Shown here: positions 1-64,000 of the stretch, one piece after another
Layout: each line of letters opens with the position of its first letter
Numbering within the stretch: the stretch's first letter is position 1
Assembly: GCA_009996675.1 (NCBI GenBank)
Contig: JAACZQ010000026.1
Coordinates: 5,390 to 69,389, forward strand
Source of the DNA: Chitinophagaceae bacterium
Lineage (GTDB): Bacteria > Bacteroidota > Bacteroidia > Chitinophagales > Chitinophagaceae
Length of the DNA: 64,000 bases
Direction: 5' to 3'
Notes under the pieces: generated by a model
The model's database searches: none
The model's input: only the letters and a program-made list of their open reading frames with translations
Told to the model about the DNA's origin: nothing
Position numbers and translations under genes: made by a program

Positions 1-2172
1 ATCCACTGAACCGTCTGCATGGTGCAGTACAACGGTTAATGGTTGTCCCGGTGCAAATGAAGTCAGTCCTTCGATATCAATGGTATCGTCTTCCTGGATC
101 TTCTCGTAATCATTTTTATCGGCGAAAGTCAATGCCAGCATACCCTGTTTTTTCAGGTTGGTTTCGTGGATGCGGGCGAATGATTTTACGAGGATGGCGC
201 GAACACCTAAGTGACGGGGTTCCATGGCAGCATGTTCTCTGGAAGAACCTTCGCCATAGTTTTCATCACCAACTACAATGGAGCCGATATTGGCTGCTTT
301 GTAAGCACGTTGTGTAGCAGGTACGGGGCCATAAGCACCGCTGAGCTGATTTTTAACGAGGTCTGTTTTTTCGTTGTAGAAGTTAACAGCACCAATCAGC
401 ATATTATTACTGATATTATCAAGGTGACCGCGGAATTTCAACCAGGGACCAGCCATGGAAATATGGTCTGTGGTACATTTGCCTTTTGCTTTGATGAGCA
501 GTTTCAAATCTTTCAGGTCTGTACCTTCCCAGGGAGCAAAAGGATCCAGTAACTGCAGGCGTTTGGAAGCGGGGTCAACTGCTACCTGAACACTACTGCC
601 ATCAGCGGCAGGTGCCTGGTATCCGGCATCTTCCACTGCAAAACCACGCTGGGGCAGTTCCTGTCCATTGGGTTCATCCAGTTTTACCTGTTCTCCTTTT
701 TCATTGGTCAGTGTATCGGTAATCGGGTTAAACGTAAGATCACCGGCAATAGCCAATGCGGTCACCAGTTCCGGTGAAGCAACGAAAGCCAATGTATTAG
801 GGTTGCCATCGGCACGTTTGGCGAAGTTCCGGTTGAAGGAATGTACAATGGTATTACGCTCTTGCTTTTCAGCACCTACGCGATCCCACATACCAATACA
901 GGGCCCGCAGGCATTAGCGAATACGGTAGCACCGATTTCAGCAAAAACGCCCAGGAAACCATCGCGTTCAATGGTATAACGAACCTGTTCGCTACCGGGT
1001 GTGATGGTGTATTGTGCTTTGGTTTTCAGCCCTTTTTCTTTTACCTGACGTGCCAGGCTAACGGCGCGGCTGATATCTTCATAAGAACTGTTGGTACAGC
1101 TGCCAATCAAACCCACTTCTACTTTGGTAGGCCATCCGTTGGCGGCAGCCATTTCTTTCATTTTGGAGATTGGCGTGGCCAGGTCTGGTGTGAAGGGGCC
1201 ATTCAGGTGTGGCTCCAGTTCACTCAGGTTGATTTCTATAATCTGATCGAAGTATTTTTCAGGATTGGCATATACTTCGGGATCTGCATTCAGGTAATCT
1301 TTTACTCCATCAGCCATGGTTGCTACTTCTTCGCGTCCGGTTGCTTTGAGGTAACGGCTCATGCTTTCATCGTAGCCAAAAGTGGAAGTAGTTGCACCGA
1401 TTTCGGCACCCATATTACAGATGGTACCTTTGCCGGTACAGCTCATTGCGCTGGCACCTTCACCAAAATATTCTACAATGGCACCGGTTCCGCCTTTTAC
1501 GGTCAGGATACCCGCCACTTTGAGGATAACGTCTTTGGGGGCCGTCCAGCCGCTGAGTTTGCCGGTCAGTTTAACACCAATCAGTTTGGGCCATTTCAGT
1601 TCCCAGGGCAGCCCTGCCATTACATCACAGGCATCTGCACCACCTACACCAATGGCAATCATACCCAGTCCGCCCGCATTCACAGTATGTGAATCGGTAC
1701 CAATCATCATACCACCGGGGAATGCATAGTTTTCCAGTACTACCTGGTGAATGATACCGGCGCCTGGTTTCCAGAAACCGATGCCATATTTATTGGAAAC
1801 AGAAGCAAGGAAATCGTATACTTCTTTACTTTCTGCGTTGGCCACTTCCAGGTCTTTTTTTGCTTCCAGTTTGGCAGTAATGAGGTGATCGCAGTGTACG
1901 GTTGAGGGAACCGCCACTTTGGGTCTGCCAGCCTGCATAAACTGCAACAATGCCATCTGGGCAGTTGCATCCTGCATCGCCACACGGTCGGGCGCAAAAT
2001 CCACATAGGATTTCCCCCTTTCAAAATTGCTGAGGGGCTGGTCACTGTGGAGGTGGGCAAACAGGATTTTTTCAGACAGTGTTAAGGGACGTCCCAGTGC
2101 TTTCCTGGCCGCATCTACACGGGCGGGCATCTCGGCGTACACTTTTTTGATCATTTCAATGTCAAATGCCAT
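1..2172 (-). CDS. acn: Aconitate hydratase (3'-truncated by window edge)
   Basis: Aconitase of the TCA cycle, interconverting citrate and isocitrate with a [4Fe-4S] cluster in the cytosol. The reverse strand is open from the ATG at 2172 to the window edge, 724 codons; the frame is cut before its stop, with perhaps 30 residues missing. The three cluster ligands are visible: C359 in [11 protein letters not shown] and C422/C425 in ACGPCIGMW, spaced as in mitochondrial-type aconitase. The substrate-binding GTDSHT motif is also present. It is divergent from the PspC-domain gene across about 210 bp. Family assignment is secure; the exact aconitase subclass symbol is not. Confidence 0.97.
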
Positions 2173-2382
2173 AGGTAGGTAAATTTATCGATGTACAGAT
2201 GATGTTCCCGATGGAACCACAGACCGGGTTTCCAGCCGGGAAGGGTGCTAAACTTGCCGCGAATTTACGAAAAAAGGGAGTGGGGTAAAAAACTGTTTTT
2301 AAGGCTTCGGCCCCTGCATTTTTGATTTTTTTCCCCCGAATTGCATAATTTGCATAGTCCCCCACCGTTAATTGATTGATAT

Positions 2383-2604
2383 ATGCAAAAGATCCGCGAA
2401 TTCCTTGAACTGAGGGCTTTTGGTGTATGCAGCGCCATTGGTGAGCGATTAGGGATTGCCAGCTCCCGTATCCGTATGTGGTTTATTTATATTTCTTTCC
2501 TCACCATGGGATCTCCCGTGATTATTTACATGATTCTGGCTTTCTGGATCAATATCCGCGACTATATCCTGGCGGGCAGGAGAAATCCATTGAGAAACTG
2601 GTAA
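2383..2604 (+). CDS. PspC-domain small membrane protein
   Basis: A 73-residue protein that is almost entirely one PspC domain: a short amphipathic N-terminus, then ERLGIASSRIRMWFIYISF, leading into one hydrophobic segment at about residues 32-58 and a basic tail. In Proteobacteria PspC takes part in the phage-shock envelope-stress response; stand-alone short versions like this are common in Bacteroidota and their role is not established. No pspA or pspB is adjacent. It starts with ATG and ends 15 bp before the convergent kdsA stop. Confidence 0.8.
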   Translation: MQKIREFLELRAFGVCSAIGERLGIASSRIRMWFIYISFLTMGSPVIIYMILAFWINIRDYILAGRRNPLRNW

Positions 2605-2619
2605 CCCACAGCCCGTTAT

Positions 2620-3444
2620 TTACAATACCGCTTTCCGAAGCTTTACCAGTTGTTCCAGTAATGGCTGCAGCAGATCCAGCTTCAGCATATTGGCTCCATC
2701 GCTTTTGGCAACAGCCGGATTGGGGTGTGTTTCAATAAATAAACCATTGGCGCCGGTGGCAATGGCGGCTTTGGCAATGGTACCAATCAATTGCGGATTG
2801 CCACCCGTAACACCACTGGTTTGATTAGGCTGCTGCAGGGAATGGGTACAGTCCATAATAACCGGTACGCCAGTTTCCTGCATCCAGGGAATATTGCGGT
2901 AGTCAACCACCAGGTCCTGGTAGCCAAAAGTGGTACCTCTTTCCGTAAGCATGATTTTTTCATTGCCCGCTTTCCGGATTTTATCAACCGCAAACTGCAT
3001 GGACGGTCCGCTTAAAAACTGCCCTTTCTTCACATTCACCACTTTACCTGTTTCTGCAGCAGCAACCAGTAAATCTGTTTGGCGACACAAGAAAGCAGGG
3101 ATTTGCAGAATATCAATATATGGGGCTGCCATGGCCGCTTCTTCGTGCGCATGGATATCTGAAGTAGTAGGTAACTGATAGGTCTGGCCCACTTTCCTGA
3201 TCAGCGACAGGCCATTGTCATCACCAATACCGGTAAAGGAGCTGGCGCTGGTGCGATTGGCTTTCCGGTAACTGGCTTTGAATACATAGGGTATACCCAG
3301 GTTTTTGCAGATGCCTGCAACCTTGTCGGCTACTTCCATTACCAACTCCTCGCTTTCCACTACACAGGGCCCGGCAATCAGGAAAAACTGTTGCGGGTCA
3401 TAGGATTGTTTATGGAATAAATCGGTCAGATAGGAGGGGAGCAT
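2620..3444 (-). CDS. kdsA: 3-deoxy-8-phosphooctulonate synthase
   Basis: Condenses phosphoenolpyruvate with arabinose 5-phosphate to Kdo-8-phosphate, the committed step to the Kdo sugar of the LPS inner core; cytosolic. The protein (274 aa from the ATG at 3444) shows FLIAGPCVVES near the N-terminus, then FKASYRKANRTS, TDIHAHEE, a central QIPAFLCRQTDLL, and FIETHPNPAVAKSDGANML near the C-terminus, all typical of KdsA in the class I DAHP synthase superfamily. A TTG seven codons upstream (3465) is an alternative start, but the ATG matches the usual N-terminus of the family. It is divergent from the threonine dehydrogenase gene. Confidence 0.95.
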   Translation of the reverse strand: MLPSYLTDLFHKQSYDPQQFFLIAGPCVVESEELVMEVADKVAGICKNLGIPYVFKASYRKANRTSASSFTGIGDDNGLSLIRKVGQTYQLPTTSDIHAHEEAAMAAPYIDILQIPAFLCRQTDLLVAAAETGKVVNVKKGQFLSGPSMQFAVDKIRKAGNEKIMLTERGTTFGYQDLVVDYRNIPWMQETGVPVIMDCTHSLQQPNQTSGVTGGNPQLIGTIAKAAIATGANGLFIETHPNPAVAKSDGANMLKLDLLQPLLEQLVKLRKAVL

Positions 3445-3566
3445 AGTATCAGTATTAAGCTGCAAAATTAAGCATATTTGACCAGTTCAAAACCCATTCA
3501 ACCCCCGTTTAACTGTGGCTGATTCATGTTTTTTGATTTTCTTTGCTGCTCAACTAACGATTGTTT

Positions 3567-4520
3567 ATGTCACAGGTAAAAGATAAAATACTGGTGATTG
3601 GTGCATCCGGACAAATTGGTGTGGAGCTTACCCTGGCACTTCGCAAAATGTATGGTAACCAGAACGTCATTGCATCCGATCTGCGCGAACAGAATCCCTT
3701 GCTGGAAGGAACGGGCCCCTATGTTAGCCTGGATGTAATGAATAAGGAAATGTTGCATGTACAGGTTATCCGACAAAACATCACACAGATCTACCTGCTG
3801 GCAGCTATCCTGTCGGCCACCGGTGAAAAAAATCCCAACCTGGCCTGGCACTTGAATATGCAGGGTTTGCTGAATGTGTTGGACATTGCGCGTGAAGAAC
3901 AGTTGCATAAAGTGTACTGGCCCAGCAGTATTGCAGTATTCGGTCCCACTTCCCCCAAACAAATGTGCCCGCAGCAAACCATTATTGAACCCACAACAGT
4001 ATATGGTATCAGTAAATATGCCGGTGAATTCTGGTGTAATTATTACCACCAGCGTTATGGTGTGGATGTACGCAGTCTCCGTTACCCGGGATTAATCAGT
4101 TATAAATCGGCTCCTGGTGGCGGAACCACCGATTATGCGGTTGAAATTTATCATGAAGCACTCGAACGCCAGCGATATACCTGTTTCCTGCGGGAAGATA
4201 CCTATCTCCCCATGATGTATATGCCTGATGCCATCCGCGCCACACTGGAACTCATGGAAGCACCGGCCGAAAGGATTGGGGTACGCACTTCCTATAATCT
4301 TTCCGGTATGAGTTTCTCTCCCAAAGAGATCGGAGCGGAAATACAAAAACATATTCCGGCATTCTCCATGCAATATACACCGGATTATCGCCAGCAGATA
4401 GCAGACAGCTGGCCACAAAGCATTGATGATAGTGTTGCATCGCGCGACTGGGGCTGGAAACCGGAATATGACCTGGCGAAGATGACGGAAGATATGTTGG
4501 TGAACCTGAAGAAAGGGTAA
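3567..4520 (+). CDS. tdh: L-threonine 3-dehydrogenase, SDR/epimerase type
   Basis: NAD-dependent enzyme of the extended short-chain dehydrogenase family, oxidising threonine to 2-amino-3-ketobutyrate. The 317-residue protein has a nucleotide-binding GASGQIG near residue 12, Ser120/121, and the catalytic Y146-x3-K150 pair in VYGISK. The PGGGTTDYA loop is characteristic of the epimerase-like threonine dehydrogenases rather than UDP-glucose epimerases. The ATG at 3567 is preferred over an upstream TTG at 3561. No kbl (glycine C-acetyltransferase) is adjacent in the window. The gene is followed by a long perfect inverted repeat before a convergent gene. Confidence 0.9.
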   Translation: MSQVKDKILVIGASGQIGVELTLALRKMYGNQNVIASDLREQNPLLEGTGPYVSLDVMNKEMLHVQVIRQNITQIYLLAAILSATGEKNPNLAWHLNMQGLLNVLDIAREEQLHKVYWPSSIAVFGPTSPKQMCPQQTIIEPTTVYGISKYAGEFWCNYYHQRYGVDVRSLRYPGLISYKSAPGGGTTDYAVEIYHEALERQRYTCFLREDTYLPMMYMPDAIRATLELMEAPAERIGVRTSYNLSGMSFSPKEIGAEIQKHIPAFSMQYTPDYRQQIADSWPQSIDDSVASRDWGWKPEYDLAKMTEDMLVNLKKG

Positions 4521-4533
4521 GCAATACTACAAG

Positions 4534-4586
4534 TACAATATACCACGAGAGCCGCTTTTCAAAAGCGGCTCTCGTGGTATATTGTA
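4534..4586. terminator. Long perfect inverted repeat between convergent genes
   Basis: Two perfectly complementary 26-nt arms (4534-4559 and 4561-4586) flank a single C, so the transcript from either strand folds into a very stable hairpin. It lies between the stops of tdh (4520) and the outer-membrane protein (4601), the place for a bidirectional terminator. There is no U-run after the stem on either strand, which is unusual for an intrinsic terminator. Confidence 0.75.
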
Positions 4587-4600
4587 TATAAGTTGTGTGA

Positions 4601-5335
4601 TTAGAAGCGGAATCCGATATTGACACCCAGTCCACGTACGCCAGCCCAGGGACCGTCGGATTGTACAAAAGCACCTGTTGAAGTAACGGTACCTTTGAAC
4701 TTGAATGGTTTAGCATCCAGACTGTTGATTTCCTGCTGCAACGCATCTCTTTCCTGTTGGGTTGGGAATGATTTTATCAGGCTCAAATCGCCTTTGCTAC
4801 TACCATAATGACCACCGATGATCCAGATATCTAACGTGAGTACTTTGAATATACGATACTGTGTACCAAACATAATACCTGCGCTGGTAGATTTGATTTT
4901 TCCGGAAACAGGTGCTTCTTCGGTTACATTGCCAGAACCATTGTTGTAAGTATATTTAATGGGAGCAGTAACATCAAATGAGGCAAAACGCATATATGGG
5001 GCTACATAAAATCCACGCAGGTTGCCTTTACCCAGGTACAGACGAACTTCCGGTGTAAAAGCGGTATTACCCAACTCGAATTTATTAAAATTGAAATCGG
5101 TTCCATCCAGTAAACTCTCGAAAGTGCTTTTGAAGGGAAGACTACCTTTGGCCATGGTTCTGAAACCCAGAGAAGCAGATATACGGCCGGCAATTTTTCT
5201 TTCATAAGTTATATGAAAGTTTTTGGCAACCAGTGAACTCAGGTTCAGCTTTACAATGTTTTTACCGCTTAAGACAGGTACTTGTGCTTCCGACAGGAAC
5301 GGGATGCAGAGTAGTAGCATCAACATTTTTTTCAT
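4601..5335 (-). CDS. Outer-membrane beta-barrel protein (DUF3575-like)
   Basis: A 244-residue exported protein: signal peptide at about 1-17 (MKKMLMLLLCIPFLSEA), then alternating amphipathic strands (KLNLSSLVAKNFHITYERKI, ASLGFRTM, FTPEVRLYLG, FYVAPYMRF) and a C-terminal GVNIGFRF whose final aromatic residue suits BAM-dependent insertion. The layout matches the DUF3575-type small barrels found throughout Bacteroidota; the substrate or role is unknown. The Rrf2 gene lies 27 bp upstream on the same strand, so the two may be cotranscribed. Confidence 0.75.
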   Translation of the reverse strand: MKKMLMLLLCIPFLSEAQVPVLSGKNIVKLNLSSLVAKNFHITYERKIAGRISASLGFRTMAKGSLPFKSTFESLLDGTDFNFNKFELGNTAFTPEVRLYLGKGNLRGFYVAPYMRFASFDVTAPIKYTYNNGSGNVTEEAPVSGKIKSTSAGIMFGTQYRIFKVLTLDIWIIGGHYGSSKGDLSLIKSFPTQQERDALQQEINSLDAKPFKFKGTVTSTGAFVQSDGPWAGVRGLGVNIGFRF

Positions 5336-5362
5336 ACAGTTGTTTTTAGAGGTTATATTGAG

Positions 5363-5773
5363 TTACAGTAATGCCAAATCGGCTACAGTTCTGTTTTCCA
5401 GAATCGACAGCATATCATCTCTTACTTCAATCATCACTTTGTTCAATCCGCATTTTTTCTCATTGCAGTCCTGGCACTTCTCATAAAAATTAAGGCTTAC
5501 ACAGGGTAGAAGGGCAATCGGCCCATCCATGAGGCGCATGATTTTGGCCAGGGATATTTTTGCCGGGTCGGTATGAAAAAAATAACCACCACCCTTGCCT
5601 TTTTTACTGGCCAGTAAACCGGCTTTCTTTAATTCCAGCAGGATGTTTTCCAGAAACTTCAGGGGGATTTTTTTCTTCTGCGCGATCTCAGCAATCAGCA
5701 CAGGCTCATCTATTTTCCGCTCAGCCATAAAGGTAAGCGCCTTGAATGCATACTGTGTTTTCTTAGAAAGCAT
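5363..5773 (-). CDS. Rrf2-family transcriptional regulator
   Basis: A 136-residue winged-helix regulator. The N-terminus MLSKKTQYAFKALTFMAE and the wing KKGKGGGYFF are typical of Rrf2 proteins. Four cysteines, C91, C100, C103 and C108, form a cluster in the region where IscR/NsrR-type members bind an Fe-S cluster, so a redox, iron or NO signal is plausible; the spacing here is not identical to IscR, and cluster binding is inference. It precedes the outer-membrane protein gene in the same direction and is separated from dapB upstream by 166 bp, room for its own promoter. Confidence 0.88.
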   Translation of the reverse strand: MLSKKTQYAFKALTFMAERKIDEPVLIAEIAQKKKIPLKFLENILLELKKAGLLASKKGKGGGYFFHTDPAKISLAKIMRLMDGPIALLPCVSLNFYEKCQDCNEKKCGLNKVMIEVRDDMLSILENRTVADLALL

Positions 5774-5939
5774 GGTTACAACTACCGATTACCAGGCAAA
5801 TAGGGTTTAGCCAGACCTGCCTGTCCGGATTCCGGGGGAAAAATATTCATTTTTTAGCTAATTACATACCCAAGGGTCAAATTTCCGGTAAAACGCAGCT
5901 GTTCACGGCTTAACAAGTGTAAGGTATACACAATGGTGA

Positions 5940-6656
5940 TTATAAACCCAGTACTTCTTTCATACCGAAGATGCCTTTGTTGCGGCTGGCAAATTCTGCT
6001 GCTAAAACGGCGCCGCCGGCAAAACCCTGCCGGTTATGTGCTGTATGCGTGATTTCAATATCATCGATGGGTGACTGGTATTTGATGGTATGCGTACCGG
6101 GAGCGGGATCAATTCTTTCGGAGATGATGCTGAGGTCTTCCGCATTGTTGCTGGGTTGGTTTACCCATTGCTTTTTCCGGTGGATATTTGCCAGTATCTG
6201 TTCAGCCAGCGTAATAGCAGTACCACTGGGTGCATCTTTTTTCTGTGTGTGGTGAATTTCTTCCATGCTCACTTCATAGCCGGGATAACCCTGCATCAGT
6301 TTGGCCAGATAGGTATTCAATTCAAAGAAAAGGTTTACGCCAATACTGAAATTACTCGCATACACCAGCGTGCCCTGTTGCTGAAGGCAATATTGTTTTA
6401 CCGCTTCCAGCCTGTCGAGCCACCCAGTAGAGCCACAAACAACGGGTAAGCCGAGTGACAAACATTTCATCACATTATCAAAAGCACTGTGTGGGCCGGT
6501 AAATTCAATGGCTACATCGGCCCGGGCAGCATTGGCCTCATTCAGGTCGGCTGCATTATCCAGATCAATCTTCAGTACAACTTCATGTCCCTGTGCTACG
6601 GCTATTGCTTCAATGGCTTTGCCCATTTTGCCGTATCCTACCAATGCTATTTTCAT
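5940..6656 (-). CDS. dapB: 4-hydroxy-tetrahydrodipicolinate reductase
   Basis: NAD(P)H-dependent reductase of the diaminopimelate/lysine pathway, cytosolic. The 238-residue product begins MKIALVGYGKMGKAIE, the dinucleotide-binding motif, and carries EEIHHTQKKDAPSGTA, with the catalytic His pair and substrate-binding PSGTA. The ATG at 6656 is chosen; an in-frame start 11 codons upstream would add residues before the Rossmann motif that the family lacks. It is the last gene of a parA-parB-DUF5683-dapB block, 50 bp after the DUF5683 gene. Confidence 0.95.
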   Translation of the reverse strand: MKIALVGYGKMGKAIEAIAVAQGHEVVLKIDLDNAADLNEANAARADVAIEFTGPHSAFDNVMKCLSLGLPVVCGSTGWLDRLEAVKQYCLQQQGTLVYASNFSIGVNLFFELNTYLAKLMQGYPGYEVSMEEIHHTQKKDAPSGTAITLAEQILANIHRKKQWVNQPSNNAEDLSIISERIDPAPGTHTIKYQSPIDDIEITHTAHNRQGFAGGAVLAAEFASRNKGIFGMKEVLGL

Positions 6657-6706
6657 GTGGGTGTATTTATATGCCCTGTTGGGCACCAAACAAAGTTAAT
6701 GCTTAA

Positions 6707-7372
6707 TCAGCGCGCCGGAATGGGTTTGGGCGTGGGATTCTTGAGGCTTAATACCAACCCGAAACCGGGCGACCGGGTTTGCGGGTTGAATGTGGGACTC
6801 ACACGCATACTCAGATCATCGCTTACATCAAAATCCTTGAGGTGTCCGAATACCGTTGCGTCTACTACCTGTAATCCCCAGGCCAGGATAAACCACAGTA
6901 CAGAGTAGTCGCGATCGCGACGGAAGATATTCCGGTAGTTTTGCACTGTTTCTATTGTCCTGTTCTGCAGTTTTGGATCAATCAATGGCAGGTCTGTGCT
7001 GTCTTTGGCCGGCCCCGCCGCTTTCAAAAGTGCTTCGTATGCAAATTTTGATTTTTTGTACCAGCTGTTATTGTAGAAATATAACCCGGCAGGAATCGCC
7101 AGCACACCATATACAACCGGTATTTTCCAGTATTGTTTGTTATAAGCCTGTCCCCATCCCGGAATGATGGCAGACCGAATAGTAGCCAGTCTGGGTTGGT
7201 GCGGTTTATTTTTTTGGGGTACAACCGAATCAGCAGCTGTAGCTACACGGGTACTGTCTGCCACAACGTTTAATAAACTTGTTTGTGCCAGTTGCTGTTT
7301 GTCGGCCTGTGCTACGGCGGACAAGGACAAACAAACCCATAAAAGACATATAAGCTGTTGCTTCAGGTTCAT
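6707..7372 (-). CDS. DUF5683 membrane protein
   Basis: A 221-residue envelope protein. A signal peptide (about 1-22, ending in AVAQA) is followed by a low-complexity stretch, then RSAIIPGWGQAYNKQYWKIPVVYGVLAIPAGLYFY, the hallmark of DUF5683 and the related P-G-x-G-Q-x-Y membrane-associated families; a second hydrophobic segment lies near residues 155-172. The function is unknown. It lies 5 bp after parB and before dapB, an order I know from many Bacteroidota genomes, often continuing to lepB. Confidence 0.82.
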   Translation of the reverse strand: MNLKQQLICLLWVCLSLSAVAQADKQQLAQTSLLNVVADSTRVATAADSVVPQKNKPHQPRLATIRSAIIPGWGQAYNKQYWKIPVVYGVLAIPAGLYFYNNSWYKKSKFAYEALLKAAGPAKDSTDLPLIDPKLQNRTIETVQNYRNIFRRDRDYSVLWFILAWGLQVVDATVFGHLKDFDVSDDLSMRVSPTFNPQTRSPGFGLVLSLKNPTPKPIPAR

Positions 7373-7377
7373 GCGCT

Positions 7378-8310
7378 TTAACTCACGGTAACATGCATGG
7401 CTTCCAGTATTTTATTGAGTTCTTCCAGAGAATAATACTCAATGGTAATACTGCCATAACCTTTTTTGTTGTGGGCCATTTTTACCTTGGTGCCAAAATG
7501 TGATGCTAAGTTATCTTCAATTTTTTTGTAGGCTGGGGGTAGGTCTGTTTTTACGGAAGATTTAACAGCGCCGCTTTTTTCGGCCTGGTACATTTTACGC
7601 ACCAGTTCTTCTGTTTGTCTTACGTTCAGGCCTTTTTGCTGTATCTCTTTGAATACAAACAACTGTTTATCGATGGTGTCTATATTCACCAATGCGCGGG
7701 CATGTCCCATAGAGAGGGAGCCATTCCGGATGGATAACTGAATATCGGGGGGTAATTTCAGCAGGCGGATATAATTGGTTACCGTGCTTCTTTCTTTACC
7801 CATTCTTTCGGCTACCTGTTCCTGTGTATAGCTCAACTCTTCCATCATGCGTTTGTAGCTCAGTGCAATTTCAACGGCATTGAGGTTTTCACGCTGCAAG
7901 TTTTCCAGTAATGCCAGTTCCAGTAATTGCTGATCATTGGCCTGGCGGATATAAACCGGTACATCTTTGAGGCCGGCAATCTTGGAAGCACGGAAACGGC
8001 GCTCACCGGCAATCAGCTGGTATTTTCCACCGGCAATTTTTGATACCGTCAGGGGCTGGATGATATCGTGCAGCTTGATGGATGCCGCCAGTTCATTCAG
8101 GGCCTGCTCATCAAAATCGCGACGGGGTTGTTTAGGGTTGATCTGGATATCGGTAATGGGAATACGGGTTGAAGTAGTAGCCTGTTCCACCACTTCTGTT
8201 TTTAAAGAGCCTGCAGTTGTTTTAAGGTCTGCATCAATATTCTGCAATAAGGATCTGAGTCCTTTTCCGATGAGTTCTTTATTCTGTTTAGGGTTGGTCA
8301 TGCTTGCCAT
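7378..8310 (-). CDS. parB: Chromosome-partitioning protein ParB
   Basis: DNA-binding CTPase that loads at parS sites and spreads, working with ParA in origin segregation. The 310-residue protein (ATG at 8310) has a basic N-terminus with LGKGLRSLL-like sequence (IGKGLRSLLQ), then the ParB/Srx CTP-binding core with ELAASIKLHDIIQPLTV and LIAGERRFRASKIAGL, the helix-turn-helix region YTQEQVAERMGKERSTVTNYIRLL, and a C-terminal dimerisation segment. An upstream in-frame TTG (8334) would add eight residues and is not preferred. It sits 43 bp after parA. No parS palindrome was noticed in the window. Confidence 0.95.
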   Translation of the reverse strand: MASMTNPKQNKELIGKGLRSLLQNIDADLKTTAGSLKTEVVEQATTSTRIPITDIQINPKQPRRDFDEQALNELAASIKLHDIIQPLTVSKIAGGKYQLIAGERRFRASKIAGLKDVPVYIRQANDQQLLELALLENLQRENLNAVEIALSYKRMMEELSYTQEQVAERMGKERSTVTNYIRLLKLPPDIQLSIRNGSLSMGHARALVNIDTIDKQLFVFKEIQQKGLNVRQTEELVRKMYQAEKSGAVKSSVKTDLPPAYKKIEDNLASHFGTKVKMAHNKKGYGSITIEYYSLEELNKILEAMHVTVS

Positions 8311-8353
8311 TTTTGTTTGCACACCGTTGCTCAAATGCCGGTGCCGCTATGCT

Positions 8354-9154
8354 TTACTCTATGATTCTTTCTTCGTTCGACATTTTTGTCATGCCATTAT
8401 TCTGCAAAATTTCCTTGGCCAGGTTCAGGTAATTGATGGCACCCTTACTTTCTGCATCATACAGGATTACAGGTTTACCAACACTGGGCGATTCGCTGAG
8501 GCGGGTATTGCGGTGAATAATGGTGGAGAAAACCATTTCGTCGAAATGACGCCTTACTTCACTCACCACCTGGTTGCACAAACGCAAACGGCCATCATAC
8601 ATGGTCATCAGAATACCTTCTATCTGTAAAGCAGGATTCAGGCGGCTTTGTACAATTTTGATGGTATTCAGCAGTTTACCCAGGCCTTCCAGCGCAAAAA
8701 ACTCACACTGTACCGGTACAATCACGCTGTTGGAAGCCACCAGTGAGTTAACCGTGATCAATCCCAGTGAAGGAGAACAGTCAATGATCACAAAATCATA
8801 CTGGTCTTTCACCGCGTCCAGGATGCCCTTCATAACATTCTCCCGGTTGGGGTAATTGATCATTTCTATTTCTGCCCCTACCAGGTCGATATGGGAAGGG
8901 ATGATATCCAGGTTTGGGATTTCACTTTTAAGGATCACATCGGCTGCACTGGTATTATTCACCATGCAATCGTATAAACTGCTGGTAATATTGTGCAGGT
9001 CGAAGCCTACGCCGGTTGTACTATTGGCCTGCGGATCCGCATCAACCAGTAATGTCTTGTATTCTAATACTGCCAGGCTTGCTGCCACGTTAATGGCTGT
9101 AGTGGTTTTACCCACACCCCCTTTCTGATTGGCTACGCCGATAATTCTCGCCAT
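8354..9154 (-). CDS. parA: Chromosome-partitioning ATPase ParA/Soj
   Basis: Deviant Walker-A ATPase that binds nucleoid DNA and is cycled by ParB. The 266-residue sequence opens MARIIGVANQKGGVGKTTTA, with K11 and K16 the signature and Walker lysines, followed by LLVDADPQANST (switch I) and FVIIDCSPSLGLIT (Walker B). There is no N-terminal helix-turn-helix, which marks it as the chromosomal Soj type rather than a plasmid type. It is the first gene of the par block and is followed by parB. Confidence 0.97.
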   Translation of the reverse strand: MARIIGVANQKGGVGKTTTAINVAASLAVLEYKTLLVDADPQANSTTGVGFDLHNITSSLYDCMVNNTSAADVILKSEIPNLDIIPSHIDLVGAEIEMINYPNRENVMKGILDAVKDQYDFVIIDCSPSLGLITVNSLVASNSVIVPVQCEFFALEGLGKLLNTIKIVQSRLNPALQIEGILMTMYDGRLRLCNQVVSEVRRHFDEMVFSTIIHRNTRLSESPSVGKPVILYDAESKGAINYLNLAKEILQNNGMTKMSNEERIIE

Positions 9155-9197
9155 AATATTGTTTTCCTGTTTCCGGTTATCGCGGATATTTTAATAC

Positions 9198-9878
9198 TTA
9201 TACGTCAATGCTTGTTCCGATGGCTGGCAACAATAAACTTTTACCTGCCGCTTCAAACGATTGCTGTGCCGCTTTTTTATCGATTTTAATGAACCCGAAT
9301 GTGTCGTAATGTACACCAACTACCTTATTGCACTGTACAAAATCGGCACAACGGATGGCATCCTGTACATCCATCGTAAAATTGTCCCCAATCGGCAGTA
9401 CGGCAAACTGTAAGTTTGCCCATACGGGTATCAGCTGCATATCCAGGGTCAGGGCGGTATCACCGCTGTAATAGAAATTACCCTCGGGTGTGAGAAACAG
9501 GAAGCCCATGGGATTCCCGCCGTATGAACCATCGGGTAAACCACTACTGTGCTGCGCCACCACACATTTTACGGTGCCGAAATCAAATTGCCATTTGCCG
9601 CCGGTATTCATCGGGTGACTTTTCTCAATACCCTGCTTGCTTACCCATTCATGGATTTCCCAGGCACTTACAATGGTAGCACCGGTTCTTTTGGCTATGC
9701 CAATGGCATCGGCAATATGGTCGGCATGACCATGTGAGATAAAAATATAATCTGTTTCGATGCTGTTGATATCAATATGCCGGGCCAGTTCATTATACGT
9801 AATGAAAGGGTCGAACAGTATTTTCTTACCGCCAATCTCTACCTGAAAACAGGCATGTCCGTAATAGGTCAATTTCAT
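9198..9878 (-). CDS. UPF0173 metal-dependent hydrolase (MBL fold)
   Basis: A 226-residue metallo-beta-lactamase-fold hydrolase. The metal-binding HxHxDH motif is at H49-G-H-A-D-H54 (ISHGHADHI), followed by later ligands near FYYSGDTAL and VGVHYDTF. Length and N-terminus (MKLTYYGHACFQVEI) agree with the UPF0173 group, whose physiological substrate is not known. The ATG at 9878 is chosen over an upstream in-frame start that would add an unrelated 56-residue tail. It lies 43 bp upstream of parA on the same strand. Confidence 0.9.
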   Translation of the reverse strand: MKLTYYGHACFQVEIGGKKILFDPFITYNELARHIDINSIETDYIFISHGHADHIADAIGIAKRTGATIVSAWEIHEWVSKQGIEKSHPMNTGGKWQFDFGTVKCVVAQHSSGLPDGSYGGNPMGFLFLTPEGNFYYSGDTALTLDMQLIPVWANLQFAVLPIGDNFTMDVQDAIRCADFVQCNKVVGVHYDTFGFIKIDKKAAQQSFEAAGKSLLLPAIGTSIDV

Positions 9879-10090
9879 GTCTAAACAGCTTTGTAAGTCG
9901 CCAAAAATACGCTTTCGAACACATCTTTTGAAACAATCTTGCGGGAGGGGTGCCCGGTTTTTCCGGATGGGGTGATGACCGGTGCCGAATGCCTGTTCCG
10001 GAACAGTATTCCTGTGGTTTTCAGCGGCAGAGCGCCTGAAATACAATATTTTTAAACTTCATTCGTCTTTTGATCTAACAGAATCATTGT

Positions 10091-11338
10091 ATGCGAAACT
10101 CGGGAACCTGGTGGGTGATTGCCCTCATTATGCTTTTACTGGACCTGTATGTGTATCAGGCCCTTCGATCCGTTACCCAGCAAACCAGTGACCGGGCCCG
10201 ACTGTTGATTCACGGGGCCTACTGGCTGGTATCGGCCCTGACCCTGCTGGCCATGCTGGCTTTTCCGTATATACAGTCGTTACAGACTTCCAAACTTTTC
10301 CGCAACTATGTTTTTGCGATTCTGGTGGGTTTGTTTTTTGCCAAACTGGTGGGTGCTGTTATTTTTCTGGCCGATGATTTCCGGCGTGGTGCTTTATGGC
10401 TGATGAGTAAAATATTTCCGGGAACCGGTGCACAATTTATGGGTGAGGGCAATGGTATTCCAAGATCGGTTTTCCTGAGCTGGCTGGGCCTTGGCCTGGG
10501 TGGGGGTTTATTCGGTACCCTGCTGTACGGATTCAGTAATAAGTACCGCTACCAGTTACGTAAGGTTAAACTGTCTTTCCCCAACCTGCCCGAAGCATTC
10601 CGTGGATTAAAACTCATTCATATCAGTGATATCCACAGCGGCAGTTTTCAGAACCCGCAGGCTGTTCGCAAGGGTATTGACCTGATTATGCAGCAGCAGG
10701 CCGATCTGATCCTGTTTACCGGCGATCTGGTGAACGACCGCGCCGAAGAAATGAAGGATTACCAGGACCTGTTCGCAAAACTGCAGGCACCACTGGGTGT
10801 ATACAGTACATTGGGTAACCACGATTATGGTGATTATGTGTCCTGGCCCTCCCGTGCCGATAAAGCCGCCAACTTAGAAGCATTGAAGCAGGTTCATGCG
10901 CATATGGGCTGGCGTTTACTGATGAATGAACATGTTGTGTTTACGAAAAACAACCAACAGATCGCATTACTGGGTATTGAAAACTGGGGGGCCAAAGGCC
11001 GTTTCCCCAAATATGGGAAAATGAATGAAGCTTATCCCGGCACCGAATCCATCCCCTTTAAAATTTTAATGAGTCATGACCCCAGTCACTGGGATGCAGA
11101 AGTGAGGACCAGCTATCCGGATATTGACCTCACTCTATCCGGACATACCCATGGTATGCAGTTTGGTATTGAAAATCCTTATTTCAAATGGAGCCCGGTA
11201 CAATGGATGTACAAACAATGGGCGGGTCTGTATTCGGAAGGCCGTCAGCAATTATATGTGAACCGGGGCTTTGGATTTATTGGTTATCCGGGAAGGGTTG
11301 GTATACTGCCCGAGATCACCCTTATTGAACTGGTTTGA
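10091..11338 (+). CDS. Membrane-anchored metallophosphoesterase
   Basis: A 415-residue protein with four hydrophobic segments in the first ~150 residues (about 8-24, 42-60, 74-93, 128-147), followed by a calcineurin-like phosphoesterase domain. The metal motifs are all present: HISDIH (D180, H182), GDLVND (D212), GNHDYGD (N243, H244, D245) and SGHTHGMQFG. It resembles YaeI-type phosphodiesterases, whose proposed substrates include phospholipid-linked molecules; the actual substrate here cannot be read from sequence. Its end overlaps the convergent DUF2911 gene by 17 bp. Confidence 0.88.
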   Translation: MRNSGTWWVIALIMLLLDLYVYQALRSVTQQTSDRARLLIHGAYWLVSALTLLAMLAFPYIQSLQTSKLFRNYVFAILVGLFFAKLVGAVIFLADDFRRGALWLMSKIFPGTGAQFMGEGNGIPRSVFLSWLGLGLGGGLFGTLLYGFSNKYRYQLRKVKLSFPNLPEAFRGLKLIHISDIHSGSFQNPQAVRKGIDLIMQQQADLILFTGDLVNDRAEEMKDYQDLFAKLQAPLGVYSTLGNHDYGDYVSWPSRADKAANLEALKQVHAHMGWRLLMNEHVVFTKNNQQIALLGIENWGAKGRFPKYGKMNEAYPGTESIPFKILMSHDPSHWDAEVRTSYPDIDLTLSGHTHGMQFGIENPYFKWSPVQWMYKQWAGLYSEGRQQLYVNRGFGFIGYPGRVGILPEITLIELV

Positions 11339-11915
11339 GTTGAATGGGTAAGCTTACCATGAGGTAATCCCAACTGATTTGAATGGCGGCTTCCTGCTGC
11401 CTGGTGGGTGATACCGTATAGGTTAACCGTTGTACCTGTTTCTTGAGTTTAACCGGTTTGACAATGACCCGAACCAGGTCTTCGGCTGCATTGTACTCAT
11501 CGGCCAGGTGCTGATCGAATTTACTGTTGATGATAAGTGTCCACGTTGTTTCACCGGGAATGGTGAACAATGCATATTTACCTGCTTTGATTTTTTTTCC
11601 GTTGATGGTAACATCCGTTGAAAAATCAACCGTAGTAGCTTTATGTGCACCGGTTGCCCATACCTGGTTATAAGCAACCAGACCACCCCAGATCATGCGT
11701 CCCCGGACACCGGGGGAACCATATTCAATATGGATATGGGTGCCTGCAACGGTAGCCATGGCTGTTCTCTTGGGACTGGTTTTAACGGTATCCCTGGTAA
11801 TCAATCCTGCATTCACACTATCGGCGTACCCTGAAATGGTATTGTGCTGGCTATGATCCTGTGCATGGGCAGTGGTATAAACTGCCAGTAATAACAGGAG
11901 GATGGATGCTTTCAT
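11322..11915 (-). CDS. DUF2911 exported protein
   Basis: A 197-residue protein with a signal peptide (about 1-18, ending AHA). The mature part contains YGSPGVRGRMIWGGLVAYNQVWATGAHKATT and GKYALFTIPGETTWTLIINSK, the characteristic blocks of DUF2911, a family frequent in secreted Bacteroidota proteins and of unknown function. A histidine-rich start of the mature region (QDHSQHN) could bind metal, but this is speculation. It converges on the metallophosphoesterase gene with a short 3' overlap. Confidence 0.85.
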   Translation of the reverse strand: MKASILLLLLAVYTTAHAQDHSQHNTISGYADSVNAGLITRDTVKTSPKRTAMATVAGTHIHIEYGSPGVRGRMIWGGLVAYNQVWATGAHKATTVDFSTDVTINGKKIKAGKYALFTIPGETTWTLIINSKFDQHLADEYNAAEDLVRVIVKPVKLKKQVQRLTYTVSPTRQQEAAIQISWDYLMVSLPIQLKPVQ

Positions 11916-12142
11916 CGGTCAGCTAATTTGCTGCAATGATAGACAAATACCCATGGCTGTTTGTAACAAAAGCAAAAAATAATCGTTTGAATCAGGTATC
12001 CGATCCCTGCGGCGGACCCCCTGATGGATATGCGGTATCCATTAATTATGAATCTCTTATAGATTTGCGCCAATTTTTAACCCGGGCCGGCAGTTTTTGG
12101 CACGGTCATTGAAATATTATCTCAAACAATAAATGAAACCTT

Positions 12143-12736
12143 ATGAAGAAAGTATTAGCAGTAACAGCAGCCCTTGTGGTATTCACAATTGGCACTTATG
12201 CCCAGGGTGGTGTAAGGCTGGGAGCCAAAGTAGGAGCCAATCTTAATAAAATATCCGGACAATCGTTCAGTGATGGTTTTGATCTCGCTTACCATGTGGG
12301 TGGTTTTCTGGAGATTGACTTTAATAAAAAATGGGGTATTCAACCCGAATTACTCTGGAGCCAGAGCAGTACCAAGCGTACCAGCTTTAATACTCTTTAT
12401 CCGGCAGACGTCAATCCGTTTAATAATAACGAGAAAGTGAAACTGGATTACCTGAGCATCCCGGTTCTGCTTCGCTACAATGTAGGTGGTATCCTTACCC
12501 TCAATGCAGGCCCGCAGTTTGGTATTCTGGTGAATCAGGATAAAACCCTGCTGAAAAACGGCGAAACAGCATTCAAGAGTGGTGATTTTTCCATGGTAGC
12601 AGGTGCACAGCTCAATTTCAAATACCTGCGCGTGTATGGCCGCTACAATATTGGCCTGCAGAATATCAACGATATCGATAATAAAGATAAATGGACCAAC
12701 CAGCAGATTCAGCTGGGTCTGGGTCTGCGGTTTTAA
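12143..12736 (+). CDS. Porin-family outer-membrane beta-barrel protein
   Basis: A 197-residue barrel protein: signal peptide at about 1-20 (VVFTIGTYAQ), then VRLGAKVGANLNKISG, FEIDFNKKWGIQPELLWSQ-like strands (LEIDFNKKWGIQPELLWSQ), SIPVLLRYNV, LTLNAGPQFGILV and a final IQLGLGLRF. This is the outer-membrane beta-barrel domain family (PorT-like) common in Bacteroidota. A TAGATTTG at 12060-12067 fits the -7 consensus TAnnTTTG, but no TTTG is seen at the -33 position, so a promoter there is only suggested. A strong terminator follows. Confidence 0.82.
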   Translation: MKKVLAVTAALVVFTIGTYAQGGVRLGAKVGANLNKISGQSFSDGFDLAYHVGGFLEIDFNKKWGIQPELLWSQSSTKRTSFNTLYPADVNPFNNNEKVKLDYLSIPVLLRYNVGGILTLNAGPQFGILVNQDKTLLKNGETAFKSGDFSMVAGAQLNFKYLRVYGRYNIGLQNINDIDNKDKWTNQQIQLGLGLRF

Positions 12737-12761
12737 AATCCAATATCCGTTACGGAAAATG

Positions 12762-12794
12762 AAGCAGGTTGCTATCAGCAACCTGCTTTTTTAT
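12762..12794. terminator. Intrinsic terminator between convergent genes
   Basis: Perfect 12-bp stem (12762-12773 with 12777-12788) and a 3-nt loop, followed by a T-run on the + strand. It ends the porin gene. The start of the stem on the reverse strand lies just after the DUF4954 stop, so it may act in both directions, although the A-run before the stem is short. Confidence 0.85.
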
Positions 12795-15013
12795 ATTTTA
12801 ATGCGGAGTGTTTTTTTGATGGCGGCTACCCGGTTTTTGAATGCCTGTAAATCGGCGGTTTGCTGTTTGATAAAACTATTGTCTTCCAGTTTTCCAACAA
12901 TAGCATTCATCTCGGCAAAGCTTTCATATACCATTTTGCGGAAAGGATTGCTGTAATCCTTGGCACGGGAATCGTAAATACCTTTTGTCATCCATTCGCG
13001 GGTACTGATGATGGCATTGAGTAAACTGCTCAGTTGTAAAAGATCCAGCTGCTGCCATTTGAAACCGGCGATATCTGCCAGGGAAGCGAGTGCATGCATT
13101 GTTTTTTGTGCTTCGTACTGTTCACCCGCTTTGGTATAATAACTGTGTACTTCATCCCATGATTTGATCTTACCTGTTTTGATTTTCTGTTTCAGGTCCA
13201 GCAATCCCTGTTCGGGCATGAGTTGTCCGCCTATGTTCACCCATTTACCTCTTTTCATTTTTGCCGGTAATCCTTCAATCAGGGTCGACAGGTTTTTGGC
13301 TTTGGTACTTTCAATCAGTTTCAGGAGGTGCAGGGCGCCATAATACTGGATAAGATCACGGAATACCTGATAAGCTTTTTCTGTTTTAACCAGTACAACT
13401 TTGCGTTTACTGTTTTCAATCCCCGTAACGGTAATTTCCAGTGAAGCCACTGTTTTGGGGTCGGTGGTAAGTAATTGCTTCCCGAGCTGAATGGCTTCTT
13501 CCCTGGTGAAACGCCCATTTCTTTCCCGCCGGAACCAGGCTTCACCGGTAGCTTGTTCCATAATGGTTAAGGCCTGGAACATTTCTTCAATAGTATCCGG
13601 TGCCAGGTAATCGTATTCCAGGTATTGGATGCGTTCGGTTCTTTTATCGCGGTCGAGGTATTTCCAGGCATTCCTGGCCAGGGCATACATATTATACATG
13701 AACCAATAAGCAGGCATGATCACCAATTGATCGCGGCTCAGGTCATTATTCACCAGTGAAAAGGGGATGGGTATATCCAGTTCGGCCGGATAATCGCCTT
13801 TGGCCAGAATGGTAAAGCTGGCAAAACGGGAATTGTGTTTGAGGCTAACACATAAACCTGGCCAGAATCCTCTGCCCATAATAACTTCCCCGTCTGCACC
13901 ACGACTATTGTGGTTGGAACCAATGGTGGCACCGGCAGCAATATTGCTTTGCCCCATCACCAGCGCCGCACAGAGGAAGGAATTATTATGATGTTGTTCA
14001 TGTGCCGGGAAAATGAGGGAGTTGAGTACTTCGCAACAGGAAATGGTGGCATTATGGCCCAGATAGGAGTTGATGAGCCTGGCGCCGTATTTGAGTTGCG
14101 AATGATTGGACATAATGAAGCGAACCGCTTTCACGCCATAAAACATTTTACAACCAAATCCAATGATGCCATTCACTGCTTCGCAACCTTCTCCGATCTG
14201 TGTTTTACCTTCCGGTCCGGAGTTGATGGTAAGGTTCTTTAATTTATTGGCGCCCTTGATATAAGCGTCCGATCCGATCCATACATCTTTGAGGATACTG
14301 GTGTTTTTGATCACGGTCCGGTCGCCGATCTTGCCATAATAACCCCGTTTATTATCGTAACGGTTCTCTGTAAACAACTGAAATTTGTCCTGCAGTGCTT
14401 TGTCGTCTTTAAACCTGCTCCAGAGATATGCATCACCGGGTAGCATACCGTTGAAAGGCATAACACGCCTGCCTGTATTTTCGTTACAGATCTCCATCCA
14501 GATACGCACCGATTCATCTTCTCCGCTTTTGACAATGCCATTGCCAAATTTGGCATGGTTGGTGGAGACGATTTCATTGACGTTGGAAATGATCACTTCG
14601 CTGCCAATGATGTAGTGGGAGAGATAGCTTACATTTTCAATGACTACATTGTCGCCAAAATCGCAGCTGATGATGGTGGAATTATACAAACCTACGGGTG
14701 CTTTGAGGTCGCTGAAGCTGAGGCAATAGGGTTCCAGTTTACCGATGCGAACGAGTCCGTAGAATTTGCAGTTCTTTACCAGTTCAGGGTTGAATGCATC
14801 CGATACCAGTATTTTATTCCAGTCGTCGCTGGTATTCCGGTTACGAACCAGTACTTCTATTTCGTAAGCATTCAGCTGCCGGTATGCAATCCCGTTACGG
14901 TTTTGCATATTACGCAGGTAATATTCATCTTTTCCTTTGGGAATATAACCGTCTTTGATAAAGCCATAACCCAGTGACAGGATCGATGTTTTGATGATCT
15001 GGTTTTGCGACAT
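12791..15013 (-). CDS. DUF4954 protein, left-handed beta-helix fold
   Basis: A 740-residue cytosolic protein, by length and content the DUF4954 family of Bacteroidota. Residues about 60-420 contain hexapeptide-type repeats (VVIENVSYLSHYIIGSEVIISNV, TVIKNTSILKDVWIGSDAYIKGANKL and similar) that suggest a left-handed parallel beta-helix like those in acyl- and nucleotidyl-transferases; the C-terminal ~250 residues look helical. It is not proven to be an enzyme. It lies 22 bp after glmS in the same direction, so a link to amino-sugar or UDP-GlcNAc metabolism is a reasonable inference from position. Confidence 0.82.
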   Translation of the reverse strand: MSQNQIIKTSILSLGYGFIKDGYIPKGKDEYYLRNMQNRNGIAYRQLNAYEIEVLVRNRNTSDDWNKILVSDAFNPELVKNCKFYGLVRIGKLEPYCLSFSDLKAPVGLYNSTIISCDFGDNVVIENVSYLSHYIIGSEVIISNVNEIVSTNHAKFGNGIVKSGEDESVRIWMEICNENTGRRVMPFNGMLPGDAYLWSRFKDDKALQDKFQLFTENRYDNKRGYYGKIGDRTVIKNTSILKDVWIGSDAYIKGANKLKNLTINSGPEGKTQIGEGCEAVNGIIGFGCKMFYGVKAVRFIMSNHSQLKYGARLINSYLGHNATISCCEVLNSLIFPAHEQHHNNSFLCAALVMGQSNIAAGATIGSNHNSRGADGEVIMGRGFWPGLCVSLKHNSRFASFTILAKGDYPAELDIPIPFSLVNNDLSRDQLVIMPAYWFMYNMYALARNAWKYLDRDKRTERIQYLEYDYLAPDTIEEMFQALTIMEQATGEAWFRRERNGRFTREEAIQLGKQLLTTDPKTVASLEITVTGIENSKRKVVLVKTEKAYQVFRDLIQYYGALHLLKLIESTKAKNLSTLIEGLPAKMKRGKWVNIGGQLMPEQGLLDLKQKIKTGKIKSWDEVHSYYTKAGEQYEAQKTMHALASLADIAGFKWQQLDLLQLSSLLNAIISTREWMTKGIYDSRAKDYSNPFRKMVYESFAEMNAIVGKLEDNSFIKQQTADLQAFKNRVAAIKKTLRIKI

Positions 15014-15035
15014 GTTGAAAACTTTGGCCCAATAA

Positions 15036-16874
15036 TTATTCTACCGTTACACTTTTGGCGAGGTTGCGCGGTTTATCTACATCCAGTCCTTTCGCAATAC
15101 CCACATAATAGCTCAGCAACTGTAGCGGGATGACGCTTAACAGCGGCGCAATGACTTCATCGGCATCGGGTACAAACATCACATCGTCCGACATGCCGGG
15201 AATTACATTATCGTTGGCAGTGGCAACAGCTATCACCATGCCTTTACGGGCTTTGATTTCCTGTACATTGGAAACAATCTTTTCGTAGTAAGAGTCTTTG
15301 GTGGCAACAAAAACAACAGGTAGTTTATCATCAACCAATGCAATGGGGCCATGTTTCATTTCCGCAGCCGGATAACCTTCTGCGTGTATGTAAGAAATTT
15401 CTTTCAGCTTCAATGCACCTTCCAGTGCTACGGGGAAATTATATCCTCTGCCCAGGAAGAGGAAGTCGGTAGCGTCTTTGTATTTGTTGGCAATTTGTTC
15501 GATGCGACTGGTATCGGATAAGATTTCTTTTACTTTTTCCGGAACGGCTTCCAGTTCTTTCATCAGGTGCAGGTAACGGGTTTCATCGATACTGCCTTTG
15601 GCATAACCAATTTTCAATGCCATCATAGCTAATACCGCGAGCTGGCCGGTAAATGCTTTGGTACTGGCAACGCCTATTTCCGGTCCCGCATGGGTATAAG
15701 CACCCGCATCACTCAAACGGGCAATACTGCTGCCAACGGCATTCACAACGCCGAAAATAAATGCTCCTTTTTGTTTGGCACTTTCCAAAGCTACCAGCGT
15801 GTCGGCAGTTTCACCGCTTTGGGAGATGGCAATGATTACATCACCTGGATTTACCACCGGATTGCGGTAGCGGAATTCAGAAGCATATTCTACTTCTACC
15901 GGAATGCGGCAGAGCTCTTCAATCTGGTATTCGGCAATCAGTCCCGCATGCCAGCTGGTACCACAGGCAACAATGAGTATGCGCTGGGCATTCTTTAAAG
16001 CTTCAATATGATTGTCAACACCACTCATGATGATTTGTCCGGATTGCGGCAATAACCGTCCGCGCAAACAATCGAAAATGGTATCGGGCTGCTCATGGAT
16101 TTCTTTGAGCATGAAATGATCGTAACCACCTTTTTCGATGGCGGCCAGTTCCATATCCAGTTTAGTAATGAAAGGGGTTTGTTTTTCATTACCCAGGTTT
16201 TTAAGGATCAGTTCATCGGGACGGATGATGGCAATTTCATAATCGTTTACGTACACAACTTCTTTGGTGTATTCGATGATGGGGGAAGCATCACTGGCCA
16301 GAAAATGTTCGCCTTTACCAATACCAATCACCAGGGGACTTCCTTTACGGGCAGCAATAATGGTTTCCGGGTCATCGTGTGAAATCAGCAGAATACAATA
16401 GGCGCCTACAATTCTTTTGAGCGCGATACGCAGTGCTTCTTCCAGGCTGCAATCGTTGTTCTTCTTGATGTCTTCAATAAAATTGAGCAGTACTTCTGTA
16501 TCGGTATCGCTCTTGAATGTGTAACCTTTCGACAGCAGTTCCTGTTTGATGGGGGCATAGTTCTCAATGATCCCGTTATGGATCATGGCCAGTTCACCAC
16601 TGTTGGATACATGCGGGTGGGCATTGCGGTCGCTGGGTTCGCCGTGGGTGGCCCAGCGGGTATGGCCGATACCAATATGTGCGTGTAAATTTTTGCCTTG
16701 TACCGATTCCTCCAGCTCAGCAACTTTTCCTTTCTTTTTGTATACAGACAGCTGGTTGTCCTGCAACAGGGCAACCCCCGAACTATCGTAACCACGGTAT
16801 TCCAAACGTTTTAATCCTTTGAGTATAATGGGATAAGCTTCGCGCTTACCCGTATAACCAACAATACCACACAT
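15036..16874 (-). CDS. glmS: Glucosamine-fructose-6-phosphate aminotransferase
   Basis: Makes glucosamine 6-phosphate from fructose 6-phosphate and glutamine, the entry to UDP-GlcNAc for peptidoglycan and LPS. At 612 residues it is full length. MCGIVGYTG exposes the catalytic Cys2 of the N-terminal glutaminase domain (about 1-220) with HTRWATHG and HNGIIENY; two SIS isomerase domains follow, with ACGTSWHAGL, SQSGETADTL and EISYIHAEGYPAAEMKHGPIALVD. The C-terminus DKPRNLAKSVTVE is the canonical glmS ending. No glmS ribozyme-like structure was recognised in the short upstream region. Confidence 0.98.
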   Translation of the reverse strand: MCGIVGYTGKREAYPIILKGLKRLEYRGYDSSGVALLQDNQLSVYKKKGKVAELEESVQGKNLHAHIGIGHTRWATHGEPSDRNAHPHVSNSGELAMIHNGIIENYAPIKQELLSKGYTFKSDTDTEVLLNFIEDIKKNNDCSLEEALRIALKRIVGAYCILLISHDDPETIIAARKGSPLVIGIGKGEHFLASDASPIIEYTKEVVYVNDYEIAIIRPDELILKNLGNEKQTPFITKLDMELAAIEKGGYDHFMLKEIHEQPDTIFDCLRGRLLPQSGQIIMSGVDNHIEALKNAQRILIVACGTSWHAGLIAEYQIEELCRIPVEVEYASEFRYRNPVVNPGDVIIAISQSGETADTLVALESAKQKGAFIFGVVNAVGSSIARLSDAGAYTHAGPEIGVASTKAFTGQLAVLAMMALKIGYAKGSIDETRYLHLMKELEAVPEKVKEILSDTSRIEQIANKYKDATDFLFLGRGYNFPVALEGALKLKEISYIHAEGYPAAEMKHGPIALVDDKLPVVFVATKDSYYEKIVSNVQEIKARKGMVIAVATANDNVIPGMSDDVMFVPDADEVIAPLLSVIPLQLLSYYVGIAKGLDVDKPRNLAKSVTVE

Positions 16875-16967
16875 CTTTTTTTGGCGTTTTAGTTTATGAG
16901 AAAATGGCTAGTTTGGACTCTGGTTAGAACCCAACTACAAATATTCATCATAAACTTAAATAATTAT

Positions 16968-17576
16968 ATGCCCTATCACTTCGATTTTTCAAACGCGTAT
17001 AATCTGGAGAATGATTGCGTTTTACTGCGTCCTTTAGCGGTGGATGACTGCAACAATTTGCGTTATTTTTCCCAGAATGAACCGGATATCTGGACTTACT
17101 CTGCCCAGAAAGCGGCGGGTGAGGAAGCATTGATCCGTTATATTGATGTTGCCCTGGCAGCCCGAGCGCGTGGGGAAGAATACCCGTTTATCGTTTTCGA
17201 CAAACGCAGCAATACGTATGCGGGTTGTACGCGGTTTTACGATATACAACCGCAGCATGATACCTTGCAATTGGGTTATACCTGGTACGGCAAATCCTTT
17301 CAGGGCACGGGTTTGAACAGGCACTGTAAGTTCCTGCTGCTCTCTTTTGCATTCGATACACTGGGTGTTAAGCGGGTAGAGTTCCGGGCCGATCTGCTCA
17401 ATAAAAGAAGTATTGCCGCTATGAAAAGTATTGGTTGTGTTGAAGAAGGTATTCTGCGCAGTCACCAGGTAAAAGCCGATGGTACCCGCCGTGATTCAAT
17501 TGTACTAAGTATCCTGGCACAGGAATGGGCGGATGGGGTGCGTGATCGTTTGCTGGCGCAGACCCGAATCAATTAA
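16968..17576 (+). CDS. GNAT N-acetyltransferase, RimJ/RimL-like
   Basis: A 202-residue acetyltransferase starting at the ATG at 16968. The sequence LLRPLAVDDCNNLRYFS, the acetyl-CoA-binding region WYGKSFQGTGLNRHCKFLLLSFAFD and VKRVEFRADLLNKRSIAAMKSIGCVEEGILR match the RimJ/RimL group that acetylates protein N-termini or small-molecule amines. An in-frame ATG 24 codons upstream (16896) adds a hydrophobic stretch absent from the family. It is divergent from glmS over about 90 bp. The substrate cannot be predicted. Confidence 0.88.
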   Translation: MPYHFDFSNAYNLENDCVLLRPLAVDDCNNLRYFSQNEPDIWTYSAQKAAGEEALIRYIDVALAARARGEEYPFIVFDKRSNTYAGCTRFYDIQPQHDTLQLGYTWYGKSFQGTGLNRHCKFLLLSFAFDTLGVKRVEFRADLLNKRSIAAMKSIGCVEEGILRSHQVKADGTRRDSIVLSILAQEWADGVRDRLLAQTRIN

Positions 17577-17723
17577 TGTTGGAACGCTGATCAAATCCCT
17601 GCTACCTAAATATCGGTAATTGTCTGCTCTGCGGAAAAACACAGTTGCACGGTGATGGGTTTTTCGTATTTTTACATTCTATCAGTTGTTAATCCCCCCC
17701 GCTGATTCTCAAACTATTGTTCT

Positions 17724-18128
17724 ATGCAGCAGCGGCTTATTATTACCAAAACAGACGATATTCGTCAACTTGCCCATGAGATCAAATTCTTTTCGATGCG
17801 GAAAAGAATGTTCAAGATTCAACTTGCCGAGGTAGGGGAAACGGATAATCACAGTATCGAAAAACAAGTGGTGCGTCTTTATGCCATGAGTCAGCATCCC
17901 ATCATGAACACACTTCCACTGTTTAATATTCTCGCGTATTTATTCCTGGTGAGTTTTAATGTCGTGCCTTATGCACAGGTAGGTATTGTGGCAACCATAG
18001 CACTCTATGCTCCTTTTTCAGTACTGGTTACGGTTATTGCAAGGGTGTTGACCATCTGGTATGCCCGCAAGAGTATGTTGCGACTTGCCGATCATTTAGA
18101 TCACCATCCCCATTACAGTTTTGTATAA
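17724..18128 (+). CDS. Small two-helix membrane protein, unknown
   Basis: I do not recognise this 134-residue protein. The first ~70 residues are charged and soluble (MQQRLIITKTDDIRQLAHEI, then a basic KFFSMRKRMFK and VGETDNHSIEKQVVRLY). Two hydrophobic segments follow at about 61-83 and 86-111, and the tail is histidine-rich (DHLDHHPHYSFV). A cytosolic N-terminus with a two-helix hairpin is likely. It ends only 7 bp from the convergent mgtE stop. Coding status rests on a clean ATG start, membrane pattern and use of an otherwise empty interval. Confidence 0.65.
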   Translation: MQQRLIITKTDDIRQLAHEIKFFSMRKRMFKIQLAEVGETDNHSIEKQVVRLYAMSQHPIMNTLPLFNILAYLFLVSFNVVPYAQVGIVATIALYAPFSVLVTVIARVLTIWYARKSMLRLADHLDHHPHYSFV

Positions 18129-18135
18129 TTTTTTA

Positions 18136-19527
18136 TCAGAGTAGCAAGCCTTGCAGGAAGAGGTAAGCGAAGCTGAAATAAATGATCAGTCCGGTCACAT
18201 CTACCAGTGTGGCTACAAATGGCGCTGATGATACGGCCGGATCGGCTCCCAGTTTTTTCAGGAAGATGGGCAGCATGGATCCGGAGAGTGTTCCCCATAA
18301 TACGACGCCTACCAGTGAGAAGCCTACGGTAGAAGCAATCATCATCCAGTGCGCTCCATAGAGTTCGGGGAATATGGAATGCCATACGGCAACACGAATA
18401 AAACCAATGATGCCCAATACGGAACCCAGTAATAAGCCACTGGTTAATTCCCTGCGTAGTACACGCCACCAGTCGGCAATAGTAATTTCACCCACGGCCA
18501 TGGCTTGTATAATGAGGGTAGAAGCTTGAGAACCGCTGTTGCCGCCACTCGAAATAATCAGGGGTACAAAAAGTGCGAGTACCACGGCTTTGGCAATCTC
18601 ATCTTCAAAATAGCCCATGGCTGTAGCGGTAAGCATTTCTCCCAGGAACAGGATCACCAGCCAGCCGATTCTTTTGCGGAACAGTTTAAACAGCGGAATA
18701 TCCAGATAGGGTTCATTCAGTGCTTCGGTACCACCGATCTTCTGCATGTCTTCACTGAATTCTTCGTTGGCTACCCATAACATATCGTCGATGGTAACTA
18801 TGCCCAGCAGTATATTGTTATCATCCACCACGGGCAAAGCCACACGATTATTCATTTTAAAGACCTGGTTGGCATGTTCCTGGTCGTCATTCACATTCAG
18901 TGATACCACACGTCCGTCGATGATTTCGCTGATGATTTTATCGGGAGCCGCGAGAATGATATCGCGTATCCGGATATCGTCTACCAATTCACCTTTCTCG
19001 TCAATGACATAAATAACATCAATGGTTTCACTGTTCTTGCCGAATTTGCGAATCGTGGCAAAAACTTCTGTGATGGTATTGTATGCGTATACATACACAT
19101 AATCGGGGGTCATCAACCGTCCCACGCTATCTTCCGGGTACCCCAGCATGGCCAGGGTAATTTTCCGTTCTTCAGGATCCAATAATTTAATCAGGTCGCG
19201 GATGGCTGCATTGGGTAATTCTTCCAGGAAATCGGTACGGTCATCTGCCGGTAATTCATTCAGTAATTCGGCTGTTTTGGAAGAGGGTAGTTCGCGTACA
19301 ATATCTTTCTGCTGCGAAATATCCAGGATTTTAAACACACTGGAAGCCCGGTGTATGGCCATATTGGCAATGATTTGCGACTCATATTCGGGATAATCAT
19401 TGATCAGTTGTGCCACGTCGCTGATATTCTGGTGATCCAGGAATTCCCGGATGGCCAGTTTGTTTTCTTCAGCAATGAGCTGCTCAAACTGTTCGTTGAT
19501 ATCTGGTTGCTCCAGTTCCAGTGACAT
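18136..19527 (-). CDS. mgtE: Magnesium transporter MgtE
   Basis: Mg2+ channel/transporter of the inner membrane, 463 residues. The N-terminal acidic helical domain (about 1-130, with LPADDRTDFLEELP) and the paired CBS domains (about 135-265, with ITEVFATIRKF and NNILLGIVTIDDMLWV) form the cytosolic Mg2+ sensor. The C-terminal ~180 residues hold five transmembrane segments; FVPLIISSGGNSGSQASTLIIQAMA carries the pore-lining signature and PFVATLVDVTGLIIYFSFAYLF the last helix. No M-box riboswitch was recognised upstream, so gating is probably post-translational. Confidence 0.96.
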   Translation of the reverse strand: MSLELEQPDINEQFEQLIAEENKLAIREFLDHQNISDVAQLINDYPEYESQIIANMAIHRASSVFKILDISQQKDIVRELPSSKTAELLNELPADDRTDFLEELPNAAIRDLIKLLDPEERKITLAMLGYPEDSVGRLMTPDYVYVYAYNTITEVFATIRKFGKNSETIDVIYVIDEKGELVDDIRIRDIILAAPDKIISEIIDGRVVSLNVNDDQEHANQVFKMNNRVALPVVDDNNILLGIVTIDDMLWVANEEFSEDMQKIGGTEALNEPYLDIPLFKLFRKRIGWLVILFLGEMLTATAMGYFEDEIAKAVVLALFVPLIISSGGNSGSQASTLIIQAMAVGEITIADWWRVLRRELTSGLLLGSVLGIIGFIRVAVWHSIFPELYGAHWMMIASTVGFSLVGVVLWGTLSGSMLPIFLKKLGADPAVSSAPFVATLVDVTGLIIYFSFAYLFLQGLLL

Positions 19528-19600
19528 GGCTGCAATTTAGGAAGAATCATGCAACCAGTGTTCGCTTCGGCACATACCAAACAATTGTTATCTTCATTCC

Positions 19601-19984
19601 ATGATATTACCCTGTTTAACCATAGCCCCCTCCGAAGAGCGAGGCCGGGGTGTTTTCACCACCGAATCGCTGGCAACCGATACGGTTATTGAAATATCTC
19701 CCGTACTGGTTCTGGCCCCGGAAGACAGGGCCAGGGTAGAACAAACAGTGTTGTTCAATTATATTTTTGAGTGGGGTGCCGATCTCAAAAGCGCCTGTGT
19801 GGCATTGGGCTACCTCTCGGTATATAACCATTCCTACCAGGCCAACTGCATTTATGAAATGGATTTTGAACAGGAGCTCATGCAAATCCGGACAGTAAAA
19901 CCCGTGGCAGCCGGGGAAGAACTTTTCATTAATTATAATGCCATGCCGGATGATGATACACCGATATGGTTTGAAGCCAAATAA
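19601..19984 (+). CDS. SET-domain protein
   Basis: A 127-residue stand-alone SET domain. The SET motifs are in order: GRGVF (15-19), NHSYQANC (76-83, in place of the usual NHSxxPNC) and GEELFINYN (105-113), which form the S-adenosylmethionine pocket and pseudoknot in lysine methyltransferases. There are no pre-SET cysteines, so it belongs to the short bacterial SET class. The target is unknown; ribosomal proteins, or the lysine-rich histone-like protein encoded at 56.5 kb, are possible. It converges on the efflux operon. Confidence 0.85.
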   Translation: MILPCLTIAPSEERGRGVFTTESLATDTVIEISPVLVLAPEDRARVEQTVLFNYIFEWGADLKSACVALGYLSVYNHSYQANCIYEMDFEQELMQIRTVKPVAAGEELFINYNAMPDDDTPIWFEAK

Positions 19985-19985
19985 A

Positions 19986-20015
19986 AAGCAGGCATACCTG
20001 TTCAGGTGCCTGCTT
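19986..20015. terminator. Intrinsic terminator of the efflux operon
   Basis: A 9-bp perfect stem (19986-19994 with 20007-20015) encloses a second 4-bp stem. On the reverse strand a T-run follows it, so it terminates the tolC end of the efflux operon. On the + strand the T-run is poor, so termination of the SET gene may be weaker. Confidence 0.75.
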
Positions 20016-20037
20016 CTGTATTTCAGTTCGTTTTATC

Positions 20038-21321
20038 CTATTCCCAATAATGATAACCCATTAAACGGGCCAGTTCAATTTTAGCCAGGCAAAGCTGGTA
20101 TTGGTATTGTAAACGGCTGAGCGCAGCGCGTTGTACATTGGTGCTGGCATTGGTAATTTCGAGGTTGGTTCCGGTTCCGTTTTTAAACCTGTTGGCAGCC
20201 AATACCTGTGCAGCCCTTGCCTGCTCCAGCTGACCTGCGGTATTTTTAATTCTTTCCAGGTTACTGGCAATATCAGTGAAAGCCTGCTCCAGTTCTTTGC
20301 GATATACACTGTTTAATGTTTCCACGGCCAGTTCCTGCTGCTGCACCATTCTTTGTTGCACCTGTTGCATCTGTTTGTGCTTACCACCATTATAAATAGG
20401 GATAGAGAAGGAAATGCCCGCATAAAAATTGGGACGCAGGTCATTGATATAGGGTACATACCCGTTTTTGGTACCCACTGCGGAACGTAAACCTACCACG
20501 GGTTTTTCAGCCAGCTTGCTGATGGCCAGATCGGCTTCTGCCTGTTTGATACGGTCGCGTGCCAGTAAAAAATCGGGGTGCTGAGTGGCAGCAATACCAA
20601 GTGCAGAGCTGAGATCAGTCAGGTTAATTTCAAAACCAAAACCCATTTCATGATCATCGCGGGAACCGGTGGTGAACTCCAGCAGGTTGAACTGCTTTTC
20701 CAAGTTGTTCTGTAAATCCACTTTCCGGTTTTCCTCATTATCTATCGATGCCTGGATATTCAGCAGGTCGATTTTTAAAGCTGTTCCGTTTTTGAGCTGA
20801 CTTTCCACCATTTTTTTATTGTCCTGCAGATAGGCCAATACAGAATCCTGTATCGCAATGGCAGATCGCAGATAGGAAATATTATAGTATACGGTAGCTA
20901 CCTGTGAAGCAAGTTGATTCTTTACATAATCTACATTGTGTGTGGCGAGGGATAAGTCCTGCTTCGACTTGTCAATATTCGCCTTTAAGCGCCCGAAATC
21001 GAATAATACATAGTTGGCGTTTACAGCTGCACTCAGATTGTGTACCGGTGCAAACTGAAAACTTTCGCCGTTCAGCGGAATGGCGATCTTGGGCAGTACA
21101 TACGCATACGAAGCATCACCGGTTACATCGGGATAACGGTTGAGCTCGGTCAGTTTTAATTTATCGGTAGCGGTCTGTATACCGTTTTCCACTTCTTTTA
21201 CTTTGGGGAAATATCCAAAGGATTTGTTGATCAATTGTTTGAGTTCGCTACCGGTATTCACCTGTGCAACTGCACTGGCAAACACAAAGACCGATAAGCT
21301 GAGGGTCCAATATTTTTTCAT
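20038..21321 (-). CDS. TolC-family outer-membrane efflux protein
   Basis: Outer-membrane channel of a tripartite efflux pump, 427 residues. A signal peptide (MKKYWTLSLSVFVFASAVAQ) is followed by two coiled-coil-rich OEP repeats, with LQDNKKMVESQLKNGTALKIDLLNIQASIDNEENRKVDLQ in the first half and ANRFKNGTGTNLEITNASTNVQRAALSRLQYQYQ in the second. The start at 21321 puts the Lys-rich signal at the N-terminus; an ATG 10 codons earlier overlaps the upstream stop. It follows the MFS pump gene by 29 bp and completes the emrA-emrB-tolC set. Confidence 0.93.
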   Translation of the reverse strand: MKKYWTLSLSVFVFASAVAQVNTGSELKQLINKSFGYFPKVKEVENGIQTATDKLKLTELNRYPDVTGDASYAYVLPKIAIPLNGESFQFAPVHNLSAAVNANYVLFDFGRLKANIDKSKQDLSLATHNVDYVKNQLASQVATVYYNISYLRSAIAIQDSVLAYLQDNKKMVESQLKNGTALKIDLLNIQASIDNEENRKVDLQNNLEKQFNLLEFTTGSRDDHEMGFGFEINLTDLSSALGIAATQHPDFLLARDRIKQAEADLAISKLAEKPVVGLRSAVGTKNGYVPYINDLRPNFYAGISFSIPIYNGGKHKQMQQVQQRMVQQQELAVETLNSVYRKELEQAFTDIASNLERIKNTAGQLEQARAAQVLAANRFKNGTGTNLEITNASTNVQRAALSRLQYQYQLCLAKIELARLMGYHYWE

Positions 21322-21350
21322 GGTTGATTGTATTAAATTCATTGCTTGCA

Positions 21351-22931
21351 TTAATGGGCTTCTGCTGCCGCTGCACGGGTGGCTTCCAGCTCAGCAGCTG
21401 TTTTTTTCTTGTTCCGCAGGAATACCACCAATGGAATAACCAGGATAAAGAAAATGGTAATCAAACGGAAAGTGTCCAGGTAACTGAGGTAATATGCTTG
21501 CCGCTCCACAGACTGATTGATCACTGCCAGTGCTTTGGTAGAAGCACCGGCTATATCACCTGTTCTGCTGGCAATACCCTGGGCAATCTGGTTGGTTCTT
21601 TCTGTAAATGTGGCCGAACTGCTGGTAAGATTACTCACCAGATCCATCCGGTGTTGCGCATATTGCCGTGCGATATAATTATTGGCCAGTGCAATACCAA
21701 AAGCACCACCCAGCTGACGGATCATATTATTCAGTGCAATACCACTGGGATACTCTTTGGGTGATAAACCAGCCACAGCCTGGTTGATCAATGGTAATTG
21801 TACCATGCTGATACCAACGGCGCGAATGGCAAGCGGCAGGAAGAATGCCCACTTGCCAACATCCGGACTAATAGACGCACTCATCCAGCTGTATGCGGCA
21901 AATAGAATGAATCCTATTACAACAAATGGTATTGCCGAAACACCCTTACTCATGGTCTTGCCAATAATGGGCATCATGACCACAGCAAATAATGTAGGTG
22001 GCAATAGGGACAAACCTGTTTCAAAAGCGGTGAATCCAAGTACCCTTTGTGTGAGTACCGGATAAACATATACAGAGGTAAAGAGCCCCAGCCCTGCTAC
22101 AAAAGTGAATATGGTAGTGAAAGCCAGGTTGCGGTTTTTCATCAGACTCAGGTTCACTGCCGGTTCTTTTACCGTGAGCTCCGTATAAATAAAGCCAATC
22201 AGTCCCACTGCAGCAATGATGCTGCACCAACGGATGGTGGCACTGGCAAACCAGTCTTCCGCTTCTCCTCTTTCCAGCACATATTGCAGGAACCCGATGC
22301 CCAATATCAGGAAAATGATACCCGTATAATCAATATGTATGGTTTTCTTCTGCTTGCCTTCATCGGGATGCTTTTCTATAAAGGAAATCGAGAGCAGTGT
22401 AGCAATGATACCAATGGGGATATTGATCATAAAGATCATCGGCCAGCTCAGGTGTTCAATGATATAACCGCCCAATGTGGGTCCCAGGGTGGGCCCCAGT
22501 ACCAGACCCATACCAAACATACCAGCTGCGATCGGACGATCCTTGGGTTCAAATGCATCGAACAGGATAGCTTGTGAAGTAGAGAGCAGGGCGCCGCCGC
22601 CGATACCCTGTACAAAACGCCAGATGATGATTTCCACCAGCGAACCCGATTGTCCGCATAAATAAGAGGCAATGGTGAAAATGATCATCGAAGCGATATA
22701 ATAATTCTTCCGGCCAAAATAACTGGCCAGGAAACCGGTGAGTGGTATGATGATCACATTGGCAATAGCATAGGAGGTAATGACCCAGCTGATGTCTTCA
22801 ATGTTCACGCCCAGTCCACCGGCCATATCGTTCAAAGCCACGTTTACGATCGTTGTATCAACCAGTTCCATCACAGCTGCGGATACGGTGGTGAGGACAA
22901 TGACGAATTTGGCTAAACCTTTGAGAGCCAT
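21351..22931 (-). CDS. emrB: DHA2-family drug:H+ antiporter, EmrB/QacA type
   Basis: Inner-membrane proton-driven exporter, 526 residues with about 14 hydrophobic segments. Typical DHA2 motifs are seen: TTIVNVALNDMAGGLGV in helix 1, WVITSYAIANVIIIPLTGFLASYFGRKNYY (motif A region), and LGPTLGPTLGGYIIEHLSWPMIFMINIPIG (motif C). The C-terminus is a short basic and Glu/Ala tail. It sits 6 bp after emrA and 29 bp before tolC, so it is the pump core of a tripartite system exporting amphipathic compounds. The substrate is not predictable. Confidence 0.94.
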   Translation of the reverse strand: MALKGLAKFVIVLTTVSAAVMELVDTTIVNVALNDMAGGLGVNIEDISWVITSYAIANVIIIPLTGFLASYFGRKNYYIASMIIFTIASYLCGQSGSLVEIIIWRFVQGIGGGALLSTSQAILFDAFEPKDRPIAAGMFGMGLVLGPTLGPTLGGYIIEHLSWPMIFMINIPIGIIATLLSISFIEKHPDEGKQKKTIHIDYTGIIFLILGIGFLQYVLERGEAEDWFASATIRWCSIIAAVGLIGFIYTELTVKEPAVNLSLMKNRNLAFTTIFTFVAGLGLFTSVYVYPVLTQRVLGFTAFETGLSLLPPTLFAVVMMPIIGKTMSKGVSAIPFVVIGFILFAAYSWMSASISPDVGKWAFFLPLAIRAVGISMVQLPLINQAVAGLSPKEYPSGIALNNMIRQLGGAFGIALANNYIARQYAQHRMDLVSNLTSSSATFTERTNQIAQGIASRTGDIAGASTKALAVINQSVERQAYYLSYLDTFRLITIFFILVIPLVVFLRNKKKTAAELEATRAAAAEAH

Positions 22932-22937
22932 ACAATA

Positions 22938-23981
22938 TTATTTGGTGCTGATAACTATGGCTGTACTCAGACCAGCCCTTAAAATAGAACGGTATTTTTC
23001 AATATCGTTGATCGCAATTTTCACCGGAACACGCTGTGTTACCTTTACAAAGTTGCCACTGGCATTATCGGGCGGCAATAAGGCAAAACGAGCGCCGGTT
23101 GCTTCACTAAGGCTTTCTATACGGCCAGTCAGGTGTAAATCCGGATACGCATCCAGTTCTATGGATACCGGCATACCCGGATAGAATTTCCGGATCTGCG
23201 TTTCTTTAAAATTGGCTACAATCCAGTAAGTGGTATCATTCACAATCGAGAAAAGCGGTGTGCCTGCCTGTATGTACTGTCCTTCTGAAACAGTTTTCTT
23301 ACCAATCTTTCCGGCTTGCGGTGCATAAATGCGGGTATAGCCCAGTTTGAGTTTCGTTTGCTCGATGCGGGCTTTTTTCACATCCAGTGCGGCCACGGTT
23401 TTGCGTACAGCTGTTTCCAGTACCGCAATGCGACTTTCGGCAGCGGTCAGGTCGGTTTGACTGTTGCTGAATTGTTGCTGTGCTGTCTGGTAATTAAACC
23501 GGGAATCTTCCAGTTGTTTTTTGGTGATGGCCTGGTCGGCAAATAAATTTTCATCACGCTTCAGATCGTCACTGCTTTTCTTCACACGTAAATCACTCAG
23601 GGAAATATTGCCTTTATTGATTTTGAGTGAAACCATGGCATTGTTGAGTGCTGCTTTGGCATTCTGAACATCAGCTTCTGCCTGGGTAAGGTCAGCTTCC
23701 TGCTCGGCCAGCTGGGTTTGCAGTTCTGCATCATCCAGTTCCAGTAAGAGTTGCCCGTTTTTAACCGAGTCATAATCTTTGATCAGGATGTTTTTAACAT
23801 AACCAGAAACGCGTGGCAATACCGGTGTGATCTGGGTTTCAACCTGTGCGTTATCGGTTGTTTCGTGATTCAGGGCGAACTGGATTTTCTGATAACCGAA
23901 ATAACCACCGGCTATCAACACCACACCCAGGATGATAAAGCGGATGGGTGATTTTTTTTCTTTGCTTGCTGTTGATGACAT
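22938..23981 (-). CDS. emrA: HlyD/EmrA-type periplasmic adaptor
   Basis: Membrane-fusion protein linking the MFS pump to TolC, 347 residues. One N-terminal transmembrane segment (about 13-29) is followed by a biotinyl-lipoyl-like half-motif (VLPRVSGYVKNILIKDYDSVKNGQLLLELD), a long alpha-helical hairpin (about 75-200, with LAEQEADLTQAEADVQNAK) and a beta-barrel region with GYTRIYAPQAGKIGKKTVSEGQYIQAGTPLF. It follows tetR by 20 bp. Length and domain order match EmrA. Confidence 0.93.
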   Translation of the reverse strand: MSSTASKEKKSPIRFIILGVVLIAGGYFGYQKIQFALNHETTDNAQVETQITPVLPRVSGYVKNILIKDYDSVKNGQLLLELDDAELQTQLAEQEADLTQAEADVQNAKAALNNAMVSLKINKGNISLSDLRVKKSSDDLKRDENLFADQAITKKQLEDSRFNYQTAQQQFSNSQTDLTAAESRIAVLETAVRKTVAALDVKKARIEQTKLKLGYTRIYAPQAGKIGKKTVSEGQYIQAGTPLFSIVNDTTYWIVANFKETQIRKFYPGMPVSIELDAYPDLHLTGRIESLSEATGARFALLPPDNASGNFVKVTQRVPVKIAINDIEKYRSILRAGLSTAIVISTK

Positions 23982-24001
23982 ATTAGTTGTCTTTATTGTT
24001 A

Positions 24002-24619
24002 TTATTTGAGTAAGTGGGCACGCATCAGTTGCTTGATATGTGTTGTAAGTCTTTTTTTGAAAGCTTCATCGGTATAGGGATCGAATGCATTGTTACCGGC
24101 AATGGCCAGGCGGCAGAGCGATTTGGACAGCATTACCTGGTTGATGGAACCGATCAACGACACAATGGTCAATTCCACATCAACTTCCCGGAATTCACCT
24201 TTGCGGATCCCGGCCTGAATGATGGTCATGAGTATTTCTTTGTTACGGGCAAAAATGCGGGTGATGTTTTCGTGCAGGTTCTCCCGCTTCACGAGTAATA
24301 ATTCCAGGGTAATGGTGCGGTGAAACTTGTGCTGGAGTAATAAACGGTTCACATAATGGTCAACCACCGCATCTACTTTTTCAATTTCCGTAGGGGTTTC
24401 GGTCGCTGCCAGCTGCTCCAATTTCTCGCGGATGAAGAGGGAACGCTTTTCAACAAGCGCTTCAAATAATTTCTCCTTGGAGCCAAAATAATAGTTCACC
24501 ATGGCCACGTTCACACCTGCCTGATTGGCCAGTTCACGGACCGATGTGCCCTCAAAACCATTCTCAGAAAAAAGGTCAATGGCCGCATTAATAATCTGCT
24601 CTTTTTTGTCTGCACTCAT
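24002..24619 (-). CDS. TetR/AcrR-family repressor of the efflux operon
   Basis: A 205-residue regulator. The N-terminal domain has IINAAIDLFSENGFEGTSVRELANQAGVNVAMVNYYFGSKEKLFEAL, the complete TetR helix-turn-helix with the usual YYFGSKE. The C-terminal ligand-binding domain is divergent, as is normal. It is the first gene of tetR-emrA-emrB-tolC, and the promoter region just upstream holds two adjacent palindromes, so it very likely represses its own operon and is released by a pump substrate. Confidence 0.92.
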   Translation of the reverse strand: MSADKKEQIINAAIDLFSENGFEGTSVRELANQAGVNVAMVNYYFGSKEKLFEALVEKRSLFIREKLEQLAATETPTEIEKVDAVVDHYVNRLLLQHKFHRTITLELLLVKRENLHENITRIFARNKEILMTIIQAGIRKGEFREVDVELTIVSLIGSINQVMLSKSLCRLAIAGNNAFDPYTDEAFKKRLTTHIKQLMRAHLLK

Positions 24620-24636
24620 GGCTGTGATTTATGGTG

Positions 24637-24679
24637 CAAAGTTTAAACACTTGTTTAAATTAAACAAACGTTTGATTAA
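24637..24679 (-). promoter_or_regulatory. tetR-emrAB promoter with tandem palindromic operators
   Basis: Operator 1 is a perfect 18-bp palindrome, TTTAAACACTTGTTTAAA (24642-24659). Operator 2, 24660-24679, is centred on the perfect palindrome CAAACGTTTG (24665-24674). The two centres are 19 bp apart. On the reverse strand, TTTG at 24668-24665 and AAACTTTG at 24644-24637 match the -33 TTTG and -7 TAnnTTTG elements (one mismatch) with 24 nt between the two TTTG words. The palindromes therefore fill the promoter spacer, the expected position for TetR autorepression. Confidence 0.7.
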
Positions 24680-24746
24680 TTTTTAATCAATATTTTTATT
24701 TGTATAGTTTATTGAATTGAAAATCAATATTAAAAAAGCAGGGAAA

Positions 24747-25628
24747 TTAGGCGAGGATATCCGCCAGGTTTTTGCGGATATTATCGGCGATCTTTTGCAT
24801 AGGCAGGTCATTGTCGTCTTTGCCAAAGGGATCTTCAATTTCTTCGGCAATAATTTCCAGGCTGCCCAATACGTAAAAGATAAATATCACCACCGGTATG
24901 GTAATATAGCCGAGGCTGAGCGCAAAACCCAGGGGCAGGGTCATGACATAGAAAAAGATGAATTTTTTAATGAAAGCACTGTAGGAATAGGGTATGGGGG
25001 TGTTTTTGATTCTTTCACAGGCACCACAGATATCGAGGAAGGATTGCAGCTCATTATTGAGGAACAGCAACTGGTGGTCACTGATGATTTTATCGCGGTG
25101 CAGTAAGTGAATTTTATTCATCATCACTGTAATGATCTGATTGGGGATATGTTTGCTGGTATCAAAGCCCGGTATTTCAGGATGTGCATCGGTATCCAGT
25201 GCAAGCCGCGTTTTTTCGTTTTGTAAATGCGCCCTTAATTCGGTTGCAAACAGGGGAATGATTTTCTTGAAGAAGCTGCGGTTGCGGTCATCGTCATTGG
25301 CCAGTATACTGTTGAGTTTTACTGCGAGGTTCCTGCTATTGTTCACCAGGCCACCCCATAATTTCCGACCCTCCCACCAGCGGTCATAAGCCGTGTTGGT
25401 GCGGAATACCAGCAGCATGGAAATAGCAAAACCCAATAGACTGTGCATGGTAGTGATATTCTTGGCATAATTACTCTGGGAGAGTTTCAGGTAATTGGCT
25501 TCCAGGTAAACGATTCCCCAGGAATAGAGACCAATAAAAACGATGAGGGGGAATAACTGCCGGACAGTATCTGCTTTGTGAAACCGGAACAGGAAACGCA
25601 TCCAGTCTTTAGGGTTATAGCTGATCAT
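24747..25628 (-). CDS. Bestrophin-family membrane channel
   Basis: An anion or cation channel homologue of the bestrophin/UPF0187 family in the inner membrane, 293 residues from the ATG at 25628. MISYNPKDWMRFLFRFHKADT is the usual bacterial N-terminus; TTMHSLLGFAISMLLVFRTNTAYDRWWEGRKLWGGLVNNSRNLA is the family signature, and the C-terminal part contains IEDPFGKDDNDLP. About four hydrophobic segments are visible. An in-frame ATG 11 codons upstream (25661) is a possible longer start. Ion selectivity cannot be read from the sequence. Confidence 0.9.
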   Translation of the reverse strand: MISYNPKDWMRFLFRFHKADTVRQLFPLIVFIGLYSWGIVYLEANYLKLSQSNYAKNITTMHSLLGFAISMLLVFRTNTAYDRWWEGRKLWGGLVNNSRNLAVKLNSILANDDDRNRSFFKKIIPLFATELRAHLQNEKTRLALDTDAHPEIPGFDTSKHIPNQIITVMMNKIHLLHRDKIISDHQLLFLNNELQSFLDICGACERIKNTPIPYSYSAFIKKFIFFYVMTLPLGFALSLGYITIPVVIFIFYVLGSLEIIAEEIEDPFGKDDNDLPMQKIADNIRKNLADILA

Positions 25629-25705
25629 GCGTAAAAATAGGCCGATTCGGCCAGTTGTCATAGCCTGTTTCTGCTTCAGGTAACAAATTCATAACACCTG
25701 TTGGT

Positions 25706-27088
25706 ATGGTAAAGATTGAACTTTGTCAAAATCTTCCATTGCAGCACTTGTTGAATAAAGAGGCATTTGGTCCGAATTTTCACTGGGGCGTTGCCATTGC
25801 GGCGGCCCAGAATGAAGGGGCCTGGAATACGGATGGACGGGGACCGTCGATCTGGGATCAGTTTGCCCGGCGGCAGGGTAAAATAAAAGGGAGCGCCAAA
25901 CCTTTTGAGTCGGTGGATTTTTATCACCGGTATAAAGATGATTTGCTGCTGGTTAAAGCATTGGGATTTTCCGTTTTCCGGTTTTCTGTTTCCTGGAGCC
26001 GGATTCTGCCGGAGGGTATTGGCCGCGTGAATAAAGACGGCATTGCTTTTTATAACCGCGTAATTGATGAATGTTTGCACCTGGGTCTCATACCGTATGT
26101 TACGCTGTATCACTGGGACCTTCCACAGGCTTTACAGCAGGATGGAGGCTGGGCCAGTCACCAGATGCTGAAATGGTTCACCCGGTTTACCCAGGTTTGT
26201 ACCGATGCATTCGGTGATCGGGTGAAACACTGGATCATCCTGAATGAACCCATGGGTTTTACTTCGCTGGGTTATATGCTGGGTAAACACGCACCCGGAA
26301 AAACAGGCCTGCAACAATTTTTTCCGGCTGTACACAATGCCCTGCTTTGCCAGGCCGAAGGTGGACGACTTGTTCGTGCATCGGTATCAGGCGCAAAAAT
26401 CGGGACCAGTTTTTCCTGCAGCGAAGTGGTTCCATATACCAACCGGGAAGAAGATGTGCAGGCTGCTAAACGTATTGACCTGCTGCTCAACCGCCTCTTT
26501 ATAGAACCCTTGCTGGGCAGGGGATATCCGCAGGAACCGGGATTTACATTGATGGATAAAATGCATATCCATAATAAAGCCTGGAAATACACTGAGCGGA
26601 TGCAGTTCAATATGGATTTTATTGGCCTGCAAAATTATTTCGCTACCACCATTCGCTACAACCCCATCATACCTTATATACAGGCTTCGGAAGTGAAAGC
26701 AGCTGTGCGTAAAGTACCGCATACCGCTATGGGTTGGGAAATTAATCCCGATAGTTTTTACCGAATGCTCAGGCGTTTCTGGCGCTATGGTGGCGTGAAG
26801 GAAATTATGGTTACGGAAAGTGGTGCTGCATTTCCCGATCAGTTACAGGCCGGCCGCATAGCAGATCAGGATCGGATTCATTATTTCCAGCAATACCTCC
26901 ATGCCCTGCTGCGGGCTAAAAAAGATGGTGTGAATATCAGCGGTTACCTGGTATGGACCCTCACCGATAATTTTGAATGGTCGGAAGGATACAAAGCCCG
27001 GTTCGGACTGGTGCATGTGGATGTCAAAACCCAATTGCGCACGATTAAGGATTCAGGCTACTGGTTCCGTGATTTTCTGCAGGCCTGA
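25706..27088 (+). CDS. GH1 beta-glucosidase
   Basis: A 460-residue glycoside hydrolase family 1 enzyme acting on beta-linked gluco- or galactosides. There is no signal peptide, so it is probably cytosolic. The acid/base is E181 in ILNEP. The nucleophile is E371 in VTESG, where most GH1 enzymes have TENG. The substrate-binding FHWGVAIAAAQNEGAW and the C-terminal TLTDNFEWSEGYKARFGLVHVD are also present. It is divergent from the bestrophin gene and is followed 35 bp later by the DUF3472-FKBP gene, so the two are probably cotranscribed. Confidence 0.95.
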   Translation: MVKIELCQNLPLQHLLNKEAFGPNFHWGVAIAAAQNEGAWNTDGRGPSIWDQFARRQGKIKGSAKPFESVDFYHRYKDDLLLVKALGFSVFRFSVSWSRILPEGIGRVNKDGIAFYNRVIDECLHLGLIPYVTLYHWDLPQALQQDGGWASHQMLKWFTRFTQVCTDAFGDRVKHWIILNEPMGFTSLGYMLGKHAPGKTGLQQFFPAVHNALLCQAEGGRLVRASVSGAKIGTSFSCSEVVPYTNREEDVQAAKRIDLLLNRLFIEPLLGRGYPQEPGFTLMDKMHIHNKAWKYTERMQFNMDFIGLQNYFATTIRYNPIIPYIQASEVKAAVRKVPHTAMGWEINPDSFYRMLRRFWRYGGVKEIMVTESGAAFPDQLQAGRIADQDRIHYFQQYLHALLRAKKDGVNISGYLVWTLTDNFEWSEGYKARFGLVHVDVKTQLRTIKDSGYWFRDFLQA

Positions 27089-27123
27089 AATATTTAACGG
27101 GTTTGCTTAGCTTTAAGGACTAA

Positions 27124-28800
27124 ATGCCTTTCATGCGATATACCCTGTTGCTCTGTGTTTTATTAAGTGCCTCACTTATGGGTTCGGCACAATCTTTTTC
27201 CATACCTGTGCATAGCGCTTATCTGTTGCCGGAACAGGAAATGGTTTTGCAGGCCTCCAATGGCGGATCGCAATACGCCTGGACCAGTACCAAAACCCAA
27301 TTGCGTTTCTATACCCAGCTGGCCGATACCGGTACCCTGCGTATCCGGCTGGCCTTAGTGCCGCTGCAACAACCCCTGACTTTACAGGTTCAGGTGGGAA
27401 AGCAAAAAACAGTCACCGTACGGGTTCCTGCCAAACAGCACTATGTGTCATTGGGTAAATTCCATCCGGATCAGGCAGGTTTTTTGTCTATTCAATTGGC
27501 TGCACTTGGCTTGCCTCCCAAAGGGCTGCTGGTAAAATCATTGGAATTAGAGGGGACTGCTGCAGCGGGTATGAAAGCCAATACCAAAGAAAGACGTAAT
27601 GCGGCTTCGGTGCACCTGCGTTATCCATTGGCGGATTCCATCCGCGCCATTGCTTTTTACGATGAAGTAAAAGTGCCCAAAGGATATGATCCGGTTCACA
27701 GCTATTATATGGCAACCGGTTTCAGCCGGGGTTATTTTGGCATACAGGTGAACAGTGCTACGGAAAGAAGGGTTATTTTTTCCATCTGGGATGCCGGTAA
27801 TGAAGCGGTGGATCGCAGTAAAGTGCCCGACTCCCTGAAAGTGCATTTACTGGCCAAGGGCGATGGGGTAGTAGCCAACGATTTCGGTAATGAAGGAACA
27901 GGCGGACATAGTCATTGGGTATATCCCTGGCAAACAGACAGCACTTATCGGTTCCTGGTAACGGCTTTACCGGATAGTGCTACGGCTACGACTATTTACA
28001 CCGGCTATTTCTACATTCCCGAAACACAGCGCTGGAAATTGATCGCTGCATTTCGTGCGCCCAAAGACGGTAACCGCTTGAATCGTTTGTATTCGTTCAG
28101 TGAAAATTTTTCGGGGGAGAATGGCTATTTAAAACGTCGTGCCTATTATGGCAACCAGTGGGTACAGCAGGATAATGGCCGCTGGATTGAATTGAAAGAA
28201 GCCATTTTTACCACCGATGCGACCGGCCGTGCGGGCGACAGAACCGATATTGGCGCAGGTGTGGAGGGACAGGCATTTTATCTCTGGCATGGCGGTTTTG
28301 AACCGGCCAGTGCAGCACAGCAGCAACAGTTCCAACGCGAACCCTCCGGTAAAGCACCGGTGATTAATTGGTTTAAAGATGCCGATAGCCTGGTGCAGGC
28401 ACAGCGCGACTATTCATTGATTGCAGCTTCGGTAGCCAGTGGTAAGATCGATACAACGGGCAGCGTAGAACATGTGTACTACCAGTTCCTACAACAGGGA
28501 ACGGGTGATTATGTATCCGTTACTGATACTGTTACTGTGCATTATAAGGGCTATCTTTTATCCGACGGTACGATATTCGACCAGACAAAAGACAAACCAG
28601 CCAGGTTCCCATTGCGCCGGTTGATCCGTGGCTGGCAACTGGTATTACCCAAATGCAGGGTAGGCGGACGCATTCGCGTGATCATCCCTTCGGCCATGGC
28701 ATATTCTATCCGCACCCGCAGCAAAGATATTCCACCGAACAGCGTTCTGGCTTTTGATATAGAAGTGGTGAAGACTGAGCGGGGAGGAAATGGTGAGTAG
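27124..28800 (+). CDS. DUF5077-DUF3472-FKBP peptidyl-prolyl isomerase fusion
   Basis: A 558-residue exported protein. A signal peptide (about 1-22) precedes a beta-rich N-terminal domain (about 25-140) of DUF5077 type, then a DUF3472 domain (about 160-420) with YYMATGFSRGYFGIQVNS, ISIWDAGNEA-like FSIWDAGNEAVDR and GTGGHSHWVYPWQ. The last ~95 residues (462-552) are an FKBP domain: VTVHYKGYLLSDGTIFDQT, LIRGWQLVLPKCRVGGRIRVIIPSAMAY and VLAFDIEVVK, keeping the FD and Tyr of the active site. DUF3472 proteins are thought to act in the envelope on carbohydrates; the FKBP fusion suggests a chaperone-assisted periplasmic protein. Confidence 0.85.
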   Translation: MPFMRYTLLLCVLLSASLMGSAQSFSIPVHSAYLLPEQEMVLQASNGGSQYAWTSTKTQLRFYTQLADTGTLRIRLALVPLQQPLTLQVQVGKQKTVTVRVPAKQHYVSLGKFHPDQAGFLSIQLAALGLPPKGLLVKSLELEGTAAAGMKANTKERRNAASVHLRYPLADSIRAIAFYDEVKVPKGYDPVHSYYMATGFSRGYFGIQVNSATERRVIFSIWDAGNEAVDRSKVPDSLKVHLLAKGDGVVANDFGNEGTGGHSHWVYPWQTDSTYRFLVTALPDSATATTIYTGYFYIPETQRWKLIAAFRAPKDGNRLNRLYSFSENFSGENGYLKRRAYYGNQWVQQDNGRWIELKEAIFTTDATGRAGDRTDIGAGVEGQAFYLWHGGFEPASAAQQQQFQREPSGKAPVINWFKDADSLVQAQRDYSLIAASVASGKIDTTGSVEHVYYQFLQQGTGDYVSVTDTVTVHYKGYLLSDGTIFDQTKDKPARFPLRRLIRGWQLVLPKCRVGGRIRVIIPSAMAYSIRTRSKDIPPNSVLAFDIEVVKTERGGNGE

Positions 28801-28910
28801 TGAATAGTCGGTAGTGAGCATGATAAGACAGCAGTCATAACTTTGATTAAAGTGACAGTTAAACAGCGTTATCACTCGCTATTCACTACTCAGTACTGAC
28901 TACTCACTCA
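28794..28910. repeat. GAGTAGTGAATAG-type inverted repeat block
   Basis: A perfect 14-bp inverted repeat (28794-28807 and 28879-28892) brackets about 70 bp; a second nested 9-bp pair lies at 28793-28801 and 28899-28907, together with extra GTAGTGA-like words. The left arm overlaps the stop codon of the FKBP fusion gene. No T-run follows either arm. It looks like an interspersed, degenerate-word repeat rather than a terminator. Confidence 0.6.
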
Positions 28911-29017
28911 ATTACTGCAGGCCCTCAGTTACTTACATTTTATGCAGGTTTTAAGCTGTGGGCTTGCAAAACACTGATTTTCTGTCTAACTTAATAGGGT
29001 CTACAAAACCGCTAGCC

Positions 29018-29449
29018 ATGAAAGCTGCCCGTCAACTGACGATTGCCATGTTATTGGTAGTTGTTATTACTGCTCTGTATGTAGGGATTTATATGATTGT
29101 GGATCCATCCGGCACATCCCTGCACTTGCCCCCATACCTGCTCAAAGGAACCATGTTTGCCGATTTTCTCATACCTGGCTGGATCATTACCGGGGCCATT
29201 GGTATATCCGGCCTGCTTTGCATTATTGCCATTGTGCGCAAAGTGTACAAGTATCACATCATGATTATTGTACAGGGGATTATTATCTGTGCGCTGGTCA
29301 TTGCTCAAATGGTTATCATTGGCGAAGAGTATATGCTCCAGTATCTGCTGCTCATGATGGGTATGGCGATTGCTATACTGGGGGGCTTATTGAGTCAGTC
29401 AACTGCTTATGGACATCAGCAGCAGCAATTGAAAAACACCAGAAAATAA
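29018..29449 (+). CDS. Four-helix integral membrane protein, unknown
   Basis: A 143-residue hydrophobic protein with about four transmembrane segments (near residues 8-26, 47-70, 78-98 and 105-122) and a glutamine-rich C-terminal tail. No recognised domain. The ATG at 29018 is chosen; a GTG 20 codons upstream is a weaker alternative. It converges on the trehalase gene with an 8-bp gap. Membrane topology is clear, function is not. Confidence 0.68.
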   Translation: MKAARQLTIAMLLVVVITALYVGIYMIVDPSGTSLHLPPYLLKGTMFADFLIPGWIITGAIGISGLLCIIAIVRKVYKYHIMIIVQGIIICALVIAQMVIIGEEYMLQYLLLMMGMAIAILGGLLSQSTAYGHQQQQLKNTRK

Positions 29450-29457
29450 CCGTTGGT

Positions 29458-30945
29458 TTATTCTTTTGATTGCATGGCCAGGTACACACCATTGGTCCAG
29501 CCAAAACCATCCTGGTTGGGATATTCACCACCTCCGGCATGCAGGGAGGTGTCACAAACATTGTATTTCTCCATCATTTTTCCGGTTGCTGCGTAGGTCT
29601 TCTCGTTTAAACGCATCCATCTTTCGCGAATGGTATAGGCAAGGTTGGTATGTCCGTAATCCAGCAACCCTTTGTAGGCAATCCATTGCAACGGAGCCCA
29701 GCCATTGGGAGCATCCCATTGTTGTCCGGTTGTATAGGGTGTGGTTACAAGTCCTCCATCACATAAAAATTGTTCCTCTACTACTCTTGCGCATGTTTCA
29801 GCCTGCTGCTGTGCGGCAATACCTGTAAAAAGCGGGAATAGTCCTGCCAGTGTATACCGTGCTGTAGTAGTTTGTGTAACTCGGTTATAATCGAAAAAGT
29901 AGCCACTGGATTCCTGCCAGCAATATTGCTGGATGGCTTTTTCCCGGCGCAGTTTACGGGATACCATATCCTGCGCCTGTTCTGTAAGCGAGAGCTGTTC
30001 ATACACCTGCAGCAATAATGATTCCAGGCGGAAGAGCAGGCAGTTCAGGTCAACCGGAACAATATCGCAGGTATGAATCGTATGCATGTGGATGCCGTCT
30101 GCAAACCAGCGGCTGCTGAAATCCCATCCGGATTCAGCCGCAGCACGGATATGCCTGTATGTGGTTTCCGGTGGCGTACTTGCCAGGCTGGCAAGATGGG
30201 TATCTTCCGCAAATGCTTCAGGGCGTGGACTGGGCTCATCATCCCAATAACGATTGAGTATTGCACCATCCGGCAAACGAACCAGTCTTCGGTATACCGG
30301 GTGATGTTCACTAAGATGTGATTCGCCATCCATCCAGAAACGATATTCGGTTTCCAGCGCATCGAGGTATTGTTTGTATACCTGTTCTCCTTTAATGCCT
30401 GCCAGCAGTTGTACCATGCCCGAAAAAAAAGGGGGTTGTGAACGACTCAGATAATAAGTCCTGTTGCCATTGGGAATATGTCCGTATGTACGGATCAGGT
30501 AAGCAAAATTCTCCACCATCTGTTCAATCAGCACCGTTTCATTCGAAACCGCCAGTCCCAACATAGTGAAATAGCTGTCCCAGTAATAAATTTCGCGAAA
30601 GCGGCCACCGGGAACAATATACGGCGCTGGCAACCGGATAAGTGTACCACCGGCATCGGATTGATTTCTTTGCAATACCTGCCAGAGTTGTTTTAGGTGC
30701 TGGTGCAGTGGTAATCCGGCCGACTCATAATGATCTTCCCGGGTAACAGGCAAATCAAAGTAACGTTCTACAAACTGCAGCAAGGAGAAACCGGGCTGTT
30801 CCTGTTCAATGGTATAAGCGTCCAGTATGGTCTTGCTGTTCGTTTTAGGATTCGCATCTACAAAGTATTTGGAGTCCGGGAAAATACCGGAAGATTGTAC
30901 CGCTTCATATAAGGGTGATAGTGCCGTAATGTGAAAAGTATCCAT
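29458..30945 (-). CDS. Trehalase, GH37
   Basis: Hydrolyses trehalose to two glucoses. The 495-residue protein has no signal peptide, so it should work in the cytosol. Family signatures are PGGRFREIYYWDSY at 112-125 and QWDAPNGWAPLQW near residue 410, the two GH37 signature motifs, plus RPEAFAEDTHLA. It is the last gene of a lactonase-MFS-trehalase operon: the transporter stop is 5 bp before its own start region, so the MFS protein is probably the trehalose (or related sugar) importer. Confidence 0.93.
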   Translation of the reverse strand: MDTFHITALSPLYEAVQSSGIFPDSKYFVDANPKTNSKTILDAYTIEQEQPGFSLLQFVERYFDLPVTREDHYESAGLPLHQHLKQLWQVLQRNQSDAGGTLIRLPAPYIVPGGRFREIYYWDSYFTMLGLAVSNETVLIEQMVENFAYLIRTYGHIPNGNRTYYLSRSQPPFFSGMVQLLAGIKGEQVYKQYLDALETEYRFWMDGESHLSEHHPVYRRLVRLPDGAILNRYWDDEPSPRPEAFAEDTHLASLASTPPETTYRHIRAAAESGWDFSSRWFADGIHMHTIHTCDIVPVDLNCLLFRLESLLLQVYEQLSLTEQAQDMVSRKLRREKAIQQYCWQESSGYFFDYNRVTQTTTARYTLAGLFPLFTGIAAQQQAETCARVVEEQFLCDGGLVTTPYTTGQQWDAPNGWAPLQWIAYKGLLDYGHTNLAYTIRERWMRLNEKTYAATGKMMEKYNVCDTSLHAGGGEYPNQDGFGWTNGVYLAMQSKE

Positions 30946-30950
30946 ATCCG

Positions 30951-32183
30951 TTATTGTTTAGCCGCTACAAATTGTTTTTGCAGTCTGCGGAATACAAACA
31001 GACAAATAATCAGGATAGCCATTGGAACCAGCGAAAAATAAAACGCATTTTTGCCGCCATAGTGTTCAAAAATATTGCCGGTAATAATGGAACCGGTAGT
31101 GCCGCCCAATGCAGAGAATAAGATGATCAGTCCAGACATCATCCCATGTTGCTTTACCGGCAGAGTGCTCAGGATAACGGAATTAACAGCAGGATATACC
31201 GGTGCAAGTAATAACCCGATCAGCGGGAATATAAAGGCAGCAATGGGAGCGTTGCTCCAGCCTGTAATGGTTTTTCCGGCCTCCTGTTCAGCCAGCGGAA
31301 TGGCCGTGAGTACCAGCAGGGCTGCCAGTACTAAACAGGCTGCCAGTACCAGGAACCAATTAAGTTTTTTCAGCACCATACCTGCCAGGAAACGGCCCAG
31401 GGCAGTAGATCCGGCCAATATACTGGCCATTTGTATGCTCAGTGCCGCTGGTAATAGCAGCACTTTGTTGTTGAACGTAGGAAGCCAGCTCATGATACTC
31501 TGTTCAATCAGCACATAAAAAAATGCACAGAGTATGAAAACAAGCACGACCGGTTTGGCCAGTAAGGCAAACATCTGCCTGAAATCGCCACCACTGTTTT
31601 GATCCTGTACCGCTGATTCATCAAGCCGTGCACTGAGTAATAACAGAAAAGCTGCCAGTGATATACCGCCCAGTAAATAATAAACCTTCAGCCAGGCAGT
31701 AGATTGGAGGTTGGTGTCATCCACAAAATAACTGAAGATGAAATAGCCGGCCAGTATGCCCACCATAAAGAAGGATTCAATAAAATTCATGAAACTGATA
31801 TGTTCCTTCTCGCTATGGGTAACCAGGCCAATGGTACTGTAAACCGACATTTTGATCAAGGCAAAACTGGCACCAACGGCGGCAAACAGCAGTTTCGTTG
31901 TTAAGAAACTGGCCGTGAAAGGCATGATAAAACAAACCAGGCTTACAAAAGCTAGCGCGATCAGCATGGCATTGCGATAGCCGATACGTGTGATGTAAGA
32001 AGATATGAGGAAGGAAACTGCCGCAATACTGAGGTCTTTAAATGCTTCGAGGACCGATGCACTGCTTTCCGGTACACCAAAATTATGCTGCACCTGCAGA
32101 ATGACTGTCCCCACGCTATTGAGCAGTATGGCAAATACAAAATAGTTCAGGAAAAGTGAGGCTTTTATTTTCCAGTTTTGCAT
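30951..32183 (-). CDS. MFS sugar transporter of the trehalase operon
   Basis: A 410-residue major-facilitator protein with about 12 hydrophobic segments and a short basic C-terminus. The N-terminal half shows SFLISSYITRIGYRNAMLIALAFVSL, the central loop is short, and GRFLAGMVLKKLNWFLVLAACLVLAALLVL begins the second half. It resembles the FucP/sugar:H+ group. Position (14 bp after the lactonase gene, 5 bp before trehalase) makes uptake of trehalose or a similar disaccharide likely, by inference. Confidence 0.85.
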   Translation of the reverse strand: MQNWKIKASLFLNYFVFAILLNSVGTVILQVQHNFGVPESSASVLEAFKDLSIAAVSFLISSYITRIGYRNAMLIALAFVSLVCFIMPFTASFLTTKLLFAAVGASFALIKMSVYSTIGLVTHSEKEHISFMNFIESFFMVGILAGYFIFSYFVDDTNLQSTAWLKVYYLLGGISLAAFLLLLSARLDESAVQDQNSGGDFRQMFALLAKPVVLVFILCAFFYVLIEQSIMSWLPTFNNKVLLLPAALSIQMASILAGSTALGRFLAGMVLKKLNWFLVLAACLVLAALLVLTAIPLAEQEAGKTITGWSNAPIAAFIFPLIGLLLAPVYPAVNSVILSTLPVKQHGMMSGLIILFSALGGTTGSIITGNIFEHYGGKNAFYFSLVPMAILIICLFVFRRLQKQFVAAKQ

Positions 32184-32197
32184 GGTGGTTGTTTTGG

Positions 32198-33325
32198 TTA
32201 GTGGCTGACTTGTATGGGTAATAATTTAAGACATACAGGATTGGGTACCGCTATTTGTGATTGTTCAGTTAATGCACCTGTTGCGGTATTCACAGCATAA
32301 ATTACAATATTGTTGGTATACTGATTGGCTACCAGTAAATGCTTGCCGGAAGGATCAATAATAAAATTGCGCGGCCCTTTGCCCGGTATCGCCTGATAAC
32401 CGTTGGCTTTGAGTTTACCTGTGCCAGGGTCTATGGTAAAAATAGCCAGGTTGTTCTCTTCGCCACGGTTAGAAGCGTATAGGAATTTTCCATCCGGACT
32501 GATATGGATATCGGCGCTTCCGGGCTGGCCTTTGAAATCATCGGGGTGGGTAGCTATGACCTGCAGGTCCTCAAGTTTACCATTGCGATAGGTATAGGAT
32601 TTAATGGTGCCTGATAACTCTTCCAGCACATATACGAATTGTTTATTGGGGTGAAATACCAGGTGTCTGGGCCCACTGCCCGGAGCAGCAGCCACATAAG
32701 CCTGCTTCGATGTGCTTAAAGGCTGTGGGTTACCCGGGTTAAAATCATACAACATAACTTTATCCATTCCCAGATCAGGTACCAGCAGTTGTTTGAAATC
32801 CGGGGCAAAAAAAGTGGAATGAACATGGGCTTTATTCTGACGCTGCTTATTGGCACTGCTGCCTTCATGTTGTATGATTTGTGCCGCGGGCGCCAGGCTG
32901 CCGTCCGGATTGACCTTCAAGGCCGATAAATTGCCGCCGGTATAATTACCTGCAATAACCCATTTGCCGGTCTGATCGGTGGTTACAAAACAGGGATGAT
33001 CGCCTCCCGATGCCTGTGTATTCATGAAATGTAGGCGTCCGGTTTGTGCATCAAACCTATAGGCACTCACCCGGCCGGGTTGTTTACCGCCCGTTTCATT
33101 CACCGCATATACATATTGCCCATTGGGTGCCAGCGACAGAAATGAGGGGTTACTGCAACTGTCTGTATTACTCACCCATTGGGCAGTACCGGTTGCATTA
33201 TTAAAGCGGTATACATAAATCCCTTTACTATCGCCACTGGTATAGGTACCCACAAATAAATAATAATCCTGAGCGCCAGCGGTAAAAGCCAAGCAATAAC
33301 AAGCGAAGGCAAGCAATATCCTCAT
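32198..33325 (-). CDS. Exported lactonase (seven-bladed propeller)
   Basis: A 375-residue protein of the Pgl-type lactonase family, which adopts a seven-bladed beta-propeller and hydrolyses sugar lactones. A signal peptide (about 1-18, ending TAGAQ) is clear, so it acts outside the cytosol, unlike cytosolic 6-phosphogluconolactonase. Propeller signatures include YLFVGTYTSGDSKGIYVYRF, NPSFLSLAPNGQYVYAVNE, LGMDKVMLYDF, GPRHLVFHPNKQFVYVLEEL and GPRNFIIDPSGKHLLVANQ. It is first in the operon with the MFS transporter and trehalase; a free gluconolactone-type substrate is a reasonable guess. Confidence 0.87.
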   Translation of the reverse strand: MRILLAFACYCLAFTAGAQDYYLFVGTYTSGDSKGIYVYRFNNATGTAQWVSNTDSCSNPSFLSLAPNGQYVYAVNETGGKQPGRVSAYRFDAQTGRLHFMNTQASGGDHPCFVTTDQTGKWVIAGNYTGGNLSALKVNPDGSLAPAAQIIQHEGSSANKQRQNKAHVHSTFFAPDFKQLLVPDLGMDKVMLYDFNPGNPQPLSTSKQAYVAAAPGSGPRHLVFHPNKQFVYVLEELSGTIKSYTYRNGKLEDLQVIATHPDDFKGQPGSADIHISPDGKFLYASNRGEENNLAIFTIDPGTGKLKANGYQAIPGKGPRNFIIDPSGKHLLVANQYTNNIVIYAVNTATGALTEQSQIAVPNPVCLKLLPIQVSH

Positions 33326-33549
33326 ATAAAATGGTTAATACTGTAATATAAAGATTGCCACCCAAAATGTGTAGCATCCTGCCTGAATTGCTGGCTTAGG
33401 GTTGAATTCGGTCAATGAATTGTCAAAAAATGTCAATATCCGGTCCTTTTGTAAGGGATACGACATTTCCGGGTCTATCTATAACAATGGTATTTATTAA
33501 TATACTAATTTAGTAGACTATTTGTATTTTTACCGTTCAATCAAAGGAT

Positions 33550-34770
33550 ATGCAAAAATGGTTATTGGGTTTTGTTGGGTTATTATGGAGTGGTTTTGTG
33601 CAGTCGCAAAAAAACGTAAGTCATTGGCGAGCGGAGTTGCTCCGGGGTGATGGAAAAAATATTGTTTTCAATCTGCAGATAGTACAACAGGCTGGTAAGA
33701 CCGTTTGGTATGTGATCAACGGTGCTGAAAAAATCAAAATCGATAAAGTTCGTACAAAGGGTGATTCGGTCTGGGTTGATATGCCGGTTTTTGAATCGGC
33801 TTTCCGGATTCGGCGGGTAAACAAACAACGACTGGAAGGGGTATGGATCAAGGAGGGGGCTGTTACCAGATTAGTCATGCCATTTGTTGCCCAGGCGGGA
33901 CTCCGTGAGCGTTTCCCCGAAGCCAAGACCACGCAGCATCGGATAGCTGGCAGGTGGGCCGTAAAATTTTACCGGAAAGACGGGTCATCCCGGCCGGCCA
34001 TGGCAGAATTCAAGCAAACGGGTAACAGCGTAACTGGTAGTATTCTTACACCTACGGGTGATTATCGTTACCTGGCTGGTGTGATTGATGGCGATTCGTT
34101 GCGTCTGTCTACTTTCGACGGGAGTCATGCCTACTATTTTACGGCAGCTGTTGACAATGATCATACCATCCGTAGCGGTTATTTTTATGCGAGTGCAACC
34201 GGTGTTGAACCCTGGGAGGCCGTACGGGATGCCAATGCCAGTTTGCCGGATCTGGCTGCTATGTACCTGAAAGATGGGGAGGAGAAACTGAATTTCCGTT
34301 TTCGCGACCTGAACGGAAAATGGGTTTCCATCAATGATGAGCGATTCCGGAATAAAGTGGTTATTGTACAGATCATGGGTTCCTGGTGTCCCAATTGTAT
34401 GGATGAAACCGCTTTTCTCAGCTCCTATTATAAACAGAATCGTCAGCGTGGCGTGGAAGTGGTTGGATTGGCGTATGAGTATTCGGAAGACTGGAATCGT
34501 TCCAAAGCCAGTGTACAGAAGTTCAAGGACCGGTTTGATGTACAATATCCTTTGCTGATTACAGGTGTTACGGTAAATGATTCCCTGCGCACGGAAAAAA
34601 CATTACCCCAGCTAACACCCATTCGTTCTTTCCCATCTACTATTTTCATCAATAAGAAAGGAGCTGTTGTAAAAATACATGCCGGTTTTGCCGGACCCGG
34701 CACCGGACAGCACTATGAAAACCTGAAGAAAGAATTTAATGCTACTGTGGATGCCTTATTGAAGCAGTAA
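33550..34770 (+). CDS. TlpA-like thioredoxin-domain protein
   Basis: A 406-residue envelope protein. After a signal peptide (about 1-20) there is a beta-rich N-terminal region (about 25-245) like the DUF4369-type domains seen with TlpA proteins, then a thioredoxin-like domain. The redox motif is WCPNC at C280 and C283 in MGSWCPNCMDE, with the cis-proline loop at SFPSTIFINKKG. Such proteins maintain reduced cysteines in the periplasm, for example for cytochrome c maturation. It is divergent from the lactonase operon. Confidence 0.88.
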   Translation: MQKWLLGFVGLLWSGFVQSQKNVSHWRAELLRGDGKNIVFNLQIVQQAGKTVWYVINGAEKIKIDKVRTKGDSVWVDMPVFESAFRIRRVNKQRLEGVWIKEGAVTRLVMPFVAQAGLRERFPEAKTTQHRIAGRWAVKFYRKDGSSRPAMAEFKQTGNSVTGSILTPTGDYRYLAGVIDGDSLRLSTFDGSHAYYFTAAVDNDHTIRSGYFYASATGVEPWEAVRDANASLPDLAAMYLKDGEEKLNFRFRDLNGKWVSINDERFRNKVVIVQIMGSWCPNCMDETAFLSSYYKQNRQRGVEVVGLAYEYSEDWNRSKASVQKFKDRFDVQYPLLITGVTVNDSLRTEKTLPQLTPIRSFPSTIFINKKGAVVKIHAGFAGPGTGQHYENLKKEFNATVDALLKQ

Positions 34771-34775
34771 CAGCT

Positions 34776-35417
34776 TTATCTGGTTCTTTTGATCACCTGT
34801 TGATGCAATACCAGTGACAATAACCCAATGAGTAAGCAGGAAACCAGCCAGGCAATTCTGCTATGTGTCCAGTAGGGTATGATGGATGCTATACTAATCG
34901 CAATACCGGTAGCTGTCCACCACCAATGGTGTATGAATGGTTGTGGGTTACCGGTATAGTTCACATGGATATGGTCTTCCCGTTTAAACAATAGCCAGAA
35001 TTTCTTGATATCCCACACCAGTAAATAGAGTACACCCAGTAATAGCAGAAGCGTAACTTCCCGCGTACCTACAAAGCCAATATCCCAGGTGATCAGCACA
35101 ATGGGAATAACCACGGGCATCAGTAACAAGGCACCCAGACTGGCAAATCGTTGGGTGGCCAATAAGCCGCCTCCAATTAATTGTGCCAATGATACACCCA
35201 TCCACAAAGCTTTGATACGCATAAATGCCTGGAAGGCAAAAGCAGGTGAGAGGCTGTTTTGGGTAAACCGGCTAACATCATAATCCATTCCAATCTCTGC
35301 TTTCCAGGTAAAGGCAAAAACAAAGGTTCCGCCAATCAGGAGGCGTAAATAAATGGTGAACAATTGCAGTATCCGGACATTGTGTAACTGATCAATAAAT
35401 ACAAATATTCTCTTCAT
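34776..35417 (-). CDS. DoxX-like integral membrane protein
   Basis: A 213-residue protein with about six hydrophobic segments, starting at the ATG at 35417 (MKRIFVFIDQLHN). LFTIYLRLLIGGTFVFAFTWKA and MGVSLAQLIGGGLLATQRFASLGALLLMPVVIPIVLITWD recall the DoxX/DoxD superfamily, but the match is by pattern and the function is not assigned. Upstream in-frame starts as far as 35528 would add a non-hydrophobic, probably untranslated tail. It converges on the TlpA gene with a 5-bp gap. Confidence 0.65.
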   Translation of the reverse strand: MKRIFVFIDQLHNVRILQLFTIYLRLLIGGTFVFAFTWKAEIGMDYDVSRFTQNSLSPAFAFQAFMRIKALWMGVSLAQLIGGGLLATQRFASLGALLLMPVVIPIVLITWDIGFVGTREVTLLLLLGVLYLLVWDIKKFWLLFKREDHIHVNYTGNPQPFIHHWWWTATGIAISIASIIPYWTHSRIAWLVSCLLIGLLSLVLHQQVIKRTR

Positions 35418-35528
35418 AGCGATATCATGTGTCTGTAATTGTATGCATTGCTGTTTTGTTGGCATAGCCCTATATGATGATCGGTAAGTTTTATTTTTTA
35501 AAGGCTTCCGGGATGATCTGGCAGTCAT

Positions 35529-35563
35529 AAAAAAGCCCCCACAGTATTGTGGGGGCTTTTTTT
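35529..35563 (-). terminator. Intrinsic terminator after the S9 peptidase gene
   Basis: A stem of A-tract plus GCCCCCACA / TGTGGGGGC with a GTAT loop (arms 35529-35543 and 35548-35562), flanked by A and T tracts on both sides. On the reverse strand it lies 19 bp downstream of the peptidase stop and ends in a strong T-run. Confidence 0.88.
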
Positions 35564-35581
35564 ATGAAACAGCTAAATATA

Positions 35582-37993
35582 CTACTTAGCGTTTTTGACA
35601 TATTTCTCTAACCAGGTTTGTTGCTCCCACAATGTATGCAGGATATTTTCTTTACCGCGATAGCCGTGGGCTTCGTAAGGCAGGAAAACAAAACGAACAG
35701 TACCGCCATGACCTTTGATCGCAGCAAATAAACGTTCACTATTGATGGGATAGGTGCCTGTATTGTCATCACTATCACCATGGATCAGCAGGATCGGTGT
35801 TTTGATCTTGTCGGCGTAGCTGAAAGGACTCATTTCATAATAGAGCTGAGGGGCCTGCCAGTAGGTACGGTCTTCATTCTGGAACCCGAATGGCGTGAGG
35901 GTACGATTATAGGCGCCACTGCGTGCGATACCCGCTTTGAACAGGTTGGTATGCGCCAGGAGATTGGCAGTCATAAACGCGCCATAGCTATGGCCACCTA
36001 CGGCTACACGGTTTCTGTCGCCCACACCCATACCCGCCAGTTGGTTAATGGCTGCTTCGGCATTCATTTTTAATTGGGCAACGAAATTATCGTTGGGTTT
36101 TTTATCGGGACCAGCAGATACAATAGGCATTTCAGCATTGTCCAGAACGGCAAAGCCCTGTGTTACGAAATAAATGGGAGAGCCCCAGCTGATGGTGGTA
36201 AAGCGGTACTGGCTACCCCTTACCTGGGCGGCATCGGCAGCGCTGTTGAATTCACGGGGATAAGCCCAGATGAATACGGGCAGGGGACCATCTTTATCCT
36301 TGTTATAACCCTTGGGCAGGTAGAGATCACCGGTCAGGTCAACCCCATCGGCGCGTTTGTATTTGATTTTTTCTTTGGTAACACCTTCCAGTTGCGGATA
36401 AGGATTGCCAAAATTGGTAATGGCGCGATCGGCAATTTTGGTCACCAGGTTTTTGATGTAATAGTTGGGTGCATCCTTCTGCGACTCACGACGGGTGAGC
36501 AAGATGAGTTTATCGGCATCCAGTACATCATTCACGGTTTCAAAATAACCTTCCTGACAACGCCAGATGATTTCGTTCTGTTTGGTATTCAGATCAAATT
36601 TAGCGAGGAAGGGGAGATCGCCCTTGGGAGAAGACCCGGTTGTGTTATTCATCAGGATTTTGGTTCCGTTATCTACGGTTTGAATAACAGGACGACCAAA
36701 CTGGTTGCGGGCGAGTACGGGTGAACCGGGACTGTTATACGCATCGGTCTGGTTACGCTCATACATTGTTTCAAGTGTATGGGCAGTGCTATTGAAACGG
36801 CTTACACGAACCATTTGCTTGGTCCTTGAAATTTCGGTAACCATGGCCAGGGTTGCATTACCCCAGGTAGTACCGCCATAACGCATTTTTGTTTTGAAGA
36901 GTTCTTTTGCTTCACCGGTAAAAGGAGCACTCAGTGCATATACCGCATCGTGGTATTCCACCTGTTTGCGGATCAGACCGCTATCGAGGGGCATGGCCCA
37001 GGTAATGGTAGCCGCTTCATCATCGCGCCAGTCGAAACTGCGGGGTGCATTCTGTGTATTATCATATCCGGAAGGAGTTCCTTCGGAAGAGGGTAATTCA
37101 GCGAGCACTTTAATCACTTTACCGGTAAGGTCGTTAATGGTTACCGTGGAGGGGAATCCATTGGCTGTTACCAGGTAAGAAAATGGCTTACGGATGGTGC
37201 GCAGCATCATGTATTTGCGATCGGGAGAAAGACTGATGGTAGAAACAATACCAGGAGCGCCGAGTTTGGTTTCTACACCATTTTTGATTTGCGTGAGCTG
37301 TGATGTTGCATAAAACTCAAACAACTGTTCATCATAAGGCGATTTGATCAAATCCTGGTAAGTAACACTGGGGGCAGCTTTGCCCAGGTTTTGCTGAACG
37401 GTTGGCCCCTTGGGTGTAATGGGTCTTTTGGGCGCCTGTGATGCAGCATGGGTAGTGGCTTTGTAGATAATCGTCTGATCATCTACCCAGGTATAACTAA
37501 CACCCAATACGGTATTCAAAGGCTGTTTGTTGACACGCGTTGCTTTCTGTGTGGCAATATCTATCACATATAAGTCAACACGATCGCCGCTGGTTTGCGT
37601 AAACGCAATTTTTGTTTCAGAAGGACTCCAGGAAACATTACCTGCCAGTACATTGGCGGGTAAACCGGTAATATTATAAGTCTTATCGGTTTTGATATTC
37701 TTCAGCGTAAAATTATTGATGAAGTTCTGGCGGCTGGGCGAAAAATTATTAGGGTTCAGACGCATACCTGCAATACGCAGTTCTGGCTGTCCCAGTTCTT
37801 CTACCAGCGGATAGCTGTTGCGGTCGCTCAGCAACATCCATTCTGCCTTGCCATCTACTTGAACGCCGGGGGCCGTTTTAGCCAACAGCAAATCGGCAAT
37901 ATCTTTTGCCGGTGTCTGGTAACTGGCTGCATCCTGCGCCTGCGTTACAAGCAAACAGACCGCACAGAGCAAAGAGAGGAACCATTTTTTCAT
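35582..37993 (-). CDS. S9-family prolyl oligopeptidase-like peptidase
   Basis: An 803-residue exported serine peptidase of clan SC. A signal peptide (about 1-20) precedes a beta-propeller-like region (about 40-520, with WSPSETKIAFTQTSGDRVDLYVID repeats). The C-terminal alpha/beta-hydrolase domain has catalytic S669 in GGHSYGAF, the acid in LIHGDSDDNTG and H776 in PYEAHGY. Bacteroidota carry many such S9 peptidases for peptide use in the periplasm; length and the propeller suggest a dipeptidyl or glutamyl-type enzyme. A 7-bp tandem repeat lies just upstream of its start. Confidence 0.92.
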   Translation of the reverse strand: MKKWFLSLLCAVCLLVTQAQDAASYQTPAKDIADLLLAKTAPGVQVDGKAEWMLLSDRNSYPLVEELGQPELRIAGMRLNPNNFSPSRQNFINNFTLKNIKTDKTYNITGLPANVLAGNVSWSPSETKIAFTQTSGDRVDLYVIDIATQKATRVNKQPLNTVLGVSYTWVDDQTIIYKATTHAASQAPKRPITPKGPTVQQNLGKAAPSVTYQDLIKSPYDEQLFEFYATSQLTQIKNGVETKLGAPGIVSTISLSPDRKYMMLRTIRKPFSYLVTANGFPSTVTINDLTGKVIKVLAELPSSEGTPSGYDNTQNAPRSFDWRDDEAATITWAMPLDSGLIRKQVEYHDAVYALSAPFTGEAKELFKTKMRYGGTTWGNATLAMVTEISRTKQMVRVSRFNSTAHTLETMYERNQTDAYNSPGSPVLARNQFGRPVIQTVDNGTKILMNNTTGSSPKGDLPFLAKFDLNTKQNEIIWRCQEGYFETVNDVLDADKLILLTRRESQKDAPNYYIKNLVTKIADRAITNFGNPYPQLEGVTKEKIKYKRADGVDLTGDLYLPKGYNKDKDGPLPVFIWAYPREFNSAADAAQVRGSQYRFTTISWGSPIYFVTQGFAVLDNAEMPIVSAGPDKKPNDNFVAQLKMNAEAAINQLAGMGVGDRNRVAVGGHSYGAFMTANLLAHTNLFKAGIARSGAYNRTLTPFGFQNEDRTYWQAPQLYYEMSPFSYADKIKTPILLIHGDSDDNTGTYPINSERLFAAIKGHGGTVRFVFLPYEAHGYRGKENILHTLWEQQTWLEKYVKNAK

Positions 37994-38008
37994 AATCGGA
38001 TTGGTTTT

Positions 38009-38045
38009 GTTTATAGTTTATGGTTTGTGGTTTATGGTTTATGGG
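38009..38045. repeat. Five tandem copies of GTTTATG
   Basis: Five consecutive 7-bp units follow the consensus GTTTATG: GTTTATA, GTTTATG, GTTTGTG, GTTTATG, GTTTATG, then GG. They lie about 16-52 bp upstream of the S9 peptidase ATG on the reverse strand, within its probable promoter, and 34 bp from the end of the GH16 gene. Confidence 0.75.
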
Positions 38046-38078
38046 TGGAAGTGGATAACTAACGAATACCAAATCGCA

Positions 38079-38852
38079 TCATTGATAAACGCGCACATAA
38101 TCCACCAGCATTTGTTGCGGGAAGATGGATTCATCTACCCCTTTTTGTCCACCCCAGGAACCGCCTACGGCAATATTCAGTAACAGGTGGAAAGGCTTAT
38201 GAAAAGGCCAGGCGTCGTTGCCGGTATGTTCATTCTTGAAATTGAAATAAGGTTTATTGTCAACCAGCATGGTAATGGTTTCGGCATCCCATTCCAGCGA
38301 ATACACATGAAAATCATCGCTGCAATCCGGAACGCTTACGGTAGCGGTTTTTTGTGTGCCGATACTGTGAAAATATTTTTTGGTGTGAACCGATGCGTGT
38401 ACAGTCCCCTGGTCGTAACCCACATGTTCCATAATGTCAATTTCTCCATCGTCGGGCCAGGTAATTTTGGGTGTGGTTGCCAGCATCCAGATGGCAGGCC
38501 AGCTGCCCCGCCCCCTGGGTAGTTTCGCACGCACATCAATCCGGCCATAGGTCCAGTCTCCCTTTCCCTTGGTAACCAGTCTGGCCGATGTATAAGGATT
38601 ATTGTCTTTTGTTTCCCGGACGGCGGTAATGACCAGGTGTCCTTTTTCCACGCGGGCATTTTTCAGGTTCCGGGCGGTATAATACTGCAGTTCCTGGTTG
38701 CCCCAGCCATGGCCGCCCACATCATAGCTCCATTTGGCGGAGTCGGGGAGACCGGTATAATTAAACTCGTCGCTCCAGACCAGTTTGCGCTGTTGAGCCT
38801 GCAGGGATCCCAGGAAAAGGAGGGCAGCAGGAAGTAATGACCATTTTTTCAT
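38079..38852 (-). CDS. GH16 endo-beta-glucanase
   Basis: A 257-residue exported glycoside hydrolase family 16 enzyme, probably a beta-1,3- or mixed-linkage glucanase (laminarinase). The signal peptide (about 1-20) is followed by VWSDEFNYTGLPDSAKWSYD and the catalytic GEIDIMEHVG, with nucleophile E137, D139 and acid/base E142, a beta-jelly-roll layout. SWPAIWML and HVYSLEWDAETITMLVDNKPYF are also characteristic. It is upstream of the S9 peptidase on the same strand, 85 bp apart. Confidence 0.93.
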   Translation of the reverse strand: MKKWSLLPAALLFLGSLQAQQRKLVWSDEFNYTGLPDSAKWSYDVGGHGWGNQELQYYTARNLKNARVEKGHLVITAVRETKDNNPYTSARLVTKGKGDWTYGRIDVRAKLPRGRGSWPAIWMLATTPKITWPDDGEIDIMEHVGYDQGTVHASVHTKKYFHSIGTQKTATVSVPDCSDDFHVYSLEWDAETITMLVDNKPYFNFKNEHTGNDAWPFHKPFHLLLNIAVGGSWGGQKGVDESIFPQQMLVDYVRVYQ

Positions 38853-38931
38853 AGCTGGCTGGTTGTTAAAGCGAAGTAATTTAAACAGAAAAGCCCTGAT
38901 ACCCTACGAAAATGGCGTTGGACGGAAAAAA

Positions 38932-38963
38932 TTTGTGAGAAAATCGGTAAATACATAGTTTTG
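38932..38963 (+). promoter_or_regulatory. Probable his operon promoter
   Basis: TTTG at 38932-38935 and TAGTTTTG at 38956-38963 match the Bacteroidota -33 (TTTG) and -7 (TAnnTTTG) elements exactly, with 24 nt between the two TTTG words. Transcription would start about 4 nt before the leader peptide ATG at 38972. The same spacing is seen at the tetR promoter. Confidence 0.65.
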
Positions 38964-38971
38964 TGCCTGCA

Positions 38972-39022
38972 ATGGCAATATTTGTACATATCCACCATCA
39001 TCATTACTTACCCCGCGGGTAG
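38972..39022 (+). CDS. hisL: Histidine-operon leader peptide
   Basis: A 16-codon ORF, MAIFVHIHHHHYLPRG, with five histidines including four in a row (codons at 38993-39004). It ends in TAG at 39020. It lies between a -33/-7-type promoter and an intrinsic terminator 35 bp before the hisG start. A run of His codons directly ahead of a his operon is the classic leader-peptide arrangement; the ribosome would stall there when charged tRNA-His is scarce. Confidence 0.8.
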   Translation: MAIFVHIHHHHYLPRG

Positions 39023-39090
39023 GCTGTTGGTGTTTTGTACCTGACATAAAACATTGAATGGGCTTACCGGTGGTAAGCCCATTTTTTTTT
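39009..39090 (+). promoter_or_regulatory. His attenuator: protector, antiterminator and terminator hairpins
   Basis: Three mutually exclusive pairings fit. The protector stem is 39009-39013 with 39017-39021 (TACCC/GGGTA). The antiterminator is 39018-39024 with 39062-39068 (GGTAGGC with GCTTACC, one G-U). The terminator is a perfect 12-bp stem, 39057-39068 with 39072-39083, with a GGT loop and a T-run to 39090. A ribosome stalled on the His codons would block the protector stem and free 39018-39024 to form the antiterminator; one that finishes the peptide leaves the terminator. Confidence 0.75.
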
Positions 39091-39102
39091 AATACCGATA
39101 AT

Positions 39103-39957
39103 ATGAAATTGAAACTCGCAATCCAGAAAAGTGGCCGCCTGCACGATGATTCCATGCGTCTGCTGAAAGAATGTGGCATTGATATCAGCAATGGTGTAAA
39201 CAAACTCAAGGCTGAAGCCACCAATTTTCCCCTCGAAGTATTTTTCCTGCGTGATGATGATATTCCGCAATATGTGGAAGATGGTGTAGCCGATATCGGA
39301 TTCGTTGGAGAGAATGTGGTCTATGAAAAAAAGAAAAAAACTACAGTTGTGGAGCAGCTGGGTTTTGGTAAGTGCAGACTCAGTATTGCTGTCCGCAAAC
39401 AGGAGCAATACACCGATGCCGGTTTTCTGACCGGTAAAAAAATTGCCACCAGTTACCCGGTTATCGTTGCCGCTTTCCTGCAGGAGAAAGGTATTGAAGC
39501 CGAAATACATGAGATCAGTGGCAGCGTGGAAATTGCCCCCGGTATTGGTTTGGCCGATGCCATCTGCGACCTGGTATCCAGCGGTTCTACCCTGTTCATG
39601 AACGGATTGAAAGAAGCGGAAACCATCCTTCGTTCACAGGCGGTACTGATACGCAACAGCGATCTGTCTGAAGAACAGCTTGTAACCCTGAATCGACTGT
39701 TATTCCGGATACAATCGGTTAAAAAAGCCAGGAATAATAAATATATCCTGCTCAATGCACCCAATGAAAAATTACCGGAAATCATCGGCCTTCTGCCTGG
39801 TATGAAAAGCCCTACGGTATTGCCCCTGGCAGAGCCGGGTTGGAGCAGTGTACACAGTGTGCTGAATGAAAACGATTTTTGGGATATCATTGAACAGTTG
39901 AAAGCCGCCGGCGCAGAAGGTATACTGGTTGTGCCTATTGAAAAAATGATCGTATAA
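39103..39957 (+). CDS. hisG: ATP phosphoribosyltransferase (long form)
   Basis: First enzyme of histidine synthesis, joining ATP and PRPP; feedback-inhibited by histidine. The 284-residue protein starts MKLKLAIQKSGRLHDDSMRLL and has ISGSVEIAPGIGLADAICDLVSSGSTL, the PRPP-binding region. It keeps the C-terminal regulatory domain (EGILVVPIEKMIV), so it is the long, HisZ-independent form. The ATG at 39103 is preferred; it comes 13 nt after the terminator T-run. HisD follows by 15 bp. Confidence 0.97.
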   Translation: MKLKLAIQKSGRLHDDSMRLLKECGIDISNGVNKLKAEATNFPLEVFFLRDDDIPQYVEDGVADIGFVGENVVYEKKKKTTVVEQLGFGKCRLSIAVRKQEQYTDAGFLTGKKIATSYPVIVAAFLQEKGIEAEIHEISGSVEIAPGIGLADAICDLVSSGSTLFMNGLKEAETILRSQAVLIRNSDLSEEQLVTLNRLLFRIQSVKKARNNKYILLNAPNEKLPEIIGLLPGMKSPTVLPLAEPGWSSVHSVLNENDFWDIIEQLKAAGAEGILVVPIEKMIV

Positions 39958-39972
39958 ACCTTATTCACGACT

Positions 39973-41247
39973 ATGGAACGGATTCTTTATCCCGATAAAA
40001 ACAACTGGCCATCACTGCTGGCACGCCCGGTACTGGATCATAAAGCTTTGCAGCAAACGGTGCAGCAAGTATTGGATGCTGTTAAAAACGAAGGCGATGC
40101 AGCGGTGCAGGCCTATACCCAACGCTTCGATGGGGTATCACTGGATGGTATGGAAGTGACTGCAGCAGCAATGACCGAAGCTGCGGACCTGCTTTCCACT
40201 GAACTCAAAACGGCTATTGAACAGGCGGCTAAAAATATCCGCTTATTTCATGAGCAGCAGCAAAGCAAACCGGTTATCACGGAAACCATGCCCGGGGTAC
40301 AATGCTGGCGCAAAAACCAACCCATTGATGTGGTAGGTTTATACATCCCCGGCGGTACAGCACCCTTATTCTCCACCATCTTAATGCTGGGTATCCCCGC
40401 TTCCATTGCCGGATGCAAGGAAGTGGTATTGTGTTCTCCGCCGGGTAAAGACGGACAACTGCATCCGGCCATCCTTTTTGCTGCAAAACTGGTAGGCATC
40501 CATCGTGTTTTTAAAGTGGGTGGGGTACAGGCTATTGCCGCCATGGCCTATGGTACGGAAACCATTCCGAAAGTGTATAAGATATTCGGACCGGGTAACC
40601 AGTATGTAACCTGTGCCAAACAATTGATTCAACAAGAGGGAATAGCGATTGATATGCCCGCAGGACCCAGTGAGGTCTGCGTACTGGCCGATGCCACAGC
40701 CCAGGCCGATTTTGTTGCAGCAGACCTGCTGAGCCAGGCAGAACACGGCGCCGATAGCCAGGTATTACTGGTCAGTACCCATGAACCACTCCTGCAGGCG
40801 GTGGAGCAATCCATTGCCGTACAACTGGCAAAACTGCCACGCAAAGAACTGGCCGCCGCTGCACTCGCCAACAGTAAAGCCATCCTGGTACGGGATATGA
40901 CGGAAGCCATGGAACTGGTGAATGCTTATGCTGCGGAACACCTGATTATCGCTTCGGATGATGCAGAACAGCTGGCAGAAAAAGTGACCAATGCAGGTTC
41001 TGTATTCCTGGGCCATTATTCTCCGGAAAGTGTGGGCGATTATGCCAGCGGCACCAACCATACATTACCCACAAACGGATTTGCCAGAGCCTACAGCGGC
41101 GTGAGTCTGGATAGTTTTGTGAAAAAGATCACTTACCAGCAACTTACCCGGGAGGGATTGACCAATATTGCACCCACCGTGGCAGCCATGGCAGCAGCAG
41201 AGGGACTGGAAGCACACAGGCAGGCTGCATTGATTCGATTATCTTAA
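39973..41247 (+). CDS. hisD: Histidinol dehydrogenase
   Basis: Zn-dependent, NAD-linked enzyme that oxidises histidinol to histidine in two steps. The 424-residue sequence has VGLYIPGGTAPLFSTILMLGIPASIAGC, IFGPGNQYVTCAKQL, DMPAGPSEVCVLAD, the catalytic region AEHLIIAS and the C-terminal SGTNHTLPTNGFARAYSGVSLDSF, all diagnostic. It lies 15 bp after hisG and 15 bp before hisC. Confidence 0.98.
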   Translation: MERILYPDKNNWPSLLARPVLDHKALQQTVQQVLDAVKNEGDAAVQAYTQRFDGVSLDGMEVTAAAMTEAADLLSTELKTAIEQAAKNIRLFHEQQQSKPVITETMPGVQCWRKNQPIDVVGLYIPGGTAPLFSTILMLGIPASIAGCKEVVLCSPPGKDGQLHPAILFAAKLVGIHRVFKVGGVQAIAAMAYGTETIPKVYKIFGPGNQYVTCAKQLIQQEGIAIDMPAGPSEVCVLADATAQADFVAADLLSQAEHGADSQVLLVSTHEPLLQAVEQSIAVQLAKLPRKELAAAALANSKAILVRDMTEAMELVNAYAAEHLIIASDDAEQLAEKVTNAGSVFLGHYSPESVGDYASGTNHTLPTNGFARAYSGVSLDSFVKKITYQQLTREGLTNIAPTVAAMAAAEGLEAHRQAALIRLS

Positions 41248-41262
41248 AGTATTATTGATACC

Positions 41263-42315
41263 ATGTTTAATTTAGACGCCATCACAAGGCAGAACATTAA
41301 GAAGTTAACACCCTATTCATCGGCACGCGATGAATTCAGTGGTGAAGCCAAAGTATTTCTCGATGCCAATGAAAACAGCCTGGGTTCACCACTGGTAAAA
41401 TGGTATAACCGTTATCCCGATCCGCATCAGCGCAGGATCAAGGAACAACTGGCAGCCATCAAACAAATACCAGCCGAACAAATTTTTCTGGGGAATGGCA
41501 GTGATGAATGCATCGATATCTTATTCCGCTGTTTTTGTGAGCCTGGAAGGGATAATGTGATTATCTGTCCGCCCACCTATGGTATGTATGAAGTAAGTGC
41601 ACATATCAATGATGTGGCCATCCGCAAAGCACCGTTGCTGGACAATTTCCAGTTAAACCTCGCACACCTGGAAACACTCACGGATGAACATACGCGCATC
41701 ATCTGGCTCTGCTCACCCAATAACCCCACCGGTAATTCCCTCGACCGGGTAGATATTGAAACCGTACTCAACCATTTCAATGGTCTCGTTGTAGTAGATG
41801 AAGCCTATATCAATTTCGCCAGGCAGCAATCATTTATCCGCGACCTGATAGATTATCCGAATCTCGTGGTATTGCAGACACTCAGTAAAGCCTGGGGGCT
41901 GGCCGGTTTACGCTTGGGGATGGCATTTGCATCGTCGGAGATTATTGCTATTATGAATAAGGTGAAACCACCCTATAATATTAACCAGGCAACACAGGAA
42001 CTGGTGAGTAAGGCGCTGGAGGAAGTTGGACAGGTGAATGATATGATCCGGTTATTGGTGGATATGCGGGAGGCCCTGGCAGCTGTATTTGCTTCCATGC
42101 CTACGGTAGAGCAGGTATACCCATCCGATGCCAATTTCCTGCTGGTAAAAATACAGGATGCCCGTAAAGTCTATGAATTCCTGCTCGGTAAAGGGATTGT
42201 GTTGCGCGACAGGAGTAATGTGCAGTTGTGTGAGGATTGCCTGCGTATAACAATTGGTACGGAAAAAGAAAATACAATTTTGGTAGATGCCATGCAGGAA
42301 TGGTATAATCAATAA
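41263..42315 (+). CDS. hisC: Histidinol-phosphate aminotransferase
   Basis: PLP-dependent fold-type I aminotransferase converting imidazole-acetol phosphate to histidinol phosphate. 350 residues, normal length. LGNGSDECIDILFRCF, CSPNNPTGN and VVDEAYINFA (with the PLP-pyridine Asp) are present, and K209 in LSKAWGLAGLRLG is the PLP Schiff-base lysine. It follows hisD by 15 bp. The next gene in the operon is not his-related. Confidence 0.97.
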   Translation: MFNLDAITRQNIKKLTPYSSARDEFSGEAKVFLDANENSLGSPLVKWYNRYPDPHQRRIKEQLAAIKQIPAEQIFLGNGSDECIDILFRCFCEPGRDNVIICPPTYGMYEVSAHINDVAIRKAPLLDNFQLNLAHLETLTDEHTRIIWLCSPNNPTGNSLDRVDIETVLNHFNGLVVVDEAYINFARQQSFIRDLIDYPNLVVLQTLSKAWGLAGLRLGMAFASSEIIAIMNKVKPPYNINQATQELVSKALEEVGQVNDMIRLLVDMREALAAVFASMPTVEQVYPSDANFLLVKIQDARKVYEFLLGKGIVLRDRSNVQLCEDCLRITIGTEKENTILVDAMQEWYNQ

Positions 42316-42369
42316 GAATCTGATGGTTTCTCTGTTTTGATTCGTAATTTTCAGTCACAAATTCAATCC

Positions 42370-43662
42370 ATGATGATGAAAAAGCTTGTTCGTATGGTAT
42401 TACCTGCTGTATTGTTTGCGCAGGTGGTAACCGCCCATGATGGCAAACCCAACACTTATTTTAATCCCAATACCGATCCGGGTAATGGAGGGCTAACCCT
42501 TCCCGCAGGTTTTGTTGCCAGCCGGATCGCTGAAAATACCGGCCGTGCCAGGCATATTGCAGTTACGCCAGCCGGGGACATCTATATTAAGCTGGAGCGC
42601 TTGGTGAATGGCAAAGGCATTTACCTGTTACGGGATAAAAACAAAGATGGCATTTTTGAAGAAAGCCAGGGTTTTGGTGATTATATCGGAACAGGCATTG
42701 CTATCAAAGACGGCTATCTCTATGCCTCTTCCAATACAGATGTATACCGTTACAAGCTGGATGCCCAGTACCATGTACTGCATCCCGATCAACCCGAAAA
42801 GATCGTTACGGGTTTGCTGGATAAACGTCAGCATGCTTCCAAATCCATTGCACTGGATAATGCCGGCAATATTTATGTCAATATCGGCGCCCCCTCCAAT
42901 TCCTGTCAGGAAGTAGATCGTACCAAAGGATCCAAGGGTATGATGCCTTGTCCCATACTGGATTCAGCCGGTGGTATCTGGCAGTTTAAGACCGATAAAC
43001 TGAATCAGACCTATGCCAATGGGCTTCGTTATGCAACAGGCTTACGCAATGTGGTAGGGCTCGATTGGAATCAGGCACAGAACCAGCTCTATGTAACCAT
43101 GCATGGTCGCGATATGTTGTATACTTTATATCCGGAAATGTTTGATTCTACCGTTAGTGCAGAACTACCTTCCGAAACCATGTATGCCATCAAACAGGGT
43201 GATGATGCCGGATGGCCCTATGTCTATTATGATCACCTGCAAAAGAAAAAGATATTGTCACCCGAATATGGTGGCGACGGAAAAAAAGCGGGTGGTGAAA
43301 AAGCAATTGATCCCATTATGGCTTTTCCAGGACATATGGCACCCAATGCCTTGTTGTTTTACACCGGTAACAGTTTCCCTGCCCGGTATAAGAATGGCGC
43401 ATTCATTGCGTTCCATGGTTCCTGGAACCGATCACCCCTGCCACAGGAAGGTTATTATGTAGTGTTTGTTCCTTTTGAAAATGGTAAACCTACGGGTCAG
43501 TGGGAAGTATTTGCCAACGGGTTTGCCGGTGCACCGGTGATCAAGAATCCACGCGATGCACAACAGCGCCCCTGCGGCCTCGCACAGGGCCCCGATGGAT
43601 CCCTGTATGTATCGGATGATGTGAAAGGAACTATTTATCGTATTTCATACAACGGAAAATAA
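42370..43662 (+). CDS. PQQ-type sugar (sorbosone-like) dehydrogenase
   Basis: A 430-residue exported protein of the soluble glucose/L-sorbosone dehydrogenase beta-propeller family. The signal peptide ends near AQVVTAHD, and the ATG at 42370 (one of three in a row) is preferred over an upstream TTG. GLTLPAGFVASRIAENTGRARHIAVTPAGDIYIKL, LRYATGLRNVVGLDWNQ, GDDAGWPYVYYD, AFHGSWNRSPLPQEGY and CGLAQGPDGSLYVSDD mark the propeller. It is paired with a cytochrome c 5 bp downstream, the likely electron acceptor. It interrupts the his operon between hisC and hisB. Confidence 0.87.
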   Translation: MMMKKLVRMVLPAVLFAQVVTAHDGKPNTYFNPNTDPGNGGLTLPAGFVASRIAENTGRARHIAVTPAGDIYIKLERLVNGKGIYLLRDKNKDGIFEESQGFGDYIGTGIAIKDGYLYASSNTDVYRYKLDAQYHVLHPDQPEKIVTGLLDKRQHASKSIALDNAGNIYVNIGAPSNSCQEVDRTKGSKGMMPCPILDSAGGIWQFKTDKLNQTYANGLRYATGLRNVVGLDWNQAQNQLYVTMHGRDMLYTLYPEMFDSTVSAELPSETMYAIKQGDDAGWPYVYYDHLQKKKILSPEYGGDGKKAGGEKAIDPIMAFPGHMAPNALLFYTGNSFPARYKNGAFIAFHGSWNRSPLPQEGYYVVFVPFENGKPTGQWEVFANGFAGAPVIKNPRDAQQRPCGLAQGPDGSLYVSDDVKGTIYRISYNGK

Positions 43663-43667
43663 ACCAG

Positions 43668-44099
43668 ATGAGACTGTTCATTTATTTATTGGGCGGGCTG
43701 GCAATGGCCACTGCATTCAAGCCTGTTAAAAAAAACATACAAGTGCCAGCTACGCTGAAAGCTTCCATCGAAAGAGGCAAGACAGTCTATGTACAACGTT
43801 GCATGGCTTGTCACCAGGCCGATGGCGGTGGTGTTCCCCGTATGAATCCACCGCTGGACCGGGCAACGGCAGTAGTAGCCAATGATAAAGCCAAACTCAT
43901 TCGCATTGTTATCAAAGGCATGACCGACCGCGTGGAAATTGATGGTGAAATGTATGATAATAATATGTCGGCCAACCCGGATCTTACCGACACACAAATT
44001 GCGGATGTATTGAATTATGTACGCAATAACTGGAGTAATAAAGCCAAAGCAGTGGTAACAGCTGCAGAAGTGAAAGCTGTTCGGGCCAAATTGAAATAA
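43668..44099 (+). CDS. Periplasmic cytochrome c, mono-haem
   Basis: A 143-residue exported c-type cytochrome. After a signal segment (about 1-17) the haem motif is C45-M-A-C48-H49, in YVQRCMACHQADGGGVPRMNPPL. The probable distal Met ligand lies in the DGEMYDNNMSANPDLTDTQIADVLNYVRNNW region. It is transcribed with the PQQ-type dehydrogenase 5 bp upstream and is 3 bp before hisB, so it is the natural electron acceptor of that dehydrogenase. It is separate from the histidine pathway. Confidence 0.92.
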   Translation: MRLFIYLLGGLAMATAFKPVKKNIQVPATLKASIERGKTVYVQRCMACHQADGGGVPRMNPPLDRATAVVANDKAKLIRIVIKGMTDRVEIDGEMYDNNMSANPDLTDTQIADVLNYVRNNWSNKAKAVVTAAEVKAVRAKLK

Positions 44100-44102
44100 G
44101 TA

Positions 44103-45233
44103 ATGAAAAGAATATTATTCATAGACCGGGATGGTGTAGTGTTGCAGGAACCACCTGTGGATTTTCAGATTGATGCTGTTGATAAAACCAGTTTTGTGCC
44201 CGGTGCTATTACTGCCTTATCACATATTGCAGCAGACCTTGATTATTATAAAGTGATGGTAACCAATCAGGATGGACTGGGCACCGATTCATACCCGGAG
44301 TCTGATTTCTTCCCTTACCATAACCTCATGCTGCGTACGCTGGAGGGAGAGGGGTTTGTGTTTGATGAAATGATCATCGACCGAACATTTGCAGCAGCGC
44401 AAAAACCCACAAGAAAGCCCGGAACAGCTTTATTAACGCACCTGATGGATCCGCAACAGTTTGACCTGGCAAATTCCTATGTGATCGGCGATCGCTGGAG
44501 TGATCTGGCACTGGCGAAAAACCTTGGTTGTAAAGCCATTTATTTTCGTTCTGCCTTGCATAGCCTGACACCGGAACAGGAAACCGAACTGCGTCCTGTG
44601 ATTGCATTGGAAACCGATAGCTGGACATCCATTTACGCTTTTCTGAAAGCGGGATTGAGGACAGTGGTGCACGACCGGAATACCCATGAAACGCAAATAC
44701 ATATAGAACTGAATGCAGATGGCAACGGACAATCGAAAATAGATACCGGGATTGGTTTCTTTGACCATATGCTTGATCAGATTGCCCGACACGGGAAAAT
44801 GGACCTGGTGGTAAAGGTGAAGGGCGACCTGCACATCGACGAGCACCATACAATTGAAGATACTGGTATTGCTTTGGGTGAAGCATTTGCCAAAGCGCTG
44901 GCAGACAAAAGGGGAATGGAGCGATATGGTTATGCCTTACCCATGGATGAAGCCGAGGCCAAAGTGCTGATTGATTTCGGCGGAAGGAACTGGATTGTAT
45001 GGGATGCCAGCTTTAAACGGGAAAAAGTAGGTGAAATGCCTACGGAAATGTTTTTCCATTTCTTCAAATCCTTCAGTGATGCGGCTAAGTGTAATTTGAA
45101 TATCAGTTGCTCAGGTGAGAATGAACACCATAAGATCGAAGCTATTTTCAAGGCATTTGCCAAAGCAATCCGGATGGCGGTTCGCAGAGATCCGTTCTCT
45201 AATCAATTGCCATCCACCAAAGGCGTATTGTAG
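44103..45233 (+). CDS. hisB: Bifunctional histidinol-phosphatase / IGP dehydratase
   Basis: Two-domain enzyme of 376 residues. The N-terminal HAD phosphatase (about 1-185) has the nucleophile D8 and D10 in FIDRDGVV and YVIGDRWSDLALAKNLG. It lacks the zinc-binding cysteines of enterobacterial HisB, as in other Bacteroidota. The C-terminal imidazoleglycerol-phosphate dehydratase (about 188-376) carries the metal motifs DEHHTIEDTG and ENEHHKIEA, plus FDHMLDQIARHG. It begins 3 bp after the cytochrome gene and ends exactly before the convergent sugar-transferase stop. No hisH, hisA, hisF or hisI follows in the window. Confidence 0.97.
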   Translation: MKRILFIDRDGVVLQEPPVDFQIDAVDKTSFVPGAITALSHIAADLDYYKVMVTNQDGLGTDSYPESDFFPYHNLMLRTLEGEGFVFDEMIIDRTFAAAQKPTRKPGTALLTHLMDPQQFDLANSYVIGDRWSDLALAKNLGCKAIYFRSALHSLTPEQETELRPVIALETDSWTSIYAFLKAGLRTVVHDRNTHETQIHIELNADGNGQSKIDTGIGFFDHMLDQIARHGKMDLVVKVKGDLHIDEHHTIEDTGIALGEAFAKALADKRGMERYGYALPMDEAEAKVLIDFGGRNWIVWDASFKREKVGEMPTEMFFHFFKSFSDAAKCNLNISCSGENEHHKIEAIFKAFAKAIRMAVRRDPFSNQLPSTKGVL

Positions 45234-46619
45234 TTATTTCCCCTTCCCCAGCAGAATAATGCGCAGCGTATGCAGCATGATCTTGAAATCAAGCAGCAGT
45301 GATGCATTCTGAATATAAATAAGATCGTACTGCATGCGTTCAATCATTTGCGCCACAGTGGAAGCATAACCATATTGTACCATGCCCCAGGAAGTGAGTC
45401 CGGGTTTCATGGTCAGCAGGTAACGGTAATAAGGGGTTTGCTCCAGTATCTGATCAATATATACCTGCCGCTCAGGCCTTGGTCCGATCAGGCTCATATC
45501 ACCTTTGATGATATTCCACAATTGCGGCAGTTCATCCAGTCGCCATTTACGCATGATTTTTCCCCAGGAAGTAATACGCGGATCGTGGTCGTGCGATAAA
45601 GCCGGGCCGTTTTTTTCCGCCCCTGCTACCATGCTACGGAATTTATAGATGCGGAAGGGCTTGCCCAGATAGCCGATTCTCTCCTGGTAATACAAAATGC
45701 CACCCGGTGAACTGATGGCAGTGCGAATGGCGATAAAAATTAATAAAGGCAATAGTACAATGGCGGCAGTGATGGACAGCAGCAGATCAGTCAGTCTTTT
45801 GATATTCTGCTGCCAGTAACGCAATGGCCGGGTACGGATATCCACTAATGATGCAGCGAAGACATTATTGGTTTTAACGGAGCCGCTCACAATATCCAGC
45901 GGATCTGCTGCTACTTTGATGTCTATACCGGTTTCAATGAGTTTGGCTACCAGTTCTTCGCGGAGATTGCGTTGCTGTGTGTCCAGGGCCAGTACCAGTT
46001 TTTCAATCTGTAGCTCCTGAATTCGTTTGTTTAACTGATCAACCGGTCCCAGGTAGGGAATCCATTCAGTCAGCCCGCCAGTGCTTTCATTTTCCAGGCT
46101 CAGGAATCCCAGCACTTTATAGCCAAGGTATCGGAAGTTTTTATGGATTTCCTGAAAAGCTTTCACGGCCTGGGGATTATTGCCAACAATCAGGGTGTTA
46201 AATGCAATATTTCCTTTGAGGATATCATACTTGATGCGTGACAAGACCAGCATGCGGAAGAGAAAAACCGTGGTGAGGGTGAGTGACAGGTTCAGCAAAA
46301 TAAAACCAATTATCCCCTCAGTATGTCGGTAACAGACTACACCCAATACAACCGATCCAATGCAGGTCTGTAACAAGGTGCCGGTGAATTCATTCAGTCT
46401 TGATTTTTCGTACAGTGGTTGCTGGTAACTGCCCGTGACTGCAAAGAATACAATCCATGCCAATGGATATACAAGCCATTGGAGCAGGGGTGTGTACAGC
46501 TGCCGGAGCAGGGCTTCCGGTATGCGTGACTGTAGCAGCAGGGGCATCAAAAAAGCAGTAAGTAATACACCAGCATAGTCGCTGAGCACATACCAGGATG
46601 ACTGCTTGGGATATTGCAT
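45234..46619 (-). CDS. Undecaprenyl-phosphate sugar-phosphate transferase
   Basis: Initiates exopolysaccharide or O-antigen units by moving a hexose-phosphate from UDP-sugar to undecaprenyl phosphate. 461 residues: four to five N-terminal hydrophobic segments (about 10-115), a CoA-binding-like linker domain (about 140-265), a further transmembrane segment (about 280-300), and the C-terminal catalytic domain with FRIYKFRSMVAGAE, KWRLDELPQLWNIIKGDMSLIGPRPER. It follows the Gfo/Idh gene by 3 bp on the same strand and is likely part of the polysaccharide cluster. Specificity (glucose or galactose) is not resolved. Confidence 0.92.
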   Translation of the reverse strand: MQYPKQSSWYVLSDYAGVLLTAFLMPLLLQSRIPEALLRQLYTPLLQWLVYPLAWIVFFAVTGSYQQPLYEKSRLNEFTGTLLQTCIGSVVLGVVCYRHTEGIIGFILLNLSLTLTTVFLFRMLVLSRIKYDILKGNIAFNTLIVGNNPQAVKAFQEIHKNFRYLGYKVLGFLSLENESTGGLTEWIPYLGPVDQLNKRIQELQIEKLVLALDTQQRNLREELVAKLIETGIDIKVAADPLDIVSGSVKTNNVFAASLVDIRTRPLRYWQQNIKRLTDLLLSITAAIVLLPLLIFIAIRTAISSPGGILYYQERIGYLGKPFRIYKFRSMVAGAEKNGPALSHDHDPRITSWGKIMRKWRLDELPQLWNIIKGDMSLIGPRPERQVYIDQILEQTPYYRYLLTMKPGLTSWGMVQYGYASTVAQMIERMQYDLIYIQNASLLLDFKIMLHTLRIILLGKGK

Positions 46620-46622
46620 GCC

Positions 46623-47597
46623 TTATACCAGGATGCTGGTATTATTGATTTTTTCCAGGATTTTATGGGCTACTTCCATGGCCAGAAAACCATCGATTTC
46701 GCTTACAACAGTTGGTTTGTTATTCACAATGGCATCTACAAATGCTTCCAGCTCCAGTTTGATGGCATTGAGGGGTTGTATAGATGGATTGGCAATGGCA
46801 ATGGTCTTTTTACCGTTGGATGTTTCAATATCGAACGAAAAGACATTATTATCCGTTTCCTGTTTGAGTTTGATGATCTCTGTTTTCTTTTCCAGAAAAT
46901 CAATGCCGATATAGGCATCTTTCTGGAAGAGACGCATTTTGCGCATTTTTTTCATGCTGATGCGGCTGCTGGTGAGGTTGGCAACACAACCGTTGTTAAA
47001 TTCAATGCGCACGTTGGCGATATCCGGTGTTTCGGTCATAACAGCAACCCCACTGGCAGAAATATTTTTAACATCACTTTTAACCAGACTCAGTATGATG
47101 TCTATATCATGGATCATGAGGTCCAGTATCACACTTACTTCAGTTCCGCGGGGATTGAACTGTGCCAGGCGGTGCACTTCAATGAACATGGGATTCAGGT
47201 TCAGTTCTTTCACGGCCAGGTATGCGGGGTTGAAGCGTTCTACATGGCCTACCTGCATTTTTACATTGGCTTCACGAACCATATTCACCAGGTCGCGCCC
47301 TTCCTGGATGGTGTGGGCAAGGGGTTTCTCCACAAACACATGTTTACCCTTACGGATGGCCATCATGCAAATGGCGAAGTGGTGATCCGTTGGTGCAATA
47401 ACATCAATGGCGTCGCAGGCATCAATGAGTTTTTCTTCGTCGCTGAATCGTTTTAAGCCATACTCTTCAACCGCAATTTTTGCATTGTTATTATCGGGAT
47501 CAAAAAAACCCACCAGTTTCACGCCTTCAATTTCTTTCCAGTTATTCAGGTGAAATTTTCCCAGGTGACCAACACCAAATACGCCTATTTTGAGCAT
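46623..47597 (-). CDS. Gfo/Idh/MocA-family oxidoreductase
   Basis: NAD(P)-dependent sugar oxidoreductase, 324 residues. MLKIGVFGVGHLGKFHLNNW is the nucleotide-binding motif, VFVEKPLAHT the family EKP motif, and LDLMIHDIDIILSLVKSD the catalytic-region His/Asp segment. Such enzymes oxidise or reduce nucleotide sugars in polysaccharide synthesis; it sits directly upstream of the sugar transferase, which supports that role. It is divergent from the FkbM methyltransferase gene. Confidence 0.9.
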   Translation of the reverse strand: MLKIGVFGVGHLGKFHLNNWKEIEGVKLVGFFDPDNNNAKIAVEEYGLKRFSDEEKLIDACDAIDVIAPTDHHFAICMMAIRKGKHVFVEKPLAHTIQEGRDLVNMVREANVKMQVGHVERFNPAYLAVKELNLNPMFIEVHRLAQFNPRGTEVSVILDLMIHDIDIILSLVKSDVKNISASGVAVMTETPDIANVRIEFNNGCVANLTSSRISMKKMRKMRLFQKDAYIGIDFLEKKTEIIKLKQETDNNVFSFDIETSNGKKTIAIANPSIQPLNAIKLELEAFVDAIVNNKPTVVSEIDGFLAMEVAHKILEKINNTSILV

Positions 47598-47717
47598 AGC
47601 AAGGATTCTCGTTTAAAAGGTAAAGATAATCAATCGGTACTCCGAAAACCCAGCCCGGGGCTTTTGTGGATATTCTTGCCGGGTTTTCTTCTGTAATATT
47701 GTAGAAAGCGGGTAAGC

Positions 47718-48446
47718 ATGGTTATATGGCTTCGCAAACAACTGATCCGGTTATGCGGGTATGAAAACTACCTGTTATGGCTTTGCCGTTTCAATACCTG
47801 GCGTCTTTCCTTGCCGGGCAATTATGAAGCCCCTTTCCGGTATTTTGTGACCCGGCTACCCGATACAGGATGGGTAATTGATATGGGGGCGAATATTGGC
47901 TTTATGTCGATTTACCTGGCCAGCCGCAAACCCGGTTTGCAGGTAATGGCAGTTGAACCCATACCCCAGCATTGCAGGATCATTGAGCGGGAAATACGGC
48001 GCAGAAAAATGCATCAGGTGCAGGTGGTTCAGACAGCTGTGGGGAATTATCGCGGACAGGGAGTGATGGCAATACCGGTTCATGAGGGACTGCCCAGGCA
48101 TGGCTGGGCACACCTGGTGGAACAGGCTGCACAATTGGGTGATACACCCCTGATCGCCGTACCCATGCAACCGGCTGATGAGTTGATGCCGGTTCAGGCA
48201 GATCTGCCCCTCGTAGGTATTAAAATTGATGTGGAGAATGCCGAATACGAAGCGCTCCTGGGTAGCAGGGCATTGCTGCAACAGTATAAACCTATGGTGC
48301 TGGTTGAATTGTGGAATAACGACCGGAAAACGGCTTGTATGGATTGGATGCAGCAATTGGGTTACCGGGCTTATGTTTGGGATGGTACTTCCATTACCCC
48401 TTACCAGGGACAGGATAGCCTGGATTATTTTTTTATAGCAGACTGA
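47718..48446 (+). CDS. FkbM-family methyltransferase
   Basis: A 242-residue SAM-dependent methyltransferase. VIDMGANIGFMSIYLASRKPGLQVMAVEPIPQHCRIIEREI contains the SAM-binding GxNxG-like motif and acidic ribose ligand, followed by IKIDVENAEYEALLGSRALLQQYKPMVLVELWN, the FkbM signature. Family members methylate sugar hydroxyls, consistent with the neighbouring polysaccharide genes. The glycosyltransferase gene starts 2 bp after its stop, so the two are cotranscribed. Confidence 0.9.
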   Translation: MVIWLRKQLIRLCGYENYLLWLCRFNTWRLSLPGNYEAPFRYFVTRLPDTGWVIDMGANIGFMSIYLASRKPGLQVMAVEPIPQHCRIIEREIRRRKMHQVQVVQTAVGNYRGQGVMAIPVHEGLPRHGWAHLVEQAAQLGDTPLIAVPMQPADELMPVQADLPLVGIKIDVENAEYEALLGSRALLQQYKPMVLVELWNNDRKTACMDWMQQLGYRAYVWDGTSITPYQGQDSLDYFFIAD

Positions 48447-48448
48447 GT

Positions 48449-49621
48449 ATGCAGACTTTTTTTTGGATCATGGTGGCCGTTATTGTTTATACCTATCTGG
48501 GGTATGGATTGCTGCTGCTATGCCTGCGTTGGTTGTACCAGCTGTTCTCCCGGAAGACCAATAACAACGGACCAGTGGCCGATTGGCCGGAACTGACCAT
48601 TGTAATTGCAGCCTATAATGAGGCAACAGTTATTCAGCAAAAACTGGACAATTGCTTTGCCCTGCGCTATCCTGCCGGGAAGAAACATATTATTTGTGTT
48701 ACCGATGGTTCCACCGATGGTACGGATAGGCTGGTGGCGCTTTATCCGGAAGTACAACTCCTGCACCAGCCGGAAAGAAGGGGTAAAGCCGCCGCCATTA
48801 ACCGGGCTATGTTGCAGGTGCAGACCGGCCTGGTGGTGTGTACGGATGCGAATACGCTGTTAAATGAAACAGCACTGGAAGCACTGGCAGCCGGCTTCCG
48901 GGATGAACGAATAGGAGCGGTGGCCGGTGAAAAACAAGTGCTGCCTTTACGCAGTGCCCCCGCAGCATCGGTGGAAAGTATTTACTGGCAATACGAGTCG
49001 CTCCTCAAAAAAGAAGATGCCCGCTTACATTCAGTTATGGGTGCAGCAGGGGAATTATATGCCATCAGAACTCGGTTATTCACCGCTTTACCCGAGGATA
49101 CTATCTGTGATGATCTGCGGATTACCATGCATATTGTACGACTGGGCTACCGGATCGGGTATACGCCCCTGGCCATCAGCCGCGAATATGCATCCGGAAC
49201 AGTTGTTGGCGAGTACCAACGCAAGTTGCGCATTGGTGTGGGTAATATTCAGTCGCTGGCCTGGCTACCCTTTACGGGTTCATTGATTTTTACCTGGCAA
49301 TTGCTGAGCAGGAAATTATTGCGTTGGCTGGTGGTTCCCTATCTGCTGATGCCAGCCTGGTTATTGAATGGCTGGTTGCTGGCACAGCCCGGATCGTCCA
49401 ATGGTTGTCTGCTGGGAATATTCCTGTTACAAACAGGCTGGTATCTCTGGGCTTTGCTGGGCTGGTGCTGCCGGAGTATACGCAGCTTACCCGGTATCTT
49501 TTTTCTGCCTTTCTATTTCTGCCTGGCCAACCTGGCCATGATACATGCTTTATTGCGTTACTGGCGGAAGTCACAGTCGGTCAACTGGACTAAAATTCCC
49601 CGGGAAGGCTTGGTAGAATGA
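48449..49621 (+). CDS. GT2 membrane glycosyltransferase
   Basis: A 390-residue family 2 glycosyltransferase. One N-terminal membrane segment (about 4-26), then the catalytic domain with LTIVIAAYNEATVIQQKLDN, VTDGSTDGTDRLV (first Asp motif) and VVCTDANTLLNE, and GYRIGYTPLAISREYASGTVVGEYQRKLRIGVGN near the acceptor site. Two or three further hydrophobic segments (about 270-380) finish the protein. This layout fits beta-glycan or polysaccharide synthases. It follows the FkbM gene by 2 bp and ends at a weak terminator. Confidence 0.92.
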   Translation: MQTFFWIMVAVIVYTYLGYGLLLLCLRWLYQLFSRKTNNNGPVADWPELTIVIAAYNEATVIQQKLDNCFALRYPAGKKHIICVTDGSTDGTDRLVALYPEVQLLHQPERRGKAAAINRAMLQVQTGLVVCTDANTLLNETALEALAAGFRDERIGAVAGEKQVLPLRSAPAASVESIYWQYESLLKKEDARLHSVMGAAGELYAIRTRLFTALPEDTICDDLRITMHIVRLGYRIGYTPLAISREYASGTVVGEYQRKLRIGVGNIQSLAWLPFTGSLIFTWQLLSRKLLRWLVVPYLLMPAWLLNGWLLAQPGSSNGCLLGIFLLQTGWYLWALLGWCCRSIRSLPGIFFLPFYFCLANLAMIHALLRYWRKSQSVNWTKIPREGLVE

Positions 49622-49643
49622 ATTTTTTTTCATAACATTACGT

Positions 49644-49663
49644 AAAGGACTTGTCCTTTTTTT
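49644..49663 (+). terminator. Weak intrinsic terminator after the GT2 gene
   Basis: A 7-bp arm pair AAAGGAC / GTCCTTT (49644-49650 and 49653-49659) with a two-base gap, in practice a 6-bp stem with a CTTG loop, runs into seven T residues. It lies 23 bp after the GT2 stop. The short stem makes it weaker than the other terminators here. Confidence 0.55.
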
Positions 49664-49681
49664 GCCGTCCGTACCCACCCT

Positions 49682-49770
49682 CCGGTGAAAACACCGGGAT
49701 CCTACCCAAAAAATACCGTTTTTTTCACATGCTCTAATGGATTAGTATGCAGTTACTAATGCATTAGCAT
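49682..49770 (+). promoter_or_regulatory. Upstream region of the T9SS protein gene with duplicated 15-bp motif
   Basis: CTAATGGATTAGTAT (49734-49748) and CTAATGCATTAGCAT (49756-49770) are two near-identical 15-bp copies (13 of 15 bases match) with a 22-bp period, each with a CTAATnnATTAG core that is itself palindromic. A hairpin CCGGTG-AAAA-CACCGG (49682-49697) lies further upstream. The two copies end 28 bp before the ATG of the T9SS gene, so they are good candidates for a dimeric regulator, though this is inference. Confidence 0.5.
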
Positions 49771-49797
49771 TATACCCCTAACCCCAAAAACTGACGT

Positions 49798-52700
49798 ATG
49801 AGTAAAACGCTACGAATGCTTGTGCTGGTTTTTGTCTGCCTGGCGCTGTCCATGACAGCCATCAGTCAAACCCAGTACTATGTTTCTCCCACCGGTAACA
49901 ACAGCAACGATGGATTGAGTGCAGCTACTGCCAAAGCCACCATCCAGGCTGCTCTGAATGCAGCTGTTGCAGGCGATGTCATTAATGTTGCCGCCGGTAC
50001 CTATGCCGAAAATGTTACCATCAGTAAATCCAATGTAAAATTATACGCCACCAATGGCCGGGCGGCTACCACGATTCGCGGTACCCTGGCCGGTGGACTG
50101 GGTACCATCCGGGTTACTACCGGTGTGAACGGTGTGGAGATCGGAGCACCAGGTAAGGGATTTACCATTGTTGGTTTTGATGGTACCGGTGCTGCTGAAG
50201 CAGCGGCCCTCTACCTGATCGGAGCGCATACCGATATTGTTATTGCCGGTAATGAAATCGTTGCCAATGGCGATCATGGTTTATTGTCTGATAATAATGC
50301 GGCGATCGACAGAATTACCATCAACGATAATATTTTCTCCGGGAAAACATTTCTGGGAGCTGAACCCGGTGATTGCGGATTCAGCAATCAGTTTGCAGCT
50401 GGTAACAACACCCCCCGTCAACTCGTTGTAATGGGTGGCGGTGCTGGTGTTACCAATTCGAAAAACGTAGTCTTTACCAATAACCAACTCATCGGTACAA
50501 CAGGCGGTTATAACAGTGCTTCCGGTTGTGAGCAGGGTAATAGCCTGGTTACAATAGACGTGATCGGTGCTACTATTACCGGTAATACGTTTAATGGTGT
50601 TACTACCCGCGGTGCTTACAGTCTGCGTGCCCGTGGTAAAGCCACGAGCATCAGTTGTAATACTTTTTTATCGGGTGGTTTATCGGCCAGCTGTACCCAT
50701 ATCTTCCTGGGTAGCGCCAACCCCCTGACCGGTGCTTCACCCGCCAGCCTGGAAGGCATCGCCCAATCCAATGCATTTCCCAACGGGGGGGCTTACCTCA
50801 CACCTAATGTTGCCGCCACTTATGTGATCTTCCGCGACCTGGCACAAGCCAATGCTGCAGCAGCCTCTCTTAATGCGGGTCAGACAGCCATAGCTGCCGC
50901 TGCCGCAGTGACACCAACCATCAGCGCCCCAGCCAATATTCAAACCACAGCCGATGCCGGTAATTGCGGAGCAGTGGTTAATCTGGGAACACCGGTTACC
51001 AATGCCAGTCCCTGTGCGGCTATAGCAACTATCAGCAATAATGCACCCGCAGTATTTCCGGTAGGAACAACGGTGGTTACCTGGACAGTAACCGATGTGG
51101 CCGGTAAAACAGCCAGTGCACAACAAACGGTTACAGTAACAGATAATGAAAAACCCAAGATCCGTGCAGGCCGCATCAGCCGCTTGAATGATGCAGGTGT
51201 TTGTGGTGCAACCATTAATCTGCCACTGCCCGCTGCCACAGATAATTGTGGTATTGCATCCATTACCAATAATGCTACATCTTCTTTCTTCCCCATTGGT
51301 ATCACTACCATCATCTGGACGGTAACCGATGTACATGGCAATCAGGATACTTTATCACAGCGGATCACGGTGGTGGATAATGAACTGCCTGTATTTACAG
51401 CGGTAGCCAATCAGCAGTTCTGTAGCAATGGTACCGGTCAGTATACCGTACCGGCTGCTGTCGCTACCGATAATTGTGGTATTGCAGGATACAGTTATAC
51501 CGTTACCGGTGCAACCACCCGCAGCGGTGAGGGTGCAGACGCAAGCGGTAGCTTCAATATCGGACAATCAACCGTTACGATTATTGCCCGTGATAACAAC
51601 AATAATACCCAATCCATCAGTTATACCGTGCAGGTGTCCGCATTGCCATCCGCTTCTTTCACCATAACAACCGAAGCATGGTGTAATACCGTAAACCTGA
51701 CTGCTGCCGGTGGTAGCACGTATAGCTGGAAACAAGGTAATACCGTAGTATCTACCGATGCTATACTCCGACTGGGACTGACACAACCGGATGGTGTGTA
51801 TAATCTGGTTACGACCAATGAAGCCGGATGCAGTTCTGCTCCTGCCAGCTACACGTACAATAAGCAACAGTTTGCCGTGAATTATACACTGCTGGGTTAT
51901 ACACAGGTAAACCTGGGTAATGGCAACAAGCTGCTTAACGGAAGTCTGGGTGTGATGAATGCCGGCGGTACTGCCAGTTTTGAAAACAATAGTTCGGTGA
52001 ATGCCACCGGTGCTTTTGTGAAAGCGCCCCGCGTTACACGCAATGGTTCCAATATCGACATAGCCAGTACCATACTGGCGCCAGCTACAGTTGCATTACC
52101 GGTGATGCAGTACAACAATACCAGTACCAAATCATTGCCCAATGCAACGGTTGCTGCCAATAGTACGACCACACTGAATGGTAATTATGCCAGCCTTACG
52201 GTGCGTAAGGGTGCGAATGTGGTGATTAATGGATCATTGTTTGGCACCATCAGCATTGAAGCGGGAGCCAAAGTTCGTTTCACTGCGGCATCACTGGATA
52301 TTGCCAACCTGAATATTGATAAAGGTAGCAGCAGCTTTACCGAATTACGCTTTGCAGCCGGTAGCAGCATCAGGGTCAATGGTAAAGTAACAGTGGGTGC
52401 CTATACACGCATCAACCCCGATAACCAGCAGGTAACATTCTATATGGGTGATAACAATAAGGATGAAGAAACCTTTACGGTAACCGGAACCAATATCAGT
52501 GTAGTAGCCAATATTTATATACCCAATGGTGTATTAAGCCTGGTGTCTGACGATAAGGGCAGAACGGTAACCACCATAACCAATGTGAATATGGTAGGTC
52601 GCTTCATTGCTGAAAAAATAAAAAGTACGATTACCAATGCAACCTGGAGCAGTTACAATTGCAGTAACCCCGCTACTGTGGCCAGTACAGCTTATACCGG

Positions 52701-52986
52701 TACCGCTTTGGCTGCAACGGATGATAGTCCCTCGCAGCAGGACCTGGAAGTAGCAGTCATGCCCAACCCCAGTACAACCTATTTCACCCTGAAAATTACA
52801 GGCCGTTCACAGGCGCCTGTACAGCTAAGGGTGATGGATGCTACCGGCCGTGTGGTAGAAAGCAAGGCCCAGGTACAGGTTGGTTCTACCATACAAATCG
52901 GTCATAGCTTCCTGCCCGGAACTTATTATACCGAACTGGTACAGGGTCAGCATCGCAAACTGATTACCCTGCTCAAAGTGCGCTAA
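49798..52986 (+). CDS. T9SS-secreted beta-helix/HYR surface protein
   Basis: A 1062-residue secreted protein. Signal peptide (about 1-24), then a parallel beta-helix region (about 26-370) beginning TQYYVSPTGNNSNDGLSAATAKATIQAAL with DUF1565-like turns. HYR/Ig-like modules follow at about 371-448 and 448-527, each with WTVTDVxGxxxxxxQ and VTDNE/VVDNE, then a divergent third (about 527-614) and a second beta-solenoid-like region. The last ~80 residues (PNPSTTYFTLKI ... GTYYTELVQGQHRKLITLLKV) are the type IX secretion sorting domain, so it should be exported and attached to or released from the surface. Probable adhesin or matrix protein; no enzyme is visible. Confidence 0.9.
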   Translation: MSKTLRMLVLVFVCLALSMTAISQTQYYVSPTGNNSNDGLSAATAKATIQAALNAAVAGDVINVAAGTYAENVTISKSNVKLYATNGRAATTIRGTLAGGLGTIRVTTGVNGVEIGAPGKGFTIVGFDGTGAAEAAALYLIGAHTDIVIAGNEIVANGDHGLLSDNNAAIDRITINDNIFSGKTFLGAEPGDCGFSNQFAAGNNTPRQLVVMGGGAGVTNSKNVVFTNNQLIGTTGGYNSASGCEQGNSLVTIDVIGATITGNTFNGVTTRGAYSLRARGKATSISCNTFLSGGLSASCTHIFLGSANPLTGASPASLEGIAQSNAFPNGGAYLTPNVAATYVIFRDLAQANAAAASLNAGQTAIAAAAAVTPTISAPANIQTTADAGNCGAVVNLGTPVTNASPCAAIATISNNAPAVFPVGTTVVTWTVTDVAGKTASAQQTVTVTDNEKPKIRAGRISRLNDAGVCGATINLPLPAATDNCGIASITNNATSSFFPIGITTIIWTVTDVHGNQDTLSQRITVVDNELPVFTAVANQQFCSNGTGQYTVPAAVATDNCGIAGYSYTVTGATTRSGEGADASGSFNIGQSTVTIIARDNNNNTQSISYTVQVSALPSASFTITTEAWCNTVNLTAAGGSTYSWKQGNTVVSTDAILRLGLTQPDGVYNLVTTNEAGCSSAPASYTYNKQQFAVNYTLLGYTQVNLGNGNKLLNGSLGVMNAGGTASFENNSSVNATGAFVKAPRVTRNGSNIDIASTILAPATVALPVMQYNNTSTKSLPNATVAANSTTTLNGNYASLTVRKGANVVINGSLFGTISIEAGAKVRFTAASLDIANLNIDKGSSSFTELRFAAGSSIRVNGKVTVGAYTRINPDNQQVTFYMGDNNKDEETFTVTGTNISVVANIYIPNGVLSLVSDDKGRTVTTITNVNMVGRFIAEKIKSTITNATWSSYNCSNPATVASTAYTGTALAATDDSPSQQDLEVAVMPNPSTTYFTLKITGRSQAPVQLRVMDATGRVVESKAQVQVGSTIQIGHSFLPGTYYTELVQGQHRKLITLLKVR

Positions 52987-53010
52987 AAGCTTATCCATAG
53001 CCCTTGTTTA

Positions 53011-53040
53011 GCCCCCTGCCAGCTGGTGGGGGGCTTTTTT
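53011..53040 (+). terminator. Intrinsic terminator after the T9SS gene
   Basis: A 10-bp GC-rich stem with two wobble pairs (53011-53020 with 53025-53034), AGCT loop and six T residues. It lies 24 bp after the stop codon and shuts off the large T9SS gene before the lipoprotein gene. Confidence 0.88.
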
Positions 53041-53145
53041 ATGCATCGGCCCGAAATGTTAAAGTATAGTTAATGGATAAAGACTTACCCAACCCTTTTG
53101 GGTTCACCCGGGGTACTCTTATTATACAAGCATGATAACCATAAA

Positions 53146-54306
53146 ATGAAAACAATGAAAAAAGCCATTCAACAGCACGTATATGTCCTGGTAGCCTTAC
53201 TGGCCCTGGCTTCCTGTACCAAGAAAGACCTGGTTCAGCCCGGCATACCACCTGTGCCTCAACAGCCCCAGCAGCCATCGGACACAATTGTAAAACCAGA
53301 TATTCCTGCCGCGCAAATCATTACCATCGGATTACAGGCGGTGATTCGGGTTGGTGACCTGGTATACGATCAGGTGCCTGCGCGACTGGACCTGACTACC
53401 TGGGACAGCAGTAACAAGCCTTATGTACGGTCCATTCAGCTGGAACCGGGTAAAAATGACCTGAACCTCGATGCCCGTCATATTCGCTTTCAGTTCAAGC
53501 TCACCAAATGGGGACAGACCGATGAAATGACCCTGGAAAGGGACAATATTCAGCCCGGCATGCTGTACCAGATGGGTGGCGCTGCTGCGGTGAAAAAACT
53601 GAAATACGAGATTACAGCGGTGTGGGTAGAAGGTGCTTACCGCAATGAAAGCAAGAGTGAATACCAGTATGGTAACAACGGGCAGTTAACCGCTGTAAAA
53701 TATTACCAGCGTAAAAAAGACGGAGCACCGGAACATACCATGACGGAACACCTCATTTATGCAGGAAATCGGGTTACTGAGATACGGAAAGTAGATGTGG
53801 AAGGCGGACTGGTAGAAAATATTTTCTTTACCCGCGATCAGCAGGGAAAAATTACCGCTATGCGTAAGGAAGCCGGTGGCATTACCACCAGCGCTACGGT
53901 TCACTATACACCGGGTACCAATGGAAGGGTAGATGTGCGTATTCTATACCGCTACAGTCACAATAACCGCGAACTCACCTACAATATGATGTTTGTAAAC
54001 GGTAACCTGGTATCGGGTGCTGCTACCAACGACCTGCACCAGAATGAATTGGGAAGATATGCGTATGATGATCAGATCAATCCCTATGTTCACCTCAACT
54101 GGCCCGATTTCAATTTCGGCAGATCGTCCCGGAATAATGTGAACTGGTCACAGAAAGATTATTCCGGTGCTTATCCGGTAACAGATCCGGTAAACCTGCG
54201 CTATACTTATGATGCACAAGGTTATCCTGTATCGGTACTCAAGGATCACAAGGGGCATAACTCCGGTCAGATCCTGTACACCACCAAAACCACTTATCAT
54301 TATTAA
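53146..54306 (+). CDS. Lipoprotein of unknown function
   Basis: A 386-residue lipoprotein: MKTMKKAIQQHVYVLVALLALASC, with lipobox LASC and the lipidated Cys at about 24, then a Pro/Gln-rich linker. The rest contains repeats such as YQYGNNGQLTAVKYYQRKK and LIYAGNRVTEIRKVDVEGG, which resemble the YD/RHS-like short beta-hairpin repeats seen in Bacteroidota lipoproteins. The function is unknown. It may be anchored in the outer membrane near the T9SS surface protein. A TTG at 53098 gives a longer reading frame with no lipobox, so the ATG is preferred. Confidence 0.75.
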   Translation: MKTMKKAIQQHVYVLVALLALASCTKKDLVQPGIPPVPQQPQQPSDTIVKPDIPAAQIITIGLQAVIRVGDLVYDQVPARLDLTTWDSSNKPYVRSIQLEPGKNDLNLDARHIRFQFKLTKWGQTDEMTLERDNIQPGMLYQMGGAAAVKKLKYEITAVWVEGAYRNESKSEYQYGNNGQLTAVKYYQRKKDGAPEHTMTEHLIYAGNRVTEIRKVDVEGGLVENIFFTRDQQGKITAMRKEAGGITTSATVHYTPGTNGRVDVRILYRYSHNNRELTYNMMFVNGNLVSGAATNDLHQNELGRYAYDDQINPYVHLNWPDFNFGRSSRNNVNWSQKDYSGAYPVTDPVNLRYTYDAQGYPVSVLKDHKGHNSGQILYTTKTTYHY

Positions 54307-54312
54307 TTACCC

Positions 54313-54343
54313 ATGAACGGGGAAATGCTTCCCCGTTCATTTT
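54313..54343 (+). terminator. Intrinsic terminator after lipoprotein gene
   Basis: A perfect 12-bp stem (54313-54324 with 54329-54340), ATGC loop and a short T-run. It separates the lipoprotein gene from the next lipoprotein-sigma-factor operon. Confidence 0.8.
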
Positions 54344-54367
54344 CCCGGGAATAGTTTTACAAATTGT

Positions 54368-55198
54368 ATGAAAAAGATTATATATATCATTAGCATCGCC
54401 TGCTTCATCTGCTCCTGTGCCAGCGTAAAAGTAGCTGTGCCGGAAGCCTTCAGCCAGGAAGCTACATCCATGAAAGTAAAGGGCTTGAATGGCTGGATGT
54501 TTAACCAGCAATTGAGTTTCGGTACTTACGTAACATCTACCGTAAAACGTGGATGGGATTTTACGGGCAATAGTCAGTTTACCCGTTTCAGCCTGAAGCC
54601 GGAAGATATTGTATTGAGTGCGTTTAATATCTACTCCGATAAGGCCAGTGTAAAGCAGCGGAATCGGTTTCAGTATACCATTCAGGATGCCCGACTGGTT
54701 GCAGAAGTATTTGCGCAGGAAAAATTCAGTGAAAAGCAAATTGTATACAAAACCAATCTGGCCTGGCTGGATAACCTGACCAAAACGCAGCAATGGGATT
54801 ATGCGTTCAATGCTACGATTGTACCATTGAATTTCAATAAGGGAGATGCCTGGTCCTTGGTGATGGTCAATCAGTACGACGGAAAAGCGCCCGTGAAAGA
54901 AATGGGTTATGTAACCAATGGCAAAGAGAAAGTAGAGATCAGGGGATTGTATCTCTCCAAAATCGTATCCCGCTCGGGTAAGGAGCAGAAAGTGCTGGGC
55001 GGGCCAATCCTCACTGGTTATGAATTGCGCTGGGACGATGGGGTAGTAGGTGTGATTGACCTGATGGATAACCAGATCTGGCTGGCCAATAATCTCGAAG
55101 CTTCCGAAAAAATTATTCTATCAGCCGTTTCTTCTGCCATTATGCTGAAGCGTATGCAGGATGTGGAACAGGACAAAGACCGTTTGAGTGATCGTTAA
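54368..55198 (+). CDS. Lipoprotein preceding ECF sigma factor, unknown
   Basis: A 276-residue lipoprotein with MKKIIYIISIACFICSCAS, a lipobox and Cys near residue 17. The rest shows no recognised domain. Its stop codon TAA overlaps the sigma-factor ATG by one base (TAATG), so the two genes are translationally coupled. The coupling suggests the lipoprotein is made together with, and possibly senses or reports for, the sigma system; that is inference. Confidence 0.72.
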   Translation: MKKIIYIISIACFICSCASVKVAVPEAFSQEATSMKVKGLNGWMFNQQLSFGTYVTSTVKRGWDFTGNSQFTRFSLKPEDIVLSAFNIYSDKASVKQRNRFQYTIQDARLVAEVFAQEKFSEKQIVYKTNLAWLDNLTKTQQWDYAFNATIVPLNFNKGDAWSLVMVNQYDGKAPVKEMGYVTNGKEKVEIRGLYLSKIVSRSGKEQKVLGGPILTGYELRWDDGVVGVIDLMDNQIWLANNLEASEKIILSAVSSAIMLKRMQDVEQDKDRLSDR

Positions 55199-55740
55199 TG
55201 GAGTTAACGGCAGCTGATATTGAACTCTTGTTGCGCGACTGTGTGGCGAATAAGCGCAAGGCCCAGGAAATGTTGTACCGGCATTTCTACCGCTTTGCCA
55301 TGACCATTGCCATGCGCTATTCCCGTGATGAGCTGGATGCCGCCGATATCATGAGCCAGGCATTTGTAAAAATCTTCAAACATATTCACCAGTACGATCC
55401 GGCGAAAGGCTCACTGCATGCATGGATCAAACGAATTGTGGTGAATGAAGGGCTCGATCATATTAAATCCCGCACCCGGTTCAGTGAAGCCGTAGAACTG
55501 GAAACGATGGCTGAACCTGCCATAGATAACCGCGCTTTGGAAAAAATGGGGGTAGATGAATTGATGGAACTGATCCAGAAATTACCCCCGGCTACCCATG
55601 CCGTATTCGTACTGTATGCTGTGGAAGGATATACCCATCGCGAGATTGCAGAACAATTGCAGATCAGTGAAGGGACATCCAAATGGCACCTCAGCGAAGC
55701 GCGAAAACAATTACAAAAAGCACTCGCATTAGTAACCTGA
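55198..55740 (+). CDS. ECF-type RNA polymerase sigma factor
   Basis: A 180-residue sigma-70-family protein. Region 2 shows LYRHFYRFAMTIAMRYSRDELDAADIMSQAFVKIFKHIHQYDPAKGSLHAWIKRIVVNEGLDHIKSR, and region 4 YTHREIAEQLQISEGTSKWHLSEARKQLQKAL, the promoter-binding helix-turn-helix. There is no extra C-terminal domain. It begins one base inside the upstream lipoprotein stop and is followed 1 bp later by a membrane protein gene, the usual position for an anti-sigma factor. Confidence 0.93.
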   Translation: MELTAADIELLLRDCVANKRKAQEMLYRHFYRFAMTIAMRYSRDELDAADIMSQAFVKIFKHIHQYDPAKGSLHAWIKRIVVNEGLDHIKSRTRFSEAVELETMAEPAIDNRALEKMGVDELMELIQKLPPATHAVFVLYAVEGYTHREIAEQLQISEGTSKWHLSEARKQLQKALALVT

Positions 55741-55741
55741 T

Positions 55742-56383
55742 ATGAATCAAAGAACCACATACGAAGAATGGATTGCCGGTAGCCTGGAGCAGATTCCCGT
55801 GCCCGATATGGCCGATGCCATCTGGGCCAGGATTGAGCAACAGCTGAACCTGGATATGCCCCAGCAGGATGCCGGCGGCAATGGTGGCGGTAAGCTACCC
55901 GGATTCTCTGCACCCGGACAGTGGTTCCTAACTGCATTGATGGCCGCACTCATTGGTCTGTATTTACTCAAACCCTCTAAACCATCTACCTATATTCCTG
56001 CACCCGCACAACAAAATACTGTTTCAACCATCACCCACGACAGCATCGCAACTCCGGCCGAAACAACAACGCTGATTCGCTCCAAGGCCGATATACCCAT
56101 GGAGGGTCCGCCACCGGAAGCTTCCGGTCAGACCCATAGCACCGGCGCAGCAAATACCCCACCGGAGAACCAGCCGGTCCATGAAATACAGCAACCACAG
56201 GAAGCCCTGCAGCAACCCCAGACAAATACAGTACCCAATACCAGCCAACAGTCTGTGGTAACCGGTAAACCCAATACGGTCAGCAGCCTGGTTGATACAA
56301 CTGCCAAAAAATCAAGGGGTGTGAAAGGTATTGGTAATGGCGATTATAAAATCACGCCGGTGAAGAAAGAGAAAGAACAGTGA
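55742..56383 (+). CDS. Probable membrane anti-sigma factor
   Basis: A 213-residue protein starting one base after the sigma-factor stop. The soluble N-terminus (about 1-55) is MNQRTTYEEWIAGSLEQIPVPDMADAIWARIEQQLN, a short helical region that could bind a sigma factor, then one transmembrane segment (about 61-76) and a Gln/Pro/Thr-rich extracytoplasmic part. It lacks the zinc-binding cysteines of the ZAS anti-sigma class, so the call rests on gene order and topology. The C-terminal region is low complexity and proline-rich. Confidence 0.65.
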   Translation: MNQRTTYEEWIAGSLEQIPVPDMADAIWARIEQQLNLDMPQQDAGGNGGGKLPGFSAPGQWFLTALMAALIGLYLLKPSKPSTYIPAPAQQNTVSTITHDSIATPAETTTLIRSKADIPMEGPPPEASGQTHSTGAANTPPENQPVHEIQQPQEALQQPQTNTVPNTSQQSVVTGKPNTVSSLVDTTAKKSRGVKGIGNGDYKITPVKKEKEQ

Positions 56384-56384
56384 T

Positions 56385-56414
56385 AAAAAAAGAAAACCCC
56401 AATAAGGGGTTTTC
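56385..56414 (-). terminator. Intrinsic terminator after the H1-like gene
   Basis: A 9-bp perfect stem (56392-56400 with 56406-56414), 5-nt loop and a T-run on the reverse strand (complement of 56385-56391). It is 43 bp downstream of the SWIB/H1-like gene stop on that strand, and may also slow readthrough from the sigma operon. Confidence 0.8.
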
Positions 56415-56456
56415 AAAAGCGTTGAACCGTGGAATACGGTTGTAAACACCGAAAGA

Positions 56457-56861
56457 TTATTTCTTCACGTGCTTGTTTACGATACCTGCCAGTTCAAACA
56501 TAGATACCTGTGCTTTGCCGAACAGTGATTTCAGTTTGGCATCTGCATTGATCATACGCTTGTTTTTCTTGTCCTGGAGGCCATTCTTTTTAATGTAATC
56601 CCAGATCTTTTTAACGATCTCGGTTCTGGGCAGCGGTTTGCTACCTACTACTTCAGCCAGTGTAGCGCTGGGGCTCATAGGAGCCATGAAAGCAGCATTT
56701 GGTTTACGCTTGGCAGCTTTTTTAGCAGCTTTTTTGGGAGCAGCTTTCTTCGCAGCTTTTTTAGGAGCAGCCTTTTTGGCGGCTTTTTTAGGAGCAGCTT
56801 TCTTAGCGGCTGCTTTTTTGGGGGCTGCTTTTTTAGCAGCTTTCTTAGCGGCTTTTGCCAT
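56457..56861 (-). CDS. Histone-H1-like, SWIB-domain protein
   Basis: A 134-residue protein with two parts. Residues 1-52 are a lysine/alanine/proline-rich tail of AAPKKAA repeats, resembling the DNA-binding tails of histone H1 and bacterial H1-like proteins. Residues about 55-133 are a SWIB/MDM2 domain (FMAPMSPSATLAEVVGSKPLPRTEIVKKIWDYIKKNGLQ ... FELAGIVNKHVKK). Short SWIB proteins with this tail occur in Bacteroidota and Chlamydia; a nucleoid-condensing role is likely. The repetitive codons make this region prone to slippage. Confidence 0.88.
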   Translation of the reverse strand: MAKAAKKAAKKAAPKKAAAKKAAPKKAAKKAAPKKAAKKAAPKKAAKKAAKRKPNAAFMAPMSPSATLAEVVGSKPLPRTEIVKKIWDYIKKNGLQDKKNKRMINADAKLKSLFGKAQVSMFELAGIVNKHVKK

Positions 56862-56950
56862 GGTGTTTTAGCATTTATGGGTTAGTAATAGAATGATTGC
56901 AACAAGTTACAACAACTTTGCATTCAAATCTCCTTTTTTCTATTGGGAAT

Positions 56951-57137
56951 CGCCCTGAAAAAACCGCTTTTTTTATGCACAGTTCCCCACGTAAAACGGG
57001 GATAACCTCCCCCGGAACGGCTTCTGTGCAAGGGTTTTACCATTTTCTCCCGGGGAGAATCGGTTTTTGTAAAGATTTTGACTGTAATTTTCCGACGCCT
57101 TAATGCCCGTTTTCAGCGGGAAAAGAGCCGTTTTTTT
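56951..57137 (+). other. Structured-looking leader upstream of small ORF
   Basis: Three related words of pattern GGGRARARNCGSTTTTT occur at about 56954-56974, 57051-57069 and 57115-57138, and each has a T-run directly after a CCG or CGG. Short inverted repeats are also present: TGCACAG/CTGTGCA (56976-56982 and 57024-57030) and TTCTCCC-G-GGGAGAA (57045-57059). The last copy ends at the ATG of the small gene. It could be a structured 5' leader, but no known RNA family was recognised. Confidence 0.4.
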
Positions 57138-57356
57138 ATGCGTAATACCACCAAACTAAAAGCCATTCTACAGCACTATCATGCCGATTTTTCGATGGAA
57201 GACCAGGAAACATTTATCCTGACCCTCTTTCATAAAACCGATGGCTCCTCTCAGGAATTCCGGGGAACAGCTTATACCAGCCTCATCGGAAAAGCCTTCA
57301 GCTATTGCAACAAACAACAGAAAGCTGCCACCACTAAACCCGCCAAAAAAGATTGA
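57138..57356 (+). CDS. Small hypothetical protein
   Basis: A 72-residue protein starting MRNTTKLKAILQHYHADFSM. It looks like a compact mixed alpha/beta unit (EDQETFILTLFHKTDGSSQEFRGTAYTSLIGKAFSYCNKQQ) and ends in a basic Lys-rich tail. I do not recognise a family or function. The ATG at 57138 is chosen over a longer reading frame from 57078. It is followed by 277 bp with no gene. Confidence 0.62.
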   Translation: MRNTTKLKAILQHYHADFSMEDQETFILTLFHKTDGSSQEFRGTAYTSLIGKAFSYCNKQQKAATTKPAKKD

Positions 57357-57633
57357 ATCAATGCTGTTATCCACTTTACTTGGCCCTGCCTCATTGCCAT
57401 GAACATAGCCTGATATACCAGCCATTCCTTACTAAGCCTTTAGCGAAATCATAACCGGTATTGCTACTCCCGATGGTCCGTTTGTTGTGCGATTTGTGCT
57501 TGTATGTACAACCGAATGACAGGAAATTTATCACTGCCTGCAACAGCAACTATAGTAACTTTAGCCCCCGGATCACCGCTTTTCATGCAGCCCTGTTTTA
57601 GTTGGATGAGTAAGTGGATGTCAATGCAAACAG

Positions 57634-60552
57634 ATGGAAAACTACTTTCAAGAGCTGTCGGCCCGGCTGGCCGGTGAATTGTTTTACGATGCCTCACCCG
57701 CCCACCAGGTTCAATTACTGGCTTATGCTACAGATGCTTCTGTTTACCAGGAGAAACCCGTAGCCGTTGCCTTACCTAAAAACAAAGACGATATTCAACT
57801 GCTGGTACAGTTTGCAGCTGCCCACCAGGTAACACTCGTACCCCGGACCGCGGGTACCTCACTGGCCGGACAGGTCGTGAGCAATGGGTTGATCCTGGAT
57901 ATGTCTAAATATTTTACCGATATCATTGAGATCAATGCAAACGAAAAATGGGTGAAAGTACAACCCGGCGTTATCCGGGATGATCTCAACAAACACCTGC
58001 AACCCCATGGTCTCATGTTCGGTCCGGAAACTTCTACCTCCAGCAGGGCCATGATCGGGGGTATGATTGGCAATAATTCCTGCGGCCTGCACAGCATTGT
58101 CTGGGGCGATACCAGAACCAATCTCTTAGCCGTAGAAGCCATCTTAAGCGATGGAACAGAAGTGGTATTTGGCGAAGAAGAACTGGAAGGGAATGACTAC
58201 AGTCCGTTCAAACAAAAAATATACGACGGTTTACAGGCAATGCTGTCCGATGAAAACAATCGGCGGGTTATTGATCAGCGATTTCCTAAGAAAACCGTTA
58301 GCCGTCGCAATACAGGTTATGCCTTGGATAGCCTGGCTGCCATGCAGCCTTTCTCGCCGCAGGGTGAACCCTTCAATCTGTGTAAACTGATCGCCGGATC
58401 GGAGGGAACCCTGATGATTATCACGGCCGCCCGGCTGCGTCTGATAGACCTGCCGCCGAAAGAAACCGCATTGGTCTGTGTGCATTGTACTTCCGTGGAT
58501 GAATCCCTGCGGGCCAATATAACAGCCCTGCAACACCAGCCCATGGCTTCTGAACTGGTAGACCGGCTCATCATGAATTATACCCGCAAACATCCTGAAT
58601 ACAAAAAGAACTGCTTTTTTATTGAAGGAGATCCCGGGGCCATACTGATGGTGGAATTCATGGCCGACACACGGGAAGCCGTTACACAGCAGGCCATAAG
58701 ATTGATTGATGATTTAAAACAACAGGGTTACGGATACGCTTTCCCCGTGCTCTACAACCAGGAAACCAAATATGCCTGGGATGTACGTAAAGCGGGATTG
58801 GGATTACTGCGTAATGAACCCGGCGATATTCAGCCGGTAAACCTGATTGAAGACTGCGCGGTATCTCCCTATGAACTGCCCGATTATATAACCGACCTGC
58901 AGGCCATGCTGGATAAACATGGGGTGCGCGCTTCTTATTACGCACATGCAGGCGCAGGGGAGCTGCACGTAGAACCCATGATCAACCTCAAAACAGCAGC
59001 GGGATTACAGCTGTTCAGAACCATCCTCGCCGAAACAGTGGAGCTGGTGAAAAAATACAATGGCTCATTATCCGGAGAACATGGCGACGGGCGCTTGCGG
59101 GGTGAATATATTGCTGCGGTGATGGGGGAAGAAGTATATGGACTGTTCCGGCAGATCAAACAACTCTTCGATCCGCAACATATTTTCAACAAAGGCAAAA
59201 TAATCGATACGGCACCGATGGATACGGCATTGCGTATGAAAACGGATGGCCGGGCAGCGACAGTAAAAACCCATTTCGATTTCTCCGAACAGGAAAGCCT
59301 GTTGCGTTTGGCTGAAAAATGTTCCGGCTCCGGCGATTGCCGGCGCAGTGAAATGACCGGAGGAACCATGTGCCCCAGTTTTATGGCCACCCGGAATGAA
59401 AAAGATACCACCCGCGCCAGGGCCAATGTGTTGCGACAATATTTAAGCAATGAGCATGATCCCGAACCCCTGGTACACGAAGAAATCAAGGAAGTGATGG
59501 ATCTCTGCCTCAGCTGTAAAGGTTGTAAAACAGAATGTCCCTCGGGTGTGGATGTTGCCAAAATGAAGGCAGAATTCCTGCAGCAGTACTACGATAAAAA
59601 AGGCGTACCCACCCGCGCAAAACTCATTGGTAATTTCACCAGCCAGATGAAACTGGCCAGTGCTTTTGCTCCGGTATACAATTTTATTTACAGCCAGAAA
59701 TTCCTGCGCGCAACTGCCAATCGGCTGGTTGGGTTTCATCCCCACAGATCCATGCCCCTGCTGCCCGGTTTTACCTTAAGGCAATGGTGGAAAAAACATA
59801 CCCCCGCCAACCAGGCTTCCGGTAAGCAGGTATATTTTTTCTGCGATGAGTTCACCGATTACTACGATGCTGCCATTGGTCAGAAAGCGATTCTCCTGCT
59901 GGAAGCACTGGGTTATGAAGTCATCATCCCCCATCACCTGGAAAGCGGAAGAACCTATCTGTCGAAAGGACTGGTACGGAAGGCCGCAGCGATCATCAAT
60001 ACCAATATTCCCTTACTGGCAGCTGTTGCCACCACCCATACCCCGCTTATTGGCGTAGAACCCTCTGCTGTGTTAAGCTTGCGGGATGAATATATTGATC
60101 TGGCCACCCCCGATAACCGGGAAACAGCCAAAAAAATAGCAGCGAATACTTTTACCATCGAAGAATTTATTTCCCAGGAAGCTGCGTGTGGAAACATCAG
60201 CAGCGATTCCTTTACAACAGAAAAACGACTGGTGGCCATACATGGTCATTGTTACCAGAAAGCCCTGTCATCACAACACTATAGCAGCAATATGCTGAGT
60301 CTTCCTGCCAACTATATTGTACAGGTTATCCCATCAGGCTGTTGTGGTATGGCCGGCTCATTCGGGTATGAGAAAGAGCATTTTGAGGTATCCAATAAAG
60401 TAGGGGAGCTGGTGTTATTTCCCACCGTACGCAAACTGCCCGCAGATGCCCTTATTGCCGCAGCGGGAACCTCCTGCCGCCACCAGATCAAAGATGGTAC
60501 GGCCAGGCAGGCATTGCATCCGGTAGAGATTTTGTTTGATGCGTTGAAATGA
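57634..60552 (+). CDS. FAD-linked oxidase / Fe-S (CCG-domain) dehydrogenase
   Basis: A 972-residue membrane-associated or soluble dehydrogenase, a fusion of the GlcD- and GlcF-like parts. The N-terminus (about 1-470) is the FAD-binding PCMH/oxidase-C unit with VPRTAGTSLAGQVVSNGLILDMSKYF and GGMIGNNSCGLHSI. The middle holds two [4Fe-4S] sites, CSGSGDCR with MCPSF and CLSCKGCKTECPSG (about 560-640). The C-terminal half carries the CCG domain, IHGHCYQKAL and SGCCGMAGSFGY. Such fusions oxidise D-lactate, glycolate or 2-hydroxyglutarate and pass electrons to the quinone pool; the substrate is unresolved. Confidence 0.92.
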   Translation: MENYFQELSARLAGELFYDASPAHQVQLLAYATDASVYQEKPVAVALPKNKDDIQLLVQFAAAHQVTLVPRTAGTSLAGQVVSNGLILDMSKYFTDIIEINANEKWVKVQPGVIRDDLNKHLQPHGLMFGPETSTSSRAMIGGMIGNNSCGLHSIVWGDTRTNLLAVEAILSDGTEVVFGEEELEGNDYSPFKQKIYDGLQAMLSDENNRRVIDQRFPKKTVSRRNTGYALDSLAAMQPFSPQGEPFNLCKLIAGSEGTLMIITAARLRLIDLPPKETALVCVHCTSVDESLRANITALQHQPMASELVDRLIMNYTRKHPEYKKNCFFIEGDPGAILMVEFMADTREAVTQQAIRLIDDLKQQGYGYAFPVLYNQETKYAWDVRKAGLGLLRNEPGDIQPVNLIEDCAVSPYELPDYITDLQAMLDKHGVRASYYAHAGAGELHVEPMINLKTAAGLQLFRTILAETVELVKKYNGSLSGEHGDGRLRGEYIAAVMGEEVYGLFRQIKQLFDPQHIFNKGKIIDTAPMDTALRMKTDGRAATVKTHFDFSEQESLLRLAEKCSGSGDCRRSEMTGGTMCPSFMATRNEKDTTRARANVLRQYLSNEHDPEPLVHEEIKEVMDLCLSCKGCKTECPSGVDVAKMKAEFLQQYYDKKGVPTRAKLIGNFTSQMKLASAFAPVYNFIYSQKFLRATANRLVGFHPHRSMPLLPGFTLRQWWKKHTPANQASGKQVYFFCDEFTDYYDAAIGQKAILLLEALGYEVIIPHHLESGRTYLSKGLVRKAAAIINTNIPLLAAVATTHTPLIGVEPSAVLSLRDEYIDLATPDNRETAKKIAANTFTIEEFISQEAACGNISSDSFTTEKRLVAIHGHCYQKALSSQHYSSNMLSLPANYIVQVIPSGCCGMAGSFGYEKEHFEVSNKVGELVLFPTVRKLPADALIAAAGTSCRHQIKDGTARQALHPVEILFDALK

Positions 60553-60761
60553 GTGAGTTTGTATGCTTCGGACGGATGAGGTCGTATACCATATAAGATA
60601 ATGTGTGGGAGATTAAAGCAGTATTGTTTTGCTCAGAAGGGATATTTTACAAAATATCTTTTTGTGTGACCGAATAAGTTTTGCGAAGTGAGTGCCGGAA
60701 ATAAAGACGTTCAGCGTGTAGTACTATACTTAAAAGTTGTTATAAACTTTTTCACCAGGGA

Positions 60762-61598
60762 TTATTTCTTTTTCCCTTTAGCTATTTGTTTGTTCTTTTT
60801 TTGTTCAGGTAAATAATTTTCGGATGACACAACCTTTTTACCTGTTTTTATTTCAAGGTCTCGTCTTGCTTTGCCAGCAACTGAACCACCTTGCTTCGCT
60901 GCAATTTTATTTTCAATAAACCCCTTTGGGTTCTTTGTTTGCACAATTGCAGTGGTAGAAGCTTCGCCCAGCATTGAAAAAATCAATTCAAGATCGTTCA
61001 TGTGGTCACGAAGATTTTGACTTTTTAAACCTTTTACTTTTTTATGTTGGGAAGGGGTTAGTCCAAAAGTAGCTTTTGAAATTTCTGCTGTCAGGATAGC
61101 ATAATCTTTTTGTTCTTTCACGCCTCTGTTTTTCCATTCTTCCGTTAGTTCTTCACGAATGGCAATGCTTCGCATCCTTTTCTCTATCCAGTCATCCGGA
61201 TAATCTTTAAGTTTGTATAGCTCTCTTGTTCGTTGTGTGGCCAATTCAGGGTTTTCAATTTCGTCTAATCTGTCAGAGCCAACTTGCGCCAACCACAATT
61301 TGAATGGCTCAGCTTTGGGAGATGGGATGGATTGAATGATTCGCAATAACCCATGAGCATTGGCACAATTTAATTGCTGTTTTCCTCCGGCTGTGTCAAC
61401 TGAAAGGGGGGTGACAAGTTGTCCCCACCCTTTCGAAAGCAATTCGTCCCGCTTACGCATTTTCTTTATATAATCTGTTGGATTGGGTGAGTCTGTTAAT
61501 ACCTGAACAACATCTGTCACTACAAAATACCATTTCTGTTCAGTCTCATTCCAAACTGACCGTATTTGCCTGCTTTCAAAAAGCTTGATATTGCTCAT
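60762..61598 (-). CDS. Bro-N/DinD-like DNA-damage or prophage-type protein
   Basis: A 278-residue protein with an N-terminal Bro-N domain: MSNIKLFESRQIRSVWNETEQKWYFVVTDVVQVLTDSPNPTDYIKKMRKRD, with LLRIIQSIPSPKAEPFKLWLAQVGSDRLDEIE. The second half, with SIAIREELTEEWKNRGVKEQKDYAILTAEISKATFGLTPSQHK, matches the DinD-like phage antirepressor group. The C-terminus is lysine-rich. These genes often mark prophages or mobile islands. Its codon choice is more AT-biased than its left-hand neighbours, so recent transfer is plausible. Confidence 0.82.
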   Translation of the reverse strand: MSNIKLFESRQIRSVWNETEQKWYFVVTDVVQVLTDSPNPTDYIKKMRKRDELLSKGWGQLVTPLSVDTAGGKQQLNCANAHGLLRIIQSIPSPKAEPFKLWLAQVGSDRLDEIENPELATQRTRELYKLKDYPDDWIEKRMRSIAIREELTEEWKNRGVKEQKDYAILTAEISKATFGLTPSQHKKVKGLKSQNLRDHMNDLELIFSMLGEASTTAIVQTKNPKGFIENKIAAKQGGSVAGKARRDLEIKTGKKVVSSENYLPEQKKNKQIAKGKKK

Positions 61599-61964
61599 AT
61601 TTCAAATTTAGCAGGTTTTGGTTAATGAATATCGGGTATTAGTCTTTCTTCTTCTCATGAGACGAAATGTCTCCTACGGACCTTTGGATATAGCTTCCCT
61701 TGGGATACAATACCTTGAAATTTGGTTTCAAAATTGCGTTCGGGCAAGGAATTCCTATCCTCTTCCAGATCCATCAGTACCAATCTTAATAACGCATTGC
61801 ATTAAAGGCTTTGCAAAGGTTGATTAATCGGTGATCCCAGTTAGAATCCTCCTGTGGCGGGTTGCTTCCCAATGACAATCTTAATTAGCTGAAGCTGTAT
61901 GATTCGGCCAATTTTTACTACTTAATGATAGTAGCTTTTTTCGTTCACTAGGAAATAGAAGCAA
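61599..61964. other. 366-bp interval with no convincing gene
   Basis: Only one 69-codon frame (61618-61827, +) is open here; it has no recognised domain, no good start context and looks like chance. A short GAGAC/GTCTC hairpin (61659-61673) and a weak GTAG/CTAC stem near 61916-61934 are visible. I see no other feature. Confidence 0.5.
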
Positions 61965-62570
61965 TTAGTTTTTTGAAACGGTATCGGCAATTTTTAGTGT
62001 TTCGTCTTGCTGTTTCAGATAGCCTTCAAGCGATCTTGTGTTTGGAAGATTATCCCTTTGATATTTATCGATCAGGGGCAAAGTCCTGACAACTTTTAAA
62101 ACATTATGCAGGTCTGAAATGGTCATTTGTTTGGTTTCAATGAGCTTTAAAAGTTCATTGTGTCTTACAACCTTTGAATTGTAATGTTCCAATTGAGCCG
62201 ATAAAAGACTGTTTATTTTGTTTCTTAATACACTGTCTTTGATGGCTGACACTTTTCTGCTCGCTGAAATGAAATAGGACTGGTTCTTTCCGTTGAATTT
62301 GTTAAATAATTTTGTACTGTCACTTTTGCTTTTATTGAGCTCATTGATCTTGTCTTCCAGCTTTTTCAACGTAATGTCTTTGCTTACTAGTTCCTGATAA
62401 AGGCTTTCGACCAAATCGTCATAACTCCGGTCCGAAACTATTTCGTAAGAAGAGCTTTTGTCTTCCAAGGCTTTAGGTGTTTCCTGTTTTAGCTGCTCTT
62501 TTGAGCGATTGTTGCTGCAAGAAGCAAGCCCCAAAACTGTAATGGTTACAATGAGTAGTTTGGTTATCAT
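61965..62570 (-). CDS. Orphan lipoprotein with coiled-coil region
   Basis: A 201-residue lipoprotein: MITKLLIVTITVLGLASCSNN, with lipobox LASC and the lipidated Cys at about 18. The middle contains a charged helical stretch (SLYQELVSKDITLKKLEDKINELNKSKSDSTKLFNK), likely coiled coil, and an overall lysine- and serine-rich composition. No family recognised. It starts 8 bp beyond an attC-like inverted repeat and is followed by AT-rich DNA. It looks like accessory DNA. Confidence 0.7.
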   Translation of the reverse strand: MITKLLIVTITVLGLASCSNNRSKEQLKQETPKALEDKSSSYEIVSDRSYDDLVESLYQELVSKDITLKKLEDKINELNKSKSDSTKLFNKFNGKNQSYFISASRKVSAIKDSVLRNKINSLLSAQLEHYNSKVVRHNELLKLIETKQMTISDLHNVLKVVRTLPLIDKYQRDNLPNTRSLEGYLKQQDETLKIADTVSKN

Positions 62571-62577
62571 ACAATAT

Positions 62578-62712
62578 GCTTAACGTTAAAGATTTTGCCA
62601 AAGTTGAACCATCTGAGATCCTATTACTGACTACGCCTGTTCGGTGCACACAGTTGGCCATTGCAAACCCGATATGCTGTTGCCCAACTTTTGCAAAACC
62701 ACTGTTAGCGGC
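62578..62712 (-). repeat. attC-like imperfect inverted repeat between orphan genes
   Basis: Arms TTTTGCCAAAGTTG (62593-62606) and CAACTTTTGCAAAA (62685-62698) are complementary except for one base. Outside them are GCTTAAC (62578-62584), which fits the attC RYYYAAC box, and GTTAGCG (62704-62710), only partly fitting GTTRRRY. Read on the reverse strand the last box is GTTAAGC, a full fit, and sits 7 bp before the ATG of the downstream lipoprotein. The ~135-bp length is in the attC range. No integrase is visible. Confidence 0.5.
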
Positions 62713-62729
62713 AGCTTTTTGTCGCACTA

Positions 62730-63161
62730 TTAGTACTGTGAATTATTTATTTTCAGCAAGCACACATATATCCCGTTTTTATCAACATATTTGGCCTGAA
62801 AGTTCACTTTGTTTTCCCGGAAGTATACGGCTTTTGGATCTGTTTTTATTGCATTAATTAATGCTTTGGAAACAGCTTCCTTCAGCACTGTTGTGTCGAG
62901 ATTCTCTTTATCAACAGCGACTGAATAATTATATTGAAGCGTCTGTCCAGACAACGCGATGACATTGTCCAATTTAGTTATACTGTCAAGCGGAATAGGA
63001 GCATGTTTATTAATTTCTTTAGCAACTTCCATGAGCTGGCTATCGATACTAATCGGAGGTACTTTAAAAACCACTTTCATGATCGCTGAAATCAGCATTA
63101 CAATAATAATCCCATAGGCAATTCTAACAAGTGTACTCTTCTTTTTAACGATCTCGTACAT
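62730..63161 (-). CDS. Orphan membrane-anchored protein, unknown
   Basis: A 143-residue protein with one N-terminal transmembrane segment (about 11-33: LVRIAYGIIIVMLISAIMKVV) and a soluble extracytoplasmic domain of about 105 residues (NKHAPIPLDSITKLDNVIALSGQTLQYNYSVAV, then a YVCLLKINNSQY end). I do not recognise a family. It ends just before the attC-like repeat and is followed, in the same direction, by the orphan lipoprotein. Base composition is AT-rich relative to the left part of the window. Confidence 0.68.
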   Translation of the reverse strand: MYEIVKKKSTLVRIAYGIIIVMLISAIMKVVFKVPPISIDSQLMEVAKEINKHAPIPLDSITKLDNVIALSGQTLQYNYSVAVDKENLDTTVLKEAVSKALINAIKTDPKAVYFRENKVNFQAKYVDKNGIYVCLLKINNSQY

Positions 63162-63346
63162 AAGTGATTTTTTATCTTTTAAGTTGCAGCCAACTCATAA
63201 ATAATCGAACTCTTTCACCAATCCTAATCCAATAGATAGTTCGACGAAAGTATGTTTCGCATATGAGTAAATTTAAATATTAAATGGACAATGGCAAACC
63301 CAGGATATTATTCGTATTATAAATAAATATCAAATGTGGCTTATGA
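63162..63346. other. Upstream region of the orphan membrane gene
   Basis: AT-rich DNA with no gene seen. It leads into an 11-bp tandem repeat and would carry the promoter of the reverse-strand gene starting at 63161; no clear -33/-7 pair was found. Confidence 0.4.
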
Positions 63347-63401
63347 CTCCGATGCAAGTCCGTTATAAGTCCGATACAAGTCCGATGCCTCTCCGTTGAT
63401 C
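63347..63401. repeat. Five tandem 11-bp units, consensus GTCCGATGCAA
   Basis: Five consecutive 11-bp units are seen: CTCCGATGCAA (63347), GTCCGTTATAA (63358), GTCCGATACAA (63369), GTCCGATGCCT (63380) and CTCCGTTGATC (63391). The TCCG core is fixed at the same phase in all five. Eleven bases is close to one DNA turn, so all units face one side of the helix. Confidence 0.75.
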
Positions 63402-63972
63402 CCCTACTATTCGCCTATGGATCCTTCGGGTTTCCGCCTATGATCCCCTTACCATTCTATTGCGGTAAGCGCCTCATACTAAGGGTGTTCCGGTATGTCG
63501 GCTTATTTGTTTTCGCTGACTGATCGGTTCCGGATCAGACTAGGGCTTTAGACGGACCTTAGTGTCATCGGTTCTGCAGCGCTTGTAACCGATGATTGAT
63601 CGCTTAGAACCGAGCACAACCGATCAACAATCGATGAATCAGTGCCTGGGAGCGCTCCGTGTACGGTCCGTCTAAGGTCCTTGTCCGGTGAATAACCGAT
63701 GGGTACAAGGGTTTGGGTTGATTGAACCGATGAACTGATGAATATTTAGACAAGTTTATCCTGACTATCATACGGTTAGTAAGGCTTGTACAAGGTGTAC
63801 AAGGTTATTTGGCTGATTTTGGCTATTAGTTTTGATCCGTTAGGCAGCGTCGGATTAGGGAGCAGGGGGGAAAGAGCCATAAGAAAATGATGTTCATTCA
63901 CTTAAACAAAAGCAATGCGAAGCGATAACAGGTATACATGCTGCAAGTCACGATTTACAACGTGCCATAAAA
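63398..63972. other. Non-coding AACCGAT-rich repeat region
   Basis: About 575 bp with no gene. It holds CGCCTATG-ATCC words at 63412-63424 and 63435-63446, an inverted repeat TTAGACGGACC (63548-63558) / GGTCCGTCTAA (63665-63675) around a block full of AACCGAT and its complement, and TTGTACA repeats with an inverted CTTGTACA / TGTACAAG (63785-63803). No RNA family was recognised. Confidence 0.6.
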
Positions 63973-64000
63973 CAAAAAAGTCCCACATTGCTGTGAGACT
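63973..64000 (-). terminator. Terminator of a gene beyond the right edge
   Basis: A 9-bp stem with one wobble (63979-63987 with 63992-64000), TTGC loop and, on the reverse strand, a T-run (complement of 63973-63978). It is placed to end a reverse-strand gene starting beyond base 64000. The stem reaches the window edge, so it may extend further. Confidence 0.7.

Follow-up and report, generated by a model that had tools for sequence, protein, structure and literature searches.

The question raised by this locus is whether a bacterium of the family Chitinophagaceae senses its histidine supply through a ribosome that translates a short peptide ahead of hisG. The DNA analysed, referred to throughout as the window, is a 64-kb stretch of Chitinophagaceae bacterium (assembly GCA_009996675.1, contig JAACZQ010000026.1, positions 5,390–69,389). 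An original prediction, made from the letters of this stretch, had named a promoter-like pair (TTTG and TAGTTTTG), a 16-codon peptide with five histidines, four of them consecutive, and a perfect 12-bp terminator before hisG. All of these are present, followed by the histidine genes:

38932–38935, + strand: −33 promoter element TTTG, Bacteroidota housekeeping sigma type (sequence; family spacing)
38956–38963, + strand: −7 promoter element TAGTTTTG (sequence; conserved spacing to the leader ATG)
38972–39022, + strand: leader peptide ORF, MAIFVHIHHHHYLPRG then stop (conserved before hisG)
38987–39004, + strand: control codons His-Ile-His-His-His-His (sole four-His run of the window)
39057–39090, + strand: intrinsic terminator, 12-bp stem of 39057–39068 with 39072–39083, then T-tract (7 of 10 consensus pairs with compensatory changes)
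39103–39957, + strand: hisG, ATP phosphoribosyltransferase with C-terminal domain (TIGR00070 and TIGR03455 over cut-off)
39973–41247, + strand: hisD, histidinol dehydrogenase (TIGR00069 over cut-off)
41263–42315, + strand: hisC, histidinol-phosphate transaminase (TIGR01141 over cut-off)
44103–45233, + strand: hisB, bifunctional histidinol-phosphatase / imidazoleglycerol-phosphate dehydratase (NF003937 over cut-off; PF00475)

In support of the original prediction, we read this region as an attenuator through which a translating ribosome would control transcription of the hisGDC(..)B operon, and assign this reading a probability of roughly 0.92. The leader and its switchable hairpin very probably let the bacterium sense histidine sufficiency through the translating ribosome.

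A conserved histidine leader before hisG

Four His codons in a row occur only at 38993 in the whole 64 kb, both strands counted. The first gene of the operon is preceded by a short, putatively translated ORF with a run of codons for the operon's own product. Between this ORF and hisG lies the terminator, with 12 perfect pairs, a GGT loop and a T-tract that extends to 39090. The fold of the leader RNA beats 200/200 dinucleotide shuffles (z −2.85).

The gene order on the one strand is hisG, hisD, hisC, two redox genes and hisB, and hisB would be co-transcribed with hisGDC across the two genes between them. The hisC–hisB gap (window 42337–44099) holds a gene with a glucose/sorbosone dehydrogenase domain (PF07995) and a small cytochrome c (PF00034); as both stand on the same strand between hisC and hisB, the histidine attenuator may control both. 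On a separate contig of the same genome lies hisA (TIGR00007 over cut-off). Its surroundings, with ORFs read by eye, contain trp-like genes on one side, hisH before hisA, and hisF and hisI(E) after it. At this place (L254, C44:22000–32000) the trp-like ORFs are directly followed by hisH, hisA, hisF and hisI(E), all but hisA named by reading, and half of the histidine pathway may therefore follow a tryptophan attenuator.

A leader in a relative was defined as an ORF up to 450 nt from hisG in which six codons include three or more His. Three sets were scanned: a named set of 80 loci, the best 80 of 214 relatives found, which include Sediminibacterium, Chitinophaga, Deminuibacter, Ilyomonas and Terrimonas; a family set of 90 places, composed of 30 loci (the window's own included) and 60 of 113 others picked to cover genera; and a phylum set of 80 places picked to cover families. 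These relatives do not count as independent samples, and the named and family sets share some genomes. A His leader was found within this distance at 80/80 named, 83/90 family and 54/80 phylum places, against 3.4, 3.0 and 3.4 in shuffles and 8, 4 and 3 on the reverse strand. A His-codon run conserved in relatives had been proposed as a check of the original prediction, and the named and family counts bear it out. The phylum matches contain a few ORFs that look doubtful (e.g. L120, L124, L154 and L185), and at 26/80 phylum places a leader was not found within 450 nt of hisG. Ten additional phylum places yielded three candidate leaders.

Two of the seven family misses are contig ends (L202 and L219). 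Three others (L216, L221 and L224) have a His leader 570–640 nt upstream of hisG, a distance that leaves room for an insert or an extra gene, and L246 and L248 have no clear leader within 700 nt. A terminator-like hairpin follows 194/217 leaders, as compared to 22/217 after shuffling. Searches with RNA model R1 gave one match in the window's own genome at an E cut-off of 0.001 (7e-17; 150 of 1392 first-look candidates scored) and, in 482 kb, one strong match, which is the window's, with three others at E 0.016–0.028. Among 118 genomes of the order 44 match, and the 23 with at least 58 bits are all inside the family, so R1 reaches other lineages poorly.

Mutually exclusive pairings in the leader RNA

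Segments 1 (CUUACCC, 39007–39013), 2 (GGUAGGC, 39018–39024), 3 (GCUUACC, 39062–39068) and 4 (GGUAAGC, 39072–39078) are two repeated words, and the pairings 1:2, 2:3 and 3:4 are therefore mutually exclusive. Folding gives the following structures upstream of and overlapping the terminator:

38984–39040, + strand: protector hairpin, core 39007–39013 with 39017–39023
38993–39000 with 39025–39032 and 38984–38988 with 39036–39040, + strand: outer helices of the protector (folding)
39018–39068, + strand: antiterminator, 39018–39025 with 39061–39068 and 39027–39038 with 39046–39057 (folding)

The protector stem was anticipated by the original prediction and is recovered in these folds, where the hairpin takes in the His codons. 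The stop codon (39020–39022) sits, as had been claimed, inside the segment common to protector and antiterminator. The antiterminator had been given as 39018–39024 with 39062–39068; this pairing exists (7 pairs, one G-U), but its extent was understated, as it is only the foot of a longer antiterminator of 20 bp in total, made up of an 8-bp foot and a 12-bp inner helix.

Switch states were computed from folds of the nascent RNA as it stands once segment 3 is complete, with or without a ribosome footprint on it. For the window, P(1:2) is 0.81 and P(2:3) is 0.04 with no ribosome. With the A site on each of the five His codons P(2:3) is 0.88–0.98, and with the ribosome at the stop codon it is 0.00. 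The full-length RNA at equilibrium favours the terminator in every ribosome state (P(3:4) 0.97–1.00), so the choice must be kinetic and made while the RNA grows. By these computations, the leader is predicted to form an antiterminator that depends on ribosome position and excludes the terminator.

The same folding was carried out on 155/160 family and named leaders, with the five that have no recognisable segment 2 left out. P(2:3) is at least 0.5 in 145/155 when the ribosome is stalled on the last His codon and in 0/155 when it is at the stop; in 46/155 it reaches this value with no ribosome, and in these the antiterminator is predicted to be favoured. When a ribosome stalled on the last His codon is given its footprint, 10/155 leaders lose the antiterminator; most of these have a His within 5 nt of segment 2. 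In 110/155 leaders 13 nt separate the last His codon from segment 2, and in 120/155 the stop codon starts 2 nt inside this segment. Given these two near-fixed spacings, the recurrent peptide end, often F/Y-L-P-x-G, looks like a reading of RNA structure.

The alignment used for covariation holds 60 leaders: of 160, 145 were kept, 72 remained after near-duplicate removal, and 12 of these were set aside by eye, mostly because the His run was displaced or the stop codon came later. In the terminator, 7/10 pairs show compensatory changes. Across the antiterminator foot, 96.9% of cells are paired versus 20.7–50.0% when slid; 2/8 of its pairs are changed on both sides, a count equalled or exceeded in 81/500 shuffles, and its covariation score was reached by 20/500 shuffles. 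For the protector core the paired share is 85.2% versus 22.6–55.6% when slid, and no protector covariation was found in this alignment (474/500 shuffles as high). Covarying stems in relatives had also been proposed as a check: the terminator answers to it, the antiterminator does so between lineages, and the protector does not.

The comparison with power is the one between lineages, not the one within the family. Among the family and named leaders (160 of 163 used), segment 2 pairs with its own terminator arm at a score of at least 16 in 95% of the 160, and in 8% after shuffling. When family arms are swapped 85% still reach this score, as compared to 95% for own arms, and segment 2 is nearly invariant in the family. 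Between lineages, 33 phylum leaders were compared, with 21/54 that have no strong terminator left out. A score of at least 15 is reached by 79% of the 33 own pairs outside the family. Shuffling lowers this share to 12%. Phylum segments reach the score with family arms in 5% of cases, family segments reach it with phylum arms in 26%, and swaps inside the phylum set do so in 31%. Genomes that we label flavobacteria-like, a guess, pair CTCAAGCG with CGTTTGAG, and other lineages pair GCCGG with CCGGC. Judged from these swaps, the antiterminator pairing is maintained by different sequences across lineages.

Promoter spacing and the start of the leader message

The TTTG element and TAGTTTTG have 20 nt between them, and TAnnTTTG occurs once in 38853–39103. 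Both elements of what reads as a Bacteroidota housekeeping promoter (TTTG / TAnnTTTG) stand at a fitting distance. Among family and named leaders, a TTTG lies 17–22 nt before the −7 box in 114/154 (shuffles 4.4%). For 76/80 named, 79/83 family and 31/54 phylum leaders, a box was found no more than 60 nt from the first His codon (shuffles 4–5%). The TAnnTTTG box spans −12 to −5 in F. johnsoniae (PMC6847099) and in F. psychrophilum (PMC9723704). The predicted 5' UTR therefore equals the box–ATG gap minus 4, which is 4 nt in the window; transcription would start near 38968, and the near-absent 5' UTR of the original prediction fits the conserved promoter spacing.

With the first in-frame start after the nearest box taken as the start codon, this codon follows the −7 box by no more than 11 nt in 70/76 named and 59/79 family leaders, 129/155 together. 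It lies exactly 4 nt behind the box, for a predicted UTR of zero, in 37 leaders with ATG and 3 with GTG or TTG. Ordinary genes were taken from 400 kb of two relatives and the window, with crude gene calls and the first ATG used; in this control 47/208 have a box, 9/47 of these at 11 nt or less, with a median of 36. It replaced a smaller first control of 16 usable genes, from which target genes had not been removed (2/16 at 11 nt or less). From the contrast between 129/155 and 9/47 we infer that the leader message is leaderless or nearly so. UTRs so short are a published minority in three species: ~3.7% of UTRs are under 10 nt in B. thetaiotaomicron (PMC7366714), 5.5% are leaderless in F. psychrophilum (PMC9723704) and 87% exceed 10 nt in F. 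johnsoniae (PMC6847099).

Leaders of two other operons were compared with the his leader. In the window's own genome (leaders L267 and L268), MMNTNSWFYFFFYYFFEKRSRVVFAKA lies upstream of pheA with the box 4 nt before the first ATG, and MIQTINIQWWWHTNSVRGL lies upstream of trpE with a box that has C as its first letter, at 7 nt; a hairpin and a T-tract were seen by eye after each. In the family (L269–L328), Phe/Tyr-rich peptides stand before pheA and WWW peptides before trpE, close behind a −7 box. A Phe/Tyr leader precedes pheA at 30/31 family places (gene present in 31/40 family genomes; shuffles 0.6) and a Trp leader precedes trpE in 29/30, the 30 best family matches (shuffles 2.2). The start is within 11 nt of a box with A, C or T as first letter in 22/30 pheA and 23/29 trpE leaders, counts that are biased towards short gaps by taking, of several starts, the one nearest the box. 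Six trp and four phe family leaders have no such box within reach. By their sequences, the pheA and trpE leaders of the family look like the his leader in design. For leuA no leader was seen by eye, and the gene is close to the contig start; the ilvB match is without the first 52 profile positions.

We propose the following course of events, in which the start site, the coupling of ribosome to polymerase and the response to histidine are all elements of the model. With a start ~4 nt before the ATG, a ribosome could load when the 5' end has barely emerged. When charged tRNA-His is ample, the ribosome would reach the stop codon inside segment 2 and cover this segment, 3:4 would pair, and transcription would end before hisG. 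With too little charged tRNA-His, the ribosome would stall on the His run and cover segment 1. The run ends 12–13 nt before segment 2, about the front footprint of a ribosome, and the free segment 2 would then join segment 3 and the sequence preceding segment 3 in the 20-bp antiterminator, allowing the operon to be transcribed. Absent translation, the protector 1:2 would form first and the terminator after it.

The same spacing data bear on whether the attenuator could be real with a message that is not near-leaderless, the main start lying elsewhere and the ATG-proximal box not being the main promoter. We consider this unlikely, given gaps of at most 11 nt in 129/155 leaders versus 9/47 ordinary genes, a −33 TTTG at a fitting distance in 114/154, the same spacing at pheA (22/30) and trpE (23/29), and the single TAnnTTTG in 38853–39103. 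Its appeal comes from a start deduced from the consensus box alone, from the 8/163 named and family leaders whose first His codon has no exact box within 60 nt, and from the 26/155 in which the box is 14–27 nt before the start codon.

Still less probable, and by a wide step, is an element without any histidine control, made up of a constitutive promoter, a short His-rich micropeptide and a partial terminator. His-rich peptides can bind metals, and the product could be, for example, a metal-binding peptide, but where the same design stands before pheA and trpE, its codons are for Phe/Tyr and Trp. The peptide's end follows RNA pairing, with the stop 2 nt inside segment 2 in 120/155, and the alternative pairing is maintained across lineages by different sequences. 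The least credible alternative is that hisG is controlled by a T-box, a riboswitch or some other described RNA and that the His run is incidental: his genes of Firmicutes are under T-boxes (PMC9413887), but no Rfam 15 family reaches its gathering score in the 64-kb window, 38900–39130 contains only sub-threshold matches, the His run is conserved, and the phe and trp operons have cognate codons.

Other lineages and known attenuators

The attenuator, as we read it, is kept in the flavobacteria-like genomes, where the box is mostly 17–35 nt from the ATG. Two loci filed in the same family as the window (L247 and L249) have flavobacteria-like segments 2 and 3 and not the family's, which might reflect operon transfer or misplaced genomes. 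Another family of the phylum, f21, of which 12 members were covered (L111, L112, L113, L118, L125, L126, L131, L138, L145, L160, L162 and L177), has a long His leader, with a GTG start in 8/12 and the box 4–5 nt before the chosen start in 6/12. No strong terminator was found in 11/12 members, and three have weak hairpins. The f21 spacer is 8% G, 25% C and 40% T overall, with every member at or below 11% G, as compared to 19% G and 17% C in the spacer of the family set. By composition it resembles a Rho utilisation stretch and makes f21 a candidate for Rho-dependent attenuation, which we regard as a lead and not a result. We tentatively suggest, at somewhat below even odds, a joint picture. In it, the his, phe and trp attenuators of Chitinophagaceae would all act on leaderless or near-leaderless peptides, with early loading at the 5' end, not a long UTR and Shine-Dalgarno sequence, keeping the ribosome in step with the polymerase; and f21, with its His leader often a leaderless GTG, would have exchanged the terminator for a G-poor, C-rich spacer and so probably use Rho. 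In mycobacteria, leaderless poly-Cys uORFs act as attenuators, the leader ORF carrying codons of the sensed amino acid. These presumably resemble the terminator-less f21 more than the window.

The enteric hisL leader (RF00514, His_leader) is similar to the window in its short peptide with a His run before hisG, its terminator and antiterminator, and a ribosome position that decides between them. On the leader, RF00514 scores 13.9 bits (E 4.9), below its gathering score of 49. The enteric leader has an extra hairpin between the pause hairpin and the terminator (PMC1183508). This hairpin is absent here, where the folds show 1:2, 2:3 with its inner helix, and 3:4, and the predicted 5' UTR is ~4 nt. 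The layout of the window is therefore of the four-segment trp type; the wording of the original prediction, "as in enteric hisL", is right as to logic but not as to layout. The E. coli trp leader (segments I–IV) shares the 1:2, 2:3, 3:4 layout and logic (PMC1183508) and differs from the present case in that we find His codons, a stop inside segment 2 in most relatives and, by prediction, almost no 5' UTR. The attenuator RNA of Sinorhizobium meliloti trpL has its 5' end at the leader-peptide ATG (PMC7298713); it belongs to a different phylum, amino acid and promoter type, and its 5' end was mapped, whereas that of the window is deduced.

Related observations have been published from the same phylum. 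In Flavobacterium psychrophilum, structured 5' elements lie before hisG and pheA, are conserved in other genera of its family and have no Rfam hits; the same work reports strong clues for leader-peptide attenuation of amino-acid operons (PMC9723704). Leader-peptide attenuation is therefore not new to the phylum. The presumed flavobacteria in our sets have other segment sequences than the window and a box 17–35 nt from the ATG. Leader-peptide attenuation is also reported from Proteobacteria, Actinobacteria and some Firmicutes (PMC2965389 and PMC9413887). A literature search of partial coverage found no description of the Chitinophagaceae element. The anatomy across the family, the fixed spacings and a near-leaderless start common to the his, phe and trp leaders seem to be new.

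The leader provides a complete conserved anatomy of ribosome-mediated attenuation in Bacteroidota, for which the literature found gives only clues, and describes an RNA element that has no Rfam 15 match at Rfam thresholds. It implies that transcription and translation are coupled in this phylum, at least near the 5' end. With three such leaders (his, phe and trp) in one genome, initiation on a near-zero 5' UTR without a Shine-Dalgarno sequence becomes directly testable, as does whether early loading keeps the ribosome in step with the polymerase.
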